From IMG/VR virus record IMGVR_UViG_3300022602_000202, positions 1-40,874 of that record: a DNA stretch of 40,874 nt; one strand, given 5' to 3'. Below, one piece after another: positions 1 to 40,874 of the stretch. The notes below the pieces were generated by a model. It was not told where the DNA came from. It saw only the letters and a program-made list of their open reading frames with translations, and made no database searches. This DNA comes from a virus. Position 1 is the first letter of the stretch. Each line of letters opens with the position of its first letter. A program made the translations under genes and the position numbers.

Positions 1-573
1 ACCCTTGGCGTGTTCTTGTGCGCCAAACTTGTCGACCCAACGTAGGCCTAATTCATAATGCTTGTTAAGAGCATACTCTACACCAACCTTAGCTGTGTTT
101 GACTCATAGTACAAATTGTCGCTTGAGTTATTGAAAGCATTGCGATAACGATAGCTTACAGTACCAGCGAACTGATTTGTAAATGCATACTTGGCTTGTG
201 GCTGTACCATGTAGTAGCTGAAGTCACCGTTTGCACCTGTGCCATTAGTTTGATTAAACTGACGACCTAGACCAACTTTCAAACTTGTTGAAAGTGGACC
301 GTAAGCAAATACAGCATGCTCAACTTGTAGTTCCATTAGGTTTGAAAGGCTTGAACCAGATGTTTGATCACGGCTACCTTCTAATTTCAAACCAACACCA
401 AAACTGCCAAAGTCAGTGTGTGGTGTAACTGTTACATAGTTTTCACGAACCTTAGGACCATTCAATGTTGGTTCTTGAGTTCCTTTCTGTGTACCGATTT
501 CATATTCGATACCTGTATCTGCAAAAGCAGTGGTTGCGGCAAAAATTGCCAAGATTGCTAGAATCTTTTTCAT
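1..573 (-). CDS. Outer-membrane beta-barrel protein, 3' end cut by window edge
   Basis: The ATG at 573 opens a clear Sec signal peptide: two lysines, a hydrophobic Leu/Ile/Ala core and a T-A-F-A-D cleavage site near residue 18. The mature part alternates polar and hydrophobic or aromatic residues in short strands with Gly/Asn turns and many Tyr, as in small porin-like barrels. About 190 residues are visible and the reading frame runs off base 1. A Shine-Dalgarno (AAAAGGAAG) precedes the start. It lies 17 bases downstream of the membrane protein at 590-1666, on the same strand. The specific barrel family was not identified. A phage-encoded outer-membrane protein might alter host permeability or block superinfection; that is inference. 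Confidence 0.75.
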   Translation of the reverse strand, partial: MKKILAILAIFAATTAFADTGIEYEIGTQKGTQEPTLNGPKVRENYVTVTPHTDFGSFGVGLKLEGSRDQTSGSSLSNLMELQVEHAVFAYGPLSTSLKVGLGRQFNQTNGTGANGDFSYYMVQPQAKYAFTNQFAGTVSYRYRNAFNNSSDNLYYESNTAKVGVEYALNKHYELGLRWVDKFGAQEHAKG

Positions 574-589
574 GTTAATTAACTTCCTT

Positions 590-1666
590 TTATAAAAATG
601 TAAAAATACCTGCGACTGTTAATAATAACACAGCCCAGGTTATGAGTGCGGTATAATATGTTGTTAGGCTGGTACCAAAATAACGTTTGCCTATCATAAC
701 ACACTCATGCATTGGGGTTAACAAGTAACCACAATAGTCTAAAGCAAAGAACCACAGTAAGTATTCCTTACCAAAGGCACTTGCCATCAAAACGGTCAAG
801 GCGGCAAATTTGCCATCTGACCCCATTGAGAAACTTGCTAAAAATGTAAGCAAACTGATATAGAACATACCTTTGAAAGTATGCATATCTAAGCCGATAC
901 TCTTAACACCTTCCTCAAACCATGCGCGATGTTCTTGCATATAGCCCGAACTCGCAAATACTACGGCAACAATCGCAACAGTAGTCCAATTAATATAACT
1001 GTTTAACTTGCGAATGTCAAATGTTTTGGTGATTAAAATATAATATATTGCCAATGCTCCAAAAATAGGAAACACAGCTTCTGGACCTTCACCACCCATA
1101 TACATGTAGCCAAAGATAGCGGCCAGGAATGGTAGTGTGTTTTTAGCAAAGTCTGCGAACCCACCGGACTCTGGACACTCGGCAATTTGCACTTCTTCTT
1201 CTTTTACGCTTAACCAGCAGTAGAGTACGATGAATAATGCGCTGACAGCGATCAAAGGAGCCAACATACCTAACCAAGCCATATAGCTTAGACCAAATGC
1301 GGCCATAGGTAATATAACTGGCTTTTCAATCGGTGACCACATATAAAAGTGATGTGTGGTTAAGAAATCAATAATACCTAATTTCTTACGACTATCACTG
1401 TTTAGTTCTTCTTGTCCAACAATGTTGTCTTTACTGGTAGCAGTATCTAGAATACCTGCACTAACAGTAGCACGACCCTCAATTGGTAAAATACCGCTAA
1501 CAAAACTTAATAGCATAATAACCAATCTATTGCTTTTGAATTTGCTTTTTAGGAAACTGTAAGTTCCTGCAAACAAACTATTGTCTTTAGCGATACCGCT
1601 GACAATCATAATTGAGATTAAGACGAAGAGATAGATTTCGTCATCGAGGTATTGGAAGATTTCCAT
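590..1666 (-). CDS. Polytopic inner-membrane protein, DUF401/permease-like
   Basis: 358 residues with about nine or ten hydrophobic segments. Conserved-looking polar stretches lie inside membrane regions, for example SGILPIEGRATVSAG, MWSPIEKPVILP and LTPMHECVMIGKRYFG. These resemble DUF401-type integral membrane proteins and other anion-transporter-like folds; the assignment is from memory and only moderate. An in-frame GTG at 1705 would add 13 Lys-rich residues. The ATG at 1666 is preferred because AAAAAGGAC sits just upstream of it. The gene lies between the four small paralogues and the outer-membrane barrel, so the pair could be an inner/outer-membrane set. The substrate is unknown. Confidence 0.7.
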   Translation of the reverse strand: MEIFQYLDDEIYLFVLISIMIVSGIAKDNSLFAGTYSFLKSKFKSNRLVIMLLSFVSGILPIEGRATVSAGILDTATSKDNIVGQEELNSDSRKKLGIIDFLTTHHFYMWSPIEKPVILPMAAFGLSYMAWLGMLAPLIAVSALFIVLYCWLSVKEEEVQIAECPESGGFADFAKNTLPFLAAIFGYMYMGGEGPEAVFPIFGALAIYYILITKTFDIRKLNSYINWTTVAIVAVVFASSGYMQEHRAWFEEGVKSIGLDMHTFKGMFYISLLTFLASFSMGSDGKFAALTVLMASAFGKEYLLWFFALDYCGYLLTPMHECVMIGKRYFGTSLTTYYTALITWAVLLLTVAGIFTFL

Positions 1667-1695
1667 ATTGTCCTTTTTAAAAAATTGTTTTTTAT

Positions 1696-1893
1696 TTAAC
1701 TCCACCGCAATAAAAACATTAAATGATCTGATTTATTGTGGAATATTATTTCATTCTTGTGTATAAGCCAGCGATGTTTGTCCGGCATATTTTCCTCTAA
1801 CCATTCTACCATGTGGGTAGGAATACTATGCATTTCCACGCAGATATATTCATGATCTGGTTTTATGTAAGGAAGTACTTCTCTGCTCATCAT
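1696..1893 (-). CDS. Small paralogue-family protein (copy 4 of 4)
   Basis: 65 residues from an ATG at 1893 that overlaps the upstream gene's TGA (ATGA); a GTG at 1902 would add three residues. The C-terminus (F-H-N-K-S-D-H-L-M-F-L-L-R-W-S) matches the ends of the three genes upstream: Phe, an acidic or polar stretch, then M/L-F-x-L-R/K-W. The body has an amphipathic stretch (M-V-E-W-L-E-E-N-M) and no recognised domain. The function is unknown; the shared motif suggests duplication of a small binding domain. Confidence 0.7.
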   Translation of the reverse strand: MMSREVLPYIKPDHEYICVEMHSIPTHMVEWLEENMPDKHRWLIHKNEIIFHNKSDHLMFLLRWS

Positions 1894-2150
1894 GATGCCC
1901 ACCGCAATGCAAACATGGTAAAATCTTTTTCATTTTCAAATATGAAATCCCGACCAGATCGTTCATATGCACCTTGACAGTATTCTTTCAGCCAAATACT
2001 TATATCTATAGCATGATTGTTATCTATAAGGCGGGGTAGCATGATCCGATGCCAACCCATGCCTTTAAGCATGCCCCAGAGAACTTCTCTATCAATTTCT
2101 TGAGACATGTGTTTAGCGGCCTGTTCAATCCATTCGTCTTCAAACGTCAT
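1890..2150 (-). CDS. Small paralogue-family protein (copy 3 of 4)
   Basis: 86 residues starting at an ATG that overlaps the upstream stop as ATGA; a GTG at 2159 would add three residues. It ends F-E-N-E-K-D-F-T-M-F-A-L-R-W-A-S, the best-preserved copy of the tandem-family C-terminal motif. The upstream half is acidic and helical (W-I-E-Q-A-A-K-H-M). No enzymatic motif is visible. Four-base overlaps on both sides imply translational coupling across the array. Confidence 0.72.
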   Translation of the reverse strand: MTFEDEWIEQAAKHMSQEIDREVLWGMLKGMGWHRIMLPRLIDNNHAIDISIWLKEYCQGAYERSGRDFIFENEKDFTMFALRWAS

Positions 2151-2473
2151 TGTGCCCACTTTAACATGAACATGGTAATTTGTTTTTCGCTGTTGAACTT
2201 CCAGGTATTAAAACTTGTACGTACTCCACAGTTACACTCAGTACTCCAAGCCTGTATAGGATCCATATCATCTTCTCTTAATCCACGTTCAAATCCACGA
2301 GGCTGTATTTCATCTACATAAGCCTGTAGTTTAAGTCCTGGTAAGCGTTTCCATTTAATCTTAGGTGCAGGTGCCATAACTTTTAACCAATAATTGATAT
2401 AATCCATACTCCAACTTTTACCCTGTCGGCGTCCGGTAATTTGTATTGCTCCGCGACCTTTAAATGGCGTCAT
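2147..2473 (-). CDS. Small paralogue-family protein (copy 2 of 4), basic N-terminal extension
   Basis: 108 residues. The first 20 are basic and Gly-rich (K-G-R-G-A-I-Q-I-T-G-R-R-Q-G-K-S), reminiscent of a phosphate-binding loop but with Gx3GKS spacing rather than Gx4GKS, so nucleotide binding is not claimed. The C-terminal 14 residues (F-N-S-E-K-Q-I-T-M-F-M-L-K-W) carry the family motif. Two nearby cysteines (C-N-C) are unique to this copy. The start ATG overlaps the upstream TGA by four bases. Confidence 0.72.
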   Translation of the reverse strand: MTPFKGRGAIQITGRRQGKSWSMDYINYWLKVMAPAPKIKWKRLPGLKLQAYVDEIQPRGFERGLREDDMDPIQAWSTECNCGVRTSFNTWKFNSEKQITMFMLKWAQ

Positions 2474-2679
2474 GCTACACCCATTAAAAACAACAAGGCA
2501 TCGTGCTCGTTTCTAAATTCAAAGTCCATCCAATTTTCATTAGCGTGAGTCTCAAATCGTTCCCCGGGTAAACCAAAGGTTTCCATAGCATAGATGCAGA
2601 CTTTATCCCATCTACGATTGTCATCTTTGCTTTCCCATGACAATCGTACTGTGCGCTTATCATATGATTCAACTCTCAC
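2470..2679 (-). CDS. Small paralogue-family protein (copy 1 of 4)
   Basis: 69 residues from a GTG at 2679 that overlaps the preceding gene's TGA; no nearer ATG fits. The C-terminus F-E-F-R-N-E-H-D-A-L-L-F-L-M-G-V-A keeps the Phe/Asn-Glu/Leu-Phe part of the family motif but loses the terminal Arg-Trp, so it is the most divergent copy. Function unknown. Confidence 0.65.
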   Translation of the reverse strand: MRVESYDKRTVRLSWESKDDNRRWDKVCIYAMETFGLPGERFETHANENWMDFEFRNEHDALLFLMGVA

Positions 2680-2881
2680 GCTCGTCTATCCTATCTAATG
2701 TTATTTTAGCATGCCACCCCATTCGGCCTTCGCTATCCATACGCTGTATATCTTCTAAAGCTGTACGCATGATTTCGTTCTTATCTTTTAAGATATACAT
2801 CTGATTTCTTAAGTTAGAAGCCTGAAGCCAGCTCATTACTGCACCAAACAGTCTAACCAGCAACAGGCTCCAATTAATCAT
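2669..2881 (-). CDS. Small hydrophobic-N-terminus protein
   Basis: 70 residues. Residues 2-18 are hydrophobic and could be a membrane anchor or signal-anchor. The rest is charged and probably helical (L-K-D-K-N-E-I-M-R-T-A-L-E-D-I-Q-R). The ATG overlaps the TGA of the metallophosphoesterase gene by four bases. No family recognised. It resembles the small membrane-anchored coiled-coil proteins common in phage accessory regions. Confidence 0.6.
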   Translation of the reverse strand: MINWSLLLVRLFGAVMSWLQASNLRNQMYILKDKNEIMRTALEDIQRMDSEGRMGWHAKITLDRIDERES

Positions 2882-3711
2882 ACCTCAAAACTAAAATTAG
2901 GATCGAAAATGTCAGCTTGTAGCTCGTAACCTTTATAACCACGAGGGTTACTTAGAACACGAGTAGAGCCGATAGTATAATCAACAGGATCGTGCATATG
3001 ACCATGTACCCAGTATTTGATCTGCGGATGATCCATAATAAACTCTGTTAGGTTACTATGATAACCAAAGTTCATATGGAAGTCATCTTTATACTGTTCA
3101 TGGACACTTAGCGGGCTAGGTGCGTGATGGCTAACAACAACTACCTTGTCATCCTTATGCTCATCAAGAAAGTCTTTTAACTTGCCCACTGTTTCACGGA
3201 ACACGCCCGCGGCATAGCCAGGAGTGAACTTGTTAGTATAGTAGCTGTCACCGTAGTTGGTTTCAATTTTAATACCATCACCGAATTTGATAGCACCATT
3301 AAAGTCTGCCATGCCTTGTTTCAAAACACTGGCAGTAATGGGATCACCTTTATTCATGTCAGTCCAAAAAGTGCCGCCAAAGAAATGTACATCGTCGATA
3401 GTAACACCCTCGGCTTCTAAGAAATGTACGTTAGGAGGCAGTTCACGTTTCAACCGATCATGAGTATCCGGGTAACTGTTTCTATAATGCTCGTGATTAC
3501 CAGCAATATAGATCACGTGACGATACTTGGCCAGTTCCTCATTGATAAATCGACGATACCGATCAGCAATAAAGGTATTCATCTTAGCATTATCCGCTTG
3601 ACGTAGATGTCCAGCTTCCATAATATCGCCAGCCATAATCAACACATCACCACCGGGCATGACGATGTCCTCAAAGTTGATGTGCATATCGCTGACTAAA
3701 TTAATTTTCAT
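2878..3711 (-). CDS. Calcineurin-like metallophosphoesterase
   Basis: 277 residues with all five metallophosphoesterase signatures in order: D-M-H at 8-10, G-D-I near 28, G-N-H-E-H in the middle, S-H-H before the C-terminal third, and G-H-M-H near the end. These residues bind a dinuclear metal centre. The family hydrolyses phosphomonoesters or diesters; the substrate here is unknown. Cytosolic, no signal peptide. It overlaps neighbours on both sides by four bases, so it belongs to the minus-strand transcript starting at the promoter near 4156-4184. Confidence 0.9.
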   Translation of the reverse strand: MKINLVSDMHINFEDIVMPGGDVLIMAGDIMEAGHLRQADNAKMNTFIADRYRRFINEELAKYRHVIYIAGNHEHYRNSYPDTHDRLKRELPPNVHFLEAEGVTIDDVHFFGGTFWTDMNKGDPITASVLKQGMADFNGAIKFGDGIKIETNYGDSYYTNKFTPGYAAGVFRETVGKLKDFLDEHKDDKVVVVSHHAPSPLSVHEQYKDDFHMNFGYHSNLTEFIMDHPQIKYWVHGHMHDPVDYTIGSTRVLSNPRGYKGYELQADIFDPNFSFEV

Positions 3712-4127
3712 TGTGCTTCCTTATCTAATGTAACACCACTCAAACCTGCAACGGTTTGAAAATTATCCCAAGCCTTTTGTAGAGTTGGGTTCGAATCTAA
3801 TTCTGTGCTAGGCAGTACTGCTTCTAACCAAATATATGGCATCCGGCGAGGGTGAGCTCCAAATTGGCGAGGTTGATGCATCCTACCTGTACTATACAAT
3901 TCGATACTGATATCTCGAAACTTTTGTTCATCCTCATCTGGATAGTTCATCCATTCTGGATTACTCCAAGGACTGTATCCGTGATATCCTGACCAAATTC
4001 CTTCCCATTCTTCATCAACGCTAGGATTAAAATCTGTACGTGTGATGATCACAAGTACATTGTTAATGTCAACAGCGCCATCTACGATATCGCGAACGCA
4101 ACGGCTATAACTTAGTCCAATTTTCAT
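3708..4127 (-). CDS. Hypothetical protein, first gene of its operon
   Basis: 139 residues from the ATG at 4127, chosen because AGGAAAAC lies just upstream and because the longer frame to 4184 would run through the -10 and -35 of its own promoter. It is rich in Trp, Tyr and Pro in the centre (Y-H-G-Y-S-P-W-S-N-P-E-W-M-N-Y). No domain recognised. It is the first gene after a consensus sigma70 promoter, so probably early expressed. Confidence 0.65.
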   Translation of the reverse strand: MKIGLSYSRCVRDIVDGAVDINNVLVIITRTDFNPSVDEEWEGIWSGYHGYSPWSNPEWMNYPDEDEQKFRDISIELYSTGRMHQPRQFGAHPRRMPYIWLEAVLPSTELDSNPTLQKAWDNFQTVAGLSGVTLDKEAQ

Positions 4128-4155
4128 AATAGTGTTTTCCTGGAGGATATAGTAT

Positions 4156-4184
4156 ATTATAAGTTCAAATGGTAAATCTGTCAA
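4156..4184 (-). promoter_or_regulatory. Consensus sigma70 promoter for the 4127-to-590 operon
   Basis: On the minus strand TTGACA (4184-4179) is separated by exactly 17 bases from TATAAT (4161-4156), a full consensus match. It fires leftward, 29 bases ahead of the ATG at 4127. It sits back to back with the start region of hemA on the plus strand. Confidence 0.85.
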
Positions 4185-4196
4185 GATTTATTTCGT

Positions 4197-4207
4197 TAAA
4201 TATACGC
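4197..4207 (+). promoter_or_regulatory. Late-type TAAATA box five bases before the hemA ATG
   Basis: TAAATA at 4197-4202 is followed by five bases and then ATG at 4208. No Shine-Dalgarno precedes this ATG. In T4 late promoters the box ends about six bases before +1, so transcription would start at the A of the ATG and give a leaderless mRNA. The same spacing occurs at 18975, 23803 and 37609. Confidence 0.55.
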
Positions 4208-5428
4208 ATGATTAAGCCAAAAACACAAGACGCTATCGCCTCTAGCCTTGAAAAACTCAAAACGGAAGGCAATTACCGGGTATTTACAGACATACTACGC
4301 CAGCGGGGAGACTTTCCTCGAGCTGTGTATTATGGAAAATACAATATCAAACAGATAACCAACTGGTGCTCAAACGATTATTTGGGCATGGGTCAGCATA
4401 AAGTAGTACTCGATGCGATGCACACAGCACTAGATACAGCAGGAGCCGGAGCAGGAGGCACTCGCAATATTTCCGGAACTACTCACTATCATATTGCACT
4501 AGAACATGAACTTTCCAAATTGCATGATAAAACAAGTGCCCTAACATTTACATCAGGCTATGTAGCTAACCAAGCTACCCTTAGTGTGCTAGGTCGTATG
4601 ATTCCTAATGCACATTATATCAGCGACAAACACAATCATAACTCAATGATCGTGGGCATCAAATCAACAAAGATTCCACGTACAGTTTGGGATCACAATG
4701 ATCTAAAACAATTAAAAGAAATACTCAACGGTCTAGATGACAAGTGCCAACCTATCATCGCGCTGGAAGGAGTTTACTCGATGGACGGCGATCGTGGATT
4801 GGTAGCAGATGTGTGTGAGCTTGCTCGCAAATACGGCGCTATGGTTTATGTAGACGAAGTACATGCTGTGGGCTTGTACGGCAAGCGAGGCGCAGGAGTT
4901 GCAGAAGAACAGCAGTGTGTGGATGGCGTTGATGTTATACAAGGTACTTTAGCCAAAGCATTTGGAGTTCAGGGCGGATACATTGCCGCCGGTCGTGATC
5001 TAGTTGATATGGTGCGTAGTTACGCAGATGGCTTTATCTTTTCAACTTCAATGAGTCCAGTTTTATGTGCAGGCGCATTAGCAAGTGTTAAGTACGTACA
5101 AGATCATACCGAACTGCGTGAAAAGATAATGACTGTTGCTCATAATACAAGAGAACATCTAAAGGCCGCAGGATTAGAAATAAATCCATTATCCGAAAAT
5201 GGACATATAGTTCCTGTAATGATCCGAGACGCTGTTAAGTGTAAGGCCATTTCAGATTGGTTACTAGACGAAAAGGGTATCTACGTCCAACCTATCAACT
5301 ATCCAACAGTGCCTTGGGGAACTGAAAGATTAAGATTTACACCAACACCAAATCATACAGAAGCAGATATAGATTATCTAGCTCGTAGTTTAAAGGAAGC
5401 ATTTAATGTCATTAACAACCAAAATTAA
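4208..5428 (+). CDS. hemA: 5-aminolevulinate synthase (C4 pathway)
   Basis: Pyridoxal-phosphate enzyme that condenses glycine with succinyl-CoA to 5-aminolevulinate, the first step of heme synthesis in alphaproteobacteria and mitochondria. 406 residues, the usual bacterial length. Visible hallmarks are W-C-S-N-D-Y-L-G-M near 53-61, the Gly-rich G-A-G-A-G-G-T-R-N-I-S-G near 79-90, D-E-V-H-A-V-G near 216-222, and the Schiff-base lysine in G-T-L-A-K-A-F-G (about K250). The ATG at 4208 is preferred to the frame opening at 4169 because family members begin close to it. It overlaps the DUF454 gene by 23 bases. It is on the opposite strand to almost everything else. The gene looks intact. An ALAS in a phage is unusual and suggests capture from an alphaproteobacterial host. 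Confidence 0.93.
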   Translation: MIKPKTQDAIASSLEKLKTEGNYRVFTDILRQRGDFPRAVYYGKYNIKQITNWCSNDYLGMGQHKVVLDAMHTALDTAGAGAGGTRNISGTTHYHIALEHELSKLHDKTSALTFTSGYVANQATLSVLGRMIPNAHYISDKHNHNSMIVGIKSTKIPRTVWDHNDLKQLKEILNGLDDKCQPIIALEGVYSMDGDRGLVADVCELARKYGAMVYVDEVHAVGLYGKRGAGVAEEQQCVDGVDVIQGTLAKAFGVQGGYIAAGRDLVDMVRSYADGFIFSTSMSPVLCAGALASVKYVQDHTELREKIMTVAHNTREHLKAAGLEINPLSENGHIVPVMIRDAVKCKAISDWLLDEKGIYVQPINYPTVPWGTERLRFTPTPNHTEADIDYLARSLKEAFNVINNQN

Positions 5429-5834
5429 AAAATACTTGTGGTTCACAGCAGGTATCCTATTCTTAGGAGTGGCCTACATAGGTGTAATAGTACCAGGTAT
5501 TCCTTGGTCAACACCTAGTCTAATTGCCGCATGGTGCTTTAGCAAGAGCTCAGAGCGATTCCATAACTATATGCTCAACCATAAACTGTTTGGCCCATTC
5601 ATTAAGAATTGGTCAGAAGGCAGAGTCTATCCTGCTAAAGTAAAATGGATCATGTTCTTGTGTATGGATGCCAGCTTGGTTATGATGTGGTTCGCTACAC
5701 ATAATTGGAAAGCAGTCGCAGGCATGAGTGTTATGTTTGCTCTTATACTGTTATGGGCAAGCCGTTACCCAACTACAAAAGAAGAAAGCGACCGTAGAAA
5801 GGCCGCTGGTGAAAAGATTGGTTGGTTAAAATAA
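5406..5834 (+). CDS. DUF454 (YbaN-like) small inner-membrane protein
   Basis: 142 residues with the DUF454 pattern: an N-terminal membrane segment with G-V-I-V-P-G-I-P-W-S-T-P, then the A-A-W-C-F-S-K-S-S-E-R-F-H box and N-H-K-L-F-G-P-F-I-K-N-W, and two further hydrophobic helices. Its start lies inside the end of hemA and has its own AAGGAAG ribosome site, so the two genes are co-transcribed and coupled. The biochemical role of DUF454 is unknown. Pairing with ALAS suggests a link to heme or porphyrin handling at the membrane; that is inference. Confidence 0.85.
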   Translation: MSLTTKIKKYLWFTAGILFLGVAYIGVIVPGIPWSTPSLIAAWCFSKSSERFHNYMLNHKLFGPFIKNWSEGRVYPAKVKWIMFLCMDASLVMMWFATHNWKAVAGMSVMFALILLWASRYPTTKEESDRRKAAGEKIGWLK

Positions 5835-5957
5835 CTACTTCTTAACGCACTTCTTCGCTGGACGGCGAGATTGTTTTAGAGTCATTAAATCCCGCAAGTG
5901 TTCTAAATCTTTTTGACGCTTGCGGTTTTTTACGGCCTCTTTAAGTTTTTTAAGCAC
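5835..5957 (-). CDS. Possible basic micropeptide
   Basis: A GTG at 5957 with AGG six bases upstream overlaps the end of the exonuclease gene and opens a 40-residue frame ending in TAG at 5835, directly abutting the convergent DUF454 stop. The peptide is strongly basic (about 40% Lys/Arg) and could bind nucleic acid. The region also encodes the plus-strand terminator of the hemA operon, so the frame could be fortuitous. Confidence 0.4.
   Translation of the reverse strand: MLKKLKEAVKNRKRQKDLEHLRDLMTLKQSRRPAKKCVKK
5892..5931 (+). terminator. Rho-independent terminator of hemA-DUF454
   Basis: A 10-bp stem (CCGCAAGTGT / ACGCTTGCGG, one G-U pair) with a 14-base loop is followed by six T on the plus strand, about 60 bases after the DUF454 stop. 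Confidence 0.75.
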
Positions 5958-6480
5958 TCTTACCTAATTTCCTGTATACAGTTTGTACACCCTTGGCTTG
6001 ACGAATAGCATCAAATAACGCATTATGCTGTGAGTCACTCTTTTCCATTTCTGGATCTGCAAGATCAAACAAGGTGCGTGTATCTCGACAGCGCCAGAAT
6101 TCCCAGGGGATAGGTTTGTTAAGCTGTCGATAGATATCTTCGAGAATGATGATATCAAATACAGCACCGTGTGACCAAATCTTATCACAGCCCCAAGCAA
6201 ATTTGTGGAACTGATCAATACCATCAGCAAGACTGATACGACCATCTGGACTAAATGCTTCTTCCATTACTTCTGGATTTTGTTTAGCCCACCAGTCTAA
6301 GGTATTAGGATCAATGTCGCGGTTTAACTTATCCTGATCATCTAGGTTAAGTTTAAAATACAACTCGTCATAGATATCGTCACTGAATGGATCAAAGGTT
6401 ACTGCCCCAAGTGTTAAGACAACAGTTCGGGGAGTAATAGCCATCGTTTCCAAGTCAACCATTAGATGCTTTTTTGCCAT
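5950..6480 (-). CDS. dexA: DexA-like 3'-5' exonuclease (DEDD family)
   Basis: 176 residues. The first exonuclease motif is V-D-L-E-T (D9, E11), followed by a central H-G-A-V-F-D and a C-terminal Q-H-N-A-L-F-D-A, giving the D-E-D-H-D set of the RNase T/DnaQ superfamily. T4 DexA degrades single-stranded DNA 3' to 5', and the size and layout fit that group. The ATG at 6480 is chosen because AAAGG stands seven bases before it; the longer frame from 6534 would start inside the promoter. It is the first gene after a consensus promoter at 6506-6534. Confidence 0.8.
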   Translation of the reverse strand: MAKKHLMVDLETMAITPRTVVLTLGAVTFDPFSDDIYDELYFKLNLDDQDKLNRDIDPNTLDWWAKQNPEVMEEAFSPDGRISLADGIDQFHKFAWGCDKIWSHGAVFDIIILEDIYRQLNKPIPWEFWRCRDTRTLFDLADPEMEKSDSQHNALFDAIRQAKGVQTVYRKLGKSA

Positions 6481-6505
6481 GATATGCCTTTGTGTTAATA
6501 TACAA

Positions 6506-6534
6506 ATTATAGCGCCTATTTTGGTAAATGTCAA
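6506..6534 (-). promoter_or_regulatory. Consensus sigma70 promoter for the exonuclease
   Basis: Minus-strand TTGACA (6534-6529), 17-base spacer, TATAAT (6511-6506). The -35 overlaps the stop codon of the gene at 6531-7070. The spacer begins TTTACC; the spacer of the promoter at 4156-4184 contains the same string. Confidence 0.85.
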
Positions 6535-7070
6535 GAGTATTCGTAGGGGGTACTTGGATGTCCGTAGTCCACAGGAATATCTCCTTTGAAATTATCGTAG
6601 TCTTGATAGTATCCTTCATTTGGTTTGAGCACTCTAAAATCTTTGGTATATTTTAATGCGGCCATTGTAGCTTCTGATTTTACCAAAAGATCACACACTA
6701 TGTAACTGCTAGAACAGGCACCTCGGATAGTTTTGATTGGCGCATGTTTATATTCATTAGCCAAAAGAGCCTTGTGCATGGCACTACCGTAAGGAGCCAT
6801 GATACGAGTAATACCCAGCTTTTGATTACGCAGGCGGAATTTATCTATTAGTGTGAGTTCTGAAAGTGTAGCATCGTTATCATCGCTAATACGCAATAGT
6901 GCATTCTTAACTTTGATACTACCTTTTGTGTGATTATTATCAGGCGTTTCCTTAGTACTCCAAGGTAGCTGACAATCCACATGATTGACATACAACGTTT
7001 CGCCATGAAATTTTAAGACCCACATGGGAATGGTCTGATCTTCTAAGTGTTTTTTGTTAAAATGGAACAC
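6531..7070 (-). CDS. Conserved phage protein with uncertain N-terminus
   Basis: 179 residues from a GTG at 7070 with AAGGAC upstream. The core from about residue 16 (M-W-V-L-K-F-H-G-E-T-L-Y-V-N-H-V) through W-S-T-K-E-T-P-D-N-N-H-T-K-G-S-I-K-V-K matches a family I recall from aquatic T4-like phages; its function is unknown. The same frame extends upstream through a TAG (7097-7095) to an ATG at 7103 that has a much stronger ribosome site (AAGGAG, six-base spacing). The gene may therefore be initiated at 7103 with an amber at codon 3, or be re-initiated after a two-codon leader. Confidence 0.7.
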   Translation of the reverse strand: MFHFNKKHLEDQTIPMWVLKFHGETLYVNHVDCQLPWSTKETPDNNHTKGSIKVKNALLRISDDNDATLSELTLIDKFRLRNQKLGITRIMAPYGSAMHKALLANEYKHAPIKTIRGACSSSYIVCDLLVKSEATMAALKYTKDFRVLKPNEGYYQDYDNFKGDIPVDYGHPSTPYEYS

Positions 7071-7100
7071 TACGTCCTTACATGCATATTCAATCTACTT

Positions 7101-7115
7101 CATTTTAATCTCCTT
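7101..7115 (-). promoter_or_regulatory. Strong ribosome-binding site leading into ATG-AAG-TAG
   Basis: AAGGAG (7115-7110), six bases, ATG (7103-7101), then AAG and an amber codon, in frame with the gene at 6531-7070. It is among the strongest ribosome sites in the window, yet the frame closes after two codons under standard decoding. Confidence 0.6.
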
Positions 7116-7133
7116 TATAAAAGTAATATTGCA

Positions 7134-7163
7134 ATTATATTTAATAAAATAGGGGGCAGTCAA
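7134..7163 (-). promoter_or_regulatory. Sigma70 promoter with its -35 in a terminator loop
   Basis: Minus-strand TTGACT (7163-7158), 18 bases, TATAAT (7139-7134). The -35 is the loop of the hairpin that terminates the nampt transcript (7151-7170). Confidence 0.7.
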
Positions 7164-7170
7164 GCCCCCT
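7143..7170 (-). terminator. Terminator after nicotinamide phosphoribosyltransferase
   Basis: A seven-pair G/C-rich stem (AGGGGGC / GCCCCCT) with a six-base loop is followed on the minus strand by ATTTTATT. It lies just after the TAA at 7178. Confidence 0.8.
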
Positions 7171-7177
7171 ATTTGAT

Positions 7178-8584
7178 TTATCGACGAGCGTTTGCTCGAA
7201 CTTCTTCGAAGGTATATTCTTTAACCAATTTACCATCGCGGTAGACTTCAAACATAGCATCCATCCAATCAGGAATCATTGAAATTCCTTTGTCTGTCCA
7301 ACGCTTAGGTGCTCTAACTGCACTTTCAAATTCGCCACCACTGGTCCAAAGGTTAACACGACCTGCTTTAGATTTTTTACCACTATCGGTAATTGGATCT
7401 TTCTGCACGTCAACCCATTCACCGTTAATGCAAGCACTAGAGCATTTCATTGCAAACTTTTGAGTATCGCGGTCTAGTTGTTGCAACAATGCACCACCCA
7501 TACCAAACGCAATATTGTCTGCACTAAAGCCATGTACCATAAAGTCGCCTAGGATCATTCGGATAGTGTGTTCATTCACACCGTCACCTTGAATCAAACG
7601 CACATTGTTCAGTACACGGAAACCTTTTTCGTTTGTAGTAGTACCAAACTTTTGTGCGAGCTTTTGCACAAGTTGACGACAAATTGTAAGTGGATCACCT
7701 GAGTCAGGACGAATAACAACAGTAGCACCACTGTCAATTACTTGTTGGCGGAGTTCACCACCCCACAAGTTATCAACTGCGTTGAACACGTCATAGCTGT
7801 CAGACACAATAGCAACAATGCTACCTGGCTTGGCAAATTGATTGAGCATGTTGCGATATGCATCTACTTCGCCGTCACGACCCCATGAAGTAATTGTGCT
7901 ATGCTCTGCGGCAGGGATTGAGAAGCCAGATACTCCAGCATTGTAGTATTCGCGAGCATACAGAATACCGGTAATAGTGTCAGAGCCCATAAAGTTAACG
8001 AGGTGAGCGGCACCCCCAATTCCTGCAGACTCTTGCGAGCTAACACCACGAGCGCCAAAATCGTGAAGCTTAAAATCAATGCTAGAGGGGTCACCTGTTT
8101 TCTCCAAATAGTCAGCAATTACTTGCTTGATTGTGTAAGATTGAGTAGCTACTGTGGTAGGATACCAAATAGCACGAAGCAAGGCTGTTTCCAACCATGT
8201 AGTTAACCAGAAGCATTCTGGATCTGTGTTTTCGATTGTTGCCAGTACGTTTTTAACTGGGACAACAGTTCCTTCTGGCACGGCTTTAATGACAACTGGG
8301 AGGTAACCGCCGTGTGTATCAAGAATGTACTGCCAACCTTCTTTGTTAAAAGGTTCACCGTGCGCTGTCCAAATTTCATTTGCGATATCGATATCAGCTT
8401 GTGTAATTGGATCAAGCAAGTACTCTTTGATAAAGGCCTGTAGTCCGAAGAATACAGTTTCGTCATAGCGTCCGCCACGTGATTCAATGTAACTATAAAC
8501 ACCTGTGGTGCCCATAGGATATTGTTTGAACATACTTGCTTTGTATGAGTCTGTGTTGAGAATAATGTTTTTTGCGAGTTTCAT
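7178..8584 (-). CDS. nadV: Nicotinamide phosphoribosyltransferase
   Basis: 468 residues, full length for NAMPT/NadV. It joins nicotinamide and PRPP to give NMN, the rate-limiting step of NAD+ salvage. Hallmarks: G-A-R-G-V-S-S-Q-E-S-A-G near 177-188, the catalytic histidine in A-A-E-H-S-T-I-T-S-W-G (H228), D-S-Y-D-V near 262-266, the phosphoribosyl-binding R-P-D-S-G-D-P near 292-298, and D-G-V-N-E-H-T-I downstream. AAGGAAC precedes the ATG. It lies about 40 bases after the NMN adenylyltransferase gene on the same transcript, so the two form a complete nicotinamide-to-NAD+ pathway. Confidence 0.95.
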   Translation of the reverse strand: MKLAKNIILNTDSYKASMFKQYPMGTTGVYSYIESRGGRYDETVFFGLQAFIKEYLLDPITQADIDIANEIWTAHGEPFNKEGWQYILDTHGGYLPVVIKAVPEGTVVPVKNVLATIENTDPECFWLTTWLETALLRAIWYPTTVATQSYTIKQVIADYLEKTGDPSSIDFKLHDFGARGVSSQESAGIGGAAHLVNFMGSDTITGILYAREYYNAGVSGFSIPAAEHSTITSWGRDGEVDAYRNMLNQFAKPGSIVAIVSDSYDVFNAVDNLWGGELRQQVIDSGATVVIRPDSGDPLTICRQLVQKLAQKFGTTTNEKGFRVLNNVRLIQGDGVNEHTIRMILGDFMVHGFSADNIAFGMGGALLQQLDRDTQKFAMKCSSACINGEWVDVQKDPITDSGKKSKAGRVNLWTSGGEFESAVRAPKRWTDKGISMIPDWMDAMFEVYRDGKLVKEYTFEEVRANARR

Positions 8585-8624
8585 TTTAAGTTCCTTAAAA
8601 GTTAAAAGCCTTTGCGTCTATCGC

Positions 8625-9650
8625 TTAGGCACCTACGAAGTGTTGTAGGATTTCGTAGTGGTCTTCAAAGCATTCGTCCGACCGGACTTCTGCAATAGGC
8701 ACCCACCGAGCCTTTTCAGCGTCATCACTTCCTTTTACTTTAGGCAGTTCGCCGTCTGGTAATTGGATATGAAACGCATGAGTAATAATGCGACCTCGTG
8801 GACTACGGTCAATCGCATCAAAAACCTTACTGCGTACAATGCTACCTTTTAATACAGGAGCAGGTACTTTAATTTGTGTTTCTTCACGGAGTTCACGCAA
8901 CATTGCCGCTTCGACTGATTTGTCAGTATTAGCGTTTACATATCCGCCTGGCAAAGCCCAAAGGCCTCGACCTGGCTCTGCACGGCGCTTGATCATTAGT
9001 ACATGGCCTGATTGGATAACTACTGCATCTGCTGTGCTAAAGATTGGAGGATACTTTAGTCCGGCATAATGTTTCTTGTATTCGGTTACAAACTCACGTT
9101 CTCTAATAATTTGTTCCCATGCTTCTGTGCGTCTAAAACGATATAGGAAGTCATATGTAGTACTAGGCACTACATTTTTAATGTATTCCATATTGTTTTT
9201 CTGTTTGAAGTACAAGTCACGAATGTCTGTAGCATCCAATGGTTCGAGTAGTTCTACTTCTTCAAATCCCCATTGTGGGAACATGTCTAAGTAAAACGAG
9301 CTAGGATCTTTGTGATGTCCAATAATACCAATCTTCTCGCCAGGCGTTGTATGTTTGGCTACTAGAGTTTGTACACGAACTGCCCATGCTTGATCATTAT
9401 AAATTGTATCTGGGTTGGGTTCAATTGCTATGTTTAATGGTCCACGCATACCACGTGTGGCTTCGTAAATCATATCATAACGTTCTTGAAACGTAAATGG
9501 ATTCTTGTAAGTGCGTGGTTGGTTAGCACTACCGCAGATAAAAACAAGTTTGTCAGCTAATGCCGTAGCACGTGATGCCAACAATAAATGTGCGTTGTGA
9601 AATGGTTGAAATCGTCCTATAAGGACAAGGGTATCGTATTTCTTAGACAT
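8625..9650 (-). CDS. nadM: Bifunctional NMN adenylyltransferase / Nudix hydrolase
   Basis: 341 residues, the usual length of phage NatV/NadM-Nudix fusions. The N-terminal nucleotidyltransferase domain shows G-R-F-Q-P-F-H-N-A-H (12-21) and the partner motif D-A-T-D-I-R near 140-146, and converts NMN plus ATP to NAD+. The C-terminal domain (about 205-340) carries the Nudix box core R-E-L-R-E-E-T; the stretch between the initial Gly-Gly and this core is longer than the usual spacing and has Lys at the position of the first box Glu, so hydrolase specificity is uncertain. It starts after AAAGGA and is driven by the consensus promoter at 9715-9743. Confidence 0.93.
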   Translation of the reverse strand: MSKKYDTLVLIGRFQPFHNAHLLLASRATALADKLVFICGSANQPRTYKNPFTFQERYDMIYEATRGMRGPLNIAIEPNPDTIYNDQAWAVRVQTLVAKHTTPGEKIGIIGHHKDPSSFYLDMFPQWGFEEVELLEPLDATDIRDLYFKQKNNMEYIKNVVPSTTYDFLYRFRRTEAWEQIIREREFVTEYKKHYAGLKYPPIFSTADAVVIQSGHVLMIKRRAEPGRGLWALPGGYVNANTDKSVEAAMLRELREETQIKVPAPVLKGSIVRSKVFDAIDRSPRGRIITHAFHIQLPDGELPKVKGSDDAEKARWVPIAEVRSDECFEDHYEILQHFVGA

Positions 9651-9709
9651 TGAAAAATCCTTTCAATAATGTCAGCTCTGGGTCTATCCCGTTGCTTTTT
9701 GTTGCTATG

Positions 9710-9715
9710 TATTTA
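9710..9715 (-). promoter_or_regulatory. Late-type TAAATA box upstream of nadM
   Basis: TAAATA directly follows and shares bases with the sigma70 -10 (TATAAT) of the same intergenic region. It may allow early and late expression of the NAD+ salvage genes. Confidence 0.4.
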
Positions 9716-9743
9716 TTATAACACCGCCCGGAGACGGTGTCAA
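9715..9743 (-). promoter_or_regulatory. Consensus sigma70 promoter with hairpin spacer, drives nadM-nadV
   Basis: Minus-strand TTGACA (9743-9738), 17 bases, TATAAT (9720-9715). The spacer and the end of the -35 form an inverted repeat (ACACCG / CGGTGT). It sits just after the gene at 9751-10515, so the hairpin may also act as that gene's terminator, although no T-run follows. Confidence 0.85.
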
Positions 9744-9750
9744 TTGGTTT

Positions 9751-10515
9751 TTATGCAAAGATCTCCAAAGCTGTTCCACATTCTGCACAGAATTTGGCTG
9801 TAGCCTTATTCTGTTTTCCGCATGTAACACATTTTGGTTTGGATTTAACTGTAACAGGTTTTTCAACTGGTTTGTTATCGCCCAAATCACCAACAATCTT
9901 TAATACGATATTATGAATAGTTGGATCTAGTGCGCCAACTGTAGCTTCTACAAACTTCTGTTCACTCTTGCTACCAGGTACTGTGATTCCAATATCATTA
10001 TAGAAATTGTTAATAGATGCACCTTGCGCTGATACGTTCGCATTGGTTGTACTGTAGGTAGCCTGATTAATAAAGTCTCCAGTCGATCCGCTGGCTGTGA
10101 TCCAACCTCGCACACCTATTGGGTACTGTTTGAAGAAGTCATTGGCATTGATAACCTGACGTGGTTGTTCAAACTGATATTCAACACGAATTAATCCGTC
10201 TTCTTGTTTGATACCACGTGGGCCATCTTCGATTGCGGCAGTACGTTCAATGAATTTAAACTTATTGCCTTCTTTAAGGTTGCCGTTCTTAATCCAGCGC
10301 TCGAGGTCAACACTCTGACCCGGGTCTATGACCAGTCCGCCGGGAACGGCATTCTCGCCGTCAATGTAAACATTAACTATGGCTCGAACTGTATTAAGAT
10401 TTTTGAGTAAAATGCTATATTCGCTTGCAAATGGAATATAAACTGTATCCTTGAATTCACGAAGGATTTTGCCTTTTGATTTGATAGAGGCGACTAACTT
10501 TTGATTGTACATCAT
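9751..10515 (-). CDS. Protein with C-terminal zinc ribbon
   Basis: 254 residues. The last 30 hold two CxxC pairs (C-V-T-C-G and C-A-E-C-G) about 14 residues apart, a classical zinc ribbon. The preceding 220 residues look beta-rich (I-V-N-V-Y-I-D-G-E, V-I-D-P-G-Q-S-V-D-L-E-R-W), with a Ser/Thr/Asn-rich stretch near 150-175 and a Lys/Pro/Val linker before the ribbon. AAAAAGGAAG precedes the start. The family was not named; a structural or nucleic-acid-associated role is possible. Confidence 0.75.
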   Translation of the reverse strand: MMYNQKLVASIKSKGKILREFKDTVYIPFASEYSILLKNLNTVRAIVNVYIDGENAVPGGLVIDPGQSVDLERWIKNGNLKEGNKFKFIERTAAIEDGPRGIKQEDGLIRVEYQFEQPRQVINANDFFKQYPIGVRGWITASGSTGDFINQATYSTTNANVSAQGASINNFYNDIGITVPGSKSEQKFVEATVGALDPTIHNIVLKIVGDLGDNKPVEKPVTVKSKPKCVTCGKQNKATAKFCAECGTALEIFA

Positions 10516-10591
10516 TTTTCTTCCTTTTTACGGTACACACTCTAAGTACCTGTTAATTAAAGAGTGTTGGTTTGTGGACCTTCCACAAATT

Positions 10592-10597
10592 TATTTA
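10592..10597 (-). promoter_or_regulatory. Late-type promoter box (TATAAATA)
   Basis: A complete T4-type TATAAATA overlaps the last codons of the gene at 10595-10816, about 76 bases ahead of the zinc-ribbon gene start. Confidence 0.55.
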
Positions 10598-10816
10598 TAC
10601 TGGTACTTCTACCAGTTGAAAAATTCTCCAATCTCTACGATCGGCTCGTTTCTTTTTCTTATCTTGCTCTTGAACATATTTTAAGAAGTTTTGAGCTTGT
10701 TCCATAGTACCGTAGAAGTGTTCGTTGCCATAAGCATAGCACCCTACTGAGCCACTTTCGCCTTCCCAGTAGTGTCCTACAGCGTAGTTGAATTTTTTGG
10801 CTTGTTTCTTTGCCAT
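10595..10816 (-). CDS. Small hypothetical protein, directly behind the tRNA
   Basis: 73 residues from the ATG at 10816. The ATG at 10822 is too close to AAAGG to be used, while 10816 has ideal spacing. Aromatic and Gly-rich N-terminal half (H-Y-W-E-G-E-S-G-S-V-G-C-Y-A-Y-G), Lys/Arg-rich middle (K-K-K-K-R-A-D-R-R). The ribosome site immediately follows the tRNA CCA end, so tRNA processing and translation of this gene share bases. Function unknown. Confidence 0.6.
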   Translation of the reverse strand: MAKKQAKKFNYAVGHYWEGESGSVGCYAYGNEHFYGTMEQAQNFLKYVQEQDKKKKRADRRDWRIFQLVEVPV

Positions 10817-10826
10817 ATACATCCTT

Positions 10827-10901
10827 TGGTGCGCCTAACAGGAATCGAACCTGCTGTCTCGGGTTTTAGAAGCCCTTGCTATACCATTTAGCCTTAGGCG
10901 C
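10827..10901 (-). tRNA. tRNA with apparent CUA (amber) anticodon; Arg-UCU is the alternative reading
   Basis: The acceptor stem GCGCCTA/TAGGCGC is a perfect 7 bp. The D stem GCTA/TAGC is perfect. The T arm has stem GCAGG/CCTGT around TTCGATT, and CCA is encoded. With these arms fixed, the seven-base anticodon loop is TTCTAAA, giving anticodon CTA (CUA), which reads UAG. The anticodon stem is imperfect: three G-C pairs flanked by A.G and C.A mismatches. Reading UCU (Arg) would require an irregular loop and a worse stem. It is a clear tRNA gene; its identity is uncertain. Confidence 0.85.
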
Positions 10902-10910
10902 ACTTAATCT

Positions 10911-11396
10911 TTACTGAAGAGCGATTGGGCTTACAATAACACGAGGCTCGACATAAATTGGTTTTGGCTTGTTGTCTTTATGATCTACGCACAACACCCA
11001 AGTACCTTCTGCTGATGCAGGTGAGTACAATCCGTTTGGATCAGCTTGTGGCAATGTAGTATAACCGTGATTACCATCTCCAGACAATCGCATTGGGTTG
11101 GTGTACTGTGTAGCATAAGGCAAGCCATACCCAACTGAGTCACACAACTTGGTCAATTGGTTATTCATACCAACCAAATAGGTTGTAGTTGGTACACTAC
11201 GGTCACGCAATTCGAGAATGTCTTTGAACATGCGCTTTTCAGCAAAATTAGTGATTGCTGGCATACCAACTGACTGTACAGCCTGTAGGCTCAGTTCTTC
11301 TTGCTTCTTACGTTCAATCTGTGTAGATGTCTCACGTGGAGCATCACATGCTGTAAGAGCAAATACAAAGGGCAATACCAAAAGAATACGTTTCAT
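10911..11396 (-). CDS. Lipoprotein of unknown function
   Basis: 161 residues with a lipoprotein signal: M-K-R, a hydrophobic core and the lipobox L-T-A-C with Cys at about position 17. The mature part starts helical and charged, then has a conserved-looking segment (L-V-G-M-N-N-Q-L-T-K-L-C-D-S-V-G-Y-G-L-P). Acylation would place it in the envelope. It follows a single-pass membrane protein and the AAA+ ATPase on the same strand, so an envelope complex is possible. Confidence 0.75.
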   Translation of the reverse strand: MKRILLVLPFVFALTACDAPRETSTQIERKKQEELSLQAVQSVGMPAITNFAEKRMFKDILELRDRSVPTTTYLVGMNNQLTKLCDSVGYGLPYATQYTNPMRLSGDGNHGYTTLPQADPNGLYSPASAEGTWVLCVDHKDNKPKPIYVEPRVIVSPIALQ

Positions 11397-11397
11397 T

Positions 11398-11724
11398 TTA
11401 TTTTCCTGCTTTCAAATCGTTATAAAAGTTACGAAGGTTGGGAGGCATTTTATCCTCAGGGTATACACTAAAACGGTGTAACACTATAGCACGGAGAGCA
11501 TCTTTATGATCCTTGTCCGCATTGATATAATCCATTTGGAGGTTTTCCAAATCACGAATCATACCATCATTGTACTGTTCACTTTCTTTAAACACTTGAT
11601 TATCTACTGCACGATACTTTGGTGCAAAAAATTCATAGCTTTTATAGCCTAGAAAAGTAAGACCGAAGATCAATGCAACTGCACCTACAATCATACCTGC
11701 TAATGCTGAAATTTCCTTAAACAT
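11398..11724 (-). CDS. Single-pass membrane protein
   Basis: 108 residues. Residues 8-28 form one strong transmembrane segment (G-M-I-V-G-A-V-A-L-I-F-G-L-T-F-L-G). The rest is soluble and helical, ending with A-L-R-A-I-V-L-H-R-F-S-V-Y-P-E-D-K-M-P-P, which I recall from other large phages without a known function. Good ribosome site (AGAAAGGAAAG). Adjacent to the lipoprotein gene with one base between. Confidence 0.7.
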   Translation of the reverse strand: MFKEISALAGMIVGAVALIFGLTFLGYKSYEFFAPKYRAVDNQVFKESEQYNDGMIRDLENLQMDYINADKDHKDALRAIVLHRFSVYPEDKMPPNLRNFYNDLKAGK

Positions 11725-11746
11725 ACGTTCTTTCCTTTCTAGTTAA

Positions 11747-12853
11747 TTAAAATGCATCATAGTAGTAAGTTTGCTTTTCAACAATCTTAGTCAATGTAAG
11801 TGCATTACCTTCATCGTCAACAAAGATAAACTTGCCACCATCTGAATCGATCTTCTTCAGGTCGTTGGGAGTGAAACGCAAGTCGCCCCATTCCCATTCG
11901 TTGTCTTCATTGGCAATTACACCAAACTCAGTGTCGTCAGTTTCGTCATATTCCTTGTAGTTGATCTGTACAGTACTTTGGAGAGGATTGCCTTTCCATT
12001 CTTGTTTGTTCAAATCATCCTTGTTCAAAGGAACGCCTTTGATGGCAACTTCAACTTGGTAACGGTTACCACCTTGATCAAACTCTGGTTTAGCATTCAA
12101 CATTTTGAGTGCTTCTTCCGGAGCTTCATTGTAGCGATTCATTTCTTCGACAAGTGCTTTCAACATGTCAAAGTTGAATTGACTGAACAAGCTGGCAATC
12201 TGTACAATCTTATCAGTGTGCTTGATAGCTTTTAGGTTGTCAGCACAGTATTCACGGATAAAGTGCGAGTCCAACCCTTTAAAGTCGATCATGTAGTAGA
12301 TACGACCTGGACGGTTACGCATGTGTTGATCCACACGCCACTTGTCATTACAAGTAAGCATAAACAATTTCTTGCTAGGAAACACACCATCCAATAGGGT
12401 TAGGATAGCTTCTTGTTCGTCACTGTTATATACTTTTTCAAATTCGTCAAACAAGATGATACATTCTTGTTCGATAGTTTGGATGAAACTGTTAAACTTG
12501 TCACCATGGAATGGTGCGTTGATAACAATAGTAGGAATAGCCCATTTGCGAGCACCATCCATACTGACCTGCTTGGCCAACAAGCTCTTACCAGAACCCT
12601 TCTCGCCAGTGAGCATCACACCGGTTGTATTTGGACGGTCGAGGAATGTACGCAAGATACGATCAGCGTTACGAGTATGATCGCCATAGGTCTTGCCTTT
12701 GATCTCAAAGTCTCCAATATGCTCGAGGAACAGTTCCCCAGTCATTGGATGTTCTTTGATAATGTAATTGCCTGCGGGCAATGCTTCATGAAGATCCAAA
12801 GCCTCTTTAGCAGAGATTTTGTAAGTATTGCCGTTCTTCAAAAAGTAAGTCAT
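11747..12853 (-). CDS. AAA+ ATPase
   Basis: 368 residues. Walker A G-E-K-G-S-G-K-S (83-90), Walker B I-I-L-F-D-E-F-E-K (132-140), sensor 1 within L-T-C-N-D and a candidate arginine finger in R-N-R-P-G-R-I. The first 75 residues are a separate domain and the acidic C-terminal 110 residues are unlike common AAA+ groups. It is a chaperone- or remodelling-type ATPase with an unknown target. It starts the transcription unit whose promoter lies in the bS21 terminator and precedes two envelope proteins. Confidence 0.85.
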   Translation of the reverse strand: MTYFLKNGNTYKISAKEALDLHEALPAGNYIIKEHPMTGELFLEHIGDFEIKGKTYGDHTRNADRILRTFLDRPNTTGVMLTGEKGSGKSLLAKQVSMDGARKWAIPTIVINAPFHGDKFNSFIQTIEQECIILFDEFEKVYNSDEQEAILTLLDGVFPSKKLFMLTCNDKWRVDQHMRNRPGRIYYMIDFKGLDSHFIREYCADNLKAIKHTDKIVQIASLFSQFNFDMLKALVEEMNRYNEAPEEALKMLNAKPEFDQGGNRYQVEVAIKGVPLNKDDLNKQEWKGNPLQSTVQINYKEYDETDDTEFGVIANEDNEWEWGDLRFTPNDLKKIDSDGGKFIFVDDEGNALTLTKIVEKQTYYYDAF

Positions 12854-12887
12854 TTAACTCTTTCATTTGTGTAGTGTTGATGTATAA

Positions 12888-12916
12888 ATTATACACAAAA
12901 ATAAAGGGCCCGTCAA
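12888..12916 (-). promoter_or_regulatory. Sigma70 promoter with its -35 in the bS21 terminator loop
   Basis: Minus-strand TTGACG (12916-12911), 17 bases, TATAAT (12893-12888). The -35 is the loop of the terminator at 12903-12924; the stem's 3' arm and T-run form the spacer. Confidence 0.75.
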
Positions 12917-12924
12917 GGCCCTTT
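12895..12924 (-). terminator. Terminator of the envelope-clpX-rpsU operon
   Basis: An 8-bp stem (AAAGGGCC / GGCCCTTT) with a six-base loop, then ATTTTTG on the minus strand, ten bases after the bS21 stop codon. Confidence 0.8.
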
Positions 12925-12933
12925 GGTAAAAAA

Positions 12934-13167
12934 TTAATAAAGTTTTGGGGGAAGTTGCTGTCCACGTAAATGTTTTAACCAGCGAGCCCTTGCGGCTCCT
13001 TTTTTACGTTTGCGTACTGTGGTAGGTTTTTCATAAGATTGACGTGCAATGACTTCAAGTAGGTGCCCACCTTCATCCACCTTTTTCTTAAATTTTCTAA
13101 GGGCGGCATTAAAGTTGTCCCCAACCTCTACAGATACTCCCCGTTTAGTGTTGTAATTTTTTCTCAT
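12934..13167 (-). CDS. rpsU: Ribosomal protein bS21
   Basis: 77 residues from the ATG at 13167 (a TTG at 13179 is possible). It follows the bS21 pattern: V[19 protein letters not shown], then [25 protein letters not shown] and a final L-Y. bS21 sits at the 30S platform near the anti-Shine-Dalgarno and affects initiation. Phage-borne bS21 is known from large aquatic phages, where it is thought to replace the host copy and bias initiation toward phage mRNA. It overlaps the 3' end of clpX by about 20 bases. Confidence 0.92.
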
Positions 13168-14383
13168 TTGTCTCTTCAAATACTAGAGCGGCTGAACCAC
13201 CCTTTACTGTATCTTTACTTATGCGAATTCCTGTCAAACCGCGAGCTACGAGATCTGTCACTTCAAACTGGTATTTTAGAAGGGTATTTTCCAAACAATT
13301 TTTAAGTCCGCGAGCATTAGTTTCGAGTTCTTTGGCTTGTTCTGCGATTATTTCTAAAGCATCATCGTCAAACGTTAATGCTACACCTTCGAGCTCAAAC
13401 AGATATTGATACTGTCGGATTAGGCTATTTTTGGGCTCTTTTAAGATGGTGATCAAGTCGCTGATGCTTAGTTCATTGACATGTGTAATTATTCCAAAAC
13501 GTCCTACAAATTCTGGGATCATACCGTAGGTGATAATGTCCTTTGTAGTAACATCTTTGTATACATTTTTTATTTGATTTTTGCTGAATACTTTACTGCT
13601 GAATCCAATTGAGTTAGCGTTAACTCTGCGATCAATAACTTTGTCCAAGCCCACAAATGCACCACCACAAATAAACAAGATTTGGCTGGTGTCGATTTCA
13701 ATCATTTCTTTACCTGGATGTTTGCGCTTGTCACTTGCGGGTAAACGCATAACAGATCCTTCGATCATTTTCAGGAGACCTTGCTGTACGCCTTCACCAC
13801 TTACGTCTCTAGTGATACTGACGTTTTCTCCTTTTCGGGCGATCTTGTCAATTTCATCAATGTAAACGATTCCGCGTTCTGCTTTCTTAACATCACCGTC
13901 GGCAATAGCTACGAGTCTGCTAAGGATACTTTCAACATCATCACCCACATAACCCGCTTCAGTAAGTCCTGTAGCATCACATACAGCAAATGGCAAATCT
14001 AGGAACTCTGCAATTTTCTTAGCCATCATAGTTTTTCCGCACCCTGTAGGGCCTAGGATAAGAACATTGGACTTTTCTAGTTTAATATCTTCGCTAGGAT
14101 TATTGATGCGTTTGTAGTGCTGGTTAACTGCAACACTAAGGCTGATCTTAGCATGATCTTGTCCAATTACATATTGGTCGAGATATTCTTTGATCTTTGA
14201 TGGATTATAGCGAGATTGTAATTCTGTTTCAGAAGGAAACTCTTTTACTTTTTCTTCTGTAAGGATATTAGAACAAAGATCTACACATTCGTTGCAAATG
14301 CCCACGTTGTTTCCAACTATGAGTTTTTCAACATCTTCTTTGCTCTTTCCACAAAAATCACATGAGTGTTTATCTTTAGTCAC
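13145..14383 (-). CDS. clpX: ATP-dependent protease specificity subunit ClpX
   Basis: 412 residues, full length. The N-terminal zinc-binding domain has C-D-F-C (C8, C11) and C-N-E-C (C30, C33). Walker A is G-P-T-G-C-G-K-T (111-118) and Walker B I-V-Y-I-D-E-I-D. The pore loops G-Y-V-G (144-147) and R-K-H (220-222) are intact, as is the ClpP-docking loop I-G-F (259-261). The sensor-2 region reads A-R-G-L-K-N. It should therefore unfold tagged substrates and dock on host ClpP; no clpP is visible here. ClpX recognises the LAA end of ssrA tags, and the phage tmRNA tag ends A-L-A-A. The start is GTG with AAGGCG upstream. It lies in an operon between envelope genes and bS21. Confidence 0.95.
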
Positions 14384-14771
14384 TGAATACGCCTTGTAAA
14401 AATTCTGTAATATTATTTACTCTATGTCCATTAATAAAGGAAAAAAGTTTGACCTTGTCTGGATCAGTAGAACTAAAGTAAACATTAGATTTGCCTAGCA
14501 TGTAACTTAGAAAAGTTTGTATAATAGGATTATCTGTATCAGCATTTACGTATACTGCATTACTTCTGGCTACGGCGTAAAGTAGCCACTCTACGTGAGT
14601 TTCGTTTTGATAATAATAAAGATTAATATCAGTGTCTAATTGTAATTCTTGCCCAAGCCACTGACTAGACTCGTCTTGTTCTGATTCGTTGAGTCCGATT
14701 AATAGTATGCTTGGGTTTGAGTTTTCATAGAAGTCAGGTGGTGTTATTAGAGTAATTTTACCCGTTGTCAT
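14376..14771 (-). CDS. Hypothetical protein upstream of clpX
   Basis: 131 residues, acidic, alternating beta and alpha segments ([29 protein letters not shown]) suggestive of a small Rossmann-like or TIR-like fold, without a diagnostic catalytic motif. It overlaps both the membrane-protein gene upstream and clpX downstream, so it is translated in the same unit. A ClpX adaptor or modulator is a possible but untested idea. Confidence 0.6.
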
Positions 14772-16209
14772 TCTTCTTTGCCTTTTGTTGGTATTCTTCT
14801 TGTGTGATAGGCTGGATTATGTTTTGCCAAAGTCCGCTTTCTTTTTGTTCTTCGTTTTGAACATAAGTAGGTTCTTCCATCTTGTGTTCTGTTGTTTGTC
14901 CATTCTCATCTGTAAGGATAACAGAATCTTTGGTATGTGCTACTTTGTATTTTTGGAACTCTGGAGGTAGTGCGTTGGTGTGATACATCTGACCATTTAC
15001 ACTAACATATTCTCCGTTTACATGATGTATGACACTATGCTCTGGTTCAATAGCAGGCTCTTCGACTTCTGCTTCTTCAAGGGGTGCAGGTTCTGCTGTA
15101 TTATCTAGACCTAGATAATATGACTTAGCAGTTTCCTGACGTTTGGCTATCTCAGCAAAGGCTTCATCCTCTTCTGGAGTAGTAACATCAGATCTAGGAA
15201 CAGGTACATATTCTTCTTCATGTACTTCTTCACCGAAACTGTAATTAACAGGTGCTTCATATTTGAAGCTAGGTCCAGTCTGGATCCATTCTCCTGTCTT
15301 AGGATCTTTGATTCCTTCAAACGCTTCTTTGATTTCTAATTCCGGAGCGGGCTCTATGTCTGCATCTTCTTCAATATGGATTTCTTCTGGTGTAGGTTTA
15401 TCACCAACATCTGCTACATACGGATCGGGAGTATTTTCGTCTAATTCTTTTTGTTCTTTAGCCCAAGCAAAACTATATTGGCTTGCTAAAAGCAGGACTA
15501 CAGCCAAGGGATCCAAAACGATAACGATAAGAACCGTGATCCATGTAACTGCTTTTTCAAGGACTGACGCATCTGGGTTCGAACCGTAAATGAATGCCGC
15601 GATGTATTTGATAGGTCCAACGTCTGCTTCAACCTTGCGATTCTCTGCACGTATCGGTGCCGCTTCGTCATTAAGCTGACTAATTGTTTTCTGGTTGGCT
15701 TCGATATCTTTAGCAAGCGATTGTCTATCTTTTTGTTGCGATTTGCGAACTGCATTAGCTTTGTCGGCACCGCCTTCCGATGTTGAGCGTGCCATGATTT
15801 GATCCACAGCCTCATCCATCTGTTTAAGTTGCTTGCGGTCAGCTTCAATGTTCTCACGGGCAGTTTTGATCTTTTCGTCATATATTGCTAATTTTGATTG
15901 TACATCACCACTTACTAGACTTTGGTCTGAGTGTGCTTTTGATAAGAATCCAAATACACCAATACTTGTAATCAGCATCAGTACTATTACAGCTGGCAAC
16001 ATATATGCTTTAAGGAATCTAGGAGCACGTTCCCAATACTGTTTAAGCCATACAGTAAGGCTCAGCTTACCTAACTCGATTACTACACCCATAATCACAA
16101 TGGGAACGACCATAGCAGGATAGATCGCAACCAATCCTTCTACGGAATAATAAATGGCCACAGCACTGATCATCAGTCCTGATAGCAGAGTTAAGTAACC
16201 TATTAACAT
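14758..16209 (-). CDS. Inner-membrane protein with cytosolic coiled coil and acidic tail
   Basis: 483 residues. Three transmembrane segments lie in the first 90 residues, then a long coiled coil (about 100-195: K-T-A-R-E-N-I-E-A-D-R-K-Q-L-K-Q-M and similar heptads), a fourth hydrophobic helix near 218-240, and an acidic Pro/Glu-rich tail of about 230 residues. Large phages often carry such coil-containing membrane proteins; no enzymatic motif is visible. It follows a secreted protein gene, whose TAG stop lies inside this gene's ribosome site (TAGGAAAC). Confidence 0.75.
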   Translation of the reverse strand: MLIGYLTLLSGLMISAVAIYYSVEGLVAIYPAMVVPIVIMGVVIELGKLSLTVWLKQYWERAPRFLKAYMLPAVIVLMLITSIGVFGFLSKAHSDQSLVSGDVQSKLAIYDEKIKTARENIEADRKQLKQMDEAVDQIMARSTSEGGADKANAVRKSQQKDRQSLAKDIEANQKTISQLNDEAAPIRAENRKVEADVGPIKYIAAFIYGSNPDASVLEKAVTWITVLIVIVLDPLAVVLLLASQYSFAWAKEQKELDENTPDPYVADVGDKPTPEEIHIEEDADIEPAPELEIKEAFEGIKDPKTGEWIQTGPSFKYEAPVNYSFGEEVHEEEYVPVPRSDVTTPEEDEAFAEIAKRQETAKSYYLGLDNTAEPAPLEEAEVEEPAIEPEHSVIHHVNGEYVSVNGQMYHTNALPPEFQKYKVAHTKDSVILTDENGQTTEHKMEEPTYVQNEEQKESGLWQNIIQPITQEEYQQKAKKNDNG

Positions 16210-16218
16210 AATTGTTTC

Positions 16219-16665
16219 CTATTTATTATAAAATTCCCATGAATTCTTTCCCATCAGGTAGCAACCTGTCTCTTGATATTGTAACACATCCCCGTTGATT
16301 TGTACAAGAGTTTGGAAAACTCTACAAAATCCAGCACCCGTATTAAAGGTGTAAACTACCCTTACTTGACCATTGTTGTCAGTATAAGGATTAGACCATT
16401 CAACAATCTCTCCATTTTGAGTGTTGTTTAGGGCCATTAGGATCGCTTGAATATGTGTACGCTGATCCTCTCGTGGAAGGCTACGATTAGAAAACAGTCC
16501 TCTTAGAGCACCATCCCTATCGTAAGCCTGTGCGTGTCCAGTAACTGAAGCTGGTAAATTTTCTGCGTGAGCTAGACTACTGACTAATACCGTACTCAGG
16601 AACAATTTCCCAACGACCATTAAACTTCTGGCACACCAATGTTTTAATAGGGATTTCTTTTCCAT
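16219..16665 (-). CDS. Exported surface-antigen-like protein
   Basis: 148 residues with a signal peptide (basic start, hydrophobic core, cleavage near A-H-A-E). The C-terminal half (G-E-I-V-E-W-S-N-P-Y-T-D-N-N-G-Q-V, G-A-G-F-C-R-V-F-Q-T, Y-Q-E-T-G-C-Y) resembles the C-terminal domain of small surface antigens of alphaproteobacteria (17 kDa antigen/RT0821 type): a W-S-N-P start, then two Cys spaced to form a disulfide. It overlaps the upstream lipoprotein gene by about 90 bases in another frame, which is long for phage genes; both frames look coding. It ends in TAG. Confidence 0.65.
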   Translation of the reverse strand: MEKKSLLKHWCARSLMVVGKLFLSTVLVSSLAHAENLPASVTGHAQAYDRDGALRGLFSNRSLPREDQRTHIQAILMALNNTQNGEIVEWSNPYTDNNGQVRVVYTFNTGAGFCRVFQTLVQINGDVLQYQETGCYLMGKNSWEFYNK

Positions 16666-16939
16666 TTTGAGTCCTCATATAGTCAACGTATTCACCACAG
16701 TTATTTGCAACTCCTGTTCTAACCTGAACAAGCTTCTTGATGCGATCATCTGTACACTCTACCACAGTCTTGCTATTGACTTCACTGTTGTTAGTTGTTT
16801 CAATAGTTTGACTGGTGTGGCAGTATTGATCGCGACTTGCTACCTTTGGAGCACTAGAGCAACCAGACAGCATGAATATAAGAATAAACATTAGGAGGAT
16901 TACACCCCACATGACTTCTTTTACTCTGTATGCGTTCAT
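16577..16939 (-). CDS. Lipoprotein of unknown function
   Basis: 120 residues. A membrane segment ends in the lipobox L-S-G-C (Cys near 27). The mature part has four further cysteines (Y-C-H-T, E-C-T-D, N-C-G-E, V-C-Q-K) and ends N-G-R-W-E-I-V-P, reminiscent of the end of surface-antigen domains, as in the next gene. Likely anchored in the envelope with disulfides. It overlaps the neighbouring genes on both sides. Confidence 0.65.
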   Translation of the reverse strand: MNAYRVKEVMWGVILLMFILIFMLSGCSSAPKVASRDQYCHTSQTIETTNNSEVNSKTVVECTDDRIKKLVQVRTGVANNCGEYVDYMRTQNGKEIPIKTLVCQKFNGRWEIVPEYGISQ

Positions 16940-17409
16940 GATTTGCTCTTAGCTTCTGATACCAATTGATCAAACGTAGCCTTTGGCATTTTCAAACGAA
17001 CGAATGTGTAATGCTTCCCGCCCATTGTAAAATGTCCAACTTCACGTTGCAGGTGCTCGCGGATAGTTGTATTCTTAACTGTATAAGAAATTACTGTACG
17101 AGTAGATTTCTTGTCATCAATGAACTTGATTTCAGTTGTAGAATTAACTTCTGAGTTGATACGTTTAGCAAAGTTATTCATAGCGATAGCATACATCTGT
17201 TCTTCCGATGCTTGAGCGTAGATGCTCTCACCAGCGCCACATGCGTAAGCATATTCTTTTTCCCACCAGAACCAACCTTCAACCCCGCTTTGAGCGCATG
17301 ATTGGTACCAACCGGGCTCTGCGTAAGTTTTGCGTTCTTCAATTTCTTTCATAGAACCGCAAGCTGTAAGCACCGCGATAATAGGAACAAGCAATAGAGC
17401 CTTTTTCAT
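16936..17409 (-). CDS. LPP20-like lipoprotein
   Basis: 157 residues. Signal with lipobox L-T-A-C (Cys near 17). The mature domain reads E-P-G-W-Y-Q-S-C, then A-C-G-A-G-E-S-I-Y-A-Q-A-S-E-E-Q-M-Y-A-I-A, then a segment with R-I-N-S-E-V-N-S-T-T. This matches the LPP20-type layout (P-x-W-Y, a G-x-G motif, an Ala-rich helix, then S-x-V). ATGA overlap with the small membrane peptide gene upstream. It probably belongs to an envelope complex with the next three genes. Confidence 0.65.
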   Translation of the reverse strand: MKKALLLVPIIAVLTACGSMKEIEERKTYAEPGWYQSCAQSGVEGWFWWEKEYAYACGAGESIYAQASEEQMYAIAMNNFAKRINSEVNSTTEIKFIDDKKSTRTVISYTVKNTTIREHLQREVGHFTMGGKHYTFVRLKMPKATFDQLVSEAKSKS

Positions 17410-17534
17410 TTTGCGGCCTCCTTAGCAACCGATTGAACTTTTGTCACGCCGTTGTCGAAGATTCGAGCGATGCCCGAAACGCCTACTGTACAAATTAGGA
17501 TACCAAAAACAGTACCTGCTACAAACGCTTTCAT
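17406..17534 (-). CDS. Small membrane peptide, first gene of the envelope-clpX-rpsU operon
   Basis: 42 residues: a 20-residue hydrophobic helix (V-A-G-T-V-F-G-I-L-I-C-T-V-G-V) followed by a charged tail. CAGGAG stands seven bases before the ATG, and the TGA overlaps the next ATG (ATGA). It directly follows the promoter at 17566-17594. Strong start signals and coupling make it a real gene despite its size. Confidence 0.75.
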   Translation of the reverse strand: MKAFVAGTVFGILICTVGVSGIARIFDNGVTKVQSVAKEAAK

Positions 17535-17565
17535 AACTAACTCCTGTGTGTGTTAATGTGTATAT

Positions 17566-17594
17566 AGTATAACACGGTTTTACCTGTGTGTCAA
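17566..17594 (-). promoter_or_regulatory. Sigma70 promoter of the envelope-clpX-rpsU operon
   Basis: Minus-strand TTGACA (17594-17589), 17 bases, TATACT (17571-17566). The spacer forms an imperfect inverted repeat (ACACaGG / CCGTGT), similar to the hairpin spacer at 9715-9743. Confidence 0.8.
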
Positions 17595-17597
17595 CTA

Positions 17598-17999
17598 TTA
17601 TCGACGCATTTTGGAAATATCAACTGCTTGTTCGTCCGAAAATACCGGAACAGCATTTGATTTGTGCATAGTAGCAATACCCAAAACCTTAGTGCCTGTA
17701 TAGACTTTGGCAGGAGCGAGTGTTGCATTTCCGCCACCCGAGTCTCTACTAGGAATGTGTGCTGTGGTATTACGACCTTCTGGAATCTTTAAACTGTAAC
17801 CAGTACTGCCTAATGTTTCGGCAGACATAGCACGGCGACGTTTCTTTTCTTCCAGTTCTATGCCTTGGCGCTTGAGCAGTTCTTTCCATTCGCGATCAAG
17901 CTGTTCAGCTTTGCGTTTGGCTTCAGCACTTGCCCATTTTACTTTGCCTTTTTTCTTGCCGGTAGTAGATAACCACGGGCCTTCCAAATGCATCGTCAT
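17598..17999 (-). CDS. Conserved phage protein, basic N-terminal half
   Basis: 133 residues. It begins M-H-L-E-G-P-W-L-S-T-T-G-K-K-K-G-K after two residues, a start I recall from large aquatic phages, followed by a Lys/Arg/Glu-rich helix (about 25-60) and a Ser/Gly/Ala-rich C-terminal half. Function unknown. It follows the gene at 18002 with two bases between, on one transcript. Confidence 0.65.
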   Translation of the reverse strand: MTMHLEGPWLSTTGKKKGKVKWASAEAKRKAEQLDREWKELLKRQGIELEEKKRRRAMSAETLGSTGYSLKIPEGRNTTAHIPSRDSGGGNATLAPAKVYTGTKVLGIATMHKSNAVPVFSDEQAVDISKMRR

Positions 18000-18001
18000 G
18001 A

Positions 18002-18325
18002 TTACACCGTAACTGTTTCGGATTCGGTTTGAGAAACGACTTCTTGTACTGCGTTAAAAGTCACCTGAGTCTTTTTTGGCAATCCTGTAAAACGTAGGAT
18101 CTCACCTGTTGGACTGATCTTGAAGCTACCGGCTACTACCCAAATTTGGATACCCGAAGCATCAATGCCTGCCAATTTACGTACAACACCATTTACGATA
18201 CCTGTCGAACTATCACGTCCGCGGTTCCAATAGTAAGTAGTACCTTTGTTAACCCAAATTTGGGGATCGCCGGAACTGGCTTTACAAAAATCACTTAATT
18301 TCTGAATCACTGTGTCTGTAGACAT
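18002..18325 (-). CDS. Hypothetical protein, beta-rich
   Basis: 107 residues, beta-strand-like (I-Q-I-W-V-V-A-G-S-F-K-I-S-P-T-G-E-I-L-R-F). A strong ribosome site (AAGGAGG) precedes the ATG and a promoter lies at 18354-18382. It pairs with the basic protein downstream. No family recognised; a small structural protein is possible. Confidence 0.65.
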   Translation of the reverse strand: MSTDTVIQKLSDFCKASSGDPQIWVNKGTTYYWNRGRDSSTGIVNGVVRKLAGIDASGIQIWVVAGSFKISPTGEILRFTGLPKKTQVTFNAVQEVVSQTESETVTV

Positions 18326-18353
18326 AACGTCCTCCTTTTTAAACAGTATTACT

Positions 18354-18382
18354 ATTATATGGTAATATCAGATAAAAAGCAA
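18354..18382 (-). promoter_or_regulatory. Sigma70-type promoter for 18325-17598
   Basis: Minus-strand TTGCTT (18382-18377), 17 bases, TATAAT (18359-18354), about 30 bases ahead of the ATG. Confidence 0.7.
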
Positions 18383-18399
18383 GAACTTATTTTACCAAA

Positions 18400-18975
18400 T
18401 TAAGCGGAGTTTGGATATTTGAGTCCTAGCATAGGTCTTCCGTCCAAAGCTTCGCTGGCAAAAGGCCCATTTTGGTCTACATAGTGTAAGAAAACTTGGT
18501 ATTGTTCACGTCCGGTAAAAGTTTCACGCCAGTGTTCGGCTTCACAACCTTTATAAACTACTGCATCTCCGGGTTCCAAAATAAGTGGCTCACCTTCAAA
18601 GTATATGGGCCAGGGTTCTGGATCATTTGAAATATTTAGGCTGATCGAATATTCGCAACTTGGACGATCTTTGTGTGCAAACATATCTGCGCCTGTCCAA
18701 TATATGCGACAGAAACTAAAAGCAGGATGCACTTTGACATTGAATGTTTGTTCAACAACTGGTAAACATTCTAATAATAATGATTCTGTAATTGGGCTTG
18801 CGTAAGTTCCCCAGCAGTCATGATCTACGGGATTACCATCTGCAAACGCATTATGGTTGTCCATTGGAACCTTGTTAACAAAGTACTGCGTATTCTTCAT
18901 GATCAACATAGAATACTTGACTAGATTAACAGTTTGGGAATTTAGGACATTTCGGACAACATGATATTGTTTCAT
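18400..18975 (-). CDS. 2-oxoglutarate/Fe(II) oxygenase-like protein
   Basis: 191 residues with the metal-binding pattern H-x-D (H101, D103), a distal His (E-H-W-R, H148) and an Arg (near R156) for 2-oxoglutarate, set in the expected double-stranded beta-helix context (E-Y-S-I-S-L-N-I, P-G-D-A-V-V-Y-K-G, Y-Q-V-F-L-H-Y-V). Prolyl-hydroxylase-like proteins are common in large phages. The substrate is unknown. No ribosome site: the ATG lies five bases after TAAATA, so the mRNA is probably leaderless. It is isolated between a terminator and another unit's promoter. Confidence 0.75.
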   Translation of the reverse strand: MKQYHVVRNVLNSQTVNLVKYSMLIMKNTQYFVNKVPMDNHNAFADGNPVDHDCWGTYASPITESLLLECLPVVEQTFNVKVHPAFSFCRIYWTGADMFAHKDRPSCEYSISLNISNDPEPWPIYFEGEPLILEPGDAVVYKGCEAEHWRETFTGREQYQVFLHYVDQNGPFASEALDGRPMLGLKYPNSA

Positions 18976-18980
18976 GCAAG

Positions 18981-18986
18981 TATTTA
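18981..18986 (-). promoter_or_regulatory. Late-type TAAATA box five bases before ATG
   Basis: TAAATA, five bases (CTTGC), ATG at 18975; no Shine-Dalgarno. Same geometry as hemA and the genes starting at 23803 and 37609. Confidence 0.55.
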
Positions 18987-18989
18987 AAA

Positions 18990-19010
18990 CAAAAAAGCAC
19001 CCTAAGGTGC
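18990..19010 (-). terminator. Terminator after ahpD
   Basis: Stem GCACC / GGTGC with a four-base loop, then six T on the minus strand, just past the ahpD stop at 19019. Confidence 0.8.
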
Positions 19011-19018
19011 CTTTCTGA

Positions 19019-19525
19019 TTAAGCGTTTAATACTTTTGCTACGCTGTTCATTACTGCGGCAATACGTCCAATATCACGCAAATTCTCTACTGTGTAGCCT
19101 TCTTGCTTCAAAGTCTCGTAATGTGCCTTAACGCAGAAATGACACTTACCAACAATGCTTGCGGCCAAACTGAACGCTTCAAAATTGCTCTTAGTTGTAC
19201 CACCATGACTTGCGATTGCGTTCATACGTAACTGTGCTGGCAAACCTTTTAGCTGTTCGTCATCAGCCATTTCAACATATGGATACCATACATTGTTCTG
19301 TGCCATGATGCTTGCGGCTGTCATTGCTGAGTCAGCAAACTTTGGTGCGTCTGTTAACATTACACTTAGTACTTTTCCGTTACCAGTTGCGGCCAATGCG
19401 GCTACGGCACATCCCATAGCTACATCAGCATCCAATGTACTACGCAAAAGAACTGCGTCAAGATTTAACTTGGTGTCCTTTGCGTAGTCTGGCAACGCTT
19501 CTTTAATTGCTTCATTAAAACTCAT
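19019..19525 (-). CDS. ahpD: Alkyl hydroperoxide reductase AhpD-like (carboxymuconolactone decarboxylase fold)
   Basis: 168 residues, close to the usual AhpD length. The active-site motif is C-H-F-C-V-K-A-H (C128, C131, H135), and the Ala-rich helices around it fit the CMD fold. AhpD passes electrons, from lipoyl proteins in the mycobacterial system, to the peroxiredoxin AhpC. ahpC lies two genes upstream on the same strand, so the two probably act together against peroxide. AAGGAAA precedes the ATG. Confidence 0.88.
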   Translation of the reverse strand: MSFNEAIKEALPDYAKDTKLNLDAVLLRSTLDADVAMGCAVAALAATGNGKVLSVMLTDAPKFADSAMTAASIMAQNNVWYPYVEMADDEQLKGLPAQLRMNAIASHGGTTKSNFEAFSLAASIVGKCHFCVKAHYETLKQEGYTVENLRDIGRIAAVMNSVAKVLNA

Positions 19526-19980
19526 TTTATTTTCCTTATCATATATGTTGCATCATCTGAATAATTAGATACATCTAATTCAACTTTTTCAAATCCAAAC
19601 TTGTTCCAGTAATTTGTAGTCTGATTAACCGAAATAAGGCTCATTGTATCAAATATGTTGTTTAATAACATAAACAATTTTTCAACATTGTGTTGTCCCC
19701 TAATCTTTGGTAACAAAACCACATCGTGTATGTAGTAAGTATCAGCACCGTTAATAGTTGTAAGAAACGAATTTAATTTAGGTGGTTTCATTAAAAACCA
19801 CGGATGAGTAAATGCGTATCCTTCAACTTGATCTGTTTCGAAAACAAAACATCCTTGCGGATATAATGTTAATTTTTCTTCAAATACTTCCGGTGCCTCA
19901 AAAAAATCTGTATGTATTTGGTTAGCAATATTATTAATTCTAGATAAATCTGAGATTAACATATTACGCCACACAATCAC
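19522..19980 (-). CDS. GNAT-family N-acetyltransferase
   Basis: 152 residues. GNAT pattern: N-terminal D-L-S-R-I-N-N-I-A, a central strand with Y-Y-I-H-D-V-V-L-L-P-K-I-R-G-Q (acetyl-CoA loop of the R-x-x-G type, somewhat degenerate), and C-terminal N-Y-W-N-K-F-G-F-E-K-V. The GTG start overlaps the TGA of a 21-residue ORF. The substrate is unknown. It overlaps ahpD by four bases. Confidence 0.75.
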   Translation of the reverse strand: MIVWRNMLISDLSRINNIANQIHTDFFEAPEVFEEKLTLYPQGCFVFETDQVEGYAFTHPWFLMKPPKLNSFLTTINGADTYYIHDVVLLPKIRGQHNVEKLFMLLNNIFDTMSLISVNQTTNYWNKFGFEKVELDVSNYSDDATYMIRKIK

Positions 19981-20042
19981 TTACCTTTACAAGTTGGGCA
20001 ATGGTATTGTTTTAACCAACTGAAATATTCATTAAAACTCAT
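19977..20042 (-). CDS. Micropeptide with a C-P-T-C motif
   Basis: 21 residues with a TAGGAG ribosome site seven bases before the ATG; its TGA overlaps the GTG of the acetyltransferase gene. The end reads H-C-P-T-C-K-G-K, a redox- or zinc-type CxxC, and the start M-S-F-N-E resembles the first five residues of AhpD. It is either a real small protein or a coupling leader. Confidence 0.55.
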   Translation of the reverse strand: MSFNEYFSWLKQYHCPTCKGK

Positions 20043-20050
20043 AATATCTC

Positions 20051-20677
20051 CTATTTCCAAAGTACCTGTCCGAAGTTTTCCGGTACAAATCCAAAGTAAT
20101 CACATTTGTATTTGCTTTGAGGGAACCACCCTAGATGGTGCCACTCGTCTTTTCTTTTCAACATTTCGCGGGCGCCTGCTTCCCAGTCAATGGACAATAT
20201 CTTTGGTTCATACATCTGTCTAAGTTCTTCAATAGGTTCCCATTGATCACTATCATATTCCCAATGCAATATTTCAATCATTGTACCATCTGCTGATATA
20301 TATTCTAAACTGATATCTAGACCCCATCGTGGTCTTTGTTGTAATACACGATGGATTCTAGGATCAGTAGCAGACATGCGCCATAGTTGTTCGCTGGCTT
20401 CGCCTTCATAAGCTCTACGATAAAGCATAAAACTATGGTTCATAACTACACCTTCTTTAACGTTAGGTGTTTGTGCAAACCAATTAGTCTTTTGTGCTAA
20501 ATCATCTTCGCTGTAAAAACTACCGCCAGCGGCACGAACCAGTTCAACTTCTAACTCAGTAAGGCTAAACCCATTAGGTGCCATAAGATATGTTGGGTCA
20601 TCGCTAAGTTTTGACTCATCACATGGTACACTATAATAGCCTAGTTTTTCTAATATAGAATTTTGAACTGATAACAT
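20051..20677 (-). CDS. Hypothetical protein between ahpC and the acetyltransferase
   Basis: 208 residues, Trp/Tyr-rich, no signal peptide. The C-terminus (Y-K-C-D-Y-F-G-F-V-P-E-N-F-G-Q-V-L-W-K) and centre (W-G-L-D-I-S-L-E-Y-I-S) look like a folded, conserved phage protein; no family named. The start overlaps the ahpC stop (TAATG). It ends in TAG, embedded in the next ribosome site. Confidence 0.65.
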   Translation of the reverse strand: MLSVQNSILEKLGYYSVPCDESKLSDDPTYLMAPNGFSLTELEVELVRAAGGSFYSEDDLAQKTNWFAQTPNVKEGVVMNHSFMLYRRAYEGEASEQLWRMSATDPRIHRVLQQRPRWGLDISLEYISADGTMIEILHWEYDSDQWEPIEELRQMYEPKILSIDWEAGAREMLKRKDEWHHLGWFPQSKYKCDYFGFVPENFGQVLWK

Positions 20678-21216
20678 TATAGTGTCTCGCCACCGACTGT
20701 GCGGTTACAAGCACATAGTTCGCCAGTTTGCAATGCGTCAAGAATACGCAATGTTTCTTCTGGGCTACGACCCACGTCCAAGTTGTTTACAGTAACGTGT
20801 TGGATTGTATTATCTGGGTCAACGATAAATGTAGCGCGAAGTGCGGCACCTGCTGGAGCATAGAATACGCCCAACTGTTCTGCCAAACTCAATTCGCCAC
20901 GCTGTGTGTCTGCAAATTGATTGTGTGTGATCTTGATCAAATCTGGATGTGATTTTTGCCATGCGATTTTACAGAACTCATTGTCTGTTGAACCAGTTAG
21001 CAATACTGCATCGCGATCTTCAAAGTCGCCATTTAGCTTGTCATAAGCTACGATCTCTGTTGGACATACGAATGTAAAATCCTTTGGATAGAACACGATT
21101 ACTTTCCACTTGCCTGCGAATGATGTCTCATCGATTGTGAAGAAAGCATCTTCTGGCTGTCCTGGCTTAACACCTGTTACTGCGAAATGTTCTAATTTAT
21201 CACCGATTGTTTTCAT
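20677..21216 (-). CDS. ahpC: Peroxiredoxin AhpC
   Basis: 179 residues. Peroxidatic cysteine in F-T-F-V-C-P-T-E-I (C51); C-terminal resolving-cysteine region G-E-L-C-A-C-N-R (C168, C170). It reduces hydrogen peroxide and organic peroxides. The strong ribosome site AGGAGG follows a promoter at about 21280-21310. Together with AhpD it makes a peroxide-defence pair. Phage-encoded AhpC is unusual. Confidence 0.93.
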   Translation of the reverse strand: MKTIGDKLEHFAVTGVKPGQPEDAFFTIDETSFAGKWKVIVFYPKDFTFVCPTEIVAYDKLNGDFEDRDAVLLTGSTDNEFCKIAWQKSHPDLIKITHNQFADTQRGELSLAEQLGVFYAPAGAALRATFIVDPDNTIQHVTVNNLDVGRSPEETLRILDALQTGELCACNRTVGGETL

Positions 21217-21252
21217 ATTTCCTCCTGTGTGTATAATGAAAAACTTGTTACT

Positions 21253-21371
21253 CAGTGTTTACACTGATATAATATTGTAATAGTACTTATCAATAAGATC
21301 AAGCGTTTTAATAGATTTTTTCAATAATTATTTTAATAACGGTAATTGAAAAAATTAATAACGATCTTATT
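21253..21371. repeat. Nested inverted repeats in the ahpC upstream region
   Basis: Three palindromes. CAGTGT-TT-ACACTG at 21253-21266 lies between promoter and ribosome site. An 11-bp repeat (ATTTTTTCAAT at 21315-21325, complement at 21345-21355) is nested inside a 9-bp repeat (AATAAGATC at 21292-21300, complement at 21363-21371). The outer arm overlaps the stop codon of the gene at 21367. It could be a terminator, an operator or a structured leader. The 150-base gap holds no ORF. Confidence 0.6.
21280..21310 (-). promoter_or_regulatory. Probable sigma70 promoter of ahpC
   Basis: Minus-strand TTGATC, 17 bases, TACAAT, inside the AT-rich gap and upstream of the CAGTGT palindrome. Coordinates approximate to a few bases. 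Confidence 0.55.
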
Positions 21372-21621
21372 TGATGTCGTCTGATGTTTCTGGGAAATGA
21401 CTGATAATCAAATCTAAGGCGGCAATAGTCTGCATGTTAATGCCCACGTCCTCTGGGTGCATCCAATAGCCGTCTGGATTACTATCAGTCTTTGGATTCT
21501 TCTTCCACTGCTTTAATTCTTTTTTAAGATAAGCACGATAGTCTTTTAGATTAAGACTGGTAATACGATCAGCAGTTTCGCCGTCAATCCATTGATATGG
21601 TTTATGTTTAGCTTTACTCAT
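21367..21621 (-). CDS. Small hypothetical protein
   Basis: 84 residues, Lys/Asp-rich, probably helical, with a Trp/Pro-containing centre (D-G-Y-W-M-H-P-E-D-V-G-I-N). ATGA overlap with the gene upstream. No family recognised. Confidence 0.6.
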   Translation of the reverse strand: MSKAKHKPYQWIDGETADRITSLNLKDYRAYLKKELKQWKKNPKTDSNPDGYWMHPEDVGINMQTIAALDLIISHFPETSDDIK

Positions 21622-21878
21622 GCGCTTGCATGTTTAATTAATTTAAACAAGTCCTTTTTATGTTTAGGGGTCCAAAATTTTCCTTCTTTGCCACAAGATC
21701 CGGAACTGATCCTAGAAATACTGCAACTAGGATAGTGTGCAGGAGTAATCTTATGACCTGTTACAAAATTCTCATCGATCTTCTCTGGAATGAGTTCTCT
21801 GTGACAGTACCAAGTATGCAACTTTAATGGTTTCCATTTCGCATGTTTACAGTCTTTACATAGTACGGTTTCGCCCAT
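21618..21878 (-). CDS. Small Cys/His-rich protein, possible zinc binder
   Basis: 86 residues. C-K-D-C-K-H-A near the N-terminus, Y-C-H-R and two further cysteines in the middle (P-S-C, G-S-C-G) could bind zinc. The rest is basic. It directly follows the SprT-like gene and may be its partner. The upstream TAG stop lies in this gene's ribosome site (TAGGAA). Confidence 0.6.
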   Translation of the reverse strand: MGETVLCKDCKHAKWKPLKLHTWYCHRELIPEKIDENFVTGHKITPAHYPSCSISRISSGSCGKEGKFWTPKHKKDLFKLIKHASA

Positions 21879-21887
21879 TTTAGATTC

Positions 21888-22307
21888 CTATTGATTTATG
21901 ATTTGAAAAACTTTGTTGGCTAGGATGCGCTCTTTGCTGAACGCTTCTAGTTCCCAAGGCTGGTTGTAGTAACTCTTGCGTATAGGCTTGCCCATCCAAT
22001 ATCTTGTTTTATGTCCTAACTTATGCTTGATTTGTCCGCGAGCATATTGTTTGACGTGTACCATTTCATGAGCTATAGTCAGGACCAATCTCTCATAATC
22101 TAATCCAGGATCCAAAAGCATTACTAGATATTTTGGAGCAACGTATGTGACACATCCCCTAGTACCTTCGAGTCGCATACCCCTCTTTGTACGCACATCT
22201 ACAGTCCACGTGCTTTTTTTGAGTTTGAGTTCTGCTTCGAAAAATTTGACTACCATTCCGATAAATTCTTTAGTGCCGGAATGCTTCATGTTTAATTGAA
22301 TGTCCAT
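21888..22307 (-). CDS. SprT-like zinc metalloprotease domain
   Basis: 139 residues. Metal site H-E-M-V-H (H80, E81, H84), preceded by L-V-L-T-I-A and followed by a basic region and P-W-E-L-E-A-F, where a third ligand would lie. The size fits the SprT-like family, whose eukaryotic member Spartan cleaves DNA-protein crosslinks; whether the phage protein does so is unknown. Ribosome site CAGGAG; promoter at 22330-22359. Confidence 0.82.
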   Translation of the reverse strand: MDIQLNMKHSGTKEFIGMVVKFFEAELKLKKSTWTVDVRTKRGMRLEGTRGCVTYVAPKYLVMLLDPGLDYERLVLTIAHEMVHVKQYARGQIKHKLGHKTRYWMGKPIRKSYYNQPWELEAFSKERILANKVFQIINQ

Positions 22308-22329
22308 GTATACTCCTGTGTGTCTGTAT

Positions 22330-22359
22330 ATTATACAATGAAAAAGGTTGCCGAAGCAA
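22330..22359 (-). promoter_or_regulatory. Sigma70-type promoter overlapping the tmRNA terminator
   Basis: Minus-strand TTGCTT (22359-22354), 18 bases, TATAAT (22335-22330). The -35 lies in the stem-loop of the tmRNA terminator. Confidence 0.6.
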
Positions 22360-22366
22360 CCTTTTT
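22341..22366 (-). terminator. Terminator of the tmRNA gene
   Basis: AAAAAGGTTGC-TTCG-GCAACCTTTTT: an 11-bp stem with a tetraloop, A-run before and T-run after, so it works in either direction. Confidence 0.88.
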
Positions 22367-22367
22367 G

Positions 22368-22617
22368 GTATTTTCTGTTACGAGGTATTTCCTACCCTAA
22401 GCGGTGTTTAGGCCGCTAATGCGAACATTTCGTCGTTTGCGTTTACGTTTTTTATGCTGATAACGTCAGTCATCTCTCGTGTTGCCGTCTCTACTATCTC
22501 GCCACGTCGAAGCCAATACATCCCCACTCAGAGTACTATTTCAAATACTCTCAGTGGAGATGCCGGGGGTCGAACCCGGGTCCGCAACGCCTTCGCTTTG
22601 AAGGAATTACAACAATA
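22368..22617 (-). ncRNA. ssrA: Circularly permuted (two-piece) tmRNA
   Basis: Read on the minus strand, the acceptor piece comes first: a T arm (CCGGG-TTCGACC-CCCGG) and acceptor strand CATCTCC with discriminator A at 22562-22555. A 29-base hairpin-forming spacer (22554-22526) follows. Then comes the classical tmRNA 5' end: GGGGATG (22525-22519), which pairs with CATCTCC, followed by TTGGCTTCGACG. The tag frame is GCA...TAA at 22440-22408, encoding A-N-D-E-M-F-A-L-A-A, with the typical A-N-D-E start and A-L-A-A end. This order (3' part before 5' part) is the permuted form of alphaproteobacteria and a few other lineages, where the spacer is excised. CCA is not obviously encoded. Ends are approximate, from promoter and terminator. 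Confidence 0.93.
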
Positions 22618-22623
22618 TTTAAA

Positions 22624-22652
22624 ATTATACTACCAATTGACCATTACGTCAA
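22624..22652 (-). promoter_or_regulatory. Sigma70 promoter of tmRNA
   Basis: Minus-strand TTGACG (22652-22647), 17 bases, TATAAT (22629-22624). It lies just ahead of the acceptor piece and defines the 5' end of the precursor at about 22617. Confidence 0.85.
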
Positions 22653-22742
22653 CCGAGGGATCGCCAATCACCCCATGTCCCTCACATTCCGACGGGCCTT
22701 ACACCCGCCCAAATCACTATGTGACTTTACAATCAGCGACTT
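22653..22742 (-). other. Structured non-coding stretch upstream of tmRNA
   Basis: About 90 bases without a gene. On the minus strand it can form at least three hairpins: AGTCAC-ATA-GTGATT, a G/C-rich one around GGGC...GCCC, and GAGGGA...TCCCTC. None has a T-run. A TAAATA box lies just upstream (22745-22750), so this stretch may be the leader of a longer late tmRNA transcript, or a separate small RNA. Confidence 0.4.
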
Positions 22743-22744
22743 GG

Positions 22745-22750
22745 TATTTA
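22745..22750 (-). promoter_or_regulatory. Late-type box (ATAAATA) ahead of the tmRNA region
   Basis: ATAAATACC overlaps the stop codon of the gene at 22748. It points toward the structured stretch and tmRNA and could give the tmRNA a second, late promoter. Confidence 0.45.
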
Positions 22751-23803
22751 TGGTTTTGGAACTGGTACAGTAGGAACGGTAGTTGACCCAGGAACAGGAA
22801 CTACACAAAGTGAAATTGGAAGAGAAATCGATGTTAGTGCTATACCTTTAGGCAGTTGAAGTAGCTCCCAAAGAGCAGTAAGAGCTTGTATAAATTTATA
22901 TATTATATTGAATATAAAATTCATGATCCATACATAGATATCAGTTATGATATGCATCAGATCAAGTGTCGGGGCGTTAACATGTAGATTCAACGGAAAA
23001 AACCAGTCAAATGGTTTTCCGAATATACCAAATTTAAAATTTGCTATGTTATCTAAAATTTCTTTTGCTGTGCTACCTAATTTTTTTAGAGCATCTACTA
23101 TATCTTGGAATGTAGGAGGCAATACTAAAAAGGCGGCAATCTGGTATAGAATATTAGTATATATCTTATCCCATAATTCCTGCCAGGTAGGAAGAGTCGG
23201 ATTGTAATAAGCATCAACCGCGGCTAATACTCCCCTGATAGCATCGAACGCTTGTTTTATTTTTTTAATTAGAAATGCCCAAATTCCGTAAACGATAGCT
23301 TTTACAATGTATACAATGTCCTTGTCTGGTGCTGAAATATCACCAAAGAGTGGCCAAGGAATATCTAGAGTCTTCAATAGACTTTTTAGTTCGTCTATCG
23401 CTTCATAGTAGACCCTAGTAACATAGGCTACTATTTTATCCCACAATTGGTTAGCATCATCAAATATATCTGCAACGGTTAGATCGAGAATGCCTAAACT
23501 TAGATCTAATACTCCTAATCCAAAACTTTTAAGAGCTTTGTAGGCATTTTCGATTAGTGTCCATATTGGCTCAACCCATGCTTTAACTGCATAGTTGTAC
23601 AACTTGCTCATTGCGTCCTTGATATCATTAATTGGATCTATGGTTGGTAATGTAAGACAGTTAATATTAAGGAACGGTATAGATATTCCGACTACAGTAG
23701 TAGACGTAGACACAGGAGGAATAGAGTTATATAGGGTCTGCATATTTAAATTAGACCCTAAATCAATATTGATTTCTCCGGCGACGTCTTGATGTTCTAT
23801 CAT
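22748..23803 (-). CDS. Large hydrophobic/amphipathic phage protein
   Basis: 351 residues rich in Ile, Leu, Trp and Tyr, with long amphipathic helices (for example 55-115 and 165-190) and a Pro/Val-rich C-terminal tail (V-P-V-P-G-S-T-T-V-P-T-V-P-V-P-K-P). No cysteine-rich or catalytic motif. It could be a virion or membrane-interacting protein; family not named. No ribosome site: ATG lies five bases after TAAATA, so it is probably a leaderless late gene. Confidence 0.65.
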   Translation of the reverse strand: MIEHQDVAGEINIDLGSNLNMQTLYNSIPPVSTSTTVVGISIPFLNINCLTLPTIDPINDIKDAMSKLYNYAVKAWVEPIWTLIENAYKALKSFGLGVLDLSLGILDLTVADIFDDANQLWDKIVAYVTRVYYEAIDELKSLLKTLDIPWPLFGDISAPDKDIVYIVKAIVYGIWAFLIKKIKQAFDAIRGVLAAVDAYYNPTLPTWQELWDKIYTNILYQIAAFLVLPPTFQDIVDALKKLGSTAKEILDNIANFKFGIFGKPFDWFFPLNLHVNAPTLDLMHIITDIYVWIMNFIFNIIYKFIQALTALWELLQLPKGIALTSISLPISLCVVPVPGSTTVPTVPVPKP

Positions 23804-23808
23804 ACTGT

Positions 23809-23814
23809 TATTTA
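23809..23814 (-). promoter_or_regulatory. Late-type TAAATA box five bases before ATG
   Basis: TAAATA, five bases (ACAGT), ATG at 23803; it overlaps the stop codon of the LSm-like gene upstream. No Shine-Dalgarno. Confidence 0.55.
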
Positions 23815-24105
23815 ACTAAGTGCTATCCCAGTTGTGCCTTCTGTATACTGCTTTGCGGCTTCTCCCTTGCTTGGTACTACGAAAAACGTATTTTTCTTGC
23901 GCAATACTACAGTATCATCTACACCTAAAAATACCCACGGAATTAAGCCCATGCCCTGTGCGCTCATAGTAATAGCTAGAGGGCGACTGATAGTGATATT
24001 GTTTTCATCTTCGGATTCGTAACGAGCGATAAGCTCGTCACCGTTGATAAGTTTAATACTTACTACATCTCCGTTAGAGAAATCTTTCTTTAAATTTAAT
24101 AACAT
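23812..24105 (-). CDS. LSm-like small beta-barrel protein
   Basis: 97 residues. The segment N-G-D-V-V-S-I-K-L-I-N-G-D-E-L-I-A-R-Y followed by I-T-I-S-R-P-L-A-I has the Sm1-like strand-turn-strand pattern (I-x-L-x-N-G-x-x), and the family is frequent in aquatic T4-like phages. RNA binding is possible but not shown. Ribosome site AAGGAC. It precedes the leaderless gene at 23803. Confidence 0.65.
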   Translation of the reverse strand: MLLNLKKDFSNGDVVSIKLINGDELIARYESEDENNITISRPLAITMSAQGMGLIPWVFLGVDDTVVLRKKNTFFVVPSKGEAAKQYTEGTTGIALS

Positions 24106-24113
24106 ATTTGTCC

Positions 24114-24794
24114 TTATAATGTTTCAACCATTGGAAATACATCTGCAATTACTTTGGCACAAGCGATTGCAATTTCCTGATGTTCTTTTTGTGTTCCATT
24201 TGCGGAACGTAATTGGATATAATGAACCCAACTGCGTAAGGTACCATTCATATACATACGACTAACAGTAAGCCCTTCTGGTAATACTGCACGAGCCTGT
24301 TCCTTAGCGATGCCATTCTTGATAGCCCATGAGTATTCTTGTTTAACTGCCCATAACACCCGCTTCTGAGCACGTTCCCATTCAATGGCCAACAAACGTT
24401 GCTGGTCGTCATCCATGTCAAACTCTACGCTGTTCTGTCTATTTTTTGTGTCCTGGAATCTTGCCTCACGTAGCACAAACGCTTCATCGAGTTCAGCTGT
24501 AGGATCAGCATATCGTTGGGAGAACTCTTGGAAGCTGAAACTTCTGTGACGTAGAATCTGTCTTGCGATATCGCGGGTAGTTGTGATTTCGAGACAGGCT
24601 GAGACCATTTCGAGTGGGCTCCAGTGTTGGTGCTTGATGAGGTATCGAATGAGCTTGTCTGCTGTTTCTGTGTTAAACTGATTTGCGGGATTGGACACAC
24701 GGGCGCAATACGCAATGAGTTCTTGTGCATCGTCGATACCCATGCTTGCAAATTCTTCAGTGGGTTGACTATATGATAAAAGTTTAACATTCAT
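24114..24794 (-). CDS. thyX: Flavin-dependent thymidylate synthase
   Basis: 226 residues. The ThyX signature R-H-R-x7-S is at 82-92. It methylates dUMP to dTMP using methylenetetrahydrofolate and NADPH through FAD. N-terminal I-A-Y-C-A-R-V-S-N-P and the C-terminal R-S-W-V-H-Y-I-Q-L-R segment (substrate and FAD contacts) are present. It lies in the nucleotide-metabolism block with glutaredoxin and RNR. Confidence 0.95.
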   Translation of the reverse strand: MNVKLLSYSQPTEEFASMGIDDAQELIAYCARVSNPANQFNTETADKLIRYLIKHQHWSPLEMVSACLEITTTRDIARQILRHRSFSFQEFSQRYADPTAELDEAFVLREARFQDTKNRQNSVEFDMDDDQQRLLAIEWERAQKRVLWAVKQEYSWAIKNGIAKEQARAVLPEGLTVSRMYMNGTLRSWVHYIQLRSANGTQKEHQEIAIACAKVIADVFPMVETL

Positions 24795-25265
24795 TTAATC
24801 TTGTTCTTTCTTAGGTAGTTGGCAAAGTGCCTCTAGAGTTTTATAATGTTCGTATGCTTTTTTAAGAGCTTCAAAATGTTCTAGTTTTTCTGGATCTGGT
24901 ACAAGTATTGCTAGACGCTTATTAATATCATCAAGTGTCTTAGAAAGACTAACACCTTTAATTTTTATGTCATCTTCAAATTCTGCTTGGCCTGTTACAT
25001 GAAGACTGGGCTGTGTACCATTAGCGGTAATACTACTAATCGTAGTACCCCAGTAAGGTGATGTTCCAGCTCCGGTTGTTGTTAGGTAAGATCCAGAGGA
25101 TCCACCTGCATTTATAGTAACGTTTCCGTAGGTCATCGATGACATGCTGTAATCCAATTCTGATGTTACTGGGACTGTAATATTATCATCAAAATAACCG
25201 CCGCCAATTATTGTTCCGCCATTACTGATTGTCAAAGTGTCGTTTGAGTTCTGTGAATCCGCCAA
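24795..25265 (-). CDS. Virion-associated-type protein with repetitive N-terminus
   Basis: 156 residues starting at TTG, overlapping the glutaredoxin gene in another frame; the start is uncertain because no ribosome site is visible. Gly/Ser/Thr-rich first 90 residues, then D-D-I-K-I-K-G-V-S-L-S-K-T-L-D-D-I and a helical C-terminus (L-E-H-F-E-A-L-K-K-A-Y-E-H-Y). I recall such tails from aquatic phage genomes. Probably structural. Confidence 0.6.
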   Translation of the reverse strand: MADSQNSNDTLTISNGGTIIGGGYFDDNITVPVTSELDYSMSSMTYGNVTINAGGSSGSYLTTTGAGTSPYWGTTISSITANGTQPSLHVTGQAEFEDDIKIKGVSLSKTLDDINKRLAILVPDPEKLEHFEALKKAYEHYKTLEALCQLPKKEQD

Positions 25266-25452
25266 TTAGTTCACCATCTAAAAATATCTGCGGTAATGTC
25301 CTCGCAGTAGGTACTGCCTCTAGCAGTTGCTCTTTTGTCCATGTTCCTTGCATTATGTTACGTTCTTCAAACTCAATGCCTTTGCTGTTGAGCAAGGCTT
25401 TTGCTTGAACGCAATAAGGACATTGATCTTTACTCCATACTGTTGCTTTCAT
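25222..25452 (-). CDS. grx: Glutaredoxin
   Basis: 76 residues, the length of phage NrdC-type glutaredoxins. Redox motif C-P-Y-C (11-14), cis-proline in T-L-P-Q-I-F, and G-G-F-T-E-L at the glutathione site. It likely re-reduces the phage ribonucleotide reductase. Its start overlaps the nrdB stop (ATGA). Confidence 0.92.
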   Translation of the reverse strand: MKATVWSKDQCPYCVQAKALLNSKGIEFEERNIMQGTWTKEQLLEAVPTARTLPQIFLDGELIGGFTELKRHFDNQ

Positions 25453-26549
25453 AGATCTGGTAATTCCTCATAAGTTACGTTGTCTGACATTACTCCAATA
25501 ACATAATTTGTTGATTCTGTTTCTTGTAATGCCGATTGCTTTTTGTTAATATTCACATGCTTATTAAACCATGGAATAGGACTAGATTTTGGATGCTCAT
25601 CTAGATACTTGATGCCTATATCTTTCAAACGATTAAATGCTGTATAGTCAACAAAGTCACTTAAAATAACTTCGTTCAATCCGATCACAGGTCCTAGTTT
25701 AAACAGATATTTGGCCCATTCTTTTTCTTCTGCGATCACGTCCATATACATTTGATATACTTCTGCTTCACATTCTTCCTTGGCTTTAATAAAACGCTCA
25801 TCGTCTTTAACAACATTGTTAATTAGCCACGCTGTCCAATCTGCGTGTAAAATCTCGTCTTGCAGGATTAAGCTGATAATGTTGCCATTGCCAATATAGA
25901 TCTTATTTTCAACCATTGCTAGGCTTGTAGCAAATGATACCATGAAGCGGAAGGCTTCTAGTGCATAGCTGGCATTAAGTGCTAACCAAATTGCTTTGAT
26001 ATGTTCAGCTTCATCTACTGCGCCATCTATTTCTTTCAAGCAATTAATTTGATGTAGATTTTCGTAGTAGCGGCCAATGTTAGCGGCCATTTCTACAATT
26101 TCTTTTGTATCGTGGATCTTGTTAAACTCTTCCTTAGGCACGCCGTAGACATTACGAATAATGTGACTATAGCTTTTGCTATGTATGTTGGTTTCAAAGA
26201 AACTCCAGTTGCTTACTAAGGCTTCCAATTCTGGAATAGATATAACTGGACTAAACACTTGATTAGGTGCTCGTCCCTGTATACTATCTAGTGCTGTTTG
26301 TCTTAATAGATTACTGGTAAAAATATGCTTGACTGCATCACTGGCGTCTTTGTGATCTATCTTATCTTTAGTAAGACTGATCTCTTCCGGAACCCAAAAG
26401 AATCCACGAGCCAATTCTTCAAACTTGGCGATCTTGGGATATTTGACTTCTTCAAAACGTTGTACTGTTACAGGACCTTCTGGGTCTAGAAACATCTTAC
26501 GTTTGAGATAGTTTGTTTGTTTTGATATATCGTATTGTTCTTTACTCAT
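25449..26549 (-). CDS. nrdB: Ribonucleotide reductase class Ia beta subunit
   Basis: 366 residues. Ferritin-like diiron ligands occur in F-F-E-T-N-I-H-S, in D-E-A-E-H-I-K-A-I-W and in Q-D-E-I-L-H-A-D-W. A radical-bearing Tyr is expected between the first pair. It supplies the radical for NrdA. It overlaps the hydroxylase-like gene at 26542 by eight bases, so translation is coupled. Confidence 0.93.
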   Translation of the reverse strand: MSKEQYDISKQTNYLKRKMFLDPEGPVTVQRFEEVKYPKIAKFEELARGFFWVPEEISLTKDKIDHKDASDAVKHIFTSNLLRQTALDSIQGRAPNQVFSPVISIPELEALVSNWSFFETNIHSKSYSHIIRNVYGVPKEEFNKIHDTKEIVEMAANIGRYYENLHQINCLKEIDGAVDEAEHIKAIWLALNASYALEAFRFMVSFATSLAMVENKIYIGNGNIISLILQDEILHADWTAWLINNVVKDDERFIKAKEECEAEVYQMYMDVIAEEKEWAKYLFKLGPVIGLNEVILSDFVDYTAFNRLKDIGIKYLDEHPKSSPIPWFNKHVNINKKQSALQETESTNYVIGVMSDNVTYEELPDL

Positions 26550-27261
26550 CTTTATAATGCCATCCTCTTACAAATGGTCTGTCTAATCTCAATGTTGATG
26601 GATCGCTATACTCCCCCGGAGGCAAACCGATAGCGTCTCTGTTAATATCAAACAGCATGACCAATCTATAGCTGTTTGAATAATTGTGGGCACTATGTAA
26701 TCTTTGATTATTAAAACCAAAAATTTCATCCCATGTAACTTCTTCCCCGTCTACTTCTAAAAATAAATCACCTTCTGGTATGATTAATGGAATATGTATC
26801 CTAATAAACTTACCTTGCAAATTCTCAGGTCCAACATGTCTATGCAATATAGTCATAGGAGCCAAACAACTGTATGTCATAGACACACAAGAATCATAAT
26901 ACTTTTGCAGAAGTCGCTGAGCTGTTGGATACTTTTTTGCTGTTGCATCGTCAGCAACATAATCTAGTATAACATTACCTTGTTCGTCTTCTTGTATATC
27001 CCTTAACAACAATCCTTTCCAACCATCTATGTTTGATTTAAACTGATTAGTTATTGGATCTTTAGTAACCAAAAAATTAGAGGCCTCTTCAACTGAAACA
27101 GTTTGTGCATTATGTTCAATAGCGTTTGAACATTGTGCCCACATAGCGTCTTTGAGAGAATCGTATCCCTGCATGAAGTCATTAATTAAGCCTTGTTTAA
27201 AGCTCATTAAATCTTCAGCGATGGCGAGGTCAGATCCTTTCCAGATTTGTTGTTTTTTCAT
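26542..27261 (-). CDS. Aspartyl/asparaginyl beta-hydroxylase-like protein
   Basis: 239 residues. The C-terminal half follows the Asp/Arg-hydroxylase pattern: L-H-R-H-V-G (H140, H142), F-I-R-I-H-I-P-L-I, then L-H-S-A-H-N (H189, H192) and S-Y-R-L-V-M-L-F-D (R199). These fit the His ligands and 2-oxoglutarate-binding Arg of this Fe(II) oxygenase family. The N-terminal 110 residues are unassigned. It lies between nrdA and nrdB in a co-directional overlapping unit. Confidence 0.78.
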   Translation of the reverse strand: MKKQQIWKGSDLAIAEDLMSFKQGLINDFMQGYDSLKDAMWAQCSNAIEHNAQTVSVEEASNFLVTKDPITNQFKSNIDGWKGLLLRDIQEDEQGNVILDYVADDATAKKYPTAQRLLQKYYDSCVSMTYSCLAPMTILHRHVGPENLQGKFIRIHIPLIIPEGDLFLEVDGEEVTWDEIFGFNNQRLHSAHNYSNSYRLVMLFDINRDAIGLPPGEYSDPSTLRLDRPFVRGWHYKDE

Positions 27262-27266
27262 TTTGT

Positions 27267-29600
27267 TTAAAGTTTACAAGCTTCGCAATCTTCTTCGTCT
27301 GCGTATATAGTTATAGGTTCGCCATTAAGTATAGGCAAACTCTGAGTAGCTGTTACACTGACCTTAGATCCAACCTTGTTGATTAAACTGTAGTATACAG
27401 TCTTTAGGCCCCATTTGTAAGCCAACATTAAGTTTTTGGCAATCAAAGTTCCGGGGACTTTTCCTTCTGGAAAATGCGCCGGGTTATAAAACGTATTTGT
27501 ACTCAGACTCTGATCAATGTAGGCGGCCAAAACTGCGGCTGTTTTTAGATAAGAAATACAATCTAATTGATCCCACATTAATTGGTATTTGTTTTTCAAA
27601 CGTTTATATTCTGGTACAACCTGCACAAATGAACCTGCTTTAGATTCCTTCACAGAAATCATTTCCATCGGCATTTCAATTCCGTTGGTGGAGTTTAGAA
27701 CAACAGAGCTAGATTCTACAGGTGCAACTGCCATCAATGTAGCGTTGCGAATCCCATATTGTTTTAGGTTGGCTCTTAGTCCTTCCCAATCCAAATTTGT
27801 GCTAGGAGTAAAGTCAGTTAATTCATCAACTCCTGCGGCACGGCGTTCCCAGGGAAATACGCCTTTACCATAATAAGTGTATTCACTACGTGCGCATGGG
27901 CCCTTCTCTTGGGCAAGCTCTACACTCATTTCAGTTAGGAAATAAGCCTGATGTTCCATCCAGCGTTTAACATCTGCCAGTGCATCTGCTTCACCATACT
28001 TGTATGAACGGCGAGCATGCCAATAAGCTAGATTTGTAATACCAACTCCGAGTGGTTCAAATTCTTGGTTCGCTAATTTACTTTGGATACTTAAAAAGTC
28101 TTGATAGCTAAGTAGGTTAGATAACGAGCGTACAAGTACACGGCATGCTTTGCGCATTTCTTGTGGGTTACGGAACGCTCCCCAGTTTATTGAGCCAAGA
28201 GTGCAAAGAGCAATGCGTCCCTTTGGATCTTCAATTCTTTGGAAAGGCTTTGTGGGTAAAAGTATTTCCTGGCATAGATTTGATTGATATATTGGGTCAA
28301 GCCGAGTATCAAATGGCCCCTGGTTGATGACGTTGTCGATATTGACAAGATAGATGCGGCCAGTATCAGTACGTTCTTTAAGGATTCCGTTTTTGAATAC
28401 TTCATCCGCTGATAGCACTTTCTTTTTCTTTGTCTTATCTTGTTCATACTTTAGATACAGAGTTTCAAATTCCTTACTATCGCGATAGTAGGCTTCGTAT
28501 AGGTCAGGAACTTCATGTGGATCAAACAATGTAATGCTTTGATTGTTTTTATAGCGATTCCAAAACATCTTGTTTACTACGATGCTGTAATCCATTTGGC
28601 GTACACGAACTTCTTCAGTACCTTGATTGTTCTTTAGTACGATAAAATCTTCAAATTGTGCATGCCAGACTGGTAGTGTAACTGTGCATGACGCATTACG
28701 GATACCGCCTTGGGAGCATGAACGTAAGTCGGCGAACCATTTCTTTAGGAATGGGATTAGACCAGTATGTTTGATTTCACCGTTACGGATCGGAGCACCT
28801 AACGGACGGATGCGACCAATCTCTAAACCAATACCAGCACGTTTGCTGGCATACTTGGCCATCATCTCACCAGCCGCAAAAATTGAGTCTAGTGTGTCGT
28901 CACTACTAATAAGAACACATGAACTAAATTGCTTAGTAGGTGTCCCAAGACCGGCCAGCACAGGAGTAGCAAGAGTAAAGTGACCATCACTCGCACACTC
29001 ATAGTATTCTTTGACATATTTTAACCTCTTGTCTTTTGGTTCGTTATGAAACGCTGTTGCGGCCGCAATGGCATAGCGCACTTGCGGAGTTTCATAAATC
29101 TGTCCTGTAGCACGATTTTGTACAAGATACTTTTCTGCTAATTGAGCGATAGCGGCATAGGTATAGTTTTCATCCTTGCCGTGATCAATGAATAGATCTA
29201 TAATATCCCATTCTTCTTTTGTGTACCACTCTAGCAATTCCGGAGTGTACATACTCAACTCTACATTCTTCTTGACTATCTCGTACAAGGATGGAGGAGT
29301 ATATGTACCATAGACTTCTTTACGTAGCATAGATACCTTTTGGCGCCCTGCTACATATTGATAATTTACATTATTGATTTCTGGATTTTCGGTTTCATCG
29401 ATTAAATCTACCATAGCTTTTAGTAGAAGTTCGTCGATAGTTTCGGTAGTCATACCGTCGTGCAACTCTATCTGTGCCTTGATTTCGATCATCGATGGAC
29501 TCACTCCATCAATCCCACGGCAACCAAATGCAACCTGTCTCTGTATTTTACTAATATCTATTGGCACTCGTTCGCCACTGCGTTTAACTACTGTGATCAT
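27267..29600 (-). CDS. nrdA: Ribonucleotide reductase class Ia alpha subunit
   Basis: 777 residues, full length. An N-terminal ATP cone (V-V-K-R-S-G-E-R-V-P-I-D), active-site cysteines in F-S-S-C-V-L and C-T-L-G-S-I-N-W-G, the radical-site segment N-L-C-Q-E-I and the C-terminal shuttle pair C-E-A-C-K-L. It reduces ribonucleoside diphosphates. Ribosome site AGGTGAAGA. The gene looks intact with no intron or intein. Confidence 0.96.
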   Translation of the reverse strand: MITVVKRSGERVPIDISKIQRQVAFGCRGIDGVSPSMIEIKAQIELHDGMTTETIDELLLKAMVDLIDETENPEINNVNYQYVAGRQKVSMLRKEVYGTYTPPSLYEIVKKNVELSMYTPELLEWYTKEEWDIIDLFIDHGKDENYTYAAIAQLAEKYLVQNRATGQIYETPQVRYAIAAATAFHNEPKDKRLKYVKEYYECASDGHFTLATPVLAGLGTPTKQFSSCVLISSDDTLDSIFAAGEMMAKYASKRAGIGLEIGRIRPLGAPIRNGEIKHTGLIPFLKKWFADLRSCSQGGIRNASCTVTLPVWHAQFEDFIVLKNNQGTEEVRVRQMDYSIVVNKMFWNRYKNNQSITLFDPHEVPDLYEAYYRDSKEFETLYLKYEQDKTKKKKVLSADEVFKNGILKERTDTGRIYLVNIDNVINQGPFDTRLDPIYQSNLCQEILLPTKPFQRIEDPKGRIALCTLGSINWGAFRNPQEMRKACRVLVRSLSNLLSYQDFLSIQSKLANQEFEPLGVGITNLAYWHARRSYKYGEADALADVKRWMEHQAYFLTEMSVELAQEKGPCARSEYTYYGKGVFPWERRAAGVDELTDFTPSTNLDWEGLRANLKQYGIRNATLMAVAPVESSSVVLNSTNGIEMPMEMISVKESKAGSFVQVVPEYKRLKNKYQLMWDQLDCISYLKTAAVLAAYIDQSLSTNTFYNPAHFPEGKVPGTLIAKNLMLAYKWGLKTVYYSLINKVGSKVSVTATQSLPILNGEPITIYADEEDCEACKL

Positions 29601-29656
29601 TCTTCACCTATTTTTATTATTGTTTAATGCTGATGCTGTTTGTTGGGTAGTGATAT

Positions 29657-30091
29657 TTACCTTGGCCGTTTTATTGGCACAATGTTTTCAACCCTGTATA
29701 AACTCGGTATAGAATTCACACTGACCACGGCGTGATCTTCGAAGTTTAAAGCCCAAGAATTATCAATGCATAAAACATTATACATTCTATTATGGGCATC
29801 GTCAATGATGAGTCTAATTTCAATTTGTGATTTTTCAAATCGTTTGGTTAACAGTAGAGTCCAACTCATCATGAGAACCAAGGTAAAATCATCGTACTTG
29901 TTGCGTTCAAGTACTTCCCAAGGAGTGGGCCAAGCACGTGGATAGTTGGGATCGATTAGACTGTTATGCGCTATCCTAGGGGCAGACTCCCAAAAGTCTA
30001 CTAGGTCTTGCAGAGGGTCTTTTGAATCTTCTAATAGCTGTCTAAATTCAAACCAGAGGTGCAACCTCTGATCCATTTCTTCTTTGAACAT
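29657..30091 (-). CDS. Conserved T4-like phage protein
   Basis: 144 residues. The stretch D-P-L-Q-D-L-V-D-F-W-E-S-A-P, then W-P-T-P-W-E-V-L-E-R-N-K-Y-D-D-F-T, matches a family I recall from cyanophage- and pelagiphage-like myoviruses (function unknown). The start overlaps the tail-spike stop (TAATG), suggesting a virion or tail-linked role. Confidence 0.75.
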   Translation of the reverse strand: MFKEEMDQRLHLWFEFRQLLEDSKDPLQDLVDFWESAPRIAHNSLIDPNYPRAWPTPWEVLERNKYDDFTLVLMMSWTLLLTKRFEKSQIEIRLIIDDAHNRMYNVLCIDNSWALNFEDHAVVSVNSIPSLYRVENIVPIKRPR

Positions 30092-31698
30092 TAATACAAT
30101 TGATTGAGTTTATAAGTTAAGTACGTTTGTGGGTTATTTAAATTAATAGCACTCAGAGTAATAACATTACTGGCTAGGGTAGCAGTAAATCTCATTGTAT
30201 CACCGATCGCGGTTCCTTGATATTGGAAACTGTCATAGACAGTGGCTGTTGAACCGTCGACTAGAATCTGTAATTGGCCAATTCGTGTTAAGTTCGTTGA
30301 TGTAGCAATATAGTCGACGGCAAGTCTTTCTGCTGTTGCACCAGCGGCTACTGAAACAATATTAGTTGTAAGGTTAGTAGGCAATGTAATTGTATTAACC
30401 TTGTTTCCTGTTATAGAGACGTTACCTTTGATAGAAGGTATCATCGGACTAGGTACACCTGTAGCATTGGCATCATCACGACTGAAATAATCGTTGCTAG
30501 ATAAATTGCCAGGACTAAAGAATGCGATAACTTCAAAACTTTGTGCAGTATCTAATGCAGGATTTCCCATATTACCGCAGTTGTTGAATTGATTGTTTTG
30601 ACTTAATACTAGATTCGAAATATTGCTGGTATTAGATCCTACAAAGATAGCCTGCTGATAAACATTATAGAAATTATTATTAACTATTTTAACATCAATT
30701 GGACCATGTGTGCGTGTGTTATCACCTGGTGGTAATATAGCGGCAACACTTACACCTTGACCCATCTTAGTAAATTTACTGTTAGAAATTTTTACGTTGG
30801 TTATATCATAATCGCTGTAAACACCGCAATTTAGATTTTCAAACTTGCAACGGTTAATTTGCACGTTATCTGATGTTGTAGCGCCTTGGCCTCGTATCTG
30901 TATACCCTTAACGCTGTCATTCATTGGGCCAGTGGAAACACCTACAAAATGTACATCCTCAACCTTTGCATCTATTACACAATCTAGATCTAACATACCA
31001 TCAGATCCGATTTGATGTGTATTAGTATCATATTTCATTGTCATTCCGGAAATACTGATATTTTTTGGATTGAATGGTGAACGGATGTTTGGCCACACTT
31101 CTTTAACGTGTACTGTAGAAGTCGAGTCACATGTTTGGAACATAGGAATGCCTAGTCCACTTTGCACAATAACTGTAGCAGAAGATCCATCGCCTACTAG
31201 ATTAGCATATGGTGGAATAAAAATAGTACCTGTGATCAGGTATGTACCTGCAGGAATGTGCAATGGGCGGTGACTAATAGATTGAGTTTTATCAGAATTC
31301 AAGTAAATGTTATCTATGGCATTTTGTAATGCGCTGGTATTATCTGTAGATCCATCACCTACGCAACCAAAGTCGATAACAGTAATTTGATCGTCTAATT
31401 TAGATTGTAGTGTTCGATAAACGGGTTGATTAGCTGTAGCGCCTGTTTGTACAGTTGCTCCAGTATTTCCCTGGAACGAATATGTATCTGCCAACTGGAA
31501 TAAGTTGTTAGCATCATTAGCTGTTAGAATTCTAGTATTTCCCACGAAAGGTGCGCCGTCTGAGACTGCACCGTTACCAATATATAAATTTTGTGTATCA
31601 ATAGCCCAAGCAAATTCACCTGCACTCAGCGTGGGTATACTGGTTTGTGATTCTTGTCCTCTTCGGACTTGTATTTTGGAAATCTGTAAAACAGCCAT
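30091..31698 (-). CDS. Tail spike/fibre protein with pectate-lyase-type beta-helix
   Basis: 535 residues. The N-terminal 60 (S-K-I-Q-V-R-R-G-Q-E, S-A-G-E-F-A-W-A-I-D, L-Y-I-G-N-G) resemble the Mtd-type N-terminal domain of phage receptor-binding proteins. From about 105, I-D-F-G-C-V-G-D-G-S-T-D-N-T-S-A-L-Q-N-A-I opens a pectate-lyase-3 parallel beta-helix, followed by repeated short strands with Asn/Ser turns. A beta-rich C-terminal domain (from about 430) may bind receptor or trimerise. Probably cleaves or binds surface polysaccharide. A late box and AGAGGA ribosome site precede it. Confidence 0.85.
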   Translation of the reverse strand: MAVLQISKIQVRRGQESQTSIPTLSAGEFAWAIDTQNLYIGNGAVSDGAPFVGNTRILTANDANNLFQLADTYSFQGNTGATVQTGATANQPVYRTLQSKLDDQITVIDFGCVGDGSTDNTSALQNAIDNIYLNSDKTQSISHRPLHIPAGTYLITGTIFIPPYANLVGDGSSATVIVQSGLGIPMFQTCDSTSTVHVKEVWPNIRSPFNPKNISISGMTMKYDTNTHQIGSDGMLDLDCVIDAKVEDVHFVGVSTGPMNDSVKGIQIRGQGATTSDNVQINRCKFENLNCGVYSDYDITNVKISNSKFTKMGQGVSVAAILPPGDNTRTHGPIDVKIVNNNFYNVYQQAIFVGSNTSNISNLVLSQNNQFNNCGNMGNPALDTAQSFEVIAFFSPGNLSSNDYFSRDDANATGVPSPMIPSIKGNVSITGNKVNTITLPTNLTTNIVSVAAGATAERLAVDYIATSTNLTRIGQLQILVDGSTATVYDSFQYQGTAIGDTMRFTATLASNVITLSAINLNNPQTYLTYKLNQLY

Positions 31699-31720
31699 GA
31701 AAATATCCTCTTAACAAGGA

Positions 31721-31726
31721 TATTTA
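31721..31726 (-). promoter_or_regulatory. Late-type box (ATAAATA) for the tail spike
   Basis: GATAAATATCC about 23 bases upstream of the tail-spike ATG, just after the glycosyltransferase stop. Confidence 0.5.
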
Positions 31727-31728
31727 TC

Positions 31729-32562
31729 TTATAATGGCGGAAGCAGACTTTGGGCTGTACAGTCGGGATTATCTAGGATATGCTCGCGATAACGATCTAA
31801 ATTATCCAATAAACTACGTGGGAAATAGTCATTTAGCTCTACGATAGCAAACTGATGTCCTTCGCTAGGTATAAGCCCAGTACGATGTGAAATGATGTAA
31901 TCTAGATCAATTCCGTTATGTACAAAATCAGTGTTATGCTCTTGATGTGCGTAACTTTGTATTTTACGGCTGATTCTAGGCTTGTCACCTAAAAAGCTAA
32001 AATGCCAACCTGCGTGTTCGATTAGCTTACATCCGGGCGGTAGCGGAAAATGACGCTGTTCACGTAGATCATTAGGACGTACAGTTTTAAGTTCTCGGCC
32101 ACGCTGTGCCATAGTCCATTCTGTATAACGTCCCGGATTCACTCGCATGTAGTTTAATTTGATATTAAACAAGGGCATGCGGAAACACCATTTGTTGGCA
32201 TCGCTTGTACGCAACCAATCAAATACGCTAGGGCGCACGATTTCATCTAGGTCGCTTACGACCATGATATCGTCATCACCGATGTCTGTTAGACCACGTT
32301 CAATAGCGTTGCGCTGATGATAGTCGTTGACCCAAGCATTTGGATCGTGTGGCATATCTTCTACCTTAACATGGATGATTTTGTCAAGATATTGTGCAAA
32401 ACGGTCTTTATTTTCTTCAAAATAAAAGGGTTTTGGTATGCTCGTGAATGTAGTATTAGCTTCTACTAAAACGATATGATCAACCTGATCGTAGACTGTG
32501 CTTAGTCTAAGTTCTAATAAATCTAATTCATTGAAGAATGTAAAGCAGTCGTATATTTTCAT
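31729..32562 (-). CDS. Glycosyltransferase family 17-like
   Basis: 277 residues. M-K-I-Y-D-C-F-T-F-F-N-E-L-D-L-L-E-L-R-L at the start, V-E-A-N-T-T-F and the metal motif S-D-L-D-E-I in the first half, and H-A-G-W-H-F-S-F-L-G in the second are typical of GT17-like enzymes found in many large phages. It would transfer a sugar from a nucleotide sugar, with unknown acceptor. It adjoins a methyltransferase-like and a second glycosyltransferase gene and the tail spike. Confidence 0.85.
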   Translation of the reverse strand: MKIYDCFTFFNELDLLELRLSTVYDQVDHIVLVEANTTFTSIPKPFYFEENKDRFAQYLDKIIHVKVEDMPHDPNAWVNDYHQRNAIERGLTDIGDDDIMVVSDLDEIVRPSVFDWLRTSDANKWCFRMPLFNIKLNYMRVNPGRYTEWTMAQRGRELKTVRPNDLREQRHFPLPPGCKLIEHAGWHFSFLGDKPRISRKIQSYAHQEHNTDFVHNGIDLDYIISHRTGLIPSEGHQFAIVELNDYFPRSLLDNLDRYREHILDNPDCTAQSLLPPL

Positions 32563-33266
32563 TTCTTAGGAGTCATGTATAACCAGAACATAGTGTGAGG
32601 TCTGAATTCACAAACAATAAGGGCCTTTTGTTCATCGCTCAAATCTTGTGTGATAGGAGTGTGCGGATTCTTAGTACCTTGTGGAATAGTCACAATATCA
32701 TGCGTGTCTTTAAAACGTTCTGTAAGTTTTAAGGTGATGCCAGGAATGTTACAATCATGGCTTTCAACCATAATAGTTGTATGCTTTAGTGTAGTAACTA
32801 ATTCAGGATCTAGGATAACATCTTCATAGCCTTCACAATCCATAAACAAGAAAGGATTTTCTCCTCCTGCTAACAATGCGCCGAGATATTCTGGAGTGTT
32901 GTTGTTTGTAGTATCTACTGTTAGATTATTAGCTTCTGCATTTTTAGCACCACAGCTCAACGCATTTGCATCTTGATCGATCAGCACAGTTCTTGCTCCT
33001 GTGCGAATGTGCATACCTAGTCCATAGTAACCTTCAGCACAGCCAAAGTTAACGATTAGATCGGGTTTAGATTCAATTACTTCTTCAAGATACTCATATA
33101 ACTCATCTTCATAGATGCCTAGCAGTTTGCCTGCTGTATCTCCATCGCCCCATGCATAGTTAGGAGTGATAGTCATGCCTTCAAACGGGCCTTGATAGAC
33201 TTTGCCGCCTGTACGTTGCATCAATAGATTAACTAACCCGATTCGGTTAGGTATGTCAAAAATCAT
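32559..33266 (-). CDS. SAM-dependent methyltransferase-like protein
   Basis: 235 residues. Rossmann motif I is I-V-N-F-G-C-A-E-G-Y-Y-G-L-G (Asn in place of the usual Asp), motif II V-L-I-D-Q-D, and a later F-L-F-M-D-C-E-G-Y-E-D resembles FkbM-type enzymes. It may modify a glycan made by the neighbouring glycosyltransferases. Ribosome site AAGGAAA; it overlaps the GT17-like gene by four bases. Confidence 0.75.
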   Translation of the reverse strand: MIFDIPNRIGLVNLLMQRTGGKVYQGPFEGMTITPNYAWGDGDTAGKLLGIYEDELYEYLEEVIESKPDLIVNFGCAEGYYGLGMHIRTGARTVLIDQDANALSCGAKNAEANNLTVDTTNNNTPEYLGALLAGGENPFLFMDCEGYEDVILDPELVTTLKHTTIMVESHDCNIPGITLKLTERFKDTHDIVTIPQGTKNPHTPITQDLSDEQKALIVCEFRPHTMFWLYMTPKK

Positions 33267-33267
33267 T

Positions 33268-33909
33268 TTATTTCCTTATTTTTGTTAGATATAATGGAAT
33301 GTGACGCTGTGTACGTGTTTCCATAGTTGATCCTGGCCAATGCACTACAAAGTCTCCGTCCTTCCATAAGGCATTAGGACCAAAGTCCTGCCATGTATTA
33401 GGATAGCAGTCGTATGCGTTGATTAAATTTTGTTGTATTACTTTGATTAGCGGACGCCACTCTGGCATCTCATAGCTTGCAACCATGCATTCTTGTTCTG
33501 CAAAGAAATCATGTTTGGCTTCGAACTCTGGATATTGCTCTAGCATCCAATCCAAGTATGCGTGTGCTTCTGGACTGTTGCGTACAAAGAAACTACCTGC
33601 ATTGATGCTATGGAAATCGCTTGTAATGATAAAGTGATAATCATTATCAATAAACTGATCAAGAGTATAATTAAAATTGGTAATCATTGTATCAGTATCT
33701 AACCACCAGCACCATTCTACATCTGGATTGTCTACTAGATACTGTTTGATGAAAGGAATCTTTTCGCCACTTGCGTGTTTTTTATCAAACCCGTCTGTTT
33801 TGGCAAAGTGTTTGTAACCATGTTTCTCTGCATACTCAACCTTGTTAGGCCAAGTGTACTTTGACATTGGTTCGTAATTAGGAGTGTGTAAAGAAACTAT
33901 TGCGTACAT
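33268..33909 (-). CDS. Glycosyltransferase, GT34/galactosyltransferase-like
   Basis: 213 residues from the ATG at 33909, which overlaps the upstream stop as TAATG; the longer frame to 33978 is rejected. It has Y-A-I-V-S-L-H-T-P-N-Y, then W-C-W-W-L-D-T-D-T-M (the D-x-D metal motif), then I-N-A-G-S-F-F-V-R-N-S and a C-terminal F-V-V-H-W-P-G, as in GMA12/MNN10-type transferases. Acceptor unknown. Confidence 0.82.
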   Translation of the reverse strand: MYAIVSLHTPNYEPMSKYTWPNKVEYAEKHGYKHFAKTDGFDKKHASGEKIPFIKQYLVDNPDVEWCWWLDTDTMITNFNYTLDQFIDNDYHFIITSDFHSINAGSFFVRNSPEAHAYLDWMLEQYPEFEAKHDFFAEQECMVASYEMPEWRPLIKVIQQNLINAYDCYPNTWQDFGPNALWKDGDFVVHWPGSTMETRTQRHIPLYLTKIRK

Positions 33910-34637
33910 TATTGTGTTAGTAATTGCTTGTAGCCTTGCATGCCTATGGTATAATATTCTTCTACCTTGGCTAACCACATGTCTTGATACTTATTAAAAT
34001 CGCTAGGCCATAGATCAAATTGTTGATACTGTAGATCTCTACTGCACATGAACACATGACCTTCTCGGATATCTGTTCCGTATACCTCATTGTGTGCTAG
34101 GATGTAGGCGACTAATTGGATTTTATAATCCTCGACCCATTCTTCTTTCTTAGGCTTGTTTGTTTGTTTATAATCGCATACACTAGGATTGTCTTTATAA
34201 ACAGCAACTAAGTCTGTAGTACCTGAATACAATCCTGGAAAGTATAGACTCTGCTCTAATGCCCAAACCTCATTGACATCCTTAAGGCCGTTTTGAATGA
34301 TAACATCTGCCATCTTATTGGCTTGTACGTGAACAGCATTACTACCTGGTTGACGTTCTAGCCCGCACAGGAATCTTTCTAAATTGGCATGCATAGCAGT
34401 ACCAATGCCTGCGGCTTCTGTAGTAATTTGTTGTGCTTTATCCCAACCAATTTTATTGCGCCACTCATTGAGGGCGGTCATGTCCTTAGTAGCACTAAGG
34501 ATTGTTGTTACTGAGGGGAGGCGTTCGCCGTCTGGAGTAGCATATACACGTTTCCTAGTTACAGGATCGTTTATTTGCTTACATTCTTTATATTGGAATC
34601 GTTCGACGAACGGAGGAGGAGTTATTGTTATAGTCAT
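33909..34637 (-). CDS. PD-(D/E)XK nuclease-like protein
   Basis: 242 residues. RecB/Cas4-like layout: G-I-G-T-A-M-H-A-N-L-E (near 75-85), then S-G-T-T-D-L-V, then V-C-D-Y-K-Q-T-N (D-x-K), and Y-K-I-Q-L-V-A-Y-I-L-A. These supply the catalytic Asp, Asp/Lys and the Q-x-x-x-Y helix. The N-terminus (P-S-V-T-T-I-L-S-A-T) is also typical. Likely a DNA exonuclease or recombination nuclease. No ribosome site; the ATG lies nine bases after a TATAAT, so the leader would be only a few bases long. Confidence 0.82.
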   Translation of the reverse strand: MTITITPPPFVERFQYKECKQINDPVTRKRVYATPDGERLPSVTTILSATKDMTALNEWRNKIGWDKAQQITTEAAGIGTAMHANLERFLCGLERQPGSNAVHVQANKMADVIIQNGLKDVNEVWALEQSLYFPGLYSGTTDLVAVYKDNPSVCDYKQTNKPKKEEWVEDYKIQLVAYILAHNEVYGTDIREGHVFMCSRDLQYQQFDLWPSDFNKYQDMWLAKVEEYYTIGMQGYKQLLTQ

Positions 34638-34646
34638 ATAACACTA

Positions 34647-34675
34647 ATTATAACAACTAATCAGTGTTAGGTCAA
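34647..34675 (-). promoter_or_regulatory. Sigma70 promoter of the nuclease gene
   Basis: Minus-strand TTGACC (34675-34670), 17 bases, TATAAT (34652-34647). A seven-base inverted repeat (TAACACT / AGTGTTA) flanks the -10. Only nine bases separate the -10 from the ATG. Confidence 0.75.
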
Positions 34676-35050
34676 GTCTTTGGAAACTACGTTGTGCGCC
34701 ATCTGGTCAACGGTTTTACCAGCTTTATCACTGGTGTCAACATCTGGCTCGTTTTCTTGTTCTGTTTTAGTGTTGATAGTTACACCTTCGTCGTCATAAT
34801 CTTTGATTAGTTGTTCGTAACCGGCTTCGTTAGCCTCTTTCATTTTCTTTGCGATAGCATCGAAAGTGTTGTAATCGATCTCGCCATAACCCAAAGGATT
34901 CATTAACTTGCTTAATGTAATTGCTCTTGGGTCATCAGATGTATAAGGTATATGGGCAGGAATACGATGTGTATCGGCCTGCCCCTTAATATTCCTTAAT
35001 AGCATCTCTACATCATCTGCCGCACCATCGGCAAATTCGAATAAACGCAT
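34667..35050 (-). CDS. Possible internal virion protein with CTS-like N-terminus
   Basis: 127 residues, acidic. It begins M-R-L-F-E-F-A-D-G, resembling the short Met-Arg/Lys-x-x-Glu/Asp-Phe/Leu start shared with four neighbouring genes and T4 capsid-targeting peptides. The rest is helical and polar, with no catalytic motif. It overlaps nothing but follows the next gene's stop within two bases. Confidence 0.6.
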   Translation of the reverse strand: MRLFEFADGAADDVEMLLRNIKGQADTHRIPAHIPYTSDDPRAITLSKLMNPLGYGEIDYNTFDAIAKKMKEANEAGYEQLIKDYDDEGVTINTKTEQENEPDVDTSDKAGKTVDQMAHNVVSKDLT

Positions 35051-35051
35051 A

Positions 35052-36497
35052 TTACTTTGCGCCTAAAATTGCCATTAAACGATTGCCACGTGCGATTGAT
35101 TCACGTACATAAGATTCAGCACGTGGTTCACGTCCTGTTACTTCTGCACCACCTGCGGATGCATCAGCACCTGCAAAGTCATCTCCGCCCATGTCGTCCA
35201 TGCCTTGATCCATATCGTCCATACCTTGGTCCATTGGCATACCGCCTTCACCATTGTCTGTACCCATTTGATCTTGTGCAGGAGCTTCGCCAGCTAGAAC
35301 AGCAACAGCGTTGCTTAACTGTTCACGTGACTGTGTTAGTGAATCTAATGATTGGCTTAGTGCGGCACCTGTTTCCTGTTTGAAACGTTGTGCGGCTTCA
35401 TCACCAAAGTGAGCGCGGATTTGATCTGACAACTCAATCATTGATTTAGTTTGATATGTTGCTACACGTTGCATCCAACTTGTAAAGTCATTAACCATGT
35501 CTAGACCAGCTGTGATTGATTTTGCTTTACCTTCTTCATCTTCTGCAATATAACGTGCGATTGATTCTTTGATTTTCTTTTTACTTGCCATAGCTTTTTT
35601 GATTGCCTTATCTCTTGAACCCATGTATTCATCTTTGCCAGATTCAATTTTGCCGTCGCCGTCATAATCTTTCTTAGCTTTCTTTCCTTCCATGGCAGGA
35701 GCAGTAGATTTCATTGTACCTTGCTCACCTGTAATACCTGGCTTTGCTAAACTGCTTGTAAGAGCATTACCAGCAACACCACCTAGTGCGGCACCAACTG
35801 GACCACCTAGTGCGGCACCAATGCCAGCACCACCGGCAGTACCAATAGTATTCATCATACCGCATTCATGCATCTGACCACTGTGTTCTAATTGAATCTT
35901 ACCGCCTGGCAAGAAATGTAATTTGCCACCATGCTTCTCGCACTCAACTTGATGGTGATGTGCTAATTCTAACATGCCACCACTGTAGCACTCATGACAG
36001 CAATCTGCATGATACTTAGCGGCTTCAAATGGAGTCATGTGACCTTCTTTAACTTTCTTACCAGAACGTAATTTCTTGAAATCATCGGCATCTAATTTGC
36101 CATTGTGATTTTTGTCTAATTTAGTTTGTTTACCTTTGAGCTCTTCTTTGACTTTAGAATCTTTGGCGGCCTTCTTCATAGGCTCTTTCTTATTACCATC
36201 TTTGTCTAGATCTAGAAAATCTGGTTTTGCTTTTTTGCTTTCGCCTACCATTTCTTTGATACGAACATTTAACATGCCTAGCATGTATTTGTCCTTTTGA
36301 TAACCTTCGTCATCTAGTAGAGCATTGAAGTTGCTGGTGCTTTCTTGAGCATGAACTTTTGTACGTAACAAGTTGCGATAGTTCTCAAGTTCTGCACGGC
36401 CATATTTTTCAAAGTTTACTTTGACGCCGAATTTTTTAAACATGCCTTCGTTAAGTGCATGTGCTGTTGGTTTAGTAGTAAAGTCGTTAGTTCTCAT
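35052..36497 (-). CDS. Large virion-associated protein with EF-hand-like loops
   Basis: 481 residues. EF-hand-type calcium loops: D-L-D-K-D-G-N-K-K-E near 98, D-K-N-H-N-G-K-L-D-A-D-D near 129, and D-Y-D-G-D-G-K-I-E-S near 277. A Cys/His-rich patch (H-A-D-C-C-H-E-C-Y, then H-H-H-Q-V-E-C-E-K-H) near 165-195 may bind metal. A Gly/Ala-rich helix (A-G-I-G-A-A-L-G-G-P-V-G-A-A-L-G) near 222-245 looks membrane-active. An acidic Met/Asp/Gly-rich segment near 410-450 precedes a basic end. The combination could suit an injected or core protein; function unknown. Confidence 0.65.
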   Translation of the reverse strand: MRTNDFTTKPTAHALNEGMFKKFGVKVNFEKYGRAELENYRNLLRTKVHAQESTSNFNALLDDEGYQKDKYMLGMLNVRIKEMVGESKKAKPDFLDLDKDGNKKEPMKKAAKDSKVKEELKGKQTKLDKNHNGKLDADDFKKLRSGKKVKEGHMTPFEAAKYHADCCHECYSGGMLELAHHHQVECEKHGGKLHFLPGGKIQLEHSGQMHECGMMNTIGTAGGAGIGAALGGPVGAALGGVAGNALTSSLAKPGITGEQGTMKSTAPAMEGKKAKKDYDGDGKIESGKDEYMGSRDKAIKKAMASKKKIKESIARYIAEDEEGKAKSITAGLDMVNDFTSWMQRVATYQTKSMIELSDQIRAHFGDEAAQRFKQETGAALSQSLDSLTQSREQLSNAVAVLAGEAPAQDQMGTDNGEGGMPMDQGMDDMDQGMDDMGGDDFAGADASAGGAEVTGREPRAESYVRESIARGNRLMAILGAK

Positions 36498-36526
36498 GAA
36501 GGTTTCCCTAAAATATTTTAGTAATG

Positions 36527-37015
36527 TTATTTAGTCGGTTTGGATGCATTTTGAATCGTTTTCAAACGATTAAAACTGCTCATTATGTAGCTTAGATATT
36601 GCTCTTTTTTTACTTTAGCAATAGAAGCCCGAGTTAAACACCAATCTGCTTTGTCCCAATTTTTGTTCTTTATGCTAACATTAGCTGAATTTGTGTATAC
36701 TTCTTCATCAAAGTATTTAAATCCATACCACTTGTCATTCTCTAGCAATTTATCATCTACACTACGTCCTAGTGCTAATGAGTTAGCCGCTACGATAGCA
36801 GTTTGCGGAGCATTGATTGGACCGATTACGATTTCTTGTTTTTTATCTAAAATATGCCAACCAGTTTTTCTATTCACTACTAAAAAATTATCAAATTGGA
36901 TTGATCCATCTTTGCGTTTCTTAGGTACGATAACGCCTTTCTTACGGAGATCCTCTTTGACAGAATCTGCTAAGACTTGTACTTTTTCAAGAATATTTTT
37001 TTGGGGCTTTGGCAT
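36527..37015 (-). CDS. Hypothetical protein, basic
   Basis: 162 residues, Lys-rich. It contains G-W-H-I-L-D-K-K-Q-E-I-V-I-G-P-I-N-A-P-Q-T-A-I-V-A-A-N-S-L-A-L-G-R split by charged segments, and a helical C-terminus. Such proteins recur next to structural genes in large aquatic phages; function unknown. It overlaps the gene upstream by 29 bases. Confidence 0.65.
   Translation of the reverse strand: MPKPQKNILEKVQVLADSVKEDLRKKGVIVPKKRKDGSIQFDNFLVVNRKTGWHILDKKQEIVIGPINAPQTAIVAANSLALGRSVDDKLLENDKWYGFKYFDEEVYTNSANVSIKNKNWDKADWCLTRASIAKVKKEQYLSYIMSSFNRLKTIQNASKPTK
36528..36533 (-). promoter_or_regulatory. Late-type box for the EF-hand-like virion gene
   Basis: CTAAATAAC overlaps the stop of the gene at 36527 and lies about 31 bases before the ATG at 36497. 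Confidence 0.45.
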
Positions 37016-37205
37016 CTTTCAAATGAAGTGTTTTGTTATCAGTACTTATTTCGTAAATGCCCTTGCGCACTAGGTTCTGGGCTATAACATAATCTCTTTC
37101 TTTTAAAGCACTTAATTTGATTTCAGGACGCTGAGCATCAATGAAATCTTTTTCTTCATTTGTTAATTGAATGTGAGGACCGTCTACTAAATGATGAACT
37201 CTCAT
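36987..37205 (-). CDS. Small hypothetical protein with CTS-like start
   Basis: 72 residues beginning M-R-V-H-H-L-V-D-G. Helical middle and a short beta-like end (G-I-Y-E-I-S-T-D-N-K-T-L-H-L-K-D). The start overlaps the upstream TGA (ATGA). Confidence 0.6.
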   Translation of the reverse strand: MRVHHLVDGPHIQLTNEEKDFIDAQRPEIKLSALKERDYVIAQNLVRKGIYEISTDNKTLHLKDAKAPKKYS

Positions 37206-37609
37206 ACTGCGGCGTTTCCTTGTACTTGCATTAGTTTAAGGGCAAGGGCGTCTTTGCCAAAGTTCATAGGTATATGAGATTTATCGTCAATAGCTTCTAT
37301 GCCATCGGAATTGATACGGGTGACCTTAACAAACTGCTGTCCCATATAAAAACCCTGCCCTACTTTGATTCCTAGAGCATCTACTAATTGCTTAACGCTC
37401 ATGTTCTTCATCTCTGGAGGAATCTTATTAGTATCCATTGAAACATTACTGCGTATATTGCCTGCAACCGTATTAAGTCCTAGTCCGCCTGCAACATTTG
37501 CGGCACCTAGTTTAGCTAATTGCCCCAATGATGAAGCATTGCCGCCAGTCATACCTTTTATGAACTGTCCGCCTATACCATCTTCATCTAAAAATTCTTT
37601 TGCTCTCAT
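37202..37609 (-). CDS. Possible internal virion protein with CTS-like start
   Basis: 135 residues. Begins M-R-A-K-E-F-L-D-E-D, matching the T4-type capsid-targeting layout with Glu at position 9 as a potential prohead-protease site. A Gly/Ala-rich helix (G-A-A-N-V-A-G-G-L-G-L-N-T-V-A-G) follows. No Shine-Dalgarno: the ATG lies five bases after TAAATA, so the mRNA is probably leaderless. Confidence 0.62.
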   Translation of the reverse strand: MRAKEFLDEDGIGGQFIKGMTGGNASSLGQLAKLGAANVAGGLGLNTVAGNIRSNVSMDTNKIPPEMKNMSVKQLVDALGIKVGQGFYMGQQFVKVTRINSDGIEAIDDKSHIPMNFGKDALALKLMQVQGNAAV

Positions 37610-37613
37610 AGTT

Positions 37614-38261
37614 TTATTTACTTGTTTGATGTTGCATCTTCAATAATAAATTCTTAAGACCCTGCACACCTAATCTATCAGTCATAGCAGGTTTAACTGT
37701 TCCTGCTAATTGTCCTACGTTTGCTTGGTCAATGTTATTACGTTGCTGAGGACTTTTCATTAAACTTATTGTATCTTTTTGTGTGTTCAATGTTGGGTCG
37801 AGCAATTTAAGTTGGTTCAAATTTCTTTGTAATTCAACTTTGTCTTTAGTTGCGGCTGTAGTTACCTGCTGTGGAGTAACAGCTTGCCCAATGGTATCTT
37901 TGTCCATAACAGTTTCTTTGCCGCTTTGAGGATCAATAAAATGCACACCTTTAGCATCTATCTTATCAATTTTTTGTTTGGCATCTGCACCAGGAACTGA
38001 CATTAGATTGCCCTGCATAAACTGAAGACTTTTCATTACATCGTCTTTCTGTTTATCAGTAGCAGGCTGGCCCATTTGATTTTGTGGAGTAACACCTTGT
38101 TGTTGTGTATCTACTCCTAGCGCATTAGCCATAGTATTTTTGGCTAACTTTTTTTGAGTTGGATCTAATTTTTTATTAGGATCAGTTGTAGGATCTACGT
38201 TGTTTGGAGCCTTGATAGGCGTTGGGATAGGAGCTTCGAAAACTAAATCGCGAATTTTCAT
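37614..38261 (-). CDS. Possible internal virion protein with CTS-like start
   Basis: 215 residues. Begins M-K-I-R-D-L-V-F-E-A-P, the closest match here to the T4 internal-protein peptide (M-K-x-x-x-x-x-x-E-A). The remainder is rich in Gln, Lys, Pro, Asp and Thr and probably disordered or helical. The start overlaps the upstream stop (ATGA). Confidence 0.62.
   Translation of the reverse strand: MKIRDLVFEAPIPTPIKAPNNVDPTTDPNKKLDPTQKKLAKNTMANALGVDTQQQGVTPQNQMGQPATDKQKDDVMKSLQFMQGNLMSVPGADAKQKIDKIDAKGVHFIDPQSGKETVMDKDTIGQAVTPQQVTTAATKDKVELQRNLNQLKLLDPTLNTQKDTISLMKSPQQRNNIDQANVGQLAGTVKPAMTDRLGVQGLKNLLLKMQHQTSK
37615..37620 (-). promoter_or_regulatory. Late-type TAAATA box five bases before ATG
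   Basis: TAAATA, five bases (AAACT), ATG at 37609. It overlaps the TAA of the gene at 37614. No Shine-Dalgarno. Confidence 0.55.
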
Positions 38262-38491
38262 TTTGCATGATTCATTAGGATGATAACAACAGTTGATAAT
38301 AAACCTGCTATTACTGTCCCTGCGGTTCCAATTAGAACCTTAGTCATGCTGGTCTTACTGTCAATTATAGCATCTGCTAATTTTCCTACTTTTTCTTCAA
38401 TTGAATGAAGGCGGGTTTCTAGCTGAGCATATCTTAATGCACATAGTTCTACGTGAGTTTCAAGGCTTTCTTTCTCGATGTCTGTTGACAT
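38258..38491 (-). CDS. Small coiled-coil protein with C-terminal membrane anchor (holin/XhlA-like)
   Basis: 77 residues: an N-terminal coiled coil (L-E-T-R-L-H-S-I-E-E-K-V-G-K-L) and one C-terminal transmembrane segment (V-L-I-G-T-A-G-T-V-I-A-G-L-L-S-T-V-V-I-I-L) with a short basic end. This is the layout of XhlA-type and some holin-like phage proteins; lysis function is unproven. The upstream TAG stop lies in its ribosome site (TAGGAG). Confidence 0.65.
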   Translation of the reverse strand: MSTDIEKESLETHVELCALRYAQLETRLHSIEEKVGKLADAIIDSKTSMTKVLIGTAGTVIAGLLSTVVIILMNHAK

Positions 38492-38503
38492 TACAGTAAT
38501 CTC

Positions 38504-38917
38504 CTAAACTATTTGAACTATGGTATTTCGAAACTGTTCGCTCTTTAGATCAAATATTGTCTTATCGATATTTATCGTTTCGTTAAGGTTTTTAATAACA
38601 GGAACGTTATGTAGATCTTCTAAAAGCAAATACAATGATTCACCTTGATCGAACCAACAGTCATCTCTATCAGTAGTGAACTCAAAAGTCCACATGCGTT
38701 TTTTACCAGTATATTCAGAGCCGAACTTAAATTCTTTTATGTTGCGCTCTTCTATGACTGGATTGTGTTCATAGGATATCAATGCTCGCAATCCTATAGC
38801 TTGTAATAGGGTAGTCCAATTTCTATACTGATTAGCTTCTAATGCTGTACCTTCGTTGGGTCGCTTGACATTAGAGCATGTGATATCTACTAAGGTGTGT
38901 ATTCTTATTCTTTGCAT
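38504..38917 (-). CDS. Conserved T4-like phage protein
   Basis: 137 residues. R-I-H-T-L-V-D-I-T-C-S-N-V, then N-W-T-T-L-L-Q-A-I-G-L-R-A, then W-T-F-E-F-T-T-D-R-D-D and a terminal I-N-I-D-K-T-I-F-D-L-K-S. I recognise this as a small protein common to aquatic T4-like phages, function unknown. No clear ribosome site; a TAAATA box lies about 20 bases upstream. Ends in TAG. Confidence 0.75.
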   Translation of the reverse strand: MQRIRIHTLVDITCSNVKRPNEGTALEANQYRNWTTLLQAIGLRALISYEHNPVIEERNIKEFKFGSEYTGKKRMWTFEFTTDRDDCWFDQGESLYLLLEDLHNVPVIKNLNETINIDKTIFDLKSEQFRNTIVQIV

Positions 38918-38936
38918 GGCTTATCTTTTAGTACGA

Positions 38937-38942
38937 TATTTA
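38937..38942 (-). promoter_or_regulatory. Late-type box after the terminator
   Basis: TTAAATATCG directly follows the terminator of the structural gene at 39000 and precedes the ATG at 38917. Confidence 0.5.
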
Positions 38943-38947
38943 AGCCA

Positions 38948-38977
38948 AAGAAAAAGGGCACCTTAAAAAAGATGCCC
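38948..38977 (-). terminator. Terminator of the structural gene at 39000-39464
   Basis: Seven-bp stem GGGCATC / GGTGCCC (one T-G pair), T-rich loop, then a T-rich run on the minus strand. Confidence 0.8.
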
Positions 38978-38999
38978 CTGAGTTTAAAACTAAACTGGA

Positions 39000-39464
39000 T
39001 TAAACTGCGCTTAGAGCGGCACCAGAGAAGCCATTGTATGCTGTCAATGCAAAGTCTGTGTAAGACAATGTACCCATTGTACCAGTAGCTTGGTAAATCG
39101 CACCGTTAGCACCAGCGGCAATAGCTGTAGCCAAAGCAACTAGGTTAGTGTCTGAACCGTGTGCGCCATCACCTTGGTTTAAAGAACCAGCATCAAACAT
39201 GATAACTGCTGTTGAGCTAGATGCGGCGTTTGTTGGGATACCATAACCAATTACAGAACCTTGTGCTTCTGCGGCACGTACTACGAATTCGTAGTTAGCG
39301 TAAGATAAACCTAGGTTTGATGTCATATCAAACTTAGATGCTACACATTGTACTGTGATGAAAAGCGGTTGATAACCACTGAAAAATGTTGACTGAACAC
39401 CAGTAACATTATATGAACGACCAGTTAGTGCTGATCCATGAACTCTTGTAATTCCTGCTGACAT
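39000..39464 (-). CDS. Probable abundant virion structural protein
   Basis: 154 residues, Ala/Gly/Ser/Thr-rich, few charges, beta-like (S-Y-N-V-T-G-V-Q-S-T-F-F-S-G-Y-Q-P-L-F-I-T-V-Q-C-V). It has a strong ribosome site (TAGGAGAAA), its own late box, a TTGACA element and a strong terminator, so it is a monocistronic, highly expressed unit. Tail tube, decoration or similar is possible; family not identified. Confidence 0.68.
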   Translation of the reverse strand: MSAGITRVHGSALTGRSYNVTGVQSTFFSGYQPLFITVQCVASKFDMTSNLGLSYANYEFVVRAAEAQGSVIGYGIPTNAASSSTAVIMFDAGSLNQGDGAHGSDTNLVALATAIAAGANGAIYQATGTMGTLSYTDFALTAYNGFSGAALSAV

Positions 39465-39522
39465 AATTTTCTCCTATTTTCTCGATATGTCCTTATGCTC
39501 CTCTCTGAAGCATTGGTACGAG

Positions 39523-39553
39523 TATTTATCCTAATAAGGTAAAACCGTGTCAA
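39523..39553 (-). promoter_or_regulatory. Promoter of the structural gene at 39464 (late box plus TTGACA)
   Basis: GATAAATACT (39530-39521) lies 17 bases after a TTGACA (39553-39548). Both a T4-type late box and a sigma70 -35 are present. Confidence 0.6.
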
Positions 39554-39561
39554 ATGGGGGA

Positions 39562-39861
39562 TTAATCGTCACTTTTGAGATCGCCTTCGATGATTTTTAG
39601 GTTATTTGCTGTATCTTTTGAATCGCGTAGCTTACGAATACCACGGGTAAATTTAGCAGGATCTGCGGCTTTGATGGAATTAAGGAATCGGCGTTCTAGC
39701 TCGTATGCTTGTTCTGGACCGAAGTTTTCACGTATAAGACTGAGCAAATTGATAGCACTATCAATAACGTGAGTAGCCCGGGACTCAATTACGGCTTCTG
39801 CATCCTTGCGGACAGCAATATCGTTTAATTCTTCTAAAAGACTACGGGTGTGACGTTTCAC
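39562..39861 (-). CDS. Conserved T4-like phage protein
   Basis: 99 residues from a GTG with AAGGAAC upstream. M-K-R-H-T-R-S-L-L-E-E-L-N, then E-S-R-A-T-H-V-I-D-S-A-I-N-L-L. This small helical family recurs near head or tail genes of aquatic T4-like phages; function unknown. Confidence 0.75.
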   Translation of the reverse strand: MKRHTRSLLEELNDIAVRKDAEAVIESRATHVIDSAINLLSLIRENFGPEQAYELERRFLNSIKAADPAKFTRGIRKLRDSKDTANNLKIIEGDLKSDD

Positions 39862-39883
39862 TATGGTTCCTTAGTTGTTATGA

Positions 39884-39934
39884 TATTTAGTTGGACCCAG
39901 ATCTAATTATACGATATTATTTGGCAAAATACAA
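39884..39934 (-). promoter_or_regulatory. Early and late promoter elements for 39861
   Basis: TTGTAT (39934-39929), 17 bases, TATAAT (39911-39906), and farther downstream a TAAATA (39889-39884). The region 39862-40018 contains no gene and acts as a divergent regulatory gap. Confidence 0.55.
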
Positions 39935-39968
39935 GCTCGTTTTAATCGTATTGTAACACGACTCATGG

Positions 39969-39974
39969 TAAATA
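39969..39974 (+). promoter_or_regulatory. Late-type box for the plus-strand micro-ORF block
   Basis: GGTAAATACT on the plus strand, about 45 bases before the ATG at 40019. Confidence 0.45.
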
Positions 39975-40018
39975 CTGAGTAGAAAGAAACTACACACATA
40001 CATTAAAGGAGTCACAAA

Positions 40019-40177
40019 ATGACAAAACTATTACAAGGACTCAAAAAGTTCTTCAATCAAAGCCAAATGAGCGGCTTAGAAGCTTATATCGTCAGTCACA
40101 ACCCACAAAATGCCGCAGACGTAGATCGTCTGTCAAAAGAATACACACAGAAATTTGTATGGGGTCGCGGACTATGA
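40019..40177 (+). CDS. Small protein, DUF3563-like
   Basis: 52 residues with an AAAGGAG ribosome site. L-K-K-F-F-N-Q-S-Q-M-S-G-L-E-A-Y-I-V then A-A-D-V-D-R-L-S-K-E-Y resembles the pattern of DUF3563 small proteins (E-x-Y-L, D-x-x-D-L-E-R). Weak similarity from memory. It overlaps the next ORF by four bases (ATGA). Confidence 0.6.
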   Translation: MTKLLQGLKKFFNQSQMSGLEAYIVSHNPQNAADVDRLSKEYTQKFVWGRGL

Positions 40178-40275
40178 AAACTATACAACAATTTTTCGTT
40201 GATTTTTACGAAATTATTAAAGCGGTTCAGACTGCTCGTGCTGAAGCTATTCTCAAAGGACAACATTGGATCTAA
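40174..40275 (+). CDS. Small helical protein
   Basis: 33 residues: amphipathic helix F-F-V-D-F-Y-E-I-I-K-A-V-Q-T-A-R-A-E-A-I-L-K-G. The ATG overlaps the previous TGA. It has a faint resemblance to DUF1127-type small proteins, not decisive. Confidence 0.5.
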   Translation: MKTIQQFFVDFYEIIKAVQTARAEAILKGQHWI

Positions 40276-40277
40276 TT

Positions 40278-40355
40278 ATGTTACAATGGATTCCAATGAC
40301 CGACGAAGATGTCGAATGGGTAAACAACCCAACTAAACAGCCCACTAAGGCATAA
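40278..40355 (+). CDS. Micro-ORF, acidic
   Basis: 25 residues (M-L-Q-W-I-P-M-T-D-E-D-V-E-W-V-N), two bases after the preceding stop. No clear ribosome site; translation would rely on coupling. Confidence 0.4.
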   Translation: MLQWIPMTDEDVEWVNNPTKQPTKA

Positions 40356-40375
40356 TTGTGCGCCGCAAGGCACAC

Positions 40376-40381
40376 TAAATA
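40376..40381 (+). promoter_or_regulatory. Late-type box for the cupin gene
   Basis: CTAAATACAC follows a small hairpin (TGTGC / GCACA) and precedes the AGGAGG ribosome site and ATG at 40403. Confidence 0.5.
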
Positions 40382-40402
40382 CACACAGATAGAGGAGGTT
40401 GT

Positions 40403-40843
40403 ATGTCAACAAAGTTTTCACACGTCAAAGGTTCTGAAGCCGAATTCAAAGGAGGCGGTTTGAGAGATTTTTTCGTGTACAAAGATCTAGGAGTAGCCGA
40501 CGCTACTAACGGGCGTGTTCTAGCACACATTACCAAGGCCAACTTACCCCCAGAAAACTCGGGCGGTACAGGCTGGCACATTCACGTGGCCGAGTTCCAA
40601 ATCGTTTACATGTTAAAGGGTTGGGCTAAGTTCATGTATGAGGATAAAATACACCTAGTTGAAGCAGGTGACTGCGTACAGCAACGTCCGGGCATCGTAC
40701 ACTACCTGTACGACTATAGCCCAGACATGGAGTATCTGGAAATCATAACGCCAGCTGACTACGGTACAGAACCAGCAGAAGGTCCTTGTGCTATTCCAGA
40801 TCCTGAACCTTGGCCAGACCATATCAGCCGCGGATACAACTGA
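40403..40843 (+). CDS. Cupin-domain protein
   Basis: 146 residues. Cupin motif 1 is W-H-I-H-V-A-E-F-Q-I-V-Y-M-L-K-G (metal ligands H, H, E) and motif 2 is E-A-G-D-C-V-Q-Q-R-P-G-I-V-H (final His). Single-domain cupins bind a metal and serve varied roles; the substrate is unknown. Strong ribosome site AGGAGG. Four of the five preceding plus-strand features are small genes. Confidence 0.85.
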   Translation: MSTKFSHVKGSEAEFKGGGLRDFFVYKDLGVADATNGRVLAHITKANLPPENSGGTGWHIHVAEFQIVYMLKGWAKFMYEDKIHLVEAGDCVQQRPGIVHYLYDYSPDMEYLEIITPADYGTEPAEGPCAIPDPEPWPDHISRGYN

Positions 40844-40874
40844 TGCAGTTAGTTTATATCCACGGTGCCAGTGC
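40843..40874 (+). CDS. Start of a probable alpha/beta-hydrolase, cut by window edge
   Basis: ATG overlaps the cupin TGA. The ten visible residues (M-Q-L-V-Y-I-H-G-A-S) match the first strand and oxyanion H-G of alpha/beta-hydrolases. Too short for certainty. Confidence 0.4.
   Translation, partial: MQLVYIHGAS

Follow-up and report, generated by a model that had tools for sequence, protein, structure and literature searches.

The locus described here raises three questions: whether a tailed phage carries a working two-piece tmRNA of its own, what this RNA would do in a virus that also encodes the unfoldase ClpX, and where the gene came from. The 40,874 bases analysed, referred to below as the window, make up an entire virus record of IMG/VR. 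It had been annotated before from its letters and open reading frames alone (the sequence-only reading), as bearing a permuted tmRNA taken by a phage from an alphaproteobacterial host.

Viral nature and gene content of the window

Virion and tail-spike families, an exonuclease, a class Ia ribonucleotide reductase and ThyX are all encoded in the window, with the reductase closest to those of Xanthomonas phage X1 and Stenotrophomonas phages, and no integrase was noticed among its genes. Given the viral record, the virion and tail-spike genes and the phage affinity of the reductase, the whole contig is viral; the gene is phage-borne, as the sequence-only reading had it, and the possibility that the window is host chromosome, which was looked at, did not hold. 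In a megablast search against named phages, the window had no nucleotide relatives.

Several further genes were recorded. Between the tmRNA gene and clpX lie an AhpC-like peroxiredoxin gene (20677-21216, minus strand; Pfam AhpC-TSA) and one for an AhpD-like protein (19019-19525, minus strand; assigned by eye). An NAD salvage pair (7178-9650, minus strand) consists of nicotinamide/nicotinate phosphoribosyltransferase-like and NMN-adenylyltransferase/Nudix genes. A phage 5-aminolevulinate synthase (4169-5428, plus strand; TIGR01821, 541 bits) is directly followed by a DUF454 protein (5406-5834, plus strand), both on the strand opposite to the majority of the window's genes. For the gene next upstream of the tmRNA (22748-23803), a search for relatives found none.

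Anatomy of the tmRNA gene

ARAGORN called a permuted tmRNA (tmRNA*) with the tag ANDEMFALAA on the minus strand at 22652-22341. Covariance searches with the permuted models, suggested by the sequence-only reading, matched far above the cut-offs: Rfam RF01850 (beta_tmRNA) gave 201.4 bits (cut-off 84) with an E-value of 1.3e-63 over the complete model (1-331/331; 22666-22339), and RF04321 (tmRNA_permuted) gave 150 bits (cut-off 47). The acceptor piece precedes the 5' piece, as that reading had noticed, both in the sequence itself and according to the ARAGORN call and the permuted Rfam models. The complementary ends GGGGATG (22525-22519) and CATCTCC (22562-22556), with a 29-nt hairpin spacer between them, were likewise recovered, as were the tag frame with its stop (ARAGORN) and, by scan, the gene's own sigma70 promoter and terminator (Table 1). 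CCA is incompletely encoded, the acceptor strand being followed by ACUG. The fold of the tmRNA strand was better than that of 200/200 shuffled sequences (z = -4.56). The covariance match, the piece order and pairing, the G3.U70 pair and the open tag frame place the gene among the beta-type permuted tmRNAs. An Rfam scan found no riboswitch.

Table 1. Coordinates of the tmRNA gene, its parts and the conserved neighbours in the window
Feature	Position	Strand	Evidence
Permuted tmRNA gene, full beta_tmRNA match (model takes in the promoter region)	22339..22666	-	Rfam, ARAGORN
Sigma70-type promoter, TTGACG-N17-TATAAT	22624..22652	-	11/12 consensus matches (scan)
Acceptor (3') piece: P2 strand, T arm, CATCTCC 22562-22556, discriminator A 22555	22555..22614	-	Sequence, Rfam, alignment
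Spacer, 29 nt, folds as hairpin, expected to be excised	22526..22554	-	Sequence and folding
Start of 5' (mRNA-like) piece, acceptor strand GGGGATG, supplies G3.U70	22519..22525	-	34-sequence alignment
Tag frame, GCA AAC GAC GAA ATG TTC GCA TTA GCG GCC TAA = ANDEMFALAA*	22408..22440	-	ARAGORN
Intrinsic terminator, 11-bp stem AAAAAGGTTGC-TTCG-GCAACCTTTTT, UUCG loop, T run	22341..22366	-	Scan
ClpX unfoldase, 412 aa, zinc domain, Walker A/B, GYVG, RKH, IGF loops	13145..14383	-	NCBIfam 542 bits, cut-off 359
Ribosomal protein bS21, overlaps clpX end	12934..13179	-	TIGR00030 50.4 bits, cut-off 28.95; phrog_21469
131-aa protein overlapping clpX start, conserved neighbour	14376..14771	-	Family in 53/55 loci
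DUF4407-like membrane/coiled-coil protein, conserved neighbour, tree marker	14758..16209	-	52/55 loci; weak sub-cut-off DUF4407 match

Conservation of the RNA among phage relatives

Covariation was assessed in 34 aligned sequences, comprising the window and its phage relatives, with the tRNA-like structure taken from the Rfam match. The acceptor stem, which spans the permutation joint, was paired in 100% of cells in 34/34 sequences, with two-sided (compensatory) changes in three of its seven pairs, and its third pair is U-G (columns 62/217) throughout (34/34), corresponding to the alanine identity pair G3.U70. Given the complete pairing, the compensatory changes and the invariant G3.U70, selection acts on the phage RNA as a tmRNA. 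The T arm was 98.2% paired (T arm and P2 helix, 97-98%), and the covariation score was 0.457, compared with 0.07-0.12 in slid controls. Two outer helices were weakly paired (62% and 32%), which we put down to the alignment and to real variation, and the length of the spacer varies strongly among the relatives.

The tags of 54 readable relatives diverge widely in their interior, and nearly all end in LAA, MAA, VAA or IAA; across 55 phage tmRNAs, the tags differ in the middle and retain a C-terminus of the ClpX type. Downstream of the tag, 46/55 loci have a terminator-like hairpin, compared with 2/55 random places. Promoters with at least 10/12 consensus matches were present at 13 of the 54 loci with enough upstream sequence, compared with about 6% of random places; they lie mostly at one fixed offset, and the motif of the window recurs at nearly its own offset in relatives such as L123, L169, L178, L183, L185 and L187. 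Lesser promoter-like matches are expected by chance near the tmRNA (mean 1.0 in shuffles); the promoter of the window reaches 11/12.

ClpX, ClpP and the conserved neighbours

ClpX is an unfoldase that recognises ssrA tags. In the window its gene lies about 8 kb downstream of the tmRNA on the same strand, and the protein has the zinc domain, the AAA+ motifs, the GYVG pore loop, the RKH loop and the IGF ClpP-binding loop. Zinc domain, GYVG and [IVM]GF loop are present in 81/81 ClpX proteins compared and the RKH loop in 72/81; tag ending and loss of the RKH loop, compared by eye, showed no link. Descent of this ClpX from one particular bacterium was considered and rejected, its best bacterial matches being merely ~48-55% identical and scattered over phyla. 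At the same place, a second, divergent ClpX (~49-51% identical to that of the window) occurs in relatives L318, L329, L330, L340 and L349, and no tmRNA was found in the two of these contigs that were searched (L318 and L340).

The genes of the 131-aa and DUF4407-like proteins (14376-16209, minus strand) overlap each other and clpX. The 131-aa protein had no match in Pfam, NCBIfam or PHROG; remote relatives of the DUF4407-like protein occur in Pelagibacter phage Mosig and in jumbo phages. Both proteins are candidate partners of ClpX.

Each of the six ClpX contigs that reach 160 kb or more encodes ClpP; some of the six are near-copies (about four lineages), and four also have a tmRNA. The matches score 228-281 bits, under the curated cut-off of 308.6, yet span the whole model, and six retrieved ClpP proteins, four of them from large ClpX contigs, keep the Ser, His, Asp triad. 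Within the 40.9-kb fragment that forms the window, clpP was not found. SmpB was found in 0/28 contigs or phage genomes searched, so help from the host is required, and a complete phage set of tmRNA, SmpB and ClpXP was not encountered. The proposal of the sequence-only reading that the phage supplies its own ribosome rescue is plausible, and the supply is at most partial, as SmpB was not found in the relatives.

Amber-reading tRNA and TAG junctions

The sole tRNA of the window (10827-10901, minus strand) has the anticodon CUA (amber) according to ARAGORN, and CUA-reading tRNAs are also present in relatives L125, L168, L175, L181 and L317/L348. The arm of the window's tRNA has odd mismatches at 31-39 and 27-43, and the molecule resembles tRNA-Arg(UCU); amber suppression is therefore not proven. 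At three of the five TAG-ended genes of the window (16219, 21888 and 38504, minus strand), the next gene follows in frame within 9-12 nt with no stop between. Among loci with a CUA tRNA, such in-frame continuation was seen at 4/5 close TAG junctions versus 11/50 TAA and TGA junctions (Fisher p 0.017); among loci lacking this tRNA, the values were 45% (TAG) versus 23% (TAA and TGA). At the DUF4407 junction, the window and L125 have a TAG stop whereas L168 and L175 have TAA, which means that read-through is not conserved there.

Co-occurrence of tmRNA and ClpX

A permuted tmRNA was present in 58/80 viral contigs selected by ClpX alone, and in 58/58 of these it lies upstream of clpX on the same strand, with a gap of 2.6-17.5 kb (median 4.6 kb). 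In the reverse direction, clpX was found in 0/44 other viral contigs with a permuted tmRNA (selected by DNA pattern), and in 1/48 viral contigs with no ARAGORN tmRNA. Loci selected by the DUF4407-like neighbour mostly lack clpX, with a tmRNA in 13 of the 50 contigs searched, and 10/28 scorable clpX-less relatives have a tmRNA, the close kin L303/L304 included.

The two genes were mapped onto a marker tree of the DUF4407-like gene with 97 rows (both genes, 56; clpX only, 13; tmRNA only, 10; neither, 18). On this tree clpX changed 4 times and the tmRNA at least 13 times, and in independent pairs the two were uncorrelated, although too few of the pairs were informative for a correlation to be excluded. 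Selective coupling of tmRNA and ClpX, for which the raw count of 58/80 and the constant order and strand had looked strong, was rejected on these grounds, and their co-occurrence is therefore taken as shared ancestry: tmRNA and clpX have been passed down together within a single phage group. That phage tmRNA and phage ClpX also work together is plausible.

Proposed function

The gene encodes a complete beta-type permuted tmRNA of a tailed phage. We regard it as probable that this RNA acts in ribosome rescue with SmpB of the host; the tagged proteins probably go to the phage ClpX. RNase P and nuclease cutting, CCA completion, charging with alanine, entry with SmpB, tagging and release are established tmRNA biology. 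By analogy, RNase P and 3' nucleases of the host would process a single transcript, made early by host RNA polymerase from the sigma70 promoter, and the resulting two pieces would be held together by the acceptor stem and P2. We propose that the CCA end is finished by a host enzyme, because the gene reads ACUG. Alanyl-tRNA synthetase would charge the RNA with alanine through G3.U70, host SmpB would bring it to ribosomes stalled in infection, and the nascent chain would receive ANDEMFALAA as the ribosome is released. With less certainty, tagged chains may then pass to a ClpXP protease built with ClpX of phage origin, and in larger relatives with phage ClpP as well, whereby the phage would replace much of the tag-and-degrade route.

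The same parts could chiefly serve attack in place of rescue: degraded host mRNA would stall ribosomes early in infection, the RNA would tag the chains on them, and the chains would be destroyed and their amino acids recycled, as the authors of the Melnitz study put forward for that phage (PMC9004378). The host-like sigma70 promoter would allow the early expression that such a role asks for, and a phage ClpX is present; against this, ClpX is missing from many phages with a tmRNA, and sequence cannot tell rescue from tagging. We consider this offensive role possible but doubtful. Slightly more speculative still, and in our view unlikely, is an extension of the rescue reading to a private tag-and-degrade pathway, in which phage tmRNA with its own tags, a ClpX tuned to them (with ClpP in larger genomes) and bS21 would work together and SmpB alone would be borrowed, and the products of stalled translation would end in a protease under phage control.

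Origin of the gene and remaining alternatives

To trace the origin of the gene, models, tags and a tree were compared. The alpha model RF01849 scored 73.3 bits on the window's tmRNA, above its own cut-off yet 128 bits under the beta model. Alphaproteobacterial tags that were retrieved begin with ANDN and betaproteobacterial ones with ANDE, the latter sampled from one order around one betaproteobacterial genome; in that order, permuted tmRNAs have ANDE tags, and the majority of one-piece tmRNAs have ANDERFALAA or a similar tag. The tag of the window is of the betaproteobacterial ANDE kind. A search of GTDB species genomes with the tag pattern (Asn as AAC only) found no match. On a tmRNA tree of 190 columns, built by a quick method and of modest support, bacterial alpha sequences fall outside the portion with the window, Stenotrophomonas phage DLP6, most ClpX phages and bacterial beta sequences, with no firm placement of the window itself. 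Its closest tmRNA in the tree set is that of another phage (L175, 75% identity).

The alphaproteobacterial host named by the sequence-only reading as donor does not agree with the model scores, the ANDE tag or the tree, and was rejected. Its one point in favour is that the window also encodes 5-aminolevulinate synthase, an enzyme typical of alphaproteobacteria. The weight of model scores, tag and tree against it leaves such an origin very unlikely. Moreover, viruses with AlaS genes include phages of alphaproteobacteria as well as of gammaproteobacteria, according to their assigned hosts (PMC11480375), and the AlaS of the window therefore does not settle the host. Judged from sequence, the gene more probably came from a beta-type source, or passed between phages, than from an alphaproteobacterium.

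Two further readings are, if anything, slightly less likely. A decoy or inhibitor of host tmRNA has been reported for the short tmRNA of phage DS6A (PMC11915505), which has no tag frame, whereas the window and its divergent relatives retain tag and stop, acceptor stem, T arm and G3.U70. A recently captured host gene, drifting as a functionless passenger, would suit the lability of tmRNA presence, which changed 13 times or more over the marker tree, but compensatory changes, intact tags and terminators point to purifying selection, and the top identity in the tree set is to a phage; we give it as little credence as the decoy.

Comparison with known systems

The view that phage tmRNAs are usually of one piece, on which the sequence-only reading relied, is out of date, since 53 of 133 unique phage tmRNA structures are two-piece, 50 of the 53 from marine or aquatic phages (PMC9004378); phages account for 79 sequences in the tmRNA database (PMC11915505). 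Permuted tmRNAs of betaproteobacteria (RF01850, RF04321) share with that of the window the piece order, the spacer, the acceptor and P2 pairing, a tag of the form ANDExFALAA and the layout of promoter and terminator; they differ in that the window's lies in a phage and has M at the tag residue where the bacterial ones have R, N, H or S. A two-piece tmRNA is also present in Methylophilales phage Melnitz and other aquatic phages (PMC9004378), and Melnitz is likewise T4-like; it has an alpha-like tmRNA governed by a glutamine riboswitch, whereas that of the window is beta-like with its own sigma70 promoter and, according to Rfam, no riboswitch. Stenotrophomonas phage DLP6 (KU682439), also T4-like, resembles the window in its NAMPT and NMN-adenylyltransferase/Nudix-type genes and in a permuted tmRNA (136.8 bits), which is without annotation (L002:5941-6284) and lies near an NAD salvage pair resembling that of the window. 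It differs in its tag, ANDDSFAPMAIAA, in the position of the tmRNA before a tRNA array, and in being absent among the ClpX matches listed.

The jumbo phages Sinorhizobium AP-J-162, Phosso, Agrobacterium Atu_ph07 and Bacillus G have both ClpX and ClpP, with ClpX merely ~50% identical to that of the window; Phosso and AP-J-162 also have a tmRNA, which in Phosso lies ~31 kb from clpX on the other strand, compared with the same strand in the window, and searches of Atu_ph07 and Bacillus phage G found no permuted tmRNA. For AP-J-162, tmRNA and Clp genes have been listed separately (PMC11242549); tmRNA together with SmpB is already published for huge phages (PMC7162821), and so are Clp proteases close to phage bS21 (PMC9723584). 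In the searchable papers, subscription papers and preprints aside, we came across no description of a conserved tmRNA-ClpX(-ClpP)-bS21 arrangement.

Taken alone, the tmRNA of the window is one further phage two-piece tmRNA, of beta and not alpha type. Its setting is weightier: a viral group brings a tagging RNA, a tag-reading unfoldase, often a protease, and a ribosomal protein, and would offer a natural case in which to ask why phages seize proteolysis and the rescue of ribosomes, and whether the tags and ClpX of the virus have drifted from those of the host. Two-piece tmRNAs of phages are already known; what is added here is a beta-type example beside a phage ClpX and bS21.
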